The position numbers and the translations under genes are program-made. From positions 1 through 28,137 of IMG/VR virus record IMGVR_UViG_3300034407_003420: a stretch of 28,137 nucleotides of DNA, one strand, 5' to 3'. Shown here piece after piece: positions 1 through 28,137 of this stretch. The first letter of the stretch is position 1. Every line of letters starts with the position of its first letter. This stretch comes from a virus. The notes under the pieces are model-generated. The model made no database searches and was not told the DNA's origin. It saw only the letters and a list, made by a program, of their open reading frames with translations.

Positions 1-344
1 CCTCGTCCACCCCTTAAAGTGTAAACACCGTTGGGGAGCATCTCCGGGGCGGGAGGTGGAGGTGGAGGTGGAGGTGTAGGAGTTTCTGTAAATCCTGGTG
101 GTGTTGCTGTTGGTGTTGGTGTTACTAAGTTAACAACAATATTTGCTGAACTACCATTACAAGTACCTGCAGTTATTGTAGCTGTAATAGTTGCTCCAAC
201 GTTAGCTGTAACGCTAACTCCTGTTTGTAAAGCAGATACAGTAGTAGACCCAGGAGAAATAGTTCCTGTAGAAGCAGATAGGGTGACAGTTTCTGTCCCC
301 GCGTATGAGCCTCCAAATGTACCTTGTAATGTAAATGTAGCCAT
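1..344 (-). CDS. Thr-Pro-linked modular virion protein, N-terminal part (cut by window start)
   Basis: The frame opens at an ATG (342-344) preceded by an A-rich run, 14 bases after the stop of the upstream tail gene, and runs off the window without a stop. Residues 1-74 form a Ser/Thr/Gly/Ala-rich beta-type domain with a single Cys near residue 62. A Thr-Pro linker begins at residue 75 and contains the motif [10 protein letters not shown]. Down to base 72 the reading is identical and in phase with the other window end. Joined to 25871-28060 it makes a single 820-residue protein. Bases 1-71 instead continue as a Pro run followed by PAPEMLPNGVYTLRGGR, which is GC-rich and unlike the rest. I regard this tail as a variant or chimeric tip. 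The function is not known. The position after two tail proteins and before the tape measure in the circle suggests a tail-tip or surface appendage. Confidence 0.8.
   Translation of the reverse strand, partial: MATFTLQGTFGGSYAGTETVTLSASTGTISPGSTTVSALQTGVSVTANVGATITATITAGTCNGSSANIVVNLVTPTPTATPPGFTETPTPPPPPPPPAPEMLPNGVYTLRGGR
72..148. repeat. Left copy of 77-bp exact terminal repeat
   Basis: Bases 72-148 are identical to 28061-28137. The first 51 or so bases encode Thr-Pro linker, but the rest (CTAAGTTAACAACAATATTT and following) is ordinary unique coding sequence, so this is not merely two linkers resembling each other. The match ends exactly at the right edge of the window, and upstream of base 72 the two copies diverge. 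A 77-base overlap is what a de Bruijn assembly with k=77 leaves when a contig returns to its own path. Confidence 0.95.
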
Positions 345-358
345 TAGTTATTTTTTTT

Positions 359-2665
359 TTAGCTTATGTTCAATTCAAATTCACATCCTGTTTGATTGAA
401 AATGTTTAATTCAAAATCACAATTTGCAGGTGTTACTGTGGGTGTTGGTGTTGGTGCTGGTGTTGCAGTTGGTGTAGGTGTAATGTAAATACCTTCTCCA
501 TATACTGGTCTTTGTTTTAATAGCTCAACTTCAACAACATCATCTTGGGTTAAATTAAACCCACTAATTTTGTTTATCCTATATTGCTCGCCATGAATAA
601 ATATTCTATCGTTTAATCTTATGTTTTTGTATTCCGTCGGTGAAAATTCTAAGTCTAAAGTAACTTTTCTATTTTCATCCCAATACAATGTATTTATATA
701 ATTTTTCCAAAATGAATCAAATGCATCCTTACCTTGAATAGTAGGATCATAGTACATTGAAATTAAATTAAAATAATCATTGGAAAAATTTAAATCTATA
801 GTATTAGCACCTGGTGTTAATGATTGTAGATTTGATATAGTAGAATAAAATGCACTGTCTTCAAATCCATAATATATTTTACCTAAAGGAACATAGGAAG
901 GTACTTCAACATCAACTTTATAACCTAATCTAGGTTTAAATTGAAATGATGTTTGTGCTGTATTTTCAAATTTATATAAATGAGGTACTACTGCTGATCC
1001 TGTAGATAAATTAAATGTTGGGTTATTATCTGAATCTAATGATCCAGATTCAATCATTGGTCCTAATACAGTTGGTCCAAATACAGTTTCTATTTTTTTA
1101 CTTCCTACAGGTATATTAGAATCAGCAATAACTTCTTGAGTACCATATTGAAAGTTAGGTGCATTATCTTTAGCTATTTTACTAAACCTATCATTATCAT
1201 CTTTATCCTTAATTAATAATGTTTTAGGTTGTTCATTAACAGGATGTTTAATTGATATTCTTTGAGCAGTATCGTATCTTGATGTCCAATCAATGTTACG
1301 ACCTTGGTTCATCCATTCTTCAAAGTTTTCAATTATTAATTTTTTACTTTCAGTAGGATGGGGTACCATTACGGCATTAAACTTAGTTAATAATCCTTTT
1401 AGAATATCATAAGCCTTTAATTTACTATCCCATTGTAATGCCATATCAATTGGGGCATTTGCAAATGATTTAGGAGCTGAAACACATCTAAATGAATTGT
1501 TAAAATTAGTTATCTGAGCAGCATTAGGACCCGTACCATTCTCATCATATCTTCCAAATACTGCTATAGTCTCATTAGCATTAAGTGTTCCATTAAATGA
1601 TACATTTAGAGTAGTATAACTTGAACCAGGTGTTAATGCCACAGATGTATTTGCTAATGATTGAGAACCATTTTTATAAATTGATAAGGTGTATGTTTGA
1701 ACAGAAGCTGGTACAAATAGAGTAAATATCTGTATTTGAGCTGAAAATTCATATTCTCCTGCTACTTGTGTTGTATATTCGTATTGTGAAGGATTATAAG
1801 CACCACCATTATTAGATAATACTTGATCAAATTGTATTTTAACAGTTGTAGCCTCAGGTGATGGTTGGATAAATGATTGTATTGATGAAAATGTTGGTAT
1901 AGATGATCCTGATAATACAGGCCCTAAACCATCTTGTCCTTTAGGTAGAATAAATAAATCATCAAATATAGAACCTGAAATTAAACTAGATTCGTATTTG
2001 TATCCTGCATAATCAACAATTGTATCTACTACTGCTCTAGCACTTAATGCAGGTAAAAATTGTCTTTCCTTCATTGGTGTAGAAGGATTTGCAATACCAG
2101 GATCAAATAGATTTCGATTTAATTGTATTCTAGGTATAGAAGGATAATCATCAGGAGTATCTGTTCCAAAATCACATAATGGGTAAAATACATCCCCATT
2201 TAACAATTCACCTTGCCATGAAGCAGATATTGAAGAAGAATTTAATGTTGTATTATATGCTGACCAATCAATGTCATTCATATTTGTTCCTTCAACAGTG
2301 TTTTTAAAATTAACTGTATCATCAGCAACTGTTACATTATATCCTATGTAACCTAAACCATCAGTAACTGTTTCTTCTAATTGAAATTCTCCACCTAATA
2401 ATCTTTCACCATTATAAAGTACTTCAGCATCAATTGTATTATATAAACCAGGTATTTGATCAGCTCCTACTCTATAAGCACCCTTAAAAAATGCGTTATT
2501 ACGTCTAGTTCCCGGTAGATTAAACGTTTGAGAACCAACCCCATATATCTCGCCGATTGAAGTATTTTCAACGGCAGATACATCAAGTCTTAATGGTATG
2601 TTACTATCAATGTCAAGATCGTACCATTCATTATTGTAATAAACTCGTAATATAAGATCGCCCAT
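359..2665 (-). CDS. Large tail protein with C-terminal Thr-Pro linker and peptide tag
   Basis: A 768-aa protein, resembling by recall large tail proteins of Bacteroidota and marine phages located in the baseplate or tail-tip region. I cannot assign a precise role. The body (about 1-725) is a mixed globular sequence. The last 40 residues are a Thr-Pro linker (about 729-747) followed by a Cys-containing tail, in which CDFELNI and CEFELNI occur one after the other. The start overlaps the stop of the preceding tail gene by one base (TAATG), indicating translational coupling. The next gene starts 14 bases beyond its stop. The linker and tag look appended to an otherwise ordinary tail protein, in the same style as the 650-aa and 820-aa proteins. 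Confidence 0.85.
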   Translation of the reverse strand: MGDLILRVYYNNEWYDLDIDSNIPLRLDVSAVENTSIGEIYGVGSQTFNLPGTRRNNAFFKGAYRVGADQIPGLYNTIDAEVLYNGERLLGGEFQLEETVTDGLGYIGYNVTVADDTVNFKNTVEGTNMNDIDWSAYNTTLNSSSISASWQGELLNGDVFYPLCDFGTDTPDDYPSIPRIQLNRNLFDPGIANPSTPMKERQFLPALSARAVVDTIVDYAGYKYESSLISGSIFDDLFILPKGQDGLGPVLSGSSIPTFSSIQSFIQPSPEATTVKIQFDQVLSNNGGAYNPSQYEYTTQVAGEYEFSAQIQIFTLFVPASVQTYTLSIYKNGSQSLANTSVALTPGSSYTTLNVSFNGTLNANETIAVFGRYDENGTGPNAAQITNFNNSFRCVSAPKSFANAPIDMALQWDSKLKAYDILKGLLTKFNAVMVPHPTESKKLIIENFEEWMNQGRNIDWTSRYDTAQRISIKHPVNEQPKTLLIKDKDDNDRFSKIAKDNAPNFQYGTQEVIADSNIPVGSKKIETVFGPTVLGPMIESGSLDSDNNPTFNLSTGSAVVPHLYKFENTAQTSFQFKPRLGYKVDVEVPSYVPLGKIYYGFEDSAFYSTISNLQSLTPGANTIDLNFSNDYFNLISMYYDPTIQGKDAFDSFWKNYINTLYWDENRKVTLDLEFSPTEYKNIRLNDRIFIHGEQYRINKISGFNLTQDDVVEVELLKQRPVYGEGIYITPTPTATPAPTPTPTVTPANCDFELNIFNQTGCEFELNIS
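425..481 (-). repeat. Thr-Pro linker at the C-terminus of the 768-aa tail protein
   Basis: Encodes about 19 residues of [18 protein letters not shown] type. It is followed by a 21-residue Cys-containing end with a repeated C-[DE]-F-E-L-N-I motif. Confidence 0.85.
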
Positions 2666-3915
2666 TAGTACCTAGAGTGTTTAGCATTTGCTTTTCTATA
2701 TTGAATTGTAAATTTGAACATTCGTTGACCAGCAACATTTGTTCTATATTGTTCCTCTGCATTAGTAATAATAATAGGCTCGAAATGAGAATCTACTTGT
2801 ACAAACACAGATGGTGATTCAAATAATTCGAATAGCCAAGTTGCTTGATTAGTAGTTAACCAATTAGTTTCTGCTGAATAGTTGTTTCCAAATTGATTTA
2901 AGTATTGAGTTTCTCCTCGTTTAGCATAATCATATGCTATTGTAGAAGTAGTTGTTGAATAATCTACATATGGTGCTCTGTATGTTTCTCTACTAAATGA
3001 TTCTCTTTCAGTAGTTGTCAGTGTTGCTCTATAATAATCGTAAACACCTAATTTATTAACAAAAGCAAAATTAGCACCTTTATGGTATTCACATCCTAAT
3101 TTAAATAAATGTTCAGGACTATTTTCATATCCAGCACCAGTAAAGTATCTAAGATAGATACCATAGTAAGGATATTGAATTGGATTATCGAAATAAATGC
3201 CTAAATCACCTACGTCTTCTATATTTTTAGGTCCTGCACCAATGTGAATTAATTTTGTATCTAAAGTAGTACCACTAAATCCTGGATTAAATACTTCAGA
3301 ATGAACATTAGTATAATCTGAATTATAAACGTTAATGTATACTTCTTCTACATTACCAGGTGTTCCATCATTTAAACTAGATAATGTTAAATAATCATCT
3401 CTGTATACCTCTAAGGCATTCAATATTGTTGTTGAATTAACGTCTGTATCCGTATTAGGACAATTTGTTAATGCATAATATGATGATGATGGCCAGTTAA
3501 AATTACCTGAATCTCTTTCTACTACAGCTGGTATTACTTGATTATCAGCTTCATTTGAACCTGAGAAATAACCTGTTGTAGCTAAACTAGAAGATAATGA
3601 TGTACCATATTCTTCAGCAAATGCTATTTCAAATTCATTTATGTTTTTATTAGTAGATGATTCGGCAGGTGATGAACCTGACACAAGCCATGGTGTATCA
3701 AATCCCATGTGGTCATCTAACAGTCTAGACACTTCAAATACACCAATACCTGATGCATTAGCAACTTGTTTTATTGTAGATAACACCTGACTACCACTTG
3801 ATATTCTACAAAGGTATCTATGTTGTGGTGCATCAACAAAAGAACCAGATATGACATATATCATATCTGATTGTGTACCATTAGGGAATGTAGGTTGTTG
3901 ATTTATTGTTATCAT
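2665..3915 (-). CDS. Tail structural protein (distal-tail type, family by recall)
   Basis: A 416-aa protein rich in Ser, Thr, Tyr and Asn, with no signal peptide or membrane segment. A central stretch GANFAFVNKLGVYDYYRA is a motif I associate with tail proteins of marine and flavobacterial phages that lie next to the large tail protein. No enzymatic motif was seen. It overlaps the gp10-like gene by 4 bases (ATGA) upstream and the 768-aa gene by one base downstream, so the three are translationally coupled. Their order suggests tail completion, then distal tail components. A distal tail or baseplate role is inference. Confidence 0.8.
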   Translation of the reverse strand: MITINQQPTFPNGTQSDMIYVISGSFVDAPQHRYLCRISSGSQVLSTIKQVANASGIGVFEVSRLLDDHMGFDTPWLVSGSSPAESSTNKNINEFEIAFAEEYGTSLSSSLATTGYFSGSNEADNQVIPAVVERDSGNFNWPSSSYYALTNCPNTDTDVNSTTILNALEVYRDDYLTLSSLNDGTPGNVEEVYINVYNSDYTNVHSEVFNPGFSGTTLDTKLIHIGAGPKNIEDVGDLGIYFDNPIQYPYYGIYLRYFTGAGYENSPEHLFKLGCEYHKGANFAFVNKLGVYDYYRATLTTTERESFSRETYRAPYVDYSTTTSTIAYDYAKRGETQYLNQFGNNYSAETNWLTTNQATWLFELFESPSVFVQVDSHFEPIIITNAEEQYRTNVAGQRMFKFTIQYRKANAKHSRY

Positions 3916-4379
3916 GATTTAAATGCTACTTGAATTGATTGATCTATATCTTGTCCCATTGCTTGTTGTAATGCTTCATTACCAAATTCTTCCTGTACTT
4001 TTTTAATTGCAGGTGCAGCAAAGGGTTTTGCTTTAGGATTTGTTCCTCGTTTACCTATATTATATGCTATTGCCCATGCAAATGAATCTACTGTAGCCCC
4101 TGCTTTAGGTGTTAATGCTCTACGTTTTATCCAATTTTTAATTGGTGCTATAGGTGGCATTTTACCTGGGCCTCTACCTATACCCTCTTCTATTACAATA
4201 CCATACCATTCATTAACTGAAATATTTTCAATTAATTCATTTTCAAATGTTTCATTAGTAATTGATTTAGCTAAATCTCCGTTAATATATGATTTATTAC
4301 GTTTTAGATTAGCAACCATTTGCTCACGGACTCTATCTCCGTATTCACCTAATGCCGATATTGTATTTTCATTTTTCAT
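3912..4379 (-). CDS. HK97 gp10-like tail completion / head-tail joining protein
   Basis: A 155-aa protein. It opens with an amphipathic helix (GEYGDRVREQMVANLKRNK). A central Gly-rich segment EEGIGRGPGKMPPIAPIKNW is followed by conserved-looking helices around GKRGTNPKAKPFAAPAIKK. The pattern of substrate-less small protein, GPGKMPP loop, I-x-x-W-I and a PFxxPA motif near the C-terminus is typical of HK97 gp10-like virion morphogenesis proteins. These act at the neck during tail joining. It lies directly after the gene whose N-terminus resembles a tail terminator, a common neighbourhood for this family. Confidence 0.85.
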   Translation of the reverse strand: MKNENTISALGEYGDRVREQMVANLKRNKSYINGDLAKSITNETFENELIENISVNEWYGIVIEEGIGRGPGKMPPIAPIKNWIKRRALTPKAGATVDSFAWAIAYNIGKRGTNPKAKPFAAPAIKKVQEEFGNEALQQAMGQDIDQSIQVAFKS

Positions 4380-4380
4380 A

Positions 4381-6333
4381 TTATTCTGGGCCTACACAAA
4401 ATCTAGGTGAATCACTTACGTCTCTTGCTTCAACACTTACTCCATCACTTCCTATTTCTACTACTCCTTGATAAACCGTACCATCTTCATAAGCAAAATA
4501 AATAGTGCTAACATTATATGTTACCGGTAATACTAATTTTGTTGTTAATGATGGATCAACATAAAAGTCTTGAGTATTAATTACATCTGGATGTTCAACA
4601 AAACTTTGTGATACTGGATTATTTGTGTTAGCCTGAATATAGACTGTAGTATCATATGAAGCAGATGCAAATGGAAGTTGACTATTATAAAATTCACATG
4701 AACCACCATTTGCATAACTTTCTCCAGTAGCTAAAATCATTTCAAAAATTGATGCTGTTGGTGTAGCTGTTGGAGTAGGTGTTGGTGTACCTGTTGCTGT
4801 AGGTGTTGGAGTTGCAGGTGTAGCCGTTGGTGTAGCCGTTGGTGCAGTAGGAGTTGGAGTTGGTGTTTCCGTAAATCCAGGAGGCGTTACAGTTGGTGTT
4901 GGTGTAGGAGTACCTGTTGGAGTAGGTGTAGGTGTTGGTGTTACATCTTTATTACAAATCGTAATTGCAATAATTTCCTGTGGTCCACTTATTTGTCCAT
5001 TTGTTGTTTCAAATCTTACAGTACCAGAACCACTAGCATAAGTACTTGAACCTAAATAATCCCAATTAGTACCATGATCAACTCCCATAATAGAAGAAGA
5101 ATAAACATGATTTAATCCTGAATCACTATAAATTGTTTTATTTGCTAATATGTTACCTTCAGTTGATTCAAGTACATAAATTGGATCATCACCAATTGAA
5201 TAATCAGTTGATGTAGCTAAAATATAAACTGTTTTATTTGTTCCTCTATCAATAGTAAAATCACCACATGCTGGAGGTGATCCAGTCCAACCAGTTGAAC
5301 TTTCATTTATTGCAATTTCATAAATGTGATTAAATCCATCAAATGTAGCTGTTGGAGTAGGTGTTACGGCTGTTGCTGTTGGTGTAGCTGTTGGTACTGG
5401 TGTAGCAGTAGGTGTTGGTGTATTTTGTGCTAAACAATCTATACAATTATTATAAACAAAATCTATATCATTAGCAGATGAACCTGTTGATATACTCATA
5501 ATTTCCCAACAATCACCTAATATACCATTTATACTAACTGAACTACCAGTAGCTAATAAATCACCATAATTTCTTACAATATTTGTTTGTAATGGTGCAT
5601 TACACAATCTAACATCATAATAAGTTAATAATGCTGTTGGTGTAGGTGTTGCCGTAGGTGTTGCTGTAGGAGTACCTGTTGGTGTAGCCGTAGGTGTTGC
5701 CGTAGGAGTAGCCGTTGGTGTAGGAGTATTTGTAAATCCTGGAGGCGTAGCCGTAGGAGTTGGTGTTGCTGTTGGAGTAGCTGTTGGAGTTGGTGTAGGA
5801 GTTCCTGTAGCTGTTGGTGTAGGTGTTGCTGTTGGAGTAGCAGTTGGTGTTCCTGTAGGTGTAGGAGATGGTGTTATACGTGGATAATCACAGTAATTAT
5901 ACGTACCTACTGTTTGTATATTAATGTTTCCTACCCAACCATATGCTCTATCATTAAATGCCTCTAACGTTGGTATAATATTGGTAATTTCAATATCATA
6001 ACCTAATGATTGATTATCTGTAGGTGGTCCCCATGTAAACCAACTTCCTACATCATATATTAAAGTCTCCATTCTTGACATTACATCAATTGGAGATTCT
6101 GTAGATAATTTAGGTACATCTAAACAATATAGTTCAAATGATAATTGTCTTAATCTTGTTTCTTGATCATAACCAGGTGAAGACATAGGTCTTAAAAACA
6201 CATACGGGTATGCTATATTCTGAGATGATGCATCTAGATAATCTAAACTACCATGAGCGAAAGATGCTACATATAAATGTGCATCAGTTGCTTGTTCGAA
6301 TTGATTAACAATGCTTTTATAGGTTATGAACAT
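4381..6333 (-). CDS. Tail-terminator-like protein fused to Thr-Pro-linked Cys modules
   Basis: A 650-aa protein with a composite layout. Residues 1-150 resemble the small tail terminator proteins of Bacteroidota phages, including SFAHGS near residue 25 and a closing NYCDYP where such proteins usually end. A Thr-Pro linker follows (153-234), then a Cys module (236-302) ending NNCIDC, linker 304-330, a different module (335-463), linker 464-528 and a C-terminal module (529-650) with [11 protein letters not shown]. The first and last modules match module types in the 820-aa protein. No frame break separates the parts. The gene ends one base before the gp10-like gene. If the N-terminus is a tail terminator, the extension would project as whiskers from the neck. 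That placement is inference. Confidence 0.85.
4750..4944 (-). repeat. Thr-Pro linker 3 of the 650-aa protein
   Basis: About 65 residues of [16 protein letters not shown], containing [10 protein letters not shown], which also occurs in the 820-aa protein. At DNA level the two PPGFTETP segments are near-identical, so they could recombine. Confidence 0.88.
5344..5424 (-). repeat. Thr-Pro linker 2 of the 650-aa protein
   Basis: About 27 residues of [18 protein letters not shown] type between the NNCIDC-ending module and the following module. Confidence 0.85.
5632..5877 (-). repeat. Thr-Pro linker 1 of the 650-aa protein (longest)
   Basis: About 82 residues of [12 protein letters not shown] type with one PPGFTNTP interruption. 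The DNA is an irregular array of 6- and 12-base units. It joins the tail-terminator-like domain to the first Cys module. Confidence 0.9.
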
Positions 6334-6337
6334 GGTA

Positions 6338-6514
6338 TTATTTATTTATTTCCACAGCCGCAGCCTCTTTTTTTTTTCCTGCTGCTTTAATGGGGGTATT
6401 ACCCGCTAATATTTCTGATACTTCTATTGCTGTAATAGAATAACGAGCAGCAATTTGATTATTATTTAATCCTTGCTTATGTGCTTCTTTAACAACTACA
6501 TTATAATCCATCAT
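6338..6514 (-). CDS. Small HTH-like protein with an A10 slippery tract
   Basis: A 58-aa protein beginning [16 protein letters not shown]; either of two adjacent ATGs could be the start. Residues 10-37 ([17 protein letters not shown], then [11 protein letters not shown]) look like a short helix-turn-helix of the type found in small phage proteins. The C-terminus is Lys-Ala-rich. The codons for GKKK form a run of ten A's (plus-strand T10 at 6368-6377). One inserted A would replace the end [10 protein letters not shown] with KRGCGCGNK, a plausible alternative C-terminus. The gene sits 4 bases before the tail-terminator fusion and just after a small membrane protein. Function unknown. Confidence 0.65.
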
Positions 6515-6519
6515 AATTT

Positions 6520-6744
6520 TTATTTTTTGAATTTACGCCCTGGTTTTTTACGAGTTATGTTTTTAGCAATGTTTTTGTATCGTATAATTTTATCTTCTAT
6601 CTCGTCAGCAAATTCCTCTACTGCATCTTCTACTGCATCAGGAATGAAATCCTTATCTTCATCTTTGATTTTGCCTTTATATAACATAATAACATATACT
6701 GCTATTCCGATTATTATTAAGGCTGATATAATATATAGTAACAT
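6520..6744 (-). CDS. Small single-pass membrane protein
   Basis: A 74-aa protein. Residues 2-22 are a hydrophobic segment (LLYIISALIIIGIAVYVIML), followed by a short basic turn. An acidic amphipathic stretch around DFIPDAVEDAVEEFADEI comes next, and the end is strongly basic (RKKPGRKFKK). Topology is probably N-out/C-in with a cytoplasmic helix. Holins and other small phage membrane proteins can look like this, but one segment and no neighbouring endolysin make the holin idea weak. It starts 3 bases after the stop of the frameshifted chaperone reading, so the genes look coupled. Confidence 0.7.
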   Translation of the reverse strand: MLLYIISALIIIGIAVYVIMLYKGKIKDEDKDFIPDAVEDAVEEFADEIEDKIIRYKNIAKNITRKKPGRKFKK

Positions 6745-6747
6745 AAT

Positions 6748-7586
6748 TTAGATAATTTTTCTACGTTGTGTTTGTTCTTTTAATGCTTTTTGTTCTTCTT
6801 TAATCCAATCACTATCAATTGACATATAATTTAATACAAATGTAAAGTTTAAATCAATGATACTTTTTTGCCCTGTGATATTGAGAATACCTGTGTTGGA
6901 GAGTTTATAAATTGTCGCAAACCATCCCCAATGTTCACTAAATGACTTAGATTCTCTATCATTAGATTCGTCTTCATCATCGTCTCGTCGTTGGTTGAAG
7001 AGGGCAGAGTACTCGTCAAGTACGCGCTTGCGCTGCCTAAAAAAAAACCCATGGCACCCAATGCATATTCTACAGGTAATTTTTTCATGTGATCAGCAGC
7101 CTCAAATCTATTTTCTGAATCGTACTGTTTTAATTTATAATGTTTAAAGATATTATCTACTTTTCTTTTATGTAGTAATACTTTATGTGCTTTCTTCCAA
7201 AAGAAATTATCGAATATATGTTTCTTAATTGGACGGTATAATATAGCACTTATTTCATGTAGATTTTCTATTGGGTCCTGACATAAACGTTCTAAATCAG
7301 TAAATTCACCTAATGACATAGCATTAATATTTGCAAACCCATATTCTATATCTTCGTATTTGAATATAGGATGAAATTCTTCTTTAATGTCTATTACCTT
7401 AGCTAAATCTTTGTATATAGCAGGTATTATGCTTGTATCCCATCCTTTGATTTCATCAACACTTATATTACATAAAATAGAAATAATTGTAATTGTTTTT
7501 TCTAATTCAGTTAAGTGTTCTAGAGACGTTATCTGTTGATATTGCTCTATTGTAATAAAATCCGGTATTTTTACAGCTATCTTCAT
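6748..7586 (-). CDS. Tail assembly chaperone-like protein, -1 frameshift fusion (GT-type), 279 aa
   Basis: Reading 183 codons from 7586 to 7038 and then stepping back one base gives 96 further codons (7038-6751) and a TAA at 6748. The extension begins RQRKRVLDEYSALFNQ. An acidic linker follows, then SEHWGWFATIYKLSNTGI, and it ends WIKEEQKALKEQTQRRKII. The W-G-W-x-x-x-I-Y-x-L segment is the sort of C-terminus I recall for full-length relatives. The frame stays open across the zero-frame stop at 6849. Alternatives are a 9-versus-10 homopolymer error, transcriptional slippage or a true inactivating mutation. The phased heptamer plus the GC-rich foldable sequence just after it favour programmed frameshifting. 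Confidence 0.65.
6849..7586 (-). CDS. Tail assembly chaperone-like protein, zero-frame product (G-type)
   Basis: A 245-aa zero-frame product. Residues 1-183 look like a protein recurrent in marine and Bacteroidota phages. Key segments are an N-terminal IEQYQQI helix, EYGFANINAMSLGEFTDLE, ISAILYRPI and LPVEYALGAMGFF. I take it for a tail assembly chaperone, by recall. After codon 183 the zero frame turns into a Ser/Thr/Asn-rich stretch lacking family character (GSASAYLTSTLPSSTNDE and on). Meanwhile the -1 frame carries a convincing protein sequence. Codons TTT TTT TTA at the switch form a phased U UUU UUA heptamer. It lies 36 bases after TerL and not next to the tape measure, where lambda-type chaperones usually are. 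Confidence 0.75.
   Translation of the reverse strand: MKIAVKIPDFITIEQYQQITSLEHLTELEKTITIISILCNISVDEIKGWDTSIIPAIYKDLAKVIDIKEEFHPIFKYEDIEYGFANINAMSLGEFTDLERLCQDPIENLHEISAILYRPIKKHIFDNFFWKKAHKVLLHKRKVDNIFKHYKLKQYDSENRFEAADHMKKLPVEYALGAMGFFLGSASAYLTSTLPSSTNDETMMKTNLMIENLSHLVNIGDGLRQFINSPTQVFSISQGKKVSLI
7003..7047 (-). promoter_or_regulatory. Candidate programmed -1 frameshift site: U UUU UUA plus downstream RNA fold
   Basis: On the minus strand T9 is followed by A (plus A9 at 7039-7047), giving codons GGT TTT TTT TTA and hence a correctly phased U_UUU_UUA. Four bases later comes GCGC-AA-GCGC (7033-7024), then GTACT-tgacg-AGTAC (7023-7009). GGCA (7037-7034) can pair with TGCC (7006-7003) around both hairpins, making a three-way junction. 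This GC-rich cluster is exceptional in this AT-rich genome. Confidence 0.65.
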
Positions 7587-7622
7587 TATCGATAAATATT
7601 TGATTATGTTTATTTCTATTTG

Positions 7623-8894
7623 TTAACCATTGTAACTTCCAAATGCTACGTTGAGATCAAAATTTTTAGTACCTTTACCTACATAAATGTTACTACCTGC
7701 TTTAATTTGATGTCTAGCATGGTTTGATAACATTAAACAATCAACAAGATCATCGTGGGCTCCATTCGGGTGAGTGAAACTTAGTTTACCAGTATTACCT
7801 AATTTGTAGGTATAAATCGATAGTTCTTGGAATAAGTCAGGATTAAGTTCTCTATTAGGTAATTCAACTTCCATTTGTTCAATATCCTCAATTAAAGACC
7901 TAACTATAGTAGTTTTAGAATCCTGTGTTGTTGTAAATCCTTGTATTTTACGATGTTTAGGTTTTATTAAATCATACATTGCCTTACCTATACCGTTTGT
8001 TTCAATATACCCTCCTACTACATTAAATCTGTTAATGATTTGAATAAATTTCTCTGCAATGGAGGTAATGTTTTCTCCATTTCGTTTTTCCATATAGAGA
8101 ATTCTTCCTGACTCAGTTTGGATTGATATTGTTGAATAATCATGAGAAAGTCCTGTATCAATACCAACATAACATTTTTCTGTTTTATTGGTGGTTTCAT
8201 AGCTACTAAGTATACAAACGTTTTCTAAACCTCTAAATACATCACTTGATGCATCCGAAAATTCTGCGAAATATTCTTGTCTATAGATCTCCCGAGGTAA
8301 GCTACGTTCTTGTTCTTTTAAGAATTTATCATCAATATATGGGCTATCAAATGATGTACCTTGAAATGAAATATATTGGTCATTATCCTCGCTTATTCCA
8401 CGTAAATACACGTTATAAAACCAGTTACGACCCTTAGGCGTACTAATCATCAAACATTTTTTTCCAATGGCAGTTAACGTAGGAAATATAGCCTCGGTCA
8501 TTGCATTTTCTTTTACGAATGCTGCCTCATCTACTATAATATAATTGAATGAAAATCCTCTAATTGAATCAGGTCGTTCAGCTGATAGAAATTGTATTGT
8601 AGAACCATTCATAAACTTGATTGTTAAATCAGCTTTATTCTTAGATTCTATTATTTTATTGGATGCATCAGCTAATTCTTGGAATACTTTTTTAGCTTGA
8701 TTATATATAGGAGATATCCATGCACCTTTTTGGTTTGAATTTTGTAATAACCAATATATTAACAAGTTTTGTCCTAATAATGATTTACCAAATTGTCTGC
8801 CTGTTACAACAACACCAAATTTGTGATCACTATCCGCAAATCCATTTATTATTGGCTTTTGACCCTGATGTGGGGTAAATAAAGTTACCTGCAT
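7623..8894 (-). CDS. terL: Terminase large subunit
   Basis: The 423-aa motor of DNA packaging. It combines an ATPase that drives DNA through the portal with a nuclease that cuts the concatemer. The Walker A motif is TGRQFGKS (31-38). Walker B is YIIVDEAAF with the acidic pair near 122-123, followed by a coupling segment ISTPKGR. The C-terminal RNase H-like nuclease has candidate metal-binding acids at D246 (GIDTG), E298 (YIETNG) and D381/D382 (AHDD). Length and motifs are complete. It starts within the TAATG that ends the 66-aa gene, and TerS lies just before that, so TerS, the small protein and TerL form a coupled packaging block. Confidence 0.97.
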   Translation of the reverse strand: MQVTLFTPHQGQKPIINGFADSDHKFGVVVTGRQFGKSLLGQNLLIYWLLQNSNQKGAWISPIYNQAKKVFQELADASNKIIESKNKADLTIKFMNGSTIQFLSAERPDSIRGFSFNYIIVDEAAFVKENAMTEAIFPTLTAIGKKCLMISTPKGRNWFYNVYLRGISEDNDQYISFQGTSFDSPYIDDKFLKEQERSLPREIYRQEYFAEFSDASSDVFRGLENVCILSSYETTNKTEKCYVGIDTGLSHDYSTISIQTESGRILYMEKRNGENITSIAEKFIQIINRFNVVGGYIETNGIGKAMYDLIKPKHRKIQGFTTTQDSKTTIVRSLIEDIEQMEVELPNRELNPDLFQELSIYTYKLGNTGKLSFTHPNGAHDDLVDCLMLSNHARHQIKAGSNIYVGKGTKNFDLNVAFGSYNG

Positions 8895-9094
8895 TAAACA
8901 TTAATTTTTCTACCTGTGTATGCTGCATTTCTTTCTAATTGACGTTTTTTCTTTAATTCAATTATTTCATCTCTTACTATACAAGCCTTTTCATATAACT
9001 CATCTTCAACTAGTCCATCTAATATTTCTTCCATTGCATCAATCAATGTACCATAGAAATATTCTTGTGCATCATCTAATTTTATTCCCCCCAT
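8894..9094 (-). CDS. Small UVR-motif-like protein between TerS and TerL
   Basis: A 66-aa acidic helical protein. Residues 34-50 (YEKACIVRDEIIELKKK) match the pattern of a UVR motif (x-x-x-E-K-A-x-x-x-R-D-E-I), a helical hairpin used for protein-protein contacts in UvrB/UvrC and other proteins. It overlaps TerS by 13 bases and TerL by one base, implying equimolar coupled synthesis with terminase. A packaging accessory role is an inference from position only. Confidence 0.75.
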   Translation of the reverse strand: MGGIKLDDAQEYFYGTLIDAMEEILDGLVEDELYEKACIVRDEIIELKKKRQLERNAAYTGRKINV

Positions 9095-9453
9095 TGTAAA
9101 TTAACATTTTCTACTTTAACATCTACTTGTGAACGTTCAATTTCAGCACCTGATATTTTAGCCTGGTATTTAATAGCATCTAATTCAGTACGTCTATCAT
9201 TTTCTTGTATTGCTCTAGCCTTTAGATTTTCTAATTCAACCATAGCTTTATCAACATGACCTTTAATAGTATCATCTATTAATTCACCTACTTTAGCCAT
9301 TGCTTTTTTCCACATACGATTAGCCTTAGTATGTCCAATACCTTTACGTTCAGTATACCATTGTGTAAATTGTGTCCAACCTGCTTTGTGTTGTAAAATG
9401 TATTCAACACATTGGTTTAGATCGTCTATCATTTCTGCATCTGTTTCTCTCAT
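9082..9453 (-). CDS. terS: Terminase small subunit-like protein
   Basis: A 123-aa protein. The N-terminal half has a helix-rich DNA-binding-like region (MIDDLNQCVEYIL, WTQFTQWYTERKGIGHTKANRMWKKAM). The C-terminal half is a coiled-coil-forming segment with a final motif containing VDVKVENVNLQW. Size, layout and location immediately before TerL fit small terminase subunits, which recognise phage DNA and deliver it to TerL. The final segment could contact the large subunit, as TerS C-termini do. No sequence signature is fully diagnostic, so the call rests partly on position. Confidence 0.8.
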   Translation of the reverse strand: MRETDAEMIDDLNQCVEYILQHKAGWTQFTQWYTERKGIGHTKANRMWKKAMAKVGELIDDTIKGHVDKAMVELENLKARAIQENDRRTELDAIKYQAKISGAEIERSQVDVKVENVNLQWGE

Positions 9454-9483
9454 TTAATGTCTATATTTTACGATAAGTATTAA

Positions 9484-11778
9484 TTAATTAAATGTTTTGA
9501 ATAACAATGATTTAGGTATATTCCAAGTCCAATTTGTATTGTCCTCCAATCCACCGCTTAATAACACGTAATTACCGTTATCTAACATTGATGTAATAAA
9601 GAACAACGCGTATGGTATTTTCTTAGAAATAAATGGTTTATATGCCACGTCTATAATGTTCAGATCCTTATCTAATTTTATAGCATAGTGATTATAACTC
9701 CTTTGCTCATACAATTTAGTATGAACCATATACATATATACGCCTTCATCCTCAAACCATATTGGAGCCGTTGATCCACCTACTTTACTAGCAGCAGTAA
9801 AATATAATTCATTTTGTGGGAACTTATTATTAAATGGATTTTCTACATCTATTATTTTCTCAAATTCCCAATCACCGATGTGTTTGTATACCTTATAGTT
9901 GGGGCTGGTATTATATATAAAGTGTAATTCATCATTGTGTACGAACGGTAATAGATTTTTATACCATTCTACCTCCTTACCGGCTATGAATTCCATTCTA
10001 TTAGGTTCGTCAAATCTCAATTGTTTAACTACCTTATACTCCTCATCTAGTATAGCCGTTGTTGTATTCCAATCTTTATCAATGAATGAAGCAAAATGAT
10101 AGGGTTTGTCTTTATATACTACTGTTCTAAAGTCTTCCCATTTACTTAATTCTTTATATTGTATTGGTTTTTCTTTATAGTCAACCATTACTAAATCATC
10201 TGTAAAATCAAATTCATATAGTGATCTACAATCACCTAATTGCTCCATGAATAATGTACGAGATGTATCTTTATCTAATCTAGATATGCCTTTATATCCA
10301 TCATTTGTTTTCCATAATGATAGATTGTGAGAACAAAAATTTACCCTATGTTGTTTTAGATTTTCTCTTGGTGTTTCATCTCGCCAACTACCTTCAAATA
10401 AATGACTAATGTATATCGAAGAATCTGTGTCTTTACCGTTCAATACATCATGTCTAATAGCACCACTATGGCTTTGGTTACTACCAACTCTGTTTATTGA
10501 TAATAATTGGTGACTATCAACTTGTATATCCGTAGTATAATCGTGGTGTGTGCCAAAATGAGCTGTAACGTGTTTTGTAAATCTACCCGGCCCTGTATTT
10601 TGTAGTACTCCACCTACTGGATTATTAATTATATCATCTATAATTTTATTTAGTGGTTCTTGTTTTGGAGCCGCTGCTATAAACCAATTTGCTACACTAA
10701 CCATTTTATCATTAGTGTTTACTCCTATATTTTTAAAGAATTTATTATCTTTATCTAAACATGCCTCTAATCCTGCTATAAATGTTTGACCTTCTAACCA
10801 ATTATCTATTGGTCTATGACAAAATGTATCAGCATCTACGTATACACCTCCATTTTCCCACAGATAACAATATCTAAAGAAATCAGTACGTTCGCCTTTA
10901 GATGCTAATGATTTATAAGCATCATAATATATGCTTGATTTAAACCATTTATGAACAGCATTGTCATCAAAATAAATTAAATCCCAATCAGGATTATGTT
11001 TTTCAAAACTATCAATCATGTATTGATTTACATCTAATACATCTTTAGTTGTGTAAATTATTTTACGTGGTATATGATTGAATATTGTTTTTGCTTGAAC
11101 GTAATCCCAGAATTTTTTATTGCCTATGACTTCCATCTCTTGTAGTTTACCTGGGTATTCTACGTGTAAAATATCTTTACCATCATATGTGTATTTTGTT
11201 CTAGCAAAGTCATGCTTCATTATTTTTAGATCTCCATGTTGACCTAATTCAAAATCTGCCTCTATATCATTGCCTAATACTTTATTTACAGATTTACCCA
11301 TTAATGCAGGACCAGTATAATCTAAATAAAACATTTCTTGTTTTGATTCACAATTTTTAACTATCCTATCAATTGCTTCTTTTAAGAATGGATGGTTAAT
11401 AGACGCAGCAATAAATGCATTACCCAACCATTTCATAGCCATTGGGTCATCCCTCGTGATGATAAAATTGTCTGTGGAATCAATCAGATCATCTAAGGGC
11501 GTCTCACATATTGTATCTGCGTCTATATAAACACCTCCTTGTACATAAAGTACACACAACCTGAACAAATCAGCTTTGAATGCTCCTGGAACTAACGCAT
11601 GATATGCTGTTATAACTTCAGGACCGAAATGTTCTTTTATAAATTTTACTCTATCATGTTTATCAAAAAATGTATACTCGTAATCTGGATTTTTAGTTTG
11701 CCATGATAGGCATGCTTTAGCCATACCATGAGGCAATTCATGAGTTTCAAATGTTTGATATATTTTCTTTGGTATCAT
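9484..11778 (-). CDS. Tandem GT32-like glycosyltransferase with C-terminal propeller-like domain
   Basis: A 764-aa multidomain enzyme. Residues 1-230 and 236-465 are two copies of a GT32-type (DXD sugar-binding, OCH1-like) glycosyltransferase. Each opens with IPxKIxxT and carries a catalytic DXD motif: YIDAD with D86/D88, and YVDAD with D315/D317, each preceded by a GGV. The C-terminal 480-764 looks like a glycosidase-type beta-propeller (IWFEDEGVYMYMVH, LDKDLNIID, LLSGGLEDNTNWTW). Such domains occur fused to glycosyltransferases. Its start overlaps the GT60-like gene by 4 bases (ATGA), so the two are coupled. Nucleotide-sugar donor and acceptor are unknown. Virion glycoproteins or host surface glycans are both possible. 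Confidence 0.88.
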   Translation of the reverse strand: MIPKKIYQTFETHELPHGMAKACLSWQTKNPDYEYTFFDKHDRVKFIKEHFGPEVITAYHALVPGAFKADLFRLCVLYVQGGVYIDADTICETPLDDLIDSTDNFIITRDDPMAMKWLGNAFIAASINHPFLKEAIDRIVKNCESKQEMFYLDYTGPALMGKSVNKVLGNDIEADFELGQHGDLKIMKHDFARTKYTYDGKDILHVEYPGKLQEMEVIGNKKFWDYVQAKTIFNHIPRKIIYTTKDVLDVNQYMIDSFEKHNPDWDLIYFDDNAVHKWFKSSIYYDAYKSLASKGERTDFFRYCYLWENGGVYVDADTFCHRPIDNWLEGQTFIAGLEACLDKDNKFFKNIGVNTNDKMVSVANWFIAAAPKQEPLNKIIDDIINNPVGGVLQNTGPGRFTKHVTAHFGTHHDYTTDIQVDSHQLLSINRVGSNQSHSGAIRHDVLNGKDTDSSIYISHLFEGSWRDETPRENLKQHRVNFCSHNLSLWKTNDGYKGISRLDKDTSRTLFMEQLGDCRSLYEFDFTDDLVMVDYKEKPIQYKELSKWEDFRTVVYKDKPYHFASFIDKDWNTTTAILDEEYKVVKQLRFDEPNRMEFIAGKEVEWYKNLLPFVHNDELHFIYNTSPNYKVYKHIGDWEFEKIIDVENPFNNKFPQNELYFTAASKVGGSTAPIWFEDEGVYMYMVHTKLYEQRSYNHYAIKLDKDLNIIDVAYKPFISKKIPYALFFITSMLDNGNYVLLSGGLEDNTNWTWNIPKSLLFKTFN

Positions 11779-13016
11779 AAATTAACTTCTATTCTCTCAG
11801 CCCATGTTTTACTTTCACTATAAGCCCATAAAATATACTTAAATGGTTTTTCAATATTAGCTTCTACCCATTTATCAAACCAATGTTCATTTTTTTCTTT
11901 AGCTCTACCTAATTGTAATTGAAAATCGGTATGATCTTTTCTATATAATACTTTACCATCTTTATCTTCTAATATTATAGCAAGAAAGGTATAATCATTT
12001 TCTTTAAATTCTGCTACGGGAACATTTATAACATGTTTGAATTTTAGATTAAATTTTTCATCCTTGTTTATTACTGGTGTTTCTCTATCTAATGTTGATT
12101 GTTTTACTGCTCTATCATTAAATCTAACACCGGCATAATGCTCATAATCTTCTAATGTTCGTTCAGTACCTAAACCATATTGTGCAAATAATTTTTTACG
12201 TTGACATGGAGCACATTCACCATCTACACCTAATAATTTTCTCATTCGCTCATGAGATGCCTTATTTGTCTCACCCCAATCTTTATGATTGTCCCAATGT
12301 TTGGTTCTACCTTTTCTAGTGTATTCGTGGTATGCGATAATTTTATTAGGATGAAATAAATCATAACCATGTGTGTATGCTCTAACTGCTATACTAATTT
12401 CTTCACCATGAAAATATAATTCAGGATCATGTTGTACTTCCTCAGCAAATTTACCTGTAGTAAATGCAAAGTGTGCTGAATAAAATCTAGCAGGCCATGG
12501 TTCATCTAAATTACCTTCCATATGATAAGGTAAAAAGAATATTACACCTTCAGGTGTAAATCTATCAAATTGCATTGCCCATGGTACTTTAACTCTACCT
12601 GCTGGATCATTATCTGGGTCAAATGAAGATATATAACTTGTTAGTAATGGTTTTTTATGACCTTTATTTTTTAGATCTTTGTACATTTTAATTACCTCAG
12701 CATCCCAATTATCTACAAATCTATGATGTGAATCTAATTGTAAAGTATATTCTTCACCATCATATAATTGTTGTATTTGGTTTCTAGCCCAACAAGCACC
12801 TTTAGAATCCTGATAGTCTATATCTATAACCTTTATTCTTTTATCATCTACATAACTAGCTAAACTATCCCATTCATCTTCATTTGAATGTTGGTGTGCA
12901 ATACCTACTATTAAATTTTCTGGATTTTTAGCTTTATCAAATAAATCCTCTAATGTTGGAATTAACTGAGGGTCTCTATAACTTGCAATTTGTACAAAAA
13001 TCTTATTTTTTTTCAT
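11775..13016 (-). CDS. GT60-like polypeptide GlcNAc-transferase (PF11397 type)
   Basis: A 413-aa protein. The family pattern is clear: N-terminal FVQIASYRDPQLIPTLEDL, then SKGACWARNQIQQLYDGE, then YTLQLDSHHRFVDNWD with the metal and sugar-binding DSH at 95-97. A GEEISIAVRAYTHGYDLFHP segment and a HEYTRKGR segment follow. PF11397/GT60 members in Dictyostelium and Trypanosoma transfer GlcNAc from UDP-GlcNAc to hydroxyproline or to Thr in mucin-like repeats. Phage relatives are known by recall but their acceptors are not. It overlaps both the 49-aa gene upstream and the GT32-like gene downstream by 4 bases, so it belongs to the sigma-to-glycosyltransferase operon. A Thr-Pro acceptor is my inference. 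Confidence 0.9.
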   Translation of the reverse strand: MKKNKIFVQIASYRDPQLIPTLEDLFDKAKNPENLIVGIAHQHSNEDEWDSLASYVDDKRIKVIDIDYQDSKGACWARNQIQQLYDGEEYTLQLDSHHRFVDNWDAEVIKMYKDLKNKGHKKPLLTSYISSFDPDNDPAGRVKVPWAMQFDRFTPEGVIFFLPYHMEGNLDEPWPARFYSAHFAFTTGKFAEEVQHDPELYFHGEEISIAVRAYTHGYDLFHPNKIIAYHEYTRKGRTKHWDNHKDWGETNKASHERMRKLLGVDGECAPCQRKKLFAQYGLGTERTLEDYEHYAGVRFNDRAVKQSTLDRETPVINKDEKFNLKFKHVINVPVAEFKENDYTFLAIILEDKDGKVLYRKDHTDFQLQLGRAKEKNEHWFDKWVEANIEKPFKYILWAYSESKTWAERIEVNL

Positions 13017-13162
13017 CCACGTTTTGTTTTGTCTTCTACTATCCCATCCTCATATAATGGTATGTCATTAAAAATTCTACGTTTGGCTTCATCAATATCC
13101 CAAACGTATTTTTTGTGTTCTTTTTTTAATTTAAAATTTGTTATCTTTTCAAGTGATATCAT
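13013..13162 (-). CDS. 49-aa basic/acidic small protein, unknown function
   Basis: The protein begins MISLEKITNFKLKKEHKKYV and ends in a charged tail containing DIPLYEDGIVEDKTKRG. No membrane segment or recognisable motif was seen. It overlaps the upstream 72-aa gene by 14 bases and the downstream GT60-like gene by 4 bases (ATGA). That double overlap is the main support for it being a real gene. Confidence 0.65.
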   Translation of the reverse strand: MISLEKITNFKLKKEHKKYVWDIDEAKRRIFNDIPLYEDGIVEDKTKRG

Positions 13163-13367
13163 TTCCCTTCCCATTTTTAAGTTCCTCTAAGTAATCTAAA
13201 ACGATTTGTTTAACCAATAATTTAAAGCGTTTTTCACGTTGTTGTTTACGTGCGCTAAACATCATCGTGGCCTTTGCTACGATCTGTTTCTTATTGATAA
13301 ATAAAACCGTAAGTAATGAACTAAGTATTAAACTAGAAACCCAAAATATTATATATAACTCATTCAT
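13149..13367 (-). CDS. Small N-terminally anchored membrane protein
   Basis: A 72-aa protein. Residues 3-24 are a membrane segment (LYIIFWVSSLILSSLLTVLF), followed by a strongly basic cytoplasmic tail (KKQIVAKATMMFSARKQQREKR) and a helix. It overlaps the sigma-like gene by 4 bases (ATGA) and the 49-aa gene by 14. It could be a holin, a membrane anchor for the glycosyltransferases or something else. No evidence separates these. Confidence 0.7.
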   Translation of the reverse strand: MNELYIIFWVSSLILSSLLTVLFINKKQIVAKATMMFSARKQQREKRFKLLVKQIVLDYLEELKNGKGNDIT

Positions 13368-13921
13368 GTAAAATCAACTTTACCTTCTAATATTATTTTT
13401 AACCGTTTTAATGCCTTTTTTATATCCTTAGATAATGTACTTGCTGCTATTCCTGTAATTTCAGCCATAGTTTTTACAGTTTTATTTTCAAAATAATATT
13501 CTCTAACTATATACTGGTCATAAAAATCTAAGGATTTCATTGCCTTCTCTAATTCTGTATTATTATTATCCTTTTGTTCCCAATCTAATTGTAATTCTTT
13601 ATCATGATATTCAGTACTAAATTCATTTGATTTTCGAGAGAATTTTCTGTAATGGTGATAAAACATTGAGGTACTGGATTTAATACTTAGTGCCATACCT
13701 CTTGTTAGATAATTTTCTGGATTACCATTTGTTATAATCTCATATTGTTTATCTAGGTCCATTTTTCTAAATGTTTCCCAAACATAAGGGATAATATCAT
13801 CACCCCATTTCTGAATTGCAAGTGGAGAATGACCACAAACCTTGTGAACATTTATTTGTAGTTGATTGTAGTTATCAACTAACCATTGATTAATAACCTT
13901 TACTTTTTCGTCTTTTGTCAT
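13364..13921 (-). CDS. Sigma-70-like factor (ECF-sized)
   Basis: A 185-aa protein. Residues about 25-100 have the helical, aromatic-rich character of sigma region 2 (IIPYVWETFRKM, NYLTRGMALSIKSS, MFYHHYRKFSRKS). Residues 122-175 resemble region 4, with a helix-turn-helix (KTVKTMAEITGIAASTLSKD) and a basic recognition helix end (IKKALKRLK). Small sigma-like proteins of this form are common in Bacteroidota phages and could redirect host RNA polymerase to late promoters. It heads a coupled operon running to both glycosyltransferases. It is preceded by a leader with a promoter-like box, a stem-loop and a palindrome. Confidence 0.8.
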   Translation of the reverse strand: MTKDEKVKVINQWLVDNYNQLQINVHKVCGHSPLAIQKWGDDIIPYVWETFRKMDLDKQYEIITNGNPENYLTRGMALSIKSSTSMFYHHYRKFSRKSNEFSTEYHDKELQLDWEQKDNNNTELEKAMKSLDFYDQYIVREYYFENKTVKTMAEITGIAASTLSKDIKKALKRLKIILEGKVDFT

Positions 13922-13940
13922 ATAATTTATAAAACAGTGA

Positions 13941-13980
13941 CAGCACTAAGGAACCAATTGCAAAAGTTATCTCAGTGCTG
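13941..13980 (-). promoter_or_regulatory. Stem-loop in the leader of the sigma-like gene
   Basis: CAGCACT (13941-13947) and AGTGCTG (13974-13980) are exact inverted repeats, 26 bases apart, about 20 bases before the sigma-like start codon. The pairing extends partly inwards. It would fold in the mRNA and could affect translation of the sigma gene, or it could be a split operator. There is no T-run, so it is not a simple terminator. Confidence 0.5.
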
Positions 13981-13999
13981 TATGTAAAATTCTAAGTTG

Positions 14000-14016
14000 G
14001 TCAAATATACAACCAT
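14000..14016 (-). promoter_or_regulatory. Candidate promoter of the sigma-glycosyltransferase operon
   Basis: The minus strand reads ATGGTTGTATATTTGAC, containing TATATTTG, an exact fit to the Bacteroidota -7 box TAnnTTTG. No clear TTTG -33 box lies 19-21 bases upstream. The same motif, with one base moved, stands before the lipoprotein genes (22523-22539, plus strand). Confidence 0.5.
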
Positions 14017-14068
14017 CCCTCTGTATTGCCTAGTTATTCTTGCCTTTTTCTTATTCCTTTTTTATCTC

Positions 14069-14084
14069 TGTCATAACTATGACA
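14069..14084. promoter_or_regulatory. Perfect palindrome, possible operator
   Basis: TGTCATAACTATGACA: 7-base arms separated by two bases. It lies about 53 bases upstream of the candidate sigma promoter, between it and the direct repeat at 14131. A dimeric regulator could bind here. No phage-encoded repressor is evident in the window. Confidence 0.4.
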
Positions 14085-14130
14085 AGGGATATCAAAAACG
14101 CATTCTTTTTAACATTTTCTTAAAACCTTT

Positions 14131-14158
14131 CACGTGGTGCCAAAATACGAAAAAAAAC
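14131..14158 (-). repeat. Direct repeat copy B flanking the 134-aa gene; promoter-like
   Basis: Plus strand CACGTGGTGCCAAAATACGA followed by an A run. It matches copy A (14593-14619) at all but one of 27 positions. On the minus strand it reads T8, then CGTATTTTGG, then CACCACGTG. TATTTTG is one T short of the TAnnTTTG box. It lies just beyond the stop of the 134-aa gene and about 210 bases upstream of the sigma gene. Confidence 0.8.
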
Positions 14159-14171
14159 TATGGGGGGCAAC

Positions 14172-14576
14172 CTATCTACCAAATAATGATTCCTGGTATT
14201 TATCGGCTCTAATCCATTTACTATATCGTCTACCTTTTGATATTATGGTTGCTTTGAAATATCGATTCCCATTCTCACGAGTTGATACAGACCATTTCAT
14301 CCATGATTTTTTCTTACTAGCCCATAGGTATACTGTACCAGATGGTGACATATAGAAATTCTGAATCATCAACTTTAATTTGTGATTCCTTATAAAATCT
14401 TGTTTGGGATCAGGTTTAATTTTAGAACTTCGGAATTCATATTCCTTATTGCCTATTAATACCTTACCTTGATCGATTGAGGCTTTAATTTTTGAGGCTG
14501 GAATTTTGTAATACTTACTTAGGAAATTAATACTATCAAACATCCTATCTGCCTTAACATCATAAACATTTATCAT
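14172..14576 (-). CDS. 134-aa basic protein bracketed by direct repeats; homing-endonuclease-like DNA-binding character
   Basis: No confident family. Residues 1-48 (VYDVKADRMFDSINFLSKYY, then ASIDQGKVLIGNKEYEF) resemble a NUMOD1-type helix-turn-helix module. Residues 70-130 (FYMSPSGTVYLW, WMKWSVSTRENGNRYFKATI, KGRRYSKWIRADKY) recall the NUMOD4-like N-terminal part of HNH homing proteins. No HNH or GIY-YIG catalytic motif is present. It could be a remnant of a homing endonuclease or a small DNA-binding regulator. It has its own candidate promoter (14593-14619), is preceded by a terminator-like hairpin after the lectin gene, and has a near-identical repeat just after its stop. That arrangement suggests an inserted cassette. 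Confidence 0.7.
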   Translation of the reverse strand: MINVYDVKADRMFDSINFLSKYYKIPASKIKASIDQGKVLIGNKEYEFRSSKIKPDPKQDFIRNHKLKLMIQNFYMSPSGTVYLWASKKKSWMKWSVSTRENGNRYFKATIISKGRRYSKWIRADKYQESLFGR

Positions 14577-14592
14577 AACTAATTATTTTTTT

Positions 14593-14619
14593 CACGTGGT
14601 ACCAAAATACGAAAAAAAA
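14593..14619 (-). repeat. Direct repeat copy A flanking the 134-aa gene; promoter-like
   Basis: Plus strand CACGTGGTACCAAAATACGA followed by an A run. It sits 17 bases before the start codon of the 134-aa gene, so a transcript starting here would have a leader of about 20-25 bases. It contains the palindromes GGTACC and CACGTG, overlapping by one base. Confidence 0.8.
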
Positions 14620-14640
14620 TTTAAATAGTCACGCTATTTT
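14611..14640 (-). terminator. Weak intrinsic terminator after the lectin-fold gene
   Basis: On the minus strand the lectin gene stop is followed by AAATAG-cgtga-CTATTT (14639-14623) and then AAA plus T8. The stem is only 6 bp with a single GC pair. The T tract is also part of direct repeat copy A. Confidence 0.45.
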
Positions 14641-15504
14641 CTAAATCGAGTAACCTCTAACATTTTTGAAATAATCATAGTTTTGGGTAATCTCAGCAGC
14701 TGATAGATTGTACTGATCATAAACTCGAATAACAGCCATGTCCCCATTCCAGTAGGTATTAGGATCATTTGATGATTGTCTACCTATATCTGGCTCTGCA
14801 CTGTTAACTCCATTACTACTTAGATTTGGTAAAAATGTTGTAGTTGAATATGTTGCTGATGTAGCTCCATTCTTAAATACTTCAATATTACCTGTTGAAA
14901 AATCATAGTTTATAACAAAATATACCCAAGTATTAGCAGTAAATAACCCTGATGCATAATCTAAGGTTTGGGATTGGTTAGTAGCAGCATTTCTTAATGC
15001 ATTATGTAAACCAGTACTATATATTCCATTCCCAGATTTACCAATCCACCAAATCTGATCACTATTTCCACTATTTTTCCAGAATGATTGTAAGCATTTA
15101 TATGAGTTGGTTGCTGTGGTATCAGTTTTAACAATAAACTCCCAAGAGAATTTTGGTGTTGGGGCTGAAAACGTAATAATTGTATCACCAGCAGGACCTG
15201 CACCATATTGGTTATTCCCATTAAATCCAAAGAATCCTGCATTACCTGAAGTATATGTAGGACTATTAGTTAATGTCCAACTTCTAGAAGCACCTGGTGC
15301 AATATCTGTCCAAGCTGTACCTGTTCCAGGATATGAAGTAGTTAAACCAGCATCTAAGTATTGTACTAAATTAGTAGTTGTAGGTCCTGCCGCGGCGGTC
15401 GAATATACTTCAGTGCCACCTAAATAAGCTTTACTAACATCTAAACTTCCTAATTTTAAAGTACTACTTGATAAATCAGTACCCCCTAGATATATATTTG
15501 CCAT
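14641..15504 (-). CDS. LamG/concanavalin-fold lectin-like virion protein
   Basis: A 287-aa protein. Residues 1-34 contain a short repeat (IYLGGTDLSSSTLKLGSLDV, then YLGGTEVY) seen by recall at the start of many marine phage tip proteins. Residues 44-285 have LamG-like character: LVQYLDAGLTTSYPGTGTAW, WEFIVKT, TWVYFVINYD, IEVFKNGA and a closing WNGDMAVIRVYDQYNLSAAE segment. These domains bind carbohydrates, which fits receptor recognition. It starts two bases after the stop of the long fibre gene, so both are probably made together. It is the last gene before the terminator-like hairpin. A receptor-binding role is inference. Confidence 0.82.
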   Translation of the reverse strand: MANIYLGGTDLSSSTLKLGSLDVSKAYLGGTEVYSTAAAGPTTTNLVQYLDAGLTTSYPGTGTAWTDIAPGASRSWTLTNSPTYTSGNAGFFGFNGNNQYGAGPAGDTIITFSAPTPKFSWEFIVKTDTTATNSYKCLQSFWKNSGNSDQIWWIGKSGNGIYSTGLHNALRNAATNQSQTLDYASGLFTANTWVYFVINYDFSTGNIEVFKNGATSATYSTTTFLPNLSSNGVNSAEPDIGRQSSNDPNTYWNGDMAVIRVYDQYNLSAAEITQNYDYFKNVRGYSI

Positions 15505-15505
15505 A

Positions 15506-17176
15506 TTAAATTACTATATAAAATGTATTTGCATCAGGTGTTACTATAGCAGTATATTCTGCATCGGTTAATGTAATAACATTATTTACCTTTGGTGTAG
15601 TATAGGTATCTGTACTATTTGTAATAATTCCATCTGGGACATTATCAGCATGAGATGCACTTACAGCATAAGATGCTGATGTTGCTGTTGCTGCTGTTAA
15701 AGCACTATCTGCTTGTACAGCATGACTTGAACTAACAGCATTATCTGCTATTAAAGCGTGTGATGCGCTAGTAGCAAATGTAACATTACCTGTAATTGTT
15801 CCTGTTACTGCTAAACTACCAGTTATTTCTGCATTTGATCCTAATATAATTTTAGAACCATCATCAGTAATGTTAGAATCTTCTAAGTGATGATTTCCAA
15901 CTCCTTTAGGTATTCTATTTTCTGTAAGATATGCAGGCGCACCTTTAGTAGCATACTCAGGTCCAAATAATGCAACACCAAAGTGTGCTGATCCTGTTAC
16001 GTCTTTTTCAAAGAACCAATCGTCTGTTTGACCATCATAAGCAAACGAAGATGTATTATTTAATGATCCCGAATCGTAAACTGATAAACCAGCATATCTT
16101 TCAGTTGGTGTATTATTGTTTACTACAATAAAGGCATCACCAATTATTTTAGCTGAACCTGTTATACTTTCTAGGTATCCTATCGATGCACTAGTAAATA
16201 CCGCCGAGGATGCTGAGATTGAAGCGACATTTAAAGTAGCATTGGTATCTACGCCTAAAGCTAATGATGCAGTAGCAACTGATAAACTACTTGTTGCTAC
16301 AGCTTGTGGTACACCATTTAAATTACCAACCCATAAGTTTCCTTCTGCAATATTAGGTAAATCATTTGATCTACCAATTGCTGATACAAGTATTTCTCCG
16401 TTGGTTTGATTTCTTCTTCCTACTACACCAACATTCTGTATTAAGTTAGTTCCTGTAGGTCTTACATTAGTTAAACCTCCACCTACTGCAACGTATATAG
16501 TATCTCCTACTTGGAAATCAAGAGTTACTTGTGTATCTATATCATCTAAAGTTCCAATAGAAACCATTTGAGTGTTAGTGTTTATAGGTACTGCTTCATA
16601 AGCTAAACCAAATACTGGCATCTTGTTAGAATCACCTGCATCTGCTTTTTCAACAGTTACTCTGTTTTCTCCAACATTAAATCCCGTTACATATAAAGGG
16701 TCACCTTTAGCAATTGCTTCTGTTGCTCTTACTTCTATCTGTGTTCTATCAGCAAAATTAAAGTTAAGATTACCAGCTCCATCCGTTCTAAGAACTTGGA
16801 ATGTTAATCCATCTGCAATTGATTCATTAAATAAACCAACTATGCCTGCATTTTCTGCTCTTGAAGAACTTAATGCGTATGATGATGAAATTGCTATATC
16901 TGCATTTACTGCGTGGGATGCACTTATTACTGTATCAGCACTTAAGGCACTATCGGCTTGTATTGCATGGCTAGCTGAAATAGATGTGTTTGCACTTAAA
17001 GCACTATCTGCAATTATAGCATGAGAAGCACTAATAGCTGTTGTAGCATGTGATGCTGTAATGCTCAAATCATCAATTTGAGTACCTGTAGCAGTACCTA
17101 TTACACTTCCAGATATTTGTAATATATTCTGGAATGATGAGGATATTGCTAAATTGGAAATGTCTTGTATCGCCAT
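15506..17176 (-). CDS. Repeat-bearing tail fibre protein
   Basis: A 556-aa protein. Residues 30-115 hold imperfect repeats of SASHAxxADSALSAxT type, and a second repeat block lies at about 475-520 (TSASHALIADNAVSSSHAVQ and on), so repeats flank a central globular region. The centre contains ATEAIAKGDPLYVTGFNVGE and QVGDTIYVAVGGGLTNV, typical of marine phage fibres. The C-terminus ends LTDAEYTAIVTPDANTFYIVI. The repeats would form a thin trimeric stalk. No peptidase or hydrolase motif was seen. It is followed directly by the lectin-fold gene, making a fibre plus receptor-binding pair. The DNA of the repeats is similar enough to allow slippage between units. Confidence 0.82.
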   Translation of the reverse strand: MAIQDISNLAISSSFQNILQISGSVIGTATGTQIDDLSITASHATTAISASHAIIADSALSANTSISASHAIQADSALSADTVISASHAVNADIAISSSYALSSSRAENAGIVGLFNESIADGLTFQVLRTDGAGNLNFNFADRTQIEVRATEAIAKGDPLYVTGFNVGENRVTVEKADAGDSNKMPVFGLAYEAVPINTNTQMVSIGTLDDIDTQVTLDFQVGDTIYVAVGGGLTNVRPTGTNLIQNVGVVGRRNQTNGEILVSAIGRSNDLPNIAEGNLWVGNLNGVPQAVATSSLSVATASLALGVDTNATLNVASISASSAVFTSASIGYLESITGSAKIIGDAFIVVNNNTPTERYAGLSVYDSGSLNNTSSFAYDGQTDDWFFEKDVTGSAHFGVALFGPEYATKGAPAYLTENRIPKGVGNHHLEDSNITDDGSKIILGSNAEITGSLAVTGTITGNVTFATSASHALIADNAVSSSHAVQADSALTAATATSASYAVSASHADNVPDGIITNSTDTYTTPKVNNVITLTDAEYTAIVTPDANTFYIVI

Positions 17177-17180
17177 CTTA

Positions 17181-17786
17181 TTATTGTTTTAGTGGTGGGT
17201 ATTGTGGGAAAGCTGAATCAACAATTGGTATACCTGCTCTTCTAGCTAAGTTTAAAAATCTAGCTCTTGTATTAGATGAAAAAGTAATAGGTGCACGATA
17301 TTGTGAACCATAATCAGCTACTTGTTGATATAATAATGTATTTTCTGATAATTCTGGAAAACTAGCCTGTGTTTCAACTAGGTATTTAGATAATCTATCA
17401 GCATAGTATTCAAATTTATTTCGAACACTTTGTCTTTTCATTTCATAAACATTTTTATCTACACTAGCTGAATTTTCTCCACCTTGTGGTGTTAATAAAC
17501 CATTATTTCTCGCGCGTATAAATGTATTTTCCAGTATATTATAATAGGAAGCATATAATAACATATCTTGTATGTAATCATTTACTAACGTTTCGTAAGC
17601 ACCGGTAAGTGTGTCAGCTTCAACTTCAGCAAGTAGTTTTTGATACAATAAAGTACCAATTACTCTTTGTAATTCTATATCTTGAGCCTCACGTATAGCA
17701 TTTTTCATTAAATCAGCATCTAGGCTATCATTGATACCTGAATATTGCTTTACTTTTGTCCATGAAATTAATAAGGTATTCGTCAT
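17181..17786 (-). CDS. Head-tail connector/adaptor-like protein
   Basis: A 201-aa protein of mostly helical character. It starts LLISWTKVKQYSGINDSLDADLMKNAIREAQDIEL and contains VNDYIQDMLLYASYYNILE, then a basic region and a Pro-rich end (FPQYPPLKQ). Helical proteins of this size beginning with a T-x-x-x-V-x-x-Y-S-x-x-x motif and encoded beside the portal are usually head completion or adaptor proteins in Bacteroidota phages (DUF6712-like, by recall). It begins 2 bases after the portal stop. The role is inferred from size and place. Confidence 0.7.
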   Translation of the reverse strand: MTNTLLISWTKVKQYSGINDSLDADLMKNAIREAQDIELQRVIGTLLYQKLLAEVEADTLTGAYETLVNDYIQDMLLYASYYNILENTFIRARNNGLLTPQGGENSASVDKNVYEMKRQSVRNKFEYYADRLSKYLVETQASFPELSENTLLYQQVADYGSQYRAPITFSSNTRARFLNLARRAGIPIVDSAFPQYPPLKQ

Positions 17787-17788
17787 AA

Positions 17789-18991
17789 TTATCCTATTGT
17801 TGTTTCTACTTTATTTTCTATTTCAGCAATTTCTTCTACATCTGCTTCTTGTGATGTTACTACTTCAGTCTGACCATCCAACTCTCCTTCATAAAGTGGG
17901 TTTTTCTGTATTACTCCTAAAGTAATATCTTCATAATTGTACCCTAAAATTGTTTCAAAACAAGATAAAATTGATTGTTGAAATGGTAATACTACAGTAT
18001 TTAAGAATAATCTATATGCTGTTTCTAATTCATCAGCATTGTTACCTAATCCTGTGTTCTCCTTAATACCTAATAAAGCAGGAGAAGTAATTCTATGTGC
18101 TGTTAATATCTTTTGAACTACCATATCATTAACAGTAGTATAATACGTGTCACCACCATTTTGATTAATTGGTGTGATTACAGGAGCATTAGCGGGATCA
18201 TCAACGTCTATATACATTAGATTTCCTGCATTATTTGTTCCTGAATATTGATCTCTCAACATTTGTTCTATAGCCTGTCTTTCATCGTCAGTAGAATTAG
18301 TAAATGTTGTGATAGATAAGGATGGTGTTAAACCATTCTTGATGTTGTTTATATGGAAATTATCTACCTCTTGATCTAAATCTACTACTTTAGTACCTGA
18401 AGCATAATCAGGTAAGGGATAATATTGTTTTCCTGGAGAATATGGTTGATGAACATATATTTGTTTTGGTTCATCTATTTTTGTGTTAGGATTGTATGTG
18501 GGTAAAAATGGTATTTCATCTAAATCCATCATAGTGTTCATCCTATGTGTCTTAGCCCAATCATCATAGACAAAATAGCCTGGGCATATATTGCGGTGGT
18601 TTTTTTCTTTTGCTCTTATATATGAAAAGTCAATATGGTATACTTCTGATATTCTAGATCTATCTTTTGACCATATAATTTCTAAAGCAAAACCACCAAA
18701 TAATTTATAATCTAAAGCTACTTTATTAAATATATCATTCCATGACTCATATTTGTTAGCTCTATCTAATGCGAATTCTTTATCAGAAGTTAATCCTTCT
18801 CCTTTAATAGCTTCTACAATTGCATTTACACATGCAGCATGTGTTGAACTGTGATTAAATAACTCGATTAAATAATTGGGATAGTCATTAGTGACACCCC
18901 ATTTAATGAATTTATTGTCTTTTTTTTCACTTCCATACTTTTTAGAGTATGTATCTCTTTGTATGTTTGCGAATTTGATTTTATTAGCCAT
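17789..18991 (-). CDS. Portal protein
   Basis: A 400-aa protein forming the ring at the capsid vertex through which DNA enters and leaves. Supporting segments are WGVTNDYPNYLIELFNHSST near the N-terminus, then HAACVNAIVEAIKGEGL. The region LDYKLFGGFALEIIWS matches the conserved G-x-A-x-x-x-I of HK97-type portals. HRITSPALLGIKENTGLGNN, with a following helix ending in an FQQSILSCFE segment, is a typical portal C-terminal wing region. The acidic C-terminus (ADVEEIAEIENKVE) is common in the family. It overlaps the upstream 147-aa gene by 8 bases. Confidence 0.93.
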   Translation of the reverse strand: MANKIKFANIQRDTYSKKYGSEKKDNKFIKWGVTNDYPNYLIELFNHSSTHAACVNAIVEAIKGEGLTSDKEFALDRANKYESWNDIFNKVALDYKLFGGFALEIIWSKDRSRISEVYHIDFSYIRAKEKNHRNICPGYFVYDDWAKTHRMNTMMDLDEIPFLPTYNPNTKIDEPKQIYVHQPYSPGKQYYPLPDYASGTKVVDLDQEVDNFHINNIKNGLTPSLSITTFTNSTDDERQAIEQMLRDQYSGTNNAGNLMYIDVDDPANAPVITPINQNGGDTYYTTVNDMVVQKILTAHRITSPALLGIKENTGLGNNADELETAYRLFLNTVVLPFQQSILSCFETILGYNYEDITLGVIQKNPLYEGELDGQTEVVTSQEADVEEIAEIENKVETTIG

Positions 18992-19427
18992 TATATACTG
19001 TAAAATTAGATTCTTCTTGGTATTGATGTTTATAGATAGGATCGTAATCTGATCCTGATACTAATGCTCTATCCTGAGATAATAAGTTACCTAAAACTAA
19101 GTCACCTGTATAACCACTCCAAGTTTCCATTTCATCATCCCATGTAGAAGTAGCAGCAATCCAAGTATTTCCACCACTACCATCCGTTTCATAAATATTG
19201 ACAAAATATTGTCCTGAATCGGTAGGAATAGTAGCATTATTTACTTCATACATTATCCATCCTCCATACTCATTACTTTTATTAGAAATGATAGTTGGGG
19301 TTAGATTAGAAATATCTCCACTAAATGAAGATGTTAATTGTAATCGCAATAAACTACCAGTATACTTAGTACCTATGTATACAGTCTTATTAGAAATTCC
19401 TGATGCTGAATATTGAAGTTGAATCAT
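18984..19427 (-). CDS. Small beta-rich virion protein upstream of portal
   Basis: A 147-aa protein starting MIQLQYSASGISNKTVYIG. I chose the ATG at 19427 and not one at 19463, because the latter lies inside a strong terminator hairpin and would add 12 residues encoded by it. The sequence is beta-rich, with GGWIMYEVNNATIPTDSGQY and FVNIYETDGSGG, and a C-terminal segment LLSQDRALVSGSDYDPIYKH. No cysteines, membrane segments or enzymatic motifs were seen. A head or neck decoration role next to the portal is possible. Function unknown. Confidence 0.8.
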   Translation of the reverse strand: MIQLQYSASGISNKTVYIGTKYTGSLLRLQLTSSFSGDISNLTPTIISNKSNEYGGWIMYEVNNATIPTDSGQYFVNIYETDGSGGNTWIAATSTWDDEMETWSGYTGDLVLGNLLSQDRALVSGSDYDPIYKHQYQEESNFTVYNG

Positions 19428-19447
19428 ATTTAATTTTTTAATATTAA

Positions 19448-19480
19448 AAGAGAGGCTGCCCATAAAGACAACCCTCTCTT
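19448..19480 (-). terminator. Strong intrinsic terminator after the tail tube-like gene
   Basis: On the minus strand AAGAGAGG (19480-19473) pairs exactly with CCTCTCTT (19455-19448). Inside it, past one bulged G, TTGTC pairs with GGCAG using two G-U pairs, leaving a 6-base loop. The stem runs into CTTTTAATATT. It would separate the abundant capsid and tail-tube transcripts from the portal block. Confidence 0.8.
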
Positions 19481-19492
19481 CAAATAATTAAT

Positions 19493-20053
19493 TTAACTTA
19501 CGTTAATTCCTGTTAAGATACCTGATAAGTTAGATCCGCTAATTTCACTTGCAGGAAGTGGTTCCTGCCCTGTGAACGTTAGTGAATATCCATTTAAATC
19601 TCCAAACCCAGTTCCTGTTTGACCCGTTCCACCGGATAGTGTAGCACCGTTTTGTTGTCCAACTAAGAACAACGTTCCAATACCATCATCTTGACCGTTA
19701 TTGGTCTCTACTACAATCTTTAAAGCTGGATTTTGAGCCAATACTTTAATTTGATTTCTAGTTGATGATTGCATTTTGTGAAAAGGAGCATTAACTACTT
19801 GTTCGTAGAATACTGTTCCATTTTCTGTTGATGCGTTGATCGTTTCAGTATAATCACCTGTTTGTTTAGCTAATTCATATTTGTAAAAAGTACCTGAACC
19901 TGATATATTTGTAATATATCCGTTCTCATATCCTGTTACAGAATCAACATCTGGTGAACCTGAGGAACCAGAACCTAAGATATAGATATTCTTGATTCCA
20001 CCGGAATTGTCTCGACATCCGAGCGTAAATCCTGCTGTAATATCACATGCCAT
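19493..20053 (-). CDS. Probable major tail tube protein
   Basis: A 186-aa protein. It starts ACDITAGFTLGCRDNSGG with a conserved-looking Cys pair, then NIYILGSGSSG. It contains TENGTVFYEQVVNAPFHKMQ and LKIVVETNNGQDDGIGTLFLVG, and ends in a G-Y-S-L-T-F-T-G-Q-E-P-L-P-A segment. I recall proteins with this opening and this GxLxGYxLTxTxxEPxPA ending as abundant tube-forming structural proteins in marine and Bacteroidota phages. It sits 27 bases after the major capsid gene and just before a strong terminator, as expected for a product needed in many copies. A capsid decoration role is the alternative. Confidence 0.72.
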   Translation of the reverse strand: MACDITAGFTLGCRDNSGGIKNIYILGSGSSGSPDVDSVTGYENGYITNISGSGTFYKYELAKQTGDYTETINASTENGTVFYEQVVNAPFHKMQSSTRNQIKVLAQNPALKIVVETNNGQDDGIGTLFLVGQQNGATLSGGTGQTGTGFGDLNGYSLTFTGQEPLPASEISGSNLSGILTGINVS

Positions 20054-20080
20054 AATTTTCTGGTTTTTAAGGGTTAAAGA

Positions 20081-21031
20081 TTAAGCTAGATCGTTACTTA
20101 CCCAATATTCTGGATGAGCGATCTGCATTCCTAATTTATTTCTCAATCTGTAACGTAATGTATCAGTGTTGATATCATACCATAATGAGAAGTTGTTTGT
20201 ATCACTAATTAAGTCAGTTCCTACGAAAGCATCAGATGATTTCCCTAGTACTACTCTTTCAGATCCTCTTAGTCCATAAGTACCAACGATTTTTACGTTA
20301 GGATATCCTGGTAGTGGTACTTCATAGAATCCACCTCTTTTAGCTACTGTAGTAGGATCAAAGTGGAACAAGTTTTGAGTTGTTAATCCACTAATTACTC
20401 TTTGAAATACAGAAGTACCCATAAAGAATGTTAAATCATCAGCATCTAATACATTTACATCAGCATCAGCTAACATTGCAGTTAATTGATCATATGCAGT
20501 TGAAGCAGAAATAGCAATTGCACCAGTACCTGTAGCAGCTACTACTCCTGTAGTGTTTACTGAATTAATGATTTGTTTTAATCCATCAGAAATAGGAGTA
20601 AGACCAGCTGAATAAGCAGATCCTGAAATAGCATTCCAGATAAAGTTATCGTTGTCTTGTTGTACTTTAGCTACTAGGTCAGATGTAACATCTCCTAATA
20701 GTTTAAAAGTTTCTTCATAAGAACCAGCAGGTAATGCAGAGATACCTAGGTACTTAGAAGTTAATGATTGTAGGTTCATAGAATCTAGGAACGTACGTTT
20801 GTTTACAGTGATGTTTCTCTGTGTGAAAGAAATTGAACCAGTAAAGTTAGTAACGGAATCTCCACCTTGTGCATAAGGAGAAACTGAGATTAGGTTAATG
20901 GGTTCTTCAAATTTTATTCCTTCCTGAATAGAAACGTACTCTGCTGTGTTACCTTTATAAACTGTATCTAATACAATTTTACCGGCTACTTCATTGTTGA
21001 AGTCAGTTAGCGCGTTTACGTCAAAAGCCAT
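20081..21031 (-). CDS. Major capsid protein (HK97 fold)
   Basis: A 316-aa protein, a usual size for a processed or short HK97-fold capsid protein. Signs are an N-terminal helical arm (VNALTDFNNEVAGKIVLDTV), an E-loop-like region (GDSVTNFTGSISFTQRNITV), a long spine helix (EETFKLLGDVTSDLVAKVQQ) and a P-domain segment DLTFFMGTSVFQRVISGL. Also present are PLPGYPNVKIVGTYGLRGSERVVLGK and a C-terminal strand LRYRLRNKLGMQIAHPEYWV. The scaffold-like gene lies 19 bases upstream, the standard order. It is expected to be the most abundant protein of the virion. Confidence 0.93.
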   Translation of the reverse strand: MAFDVNALTDFNNEVAGKIVLDTVYKGNTAEYVSIQEGIKFEEPINLISVSPYAQGGDSVTNFTGSISFTQRNITVNKRTFLDSMNLQSLTSKYLGISALPAGSYEETFKLLGDVTSDLVAKVQQDNDNFIWNAISGSAYSAGLTPISDGLKQIINSVNTTGVVAATGTGAIAISASTAYDQLTAMLADADVNVLDADDLTFFMGTSVFQRVISGLTTQNLFHFDPTTVAKRGGFYEVPLPGYPNVKIVGTYGLRGSERVVLGKSSDAFVGTDLISDTNNFSLWYDINTDTLRYRLRNKLGMQIAHPEYWVSNDLA

Positions 21032-21050
21032 AGTTGTGTAATTTTAATAA

Positions 21051-21719
21051 TTAATTTTTGTTATTCATGTTTTTTAACATGCTCTCATAACGAGTTTTAG
21101 CTCTTTTATTTGAGAATGTATCAGCAGTTGAAAATTTACTGCTAACAGCAGGTATTGTTTTCTCTTCAGCTGGTTCAGAAGCGAATGAGGACATTTTTTC
21201 TTTAATACCCATTACTTCTTTTTCGATTTCCTTCATTTTTTCATCTACTTTAGTCATTTTTGCTTCAACGACTTCACCGATTACTTCAATGATATCTTCT
21301 AATTTCGGGCCTTCTTCCATCATATCCTCGTCCTTAGCTTCTTCGAATTTTTCTTCTACTTTATTTTTAACCTCATCTTCTGTTTTTTTAGCAGACATTT
21401 CCTCTTCTACTACAACAGATTCTTCAGCTAAATCAGCAGAACCATCACCTTCTTCATCTGGGTATTTAACACCCGTTAAAGTACCCTCAGCATCAACAAT
21501 AAGTTGAATACCTGATTCGGTAATATGTTCTCCCTCTGGGGCTGCTACTTTTTCTCCTTCTTCTGTTTCTACAAACAGTTTTTGACCTTCGGCAAACTTA
21601 CCATCTTTGTCATTAGAGATTTTAGTACCATCTTCCAGTTTGGCAGAAGCAAATTCTTCAGATACTTCGACAAGATTAAAATGTTGTTTGACCAACTCTT
21701 TTAACTCATTTTTAGTCAT
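21051..21719 (-). CDS. Capsid scaffold-like protein
   Basis: A 222-aa, highly acidic, Lys/Glu-rich protein with a coiled-coil centre (LEDIIEVIGEVVEAKMTKVD, then EKMKEIEKEVMGIKEKMSSF). Its basic C-terminus (SNKRAKTRYESMLKNMNN) is the typical capsid-binding end of scaffolds. It lies immediately upstream of the major capsid gene. Scaffolds fill and shape the procapsid and are then removed by the prohead protease, here encoded on the other side of the plus-strand island. It is the first gene of the capsid transcript, and its start faces the island across a short divergent region. Confidence 0.82.
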   Translation of the reverse strand: MTKNELKELVKQHFNLVEVSEEFASAKLEDGTKISNDKDGKFAEGQKLFVETEEGEKVAAPEGEHITESGIQLIVDAEGTLTGVKYPDEEGDGSADLAEESVVVEEEMSAKKTEDEVKNKVEEKFEEAKDEDMMEEGPKLEDIIEVIGEVVEAKMTKVDEKMKEIEKEVMGIKEKMSSFASEPAEEKTIPAVSSKFSTADTFSNKRAKTRYESMLKNMNNKN

Positions 21720-21743
21720 AATCTAAATGTTTTTGCGAATTAA

Positions 21744-21761
21744 TGATAATTGATTTTATCA
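21744..21761. promoter_or_regulatory. Inverted repeat in the divergent region
   Basis: TGATAA-ttgatt-TTATCA, perfect 6-base arms, 25 bases upstream of the scaffold start and upstream of the endonuclease start I prefer at 21854. It could be an operator for either direction. It is short and AT-rich, so it may be chance. Confidence 0.3.
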
Positions 21762-21853
21762 TGAATAAATATATAGATAAATTATTTTCAGGAAAATTTG
21801 GCTACCTAATGTATTTTTCTTATCTTATATATAGTTATGATAAACAAAATATT

Positions 21854-22495
21854 ATGGAAATTAAAGTATGTTCAAAATGTAAACAAGAAAAATCATTAGA
21901 TTTATTTTATAATCATTTAAATGGTCGTAAACAATCATGGTGTAAACAATGTCTTTATAAAAAAACAAAAGAATTTTGGAAAACACCTGAAGGTATAGCC
22001 TATAAAAAAAAATATTATTCTGAAAATAAAGAACTATATGTAAAGGCTACTAAGAAATGGGTAAAGAATAACAGGAAAAAAGCAAATCAATTTGTTTATA
22101 ACTGGTATGAACAACATACTAAACAATATGTTGGCATACAAGACAAATACCAATCTAAATTCCCGCCTTCAGTTTACTGTATAAAATATGATGATGATAT
22201 TGTGTATGTTGGTTCATCTAAAAAACCATTAGCCCGTGTTAATATTCATCTTTCAACGATAAAATCCGGTACTAACTTAACTAAAATAAATAAGTTGCAT
22301 AGCTATTGTGGTTATGATAAGTCCCGTTTTACCTACGAGTATTTAGAACAATGTGATAGTAATAAATTATTAGAACGGGAACGTTTTTGGGAGGAAAAAC
22401 TTAATGCTAAAGGTAATTTTAAATGTGTATTTGGTAAAGTAAAGTCTATAACTCAAATAATGCAAGATGAAGGAACATACAAATATAAAAAGTAA
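21854..22495 (+). CDS. GIY-YIG homing endonuclease with N-terminal zinc finger
   Basis: A 213-aa protein from the ATG at 21854. A longer frame from 21743 adds 37 hydrophobic, non-conserved-looking residues overlapping an inverted repeat, so I prefer the later start. Near the N-terminus there is a CxxC-x20-CxxC zinc ribbon (CSKCKQEK... WCKQC), followed by a Lys-rich helix that probably contacts DNA. The C-terminal half is a GIY-YIG nuclease: SVYCIKYDD, then IVYVGSSKKPLARVNIHL with the catalytic-type Tyr and Arg, then a metal-binding-type Glu in LLERERFWEEKL. It is encoded against the direction of the structural genes. It is probably a free-standing homing nuclease that spread itself and perhaps its neighbours. 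Confidence 0.88.
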   Translation: MEIKVCSKCKQEKSLDLFYNHLNGRKQSWCKQCLYKKTKEFWKTPEGIAYKKKYYSENKELYVKATKKWVKNNRKKANQFVYNWYEQHTKQYVGIQDKYQSKFPPSVYCIKYDDDIVYVGSSKKPLARVNIHLSTIKSGTNLTKINKLHSYCGYDKSRFTYEYLEQCDSNKLLERERFWEEKLNAKGNFKCVFGKVKSITQIMQDEGTYKYKK

Positions 22496-22507
22496 ATCAA
22501 ATAAGGC

Positions 22508-22539
22508 TTGGATATCGTTATAATGGTTCGTATATTGAC
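22508..22539 (+). promoter_or_regulatory. Candidate promoter of the lipoprotein cassette
   Basis: TTG at 22508-22510, a 20-base gap, then TATATTG at 22531-22537, within ATGGTTCGTATATTGAC. The 17-base motif nearly repeats the one before the sigma-like gene (14000-14016, minus strand). A TSS shortly after would give a leader of about 25 bases with the A-rich AAAATAAAAGTT before the ATG. Confidence 0.5.
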
Positions 22540-22569
22540 GGTATAAATAAATAAATAAAAATAAAAGTT

Positions 22570-22746
22570 ATGAAAAAGTTTAAAACACAATTAGTAAGTA
22601 CAAAAGGAGATATTATTAAATCATTTATCTCAAGTTCAAGACCGTCAACACGATTTGGAAGTGAAGGTGTTGAGGTTAGAAGTAATGACCCTGAAAATGA
22701 TTTTACAATTATGGGTTCATTTAATGTTATTATTGAAACTGCCTAA
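22570..22746 (+). CDS. 58-aa protein heading the lipoprotein cassette, unknown function
   Basis: The protein starts MKKFKTQLVSTKGDIIKSFI and ends FTIMGSFNVIIETA. No membrane segment or signal was seen, and the predicted character is beta-rich. Its TAA overlaps the ATG of the first lipoprotein by one base (TAATG), which supports both genes and implies coupled translation. The start is preceded by an A-rich stretch typical of Bacteroidota initiation. Confidence 0.75.
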   Translation: MKKFKTQLVSTKGDIIKSFISSSRPSTRFGSEGVEVRSNDPENDFTIMGSFNVIIETA

Positions 22747-22937
22747 TGAAAAAATTAATATTATTAGCTTTGTTATTTGCATCATGTTCAAAAGACTCCA
22801 TCTGTGGAGAGGTCACAGGTGGAGGCGTAAATAGATTTACAGGTGAACTGTATTTAGAAGTTGATGGTCAACGTGAATGGGTAGATATGAAAACTTATGA
22901 ATCATTTTATATAGGAGATCCGATATGTTTAGATTAA
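22746..22937 (+). CDS. Small lipoprotein 1 (possible superinfection exclusion)
   Basis: A 63-aa protein. A basic-hydrophobic signal (MKKLILLALLFAS) ends at lipobox Cys14, giving a mature lipoprotein of 50 residues. After the Cys come S-K-D, which loosely resemble the charged lipoprotein export signals that send Bacteroidota lipoproteins to the cell surface. The mature part has ICGEV at the start, YLEVDGQREWVDMKTYE, and GDPIC near the end. It resembles its downstream neighbour in this pattern, so the two are paralogues. Phage-encoded lipoproteins often block receptors (T5 Llp is the classic case). That role here is inferred from class and context only. Confidence 0.82.
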   Translation: MKKLILLALLFASCSKDSICGEVTGGGVNRFTGELYLEVDGQREWVDMKTYESFYIGDPICLD

Positions 22938-23158
22938 TATTATTAGCCCTATTATTAGCCTCATGCACCAAAACAGAAGAAATATGTGGTGTAGTAGGTG
23001 AAAGAAAGTTATTTAACAGATGTGATATGGGTGGTGTTAAATGTGATTGTCACATCTGGATTGATGATGAAATGGTTTCAGTTGATTGTGATACAATGGA
23101 AAATGTATTTGTAGGAGATGTAGTGTGTGTAGAAGGAAATTATGATTCTTTCTATTAA
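22925..23158 (+). CDS. Small lipoprotein 2, paralogue of lipoprotein 1
   Basis: A 77-aa protein. Signal MFRLILLALLLAS with lipobox Cys14 at the same position as in its neighbour, then T-K-T-E-E. The mature part keeps ICGVV, an IWIDDE core, a VDCDTMEN segment and VGDVVCVEG, but adds extra cysteines (RCDMGGVKCDCHIW), perhaps disulphides or a metal site. It overlaps the first lipoprotein gene by 13 bases. Its end overlaps the convergent 47-aa gene by 4 bases. Tandem duplication with divergence suggests pressure to vary surface-exposed sequence. Confidence 0.82.
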   Translation: MFRLILLALLLASCTKTEEICGVVGERKLFNRCDMGGVKCDCHIWIDDEMVSVDCDTMENVFVGDVVCVEGNYDSFY

Positions 23159-23298
23159 TCTATATTAGAGGCTTGTCTAGCACATACTGCTAGACGTTGC
23201 TTAATATTAGGATATTCGTCTTTCATTATTGTATCTTGCATACAACGTCTAACGAATTCATCTCTTGTTTCTGATGGTTTAATTACTGGTAATGGCAT
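23155..23298 (-). CDS. 47-aa conserved phage head-region protein (MPLP...RRCM type)
   Basis: The protein reads MPLPVIKPSETRDEFVRRCM followed by a Cys-containing helix ending QRLAVCARQ. By recall, very similar short proteins with MPLPxPxxxExxDxFxxRCM and QRxAVC occur next to, or fused with, XkdF proteases or portal genes of many phages. Their function is unknown. Here it overlaps the end of the XkdF gene by 20 bases. Its stop overlaps the stop of lipoprotein 2 on the other strand by 4 bases. Confidence 0.85.
   Translation of the reverse strand: MPLPVIKPSETRDEFVRRCMQDTIMKDEYPNIKQRLAVCARQASNID
23175..23195. terminator. GTCTAGC/GCTAGAC hairpin at the convergent gene ends
   Basis: Perfect 7-bp stem with a 7-base loop, 17 bases beyond the lipoprotein 2 stop. 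No T run follows on the plus strand, and the hairpin lies inside the 47-aa coding region. It may weakly end plus-strand transcripts, or may be coincidental. Confidence 0.3.
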
Positions 23299-24265
23299 TG
23301 TTTAAAATTAATTTATCTCGGAATATACCTTCAACACTAAAGCCTTTAACTTTACCTGTTTTGATATAATCATCCCAAACTTGTTTATTATTTACTTTGT
23401 ATACTCCAAACCAACTACCTTTAGATAGTTTATAACCGTAAGCTGCAGATTTATCTTTTTCTGGATCATCTACAAGCCATGTCTCTACCAATGTTATATC
23501 ACTTACTTTTTGGTCAGCATTATGTTCTATGTTTATTGAATCGATTAGTTTGTTTTGCATTAGTTTATACGATAATTTTTTAATGCCATCGGCATCAAAG
23601 AAAACATAATATTTGTTACCTTCATCATCAACACGAGGTATTAATTTATCAGCTATCATTAATGGACCAGCTAATATTTGTTGGTCTTGATTTATAGCAC
23701 TAAATCCTTCTTTAACAGTAGATACTTCTTCATTTAAAACATCTTGAACTACTTTATAATAAAGATCATTTACATTAAATTCTTCTTTACTTTGATTAAA
23801 ATAATCTCTAATTATTTCTTCATTTTGTTTTTCTAATAAACCAGCTTGTCTTAATTTTTTTTCTGCCCATGGTAATGCACTAGGTCCACCCCATAGTAAA
23901 TAAGATATGTAACCACATGCTTCATAATCTTTTCTTTTAACAGCTAAATCATAATTATCTCTTTGACGCAATAAAAATGCACGCATACGTTTGATTGTAT
24001 CAATTGTTACATTCTTACCTTGAGCTAATTGTTGAGCACGTTGTTTTCCAACTAATGTGCCACATTTATTTCCCAATTCTTTATTGCGTTTAATTCCTTG
24101 TTCGGCCGCTTTGCGTGCTGCTTGAGGGTAATCATTAAATGACGCGAATTTATGTTCTGAAAACATTAAAAAATCCATTTCAATAGCTGGTTCTTCAACC
24201 AATGCTACTGCATCTAATCCTTCTAAATCGTTTTCTTCGTCAATTGTTAATTTAACTATTTTCAT
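23279..24265 (-). CDS. XkdF-type prohead serine protease with inserted domain
   Basis: A 328-aa protein. The N-terminus (IVKLTIDEENDLEGLDAVAL, then VEEPAIEMDFLMFSE) is characteristic of XkdF-like (S78-family) phage proteases. The protease part resumes at about 195 with AGPLMIADKLIPRVDDEGNK and has a candidate catalytic His at 248 (INIEHNAD) and Ser at 310 (VKGFSVEG). Between lies an inserted region (about 44-145) with DYPQAARKAAEQGIKRNKE, CGTLVGKQRAQQLAQG and LLWGGPSALPWAEKKLRQAG. I recall this domain from many phage proteins, but its function is unclear. The enzyme should process scaffold and capsid protein. It starts in a 4-base overlap with the tape measure gene, an unusual neighbour for a capsid protease. 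Confidence 0.88.
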   Translation of the reverse strand: MKIVKLTIDEENDLEGLDAVALVEEPAIEMDFLMFSEHKFASFNDYPQAARKAAEQGIKRNKELGNKCGTLVGKQRAQQLAQGKNVTIDTIKRMRAFLLRQRDNYDLAVKRKDYEACGYISYLLWGGPSALPWAEKKLRQAGLLEKQNEEIIRDYFNQSKEEFNVNDLYYKVVQDVLNEEVSTVKEGFSAINQDQQILAGPLMIADKLIPRVDDEGNKYYVFFDADGIKKLSYKLMQNKLIDSINIEHNADQKVSDITLVETWLVDDPEKDKSAAYGYKLSKGSWFGVYKVNNKQVWDDYIKTGKVKGFSVEGIFRDKLILNNAITSN

Positions 24266-25857
24266 CCTAGTGTTCGTTTTGAATTTAATCGAGCAGTTGC
24301 TTCTTGTGATGTTGTTACATCTCCACTTACAACATAAGCTCTAATGCATTGATCCCCTGCATTTACTTCAGGAGATACTCCTGATGGTGGTCCTGAAGGA
24401 ATCGATGTAGCTCCTCTACCTATACTTGCAGATGGTGTTGGTATACTACCTCCTACACCTTTAGCTGCTGATTTAGCACCTCTAACTGCTGAAACAACTG
24501 CTGCTACAATACCTGCTGCTTGAACTGCATATGCTATAAGTAACGGAATATTTTGTGGGAATCCAACCGCTGCTGTTTTTGCTGCACCTGTTGCTGTAGC
24601 AACTGTTGCTTCTGATGCTTTTAAAGTAGTGAATGTAATGGTTTTCTTTGCTTCCATTATCAATTCTTTAGCAGCTAATACTTGTTTAGTAATTAATAAT
24701 GCTCTACCAACTTTAGATTCTGCCCCTGCTAAAGCAATCATATTATCAAGTGAATTAGAACGTGCTGCATCTAATTTCTCTTGATTTTCTACAACGGCTA
24801 TAGCATATTCACTATCTGCTTTTTTCTTTTCATTGTTGATTATTTTAACACCTGTACCTACAATTGCTGCTGTTTCAACTTCTTTTAAACCTGCTGATAT
24901 AATAGCATTTACTGTTGTTTGTTTTTCTCTAACAACAACTCCAGCTAATTCTTCTCTAATACGTTTTTGTTCAGCAGCATTTAATGCTAATATTTCTGTT
25001 TCCTTAGCATATATTGCTTCTTTCTCAGCAGCATTTGTTTGTAATTGTAATAATTCTGCTTCTAATAATTGCTTTCTAGCATCATATATTTCTTTAGCCG
25101 CTGCTCCTGATGCTTGTAATATTGCTAATTCACGTTGTGTTGCTGCAATTAATTCTGAATTAACTTGTTTTGCAGCTATTAAGGCACGTTCTGCTTCATC
25201 AGGTAAAATACCTAAGAATTCTAACACAGGTCTAGCTGCTTCAAATAATGAATTAAATGCTCCTTTTATAGCATCAATTGCTTTACCTACAAATGGAAAT
25301 GCATCAGCTGCTTTACTTACCGCTTTAACTATATCATCCCAATATGTAACTACTAGACCTAAAGCAACTATAAATGCTCCTACACCTGTTGCAATTAAAG
25401 CTGTTCTAGTAGTGTTACCAAATAATTTAGCTGCTATACCTGACTTTTTCATTACAGTACTAAACTGCATAAATCCTTCAGATACATCTTTTATACCTAA
25501 ACCTACAGCAATAGCAGATGCTGCTTTCTCTTCAAATTTACCAAATGCTTCTGACTCTACTCCTAATACCCCTAAAGTACCTACTACAGCTGTTAAACTA
25601 CCAGCAAATATTTTAGCTGCACCATCAGCTGCTTGAAGTTTATCTTCAAACTGTAGCCCTGTAATCGCATCATTAACCTTATCTAATTCCTTAGTTAATG
25701 CTTGAGATTGTTTTGATAAATCTTTAAATGCCTGACTACCAGCAGGAATATCTCTTAATTCATCATTAATTGCCGATAATTCATCTTCAAGTTGACCAAG
25801 CGACTTTACTGCCGCTTGATCATTAACTTTTACATTATATTCTAAAGTTGTAGCCAT
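24262..25857 (-). CDS. Tape measure protein (short)
   Basis: A 531-aa protein. The N-terminus is a coiled coil (QLEDELSAINDELRDIPAG and on). Hydrophobic segments lie near 81-101 (FAGSLTAVVGTLGVLGV), 153-173 (ALIATGVGAFIVALGLVVTY) and 428-450 (PLLIAYAVQAAGIVAAVVS), with a long Ala/Glu/Lys helical stretch in between. The C-terminus has IRAYVVSGDVTTSQ, a motif I recall at the end of Bacteroidota phage tape measures. At roughly 1.5 angstroms per residue a tail of about 80 nm is implied. This is an estimate. It lies 13 bases after the 820-aa protein, so the circle places it downstream of the tail-tip genes, opposite to the usual order. Confidence 0.88.
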   Translation of the reverse strand: MATTLEYNVKVNDQAAVKSLGQLEDELSAINDELRDIPAGSQAFKDLSKQSQALTKELDKVNDAITGLQFEDKLQAADGAAKIFAGSLTAVVGTLGVLGVESEAFGKFEEKAASAIAVGLGIKDVSEGFMQFSTVMKKSGIAAKLFGNTTRTALIATGVGAFIVALGLVVTYWDDIVKAVSKAADAFPFVGKAIDAIKGAFNSLFEAARPVLEFLGILPDEAERALIAAKQVNSELIAATQRELAILQASGAAAKEIYDARKQLLEAELLQLQTNAAEKEAIYAKETEILALNAAEQKRIREELAGVVVREKQTTVNAIISAGLKEVETAAIVGTGVKIINNEKKKADSEYAIAVVENQEKLDAARSNSLDNMIALAGAESKVGRALLITKQVLAAKELIMEAKKTITFTTLKASEATVATATGAAKTAAVGFPQNIPLLIAYAVQAAGIVAAVVSAVRGAKSAAKGVGGSIPTPSASIGRGATSIPSGPPSGVSPEVNAGDQCIRAYVVSGDVTTSQEATARLNSKRTLG

Positions 25858-25870
25858 TTATCTTAATTTA

Positions 25871-28137
25871 TTATGGGCATAACGTTTCATTTATTCCTAC
25901 TGTTCCTAAATTATCTGTTGATGTCCAATAGTAATCATTTGATCCATCATTGTAAGAATAGAATCCACTTCCTATAAAGTTAGTGTATGTAGCACCGGCA
26001 GCGTACACTCTATCATTTGCCTCTATAAAAGCACCTGTATTACCATTACGTTTCAATAATCTAAATGGTCTTAATTGAGTATATCCACAAGCTGTACTGT
26101 TATTTACAGCACCTCCATCATTTGGATCCCAACTTGAATCAATTACTTTAGCATTGAAATCATAGAATGTACCACAAACTCCACTACCTTGTACTGCAAC
26201 ATCTCCTGCTCCGTATTCAACAAAGAATAATGGTACATCAGTTTGTACATCACTTATTCCCCAGTATCTATTAGCACCAGCTCCATTACTTAACTTAGTA
26301 GTTAAAGCAGAATCTGTATACAATTCAGCACCAACTTGTACTGCTGCATTTACTGTAGGTTGTATTGAGTAAATTGCTGTATTAGCATTTCCAGCACATG
26401 CACCTCCACTAGTTGTATAAGGCGTTGGACCATTATAGTAATAAGTGTACACTGTTTGTGTTGGTGTAGGTGTAGGTGTTGCTGTTGGTGTTGGGGTAGC
26501 CGTTGGTGTAGGTGTTGGGGTGAAACTTGTTGATTCACAGGTTGCACAATCAGCATATGGTCCAGCTAATACACTATTTGTAACAGCATCATTATAAGTA
26601 ATTGTATTAATAATACCAACACATTCTTCTACAAATCCTCCACCTGATGCTATACTAGCATATACTACACTACCACTTGTAAATGATTCTGAACTGTTAA
26701 AGTATCTAGTACCACCACTACTACATTCAGCACCTTCATAAGTGAATATTGTAGCTGTTGCTGTTGGTGTGGGTGTTGGAGTAGCTGTAGGCGTTGGTGT
26801 AGGTGTAAAGTTAGTACCTGCACAATCAGCACAATCTATATAAATTGATCCAGTATATAAATCAACTGCTGGATTGTATGATAATACAGATTCCATATAA
26901 CCACAAACTCCATCTGGGTTTTGTGCATCATAGAAACCTGGTCTAAATACAGATTCAGATACATTTATTGTTCCTACATAATTATAGAAGAAATTCTTAC
27001 TACCAACTTCATCACAAACTTGGAATTGATAAGTGTTAATTGTAGGTGTAGCTGTAGGTGTAGGTGTTGGAGTTGCTGTTACTACACTTGGACACCATTC
27101 TACTTCTATTACATTACCATTATCATTAGTGATAACGTATCCTTTATTTACTGCAGGATCTCCTAAATAATCACCAAATGATCCAGAACCTAATCTTTGT
27201 GCTCCGGCACCAAATGTTAATAAATCTCCTACTTCAGGATAACTTTCAGTTCCACCAGAGTATTTGAGAATATCAACTTGTAGTAAGTTATTATCACTTA
27301 CAAAATCAGCACAAGCAGTGGTAGAATCAACATATCCATTAGGTTGAGTTGAACTCCATGCATCAGGAATATAAATTTCTTCATTTGGTGATGTACTAAC
27401 ACAACTACCTTCATATGATCCTGTTGAATCAGTACCATTAGGGTATAATAATGTTATTAATGGAGAAGTACCACTTACATCACTTAAACCAAGATATGAT
27501 CCTGAAGTAATAGTATAAGGTGTAGTTAATCTAGCATCAGTGTATAATGTTGTTTTTTCAGCATTGGCTGGAATTTCAAAATCATTCCAACTATTTAATC
27601 CCTCAACCCAAACTTCATTACTTGCTGAAATACCACAAGCTGAACCAGTATCACTTTGTTCTGTTGTTACATAATAGTTGTAAGAATTAGGTATACAACT
27701 ACCCCAACTATTAGTAGTACCATATCCAGTAACATATCTTACATTATCATCTGGTAATACACCTAATGCTGTTGAAATACCATAGTATAATCCTTGACCA
27801 TCAAAATCATAAGAACCAGTATTTCCTGGTACAAATGCTTCTGGTGAAGTATACCATAACATTCCAGTGCCAATAGTTTGTTCTGAATAAATTGCTAATG
27901 ATGTTGTTATTGAACAAACATTATCATCAAAATTCTGACCCGGTTGTGTTAAATAAAAAGTATTTACTCCAGGTGCTGGTGTAATTGTAGGTGTTGGTGT
28001 TGGTCCTATAGGTGTAGGAGTAGGTGTTGCTGCAGTTGGAGTTGGTGTTGCAGTAGGTGTAGGTGTAGGAGTTTCTGTAAATCCTGGTGGTGTTGCTGTT
28101 GGTGTTGGTGTTACTAAGTTAACAACAATATTTGCTG
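25871..28137 (-). CDS. Thr-Pro-linked modular virion protein, main part (continues across the circle junction to 344)
   Basis: The frame is open to the right window edge (first full codon at 28135) and begins [18 protein letters not shown], matching the left-end gene in phase. An internal Met at 27862 is not needed as a start. With the 91 residues from 344-72 the whole protein is 820 aa. Counting from the Met at 27862: linkers at about 263-275, 352-372 and 448-471. Two related Cys modules lie at about 276-350 and 373-446, both ending in a D-C-A-x-C motif. Two copies of a larger module lie at about 75-257 and 487-663, sharing LYTDxxLTT, an STAC motif and a terminal CP. It probably acts as an extended surface fibre or adhesin. 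No catalytic motif was seen. The high Thr-Pro content makes it a candidate for O-glycosylation. Confidence 0.85.
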   Translation of the reverse strand, partial: ANIVVNLVTPTPTATPPGFTETPTPTPTATPTPTAATPTPTPIGPTPTPTITPAPGVNTFYLTQPGQNFDDNVCSITTSLAIYSEQTIGTGMLWYTSPEAFVPGNTGSYDFDGQGLYYGISTALGVLPDDNVRYVTGYGTTNSWGSCIPNSYNYYVTTEQSDTGSACGISASNEVWVEGLNSWNDFEIPANAEKTTLYTDARLTTPYTITSGSYLGLSDVSGTSPLITLLYPNGTDSTGSYEGSCVSTSPNEEIYIPDAWSSTQPNGYVDSTTACADFVSDNNLLQVDILKYSGGTESYPEVGDLLTFGAGAQRLGSGSFGDYLGDPAVNKGYVITNDNGNVIEVEWCPSVVTATPTPTPTATPTINTYQFQVCDEVGSKNFFYNYVGTINVSESVFRPGFYDAQNPDGVCGYMESVLSYNPAVDLYTGSIYIDCADCAGTNFTPTPTPTATPTPTPTATATIFTYEGAECSSGGTRYFNSSESFTSGSVVYASIASGGGFVEECVGIINTITYNDAVTNSVLAGPYADCATCESTSFTPTPTPTATPTPTATPTPTPTQTVYTYYYNGPTPYTTSGGACAGNANTAIYSIQPTVNAAVQVGAELYTDSALTTKLSNGAGANRYWGISDVQTDVPLFFVEYGAGDVAVQGSGVCGTFYDFNAKVIDSSWDPNDGGAVNNSTACGYTQLRPFRLLKRNGNTGAFIEANDRVYAAGATYTNFIGSGFYSYNDGSNDYYWTSTDNLGTVGINETLCP
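26450..26521 (-). repeat. Thr-Pro linker before the C-terminal module
   Basis: Encodes about 24 residues of TPTPTATP type, between the second small Cys module and the C-terminal LYTDxxLTT module. Confidence 0.85.
26747..26809 (-). repeat. Thr-Pro linker between the two small Cys modules
   Basis: Encodes about 21 residues of [10 protein letters not shown] type. It separates two related modules, each opening with a T-Y motif and closing with D-C-A-x-C. Confidence 0.85.
27038..27076 (-). repeat. Short Thr-Pro linker between modules of the 820-aa protein
   Basis: Encodes [13 protein letters not shown], joining the first large module to the first small Cys module. It is the shortest of the linkers in this protein. 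Confidence 0.8.
27968..28111 (-). repeat. Thr-Pro linker DNA repeat, N-terminal linker of the 820-aa protein
   Basis: Short irregular tandem units of ACACCA/ACTCCT/GCAACA type on the minus strand encode TPTPTATP-like peptide, interrupted by PPGFTETP and by PIGP. The reading frame is kept while synonymous codons vary, so protein sequence is under constraint and not just the DNA repeat. Confidence 0.85.
28061..28137. repeat. Right copy of 77-bp exact terminal repeat
   Basis: Identical to 72-148 and in the same reading frame of the Thr-Pro-linked gene. Merging the copies gives a circle of 27,989 bp. Confidence 0.95.

Follow-up and report, generated by a model that had tools for sequence, protein, structure and literature searches.

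Two overlapping open reading frames in a virus sequence of 28,137 nt (the window, i.e. the whole stretch analyzed) display glycosyltransferase signatures, and virion-type proteins of the same sequence contain long Thr-Pro runs. The question raised by this locus is what the enzymes modify. The reading favored here, at a probability of roughly 0.7, is that a soluble GT60 polypeptide O-glycosyltransferase starts O-glycans on Thr residues of the virion linkers and that a coupled 764 aa enzyme extends them.

Two coupled glycosyltransferase genes

The two open reading frames and the conserved positions of the GT60 enzyme are as follows:

9484..11778, minus strand: 764 aa enzyme, two GT32-like domains and a GH130-like propeller (Pfam and Foldseek)
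11775..13016, minus strand: GT60 (PF11397) glycosyltransferase, 413 aa (PF11397 match and AF2 model)
12717..12734, minus strand: DSHHRF motif at residues 95–100, with the DxH metal-site motif (D95 and H97 invariant)
12327–12329, minus strand: H230 of the GT60 enzyme, invariant in homologues

The catalytic part of the 413 aa sequence matches PF11397 with an E-value of 1.5e-79 (268 bits; the family cut-off is 21), and the open reading frame matches phrog_24687, "glycosyltransferase", from end to end. The first-pass annotation, made from the letters only, had named a GT60-like enzyme here; comparison with the Pfam model confirms a full-length PF11397 (GT60) enzyme. A literature search for PF11397 found a single paper, on an unrelated subject. 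A scan of viral contigs shows at least 591 that carry a PF11397 enzyme.

The AF2 model of the 413 aa enzyme (pLDDT 94.4, pTM 0.90) displays a GT-A domain at approximately residues 1–305 and a C-terminal beta-sandwich at approximately 320–413, the last ~95 residues being modelled as a small sandwich by DSSP. No signal peptide or membrane segment is found in this protein (maximum 19-mer hydropathy 0.6), nor is a membrane segment found in the 764 aa enzyme. Fold comparison of the model gives polypeptide GalNAc-transferases as 38 of the 39 best PDB matches. The predicted fold is thus nearest to enzymes that initiate mucin-type glycans, which supports the linker reading independently of the co-occurrence test described below. 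The phage enzyme is not a member of GT27, however. Identity with the solved GT27 folds is only about 10%–16%, a sequence search of the PDB shows no homologue (the best hit, E-value 0.7, is an unrelated ABC transporter), and the ricin-type beta-trefoil lectin domain of GT27 is absent from the phage model, which has the small beta-sandwich instead. Common to both are the GT-A fold, Thr/Pro-rich acceptors (candidate acceptors in the phage) and a conserved D-x-H motif with a distal His. D95, H97 and H230 are invariant across 59 viral and cellular homologues, and D95-x-H97...H230 fits the D-x-H...H pattern of the GalNAc-transferases.

Characterized GT60 enzymes add O-GlcNAc to mucin Thr and to Skp1 hydroxyproline (PMC9472816, PMC6939170). 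TcOGNT1 of T. cruzi and Skp1 Gnt1 of Toxoplasma and Dictyostelium, which share PF11397 and a GT-A catalytic domain with the phage protein, are UDP-GlcNAc:polypeptide alpha-GlcNAc-transferases that act on mucin-like Thr or on hydroxyproline (PMC9472816, PMC6939170). The phage enzyme differs in that it would work in a bacterium, has virion Thr-Pro linkers as candidate targets and carries the extra C-terminal beta-sandwich. It also differs from the Skp1 system in having no prolyl hydroxylase partner in the records searched. Hydroxyproline, which had been mentioned as an acceptor at first pass, is therefore unlikely, as no prolyl-hydroxylase-like oxygenase (PF13640) is found in 27 GT60 phage records, although a hydroxylase from the host or of another family might take its place.

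The 764 aa gene shares a 4 nt ATGA overlap with the stop of the GT60 gene. It has PF04488 at residues 18–102 and PF05704 at residues 252–385, both GT32-like and both with an invariant D-x-D, followed by a C-terminal beta-propeller at approximately residues 475–764. The coupled GT32-GT32-propeller enzyme described at first pass is therefore present. Foldseek matches of the moderate model (pLDDT 75) are GH130 mannoside phosphorylases and the GT32 proteins Och1, YeGT and SetA, i.e. the same domain folds. Unlike these, the phage protein fuses two GT32-like domains to one GH130-like propeller, and its homologues are found beside GT60 only.

Thr-Pro linkers in the virion proteins

The candidate targets in the window are encoded by the following open reading frames:

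3..344, minus strand: N-terminal part of the 754 aa tail-module protein (66–148 matches 28055–28137 at 98.8%)
359..2665, minus strand: 768 aa tail-module protein with a C1q-like stretch and one Thr-Pro linker, 425–481 (profile match and scan)
4381..6333, minus strand: 650 aa tail/neck-region protein with three Thr-Pro linkers, 5632–5874, 5389–5421 and 4753–4947 (phrog_15511)
25871..28135, minus strand: 754 aa open-ended tail-module protein with Thr-Pro linkers 27971–28114, 27038–27082, 26750–26815 and 26450–26530 (scan)

The eight linkers in these virion-type sequences are 11, 15, 19, 22, 27, 48, 65 and 81 aa long and contain 130 Thr altogether; the earlier estimate of at least eight linkers of 13–82 residues was essentially right. 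Thr is nearly every second residue. Codon usage is mixed (ACA, ACT and ACG for Thr, CCA and CCT for Pro), and thus the linkers are not a single-codon DNA repeat. A scan of the window proteins shows 9 Thr-Pro runs, whereas separate shuffling of each protein yields 0.3 on average and at most 3. Between the window and a relative, 67 of 72 linker Thr residues are kept compared with 31 of 66 elsewhere, in alignments of a low-complexity type that easily inflates Thr conservation. The profile matched by the 650 aa protein, phrog_15511, is also matched by 11 of 18 Thr-Pro proteins that neighbor GT60 genes. The 754 aa gene is directly upstream of the tape measure gene.

The contig ends overlap by 83 bp at 98.8% and have the same 17-residue protein sequence at both ends, and relatives run on across the join (relative G002 is continuous there). 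Open reading frames 25871–28135 and 3–344 are therefore one protein. On this evidence the genome, at some 28 kb, is probably circular and closed.

The apparently closed genome bears on the possibility that the enzymes glycosylate phage DNA at hypermodified bases. Hypermodification of DNA by phage glycosyltransferases is established (Pyle 2024, as cited in PMC12619734). However, the window genome appears closed and has no hydroxymethylase-type gene. The thymidylate-synthase/hydroxymethylase family PF00303 is absent from the window and from 24 other GT60 phage records, with the search control positive in 9 genomes, and the predicted fold resembles that of polypeptide glycosyltransferases. DNA modification was rejected on the 25 records and is the most improbable of the explanations considered.

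Co-occurrence of GT60 genes and Thr-Pro linkers

Co-occurrence across genomes had been set beforehand as a test of the linker reading, and it holds with an ample margin against controls of three kinds, i.e. random phage loci, loci of another phage glycosyltransferase and related jumbo phages that lack GT60. Thr-Pro runs are present within 10 kb of GT60 in 61 of 84 viral loci, a partly redundant set made up of the query's nearest relatives, and in 2 of 73 random viral loci (IMG/VR). The density is 8.4 Thr-Pro residues per kb at GT60 loci and 0.037 at random viral loci, approximately a 200-fold difference. Unrelated phage GT25 loci display such runs in 1 of 80 cases, so that a rule by which any phage glycosyltransferase island has Thr-Pro linkers was discarded. 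After clustering at 70% identity, runs are found in 14 of 21 viral clusters, in 9 of them at 300 nt or less. The remaining 23 of the 84 loci have no run within 10 kb, and 6 of these have runs elsewhere in the record. A control scan with GT32 gave one relative only.

The third control is provided by jumbo phages. ORF334 of XacN1, an isolated jumbo phage, is a homologue of the 413 aa enzyme with 46% identity. TPTPT-coding sites number 85 in XacN1 and 36 in RAS14, which also has a homologue, compared with 0–4 in each of 11 jumbo relatives that lack PF11397. XacN1 has many Thr-Pro linker proteins, among them ORF325, ORF350, ORF372 and ORF384, and their genes are scattered over the genome. Proteomics is reported to have found at least two XacN1 glycoproteins (PMC5852040), but the text consulted there connects the enzyme neither with Thr-Pro linkers nor with glycosylation of the mucin type.

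Gene order ties GT60 to virion proteins. A Thr-Pro gene is at most 600 nt upstream of GT60 on the same strand in 46 of the 84 loci, and some of the encoded proteins match "virion structural protein" PHROGs. The GT60 gene of the window itself does not adjoin a Thr-Pro gene. With the linkers masked, the upstream proteins form eight groups without detectable mutual similarity. This bears on a co-occurrence without function, in which GT60 and Thr-Pro tail genes would be exchanged as one hypervariable tail-fibre cassette among aquatic phages. In favor of it, both gene types are located in the tail/accessory region, and many of the loci come from contigs related to one another. However, at least eight unrelated upstream groups, the scattered Thr-Pro genes of unrelated jumbo phages, the same association in bacterial injection-system and secreted-protein loci, and the GT25 loci that lack it make such a cassette very improbable.

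Downstream of GT60 there are islands of chain-extending and decorating enzymes; in related phages these are GT2, GT10, GT11, GT25, GT34, HtrL_YibB, methyltransferases and carbamoyltransferases. The HtrL_YibB-GT2 island was tried as a matched control and rejected, since GT60 is also present in 69 of 80 such loci; the island thus belongs to the same module. Thr-Pro runs are found in 65 of these 69 loci and in 4 of the 11 without GT60, a comparison of little weight because many of the 11 break off at a contig end.

Serotype conversion by phages is well established, and in the same way the two enzymes might alter a glycan on the host surface (O-antigen, capsule or a glycan of the outer membrane) so as to mask receptors or exclude superinfecting phages; GT32, GT25, GT10 and Caps_synth are typical of surface polysaccharide pathways. 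Serotype conversion through a gtr cluster was rejected, as the GtrA flippase (PF04138) is absent from 27 GT60 phage records and neither window enzyme has membrane segments. The first-pass alternative of enzymes that act only on host polysaccharide is weakened because the enzymes are soluble, GtrA is absent and Thr-Pro genes are directly upstream. The virion gene order, the unrelated GT25 island loci without Thr-Pro association and a predicted GT60 fold nearest to polypeptide-acting enzymes also stand against it, and a host glycan target appears improbable.

Somewhat better placed, although still unlikely, is an action of GT60 on other Ser/Thr sites in tail domains, with the Thr-Pro linkers as plain flexible spacers. 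In the converse search PF11397 is found in 12 of 50 Thr-Pro records and in 0 of 38 random records. PF11397 is not matched in the other 38 Thr-Pro records, and hardly any glycosyltransferase is nearby: among the 25 families listed for 106 neighbors of such loci, none is a glycosyltransferase. Thr-Pro phages therefore do not as a rule have a glycosyltransferase island, and Thr-Pro linkers also exist without a GT60 system. Some GT60 genes adjoin other repeats, i.e. GTSG repeats in loci L113, L142 and L164 and Pro-Val-Thr linkers in L097 and L101. Bacterial GT60 genes adjoin fimbrial adhesins without long Thr-Pro arrays, and many bacterial PF11397 enzymes have no Thr-Pro neighbor. Other acceptor sites, however, leave unexplained both the Thr-Pro density around GT60 relative to random phage DNA and the GT60-free jumbo relatives, which have tail proteins yet no Thr-Pro runs.

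Proposed glycosylation of the linkers

The sequence analysis supports mucin-type glycosylation of virion linkers as it was read at first pass. As to activity, acceptor sites and sugar, and as to the sequence of steps and their benefit, we infer the following. Working in the cytosol of the host during infection, the 413 aa enzyme would place a first sugar, by family analogy GlcNAc, on Thr residues of the Thr-Pro linkers that tail proteins and other virion proteins of the phage carry. The 764 aa GT32-GT32-GH130-like enzyme would then extend this sugar; in related phages the island enzymes may do so. Glycan-coated linkers could form stiff, protease-resistant spacers between domains of tail and fibre proteins. 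With a GT60 enzyme and frequent Thr-Pro linkers in the same phages, the particles are probably partly coated with sugar bristles.

Mycobacteriophages (Che8 and relatives; Freeman 2023, as cited in PMC12619734 and PMC11256854) are reported to glycosylate their own virion proteins by phage-encoded glycosyltransferases, with the glycans located at the C-terminal ends of capsid and tail-tube subunits (PMC12619734). The window phage would resemble them, but GT60 would be its initiator and Thr-Pro linkers of tail-module proteins are the candidate acceptors. The first-pass claim that no such phage system had been described stands in part. Virion glycosylation as such is already known from the mycobacteriophages, and glycoproteins of XacN1 have been reported, as noted above; the mucin-type module appears undescribed.

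More tentatively, and at somewhat below even odds, PF11397/GT60 may represent a prokaryotic equivalent of mucin-type O-glycosylation that is widespread and dedicated to surface and injection machines. The GT60 gene would lie directly behind the gene of its target, whether this is a phage protein, part of a bacterial phage-tail-like injection system or a secreted Thr-Pro protein, and further glycosyltransferases would build a shielding or stiffening glycan brush on the Thr-Pro sequence.

Few cases of phage virion glycosylation have been known so far, and here one recognizable gene pair predicts which phages, proteins and residues carry glycans. If the reading is correct, bacterial viruses, and perhaps bacterial injection machines as well, would carry mucin-like glycoproteins. 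The consequences would extend to the stability of phages, their adsorption and their recognition by the immune system, and to phage therapy; the family would also be a source of soluble enzymes from bacteria with which mucin-type glycopeptides could be made.

The GT60 gene, its overlapping partner and the genome

The 413 aa product of the open reading frame at 11775–13016(−) matches PF11397, the GT60 glycosyltransferase family (profile search, E = 1.5e-79), and aligns end to end with a PHROG annotated as "glycosyltransferase". This gene and the next one have four nucleotides, ATGA, in common.

Enzyme genes and the matches that identify them
11775–13016, minus strand: GT60 glycosyltransferase, 413 aa (PF11397, PHROG)
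9484–11778, minus strand: 764 aa enzyme with PF04488, PF05704 and a C-terminal propeller (Pfam, Foldseek fold matches)

The GT32-like domains of the 764 aa enzyme are akin to Och1, YeGT and SetA, and its propeller is GH130-like in a moderate model (pLDDT 75). Homologues with 47%–86% identity were seen solely beside GT60 genes. A contig labelled as a Planctomycetaceae MAG (NHBP01000112.1) displays GT60 paired with a 762 aa enzyme between Thr-Pro open reading frames in a phage-like layout, and is probably a misbinned phage contig.

The AlphaFold2 model of the 413 aa enzyme is very confident (pLDDT 94.4, pTM 0.90) and displays a GT-A domain with a small beta-sandwich C-terminal to it. Residues D95, H97 and H230 do not vary among 59 aligned viral and cellular homologues; D-x-H with a distant His is the metal site of polypeptide GalNAc-transferases. 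These starters of mucin O-glycans are the nearest solved folds, providing 38 of the best 39 matches to the model, and the bacterial GT-A enzymes TarS, GlfT2, SpsA, KfiA and RmlT mostly rank lower. Published GT60 enzymes add GlcNAc to T. cruzi mucin threonines and to Skp1 hydroxyproline (PMC9472816; PMC6939170). Hydroxyproline as the acceptor here is disfavored, as PF13640 was not found in 27 GT60 phage records.

Thr-Pro runs were called where 10 consecutive residues include eight or more T plus P, with at least three of each, inside an open frame of at least 100 codons. The window proteins have nine such runs vs. a mean of 0.3 in shuffled versions. There are eight linkers of 11–81 residues each, with 130 threonines, in three tail-module proteins. 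The enzyme matches, the gene overlap and the linker count thus show that the first-pass annotation described the enzyme pair and the linkers accurately. When the 650 aa protein (4381–6333(−)) is aligned with its relative at another GT60 locus (L004), linker threonines are kept at 67 of 72 positions vs. 31 of 66 outside the linkers, and synonymous/amino acid changes number 37/24 in linkers vs. 40/166 elsewhere; because low-complexity alignment inflates such counts, they are taken as supporting evidence only.

Genes for terminase, portal, a sigma-like factor, neck and tape measure can be identified in the window. Its ends overlap (66–148 and 28055–28137, 98.8% match), a related genome (G002) runs unbroken over the join with a 768 aa protein, a Thr-Pro protein and the tape measure, and a second relative (G001) covers the remainder. 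The genome therefore probably closes into a circle of about 28 kb, and the terminal open reading frames 3–344 and 25871–28135 are one protein. Among the families searched, no replication genes are recognizable in 1–28137 despite a complete set of virion genes, and both relatives agree in this. Two small lipoprotein-like open reading frames at 22746–23158(+) have the signal sequences LLALLFASCSKD and LLALLLASCTK, suggestive of a Bacteroidota host.

Co-occurrence of GT60 and Thr-Pro runs

The suggested check of whether GT60 genes and the linkers co-occur across related phages came out positive in 84 IMG/VR loci of up to 21 kb each, the closest relatives of the query. Thr-Pro runs are present in 61 of the 84 (8.4 residues/kb) vs. 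2 of 73 loci at a random 15-base pattern (0.037/kb; Fisher p = 1e-21, relatedness of loci ignored), and in one of 80 loci with the unrelated phage glycosyltransferase GT25 from the same collection and with the same flank (p = 3e-24, relatedness likewise ignored). At 70% identity the GT60 loci form 21 clusters; 14 contain runs and nine have a Thr-Pro gene within 300 nt of GT60. Of the 23 GT60 records that lack runs close by, six contain runs in another part of the record. In the converse search PF11397 was found in 12 of 50 viral records chosen by a Thr-Pro DNA pattern vs. none of 38 random records (p = 9e-4).

The enzyme thus strongly predicts the linkers. Many linker phages lack PF11397, so the linkers do not imply the enzyme. 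The strongest rival explanation draws on these phages, for which no glycosyltransferase was listed among sampled neighbors of the linker genes: GT60 would modify virion proteins outside the linkers, which would be mere spacers.

GT60 homologues in the phage collection are confined to three isolates: XacN1 (Xanthomonas), CM1 and RAS14 (both Stenotrophomonas). There are 85 TPTPT-coding sites in XacN1 and 36 in RAS14, vs. 0–4 in 11 related jumbo phages without PF11397, similar to a reversed-pattern control. XacN1 has at least 14 Thr-Pro open reading frames, scattered genome-wide, and glycosylation of its virion was suspected previously: proteomics of this phage is reported to have revealed at least two glycoproteins (PMC5852040). 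The first-pass annotation knew of no described phage system of this kind. This stands for the GT60/Thr-Pro module, of which no description was found in the open-licence literature, but not for virion glycosylation as such, which is known in mycobacteriophages according to the passages of PMC12619734 and PMC11256854 that cite Freeman 2023.

Gene order and proposed mechanism

In 46 loci GT60 is preceded on its own strand by a Thr-Pro gene no more than 600 nt away, with a typical gap of 15–100 nt. The window is arranged otherwise: none of its Thr-Pro genes adjoins GT60, and they sit at other places in the tail module. With linkers masked, the upstream proteins fall into eight groups without detectable mutual similarity; the common feature is the linker. 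In one family (L091 compared with L097, L101 and L109) the linker of a single protein varies between pure TPTPTP, Pro/Val/Thr and a different insert. Among 18 sampled Thr-Pro neighbors, 11 match phrog_15511, as do two window proteins, and four hit PHROGs annotated as virion structural protein. Tail proteins with GTSGTSGSSG-type repeats occur at L113, L142 and L164, besides or replacing nearby Thr-Pro linkers, and are a possible alternative acceptor.

The commonest families downstream of GT60 (110 proteins, 33 loci) are HtrL_YibB, GT32, GT34, GT10, GT25, GT2, GT7C and GT11, together with a PLOD-type GT domain, FkbM and CmcI methyltransferases and a carbamoyltransferase. This set reads as putative glycan-extending and capping machinery. 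L112:12250–13920 and its relatives encode a protein of about 560 aa with an HtrL_YibB match and a second part that reads as GT2-like. This protein is frequent in GT60 islands: of the 80 loci located by means of it, 69 also carry GT60. This suggests a glycosyltransferase role for HtrL_YibB domains in the glycosylation of proteins.

Virion proteins would be synthesized in the cytosol of the infected cell, where GT60 may put the first sugar on linker threonines. Before the proteins assemble, the 764 aa enzyme would extend this sugar, a task that would fall to the island enzymes in other phages. Alternating Thr and Pro would make the linker an extended spacer densely covered in glycans; the phage might gain protease resistance, stiffness, solubility or masking.

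Modification of host polysaccharide by these enzymes is disfavored because the window enzymes are soluble (a hydropathy scan of the 413 aa enzyme displays no segment fit for a signal peptide or membrane anchor), GtrA (PF04138) was not found in 27 GT60 phage records, and GT60 has virion genes as neighbors. Modification of phage DNA is also disfavored, PF00303 not having been found in 25 records.

GT60 in bacterial genomes

In two Sphingomonas MAGs (L198:6382–9990 and L202:6381–9998) a protein of about 1200 aa with a Thr-Pro stretch is encoded directly upstream of GT60 and looks like a contractile-injection-system baseplate protein. An Azospirillum locus (L203) encodes a 202 aa protein right after GT60 that looks Pvc16-like; a neighbor scan that included it gave a Pvc16_N and a gp25 match somewhere among the loci covered. 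In the Burkholderiaceae Burkholderia, Paraburkholderia and Trinickia (L176, L179, L180, L183 and L193) GT60 lies directly downstream of fimbrial-adhesin-like genes, and the neighbor scan displays MrkD-like receptor-binding domains, which suggests adhesin glycosylation. Acidobacteria-type genomes (L196:8469–10010 and L231:4596–6539) have a secreted Thr-Pro linker protein with a TAT-like signal directly upstream of GT60. Because GT60 genes adjoin particular surface and injection proteins, the family may have a broader role in bacteria, in dedicated protein O-glycosylation.
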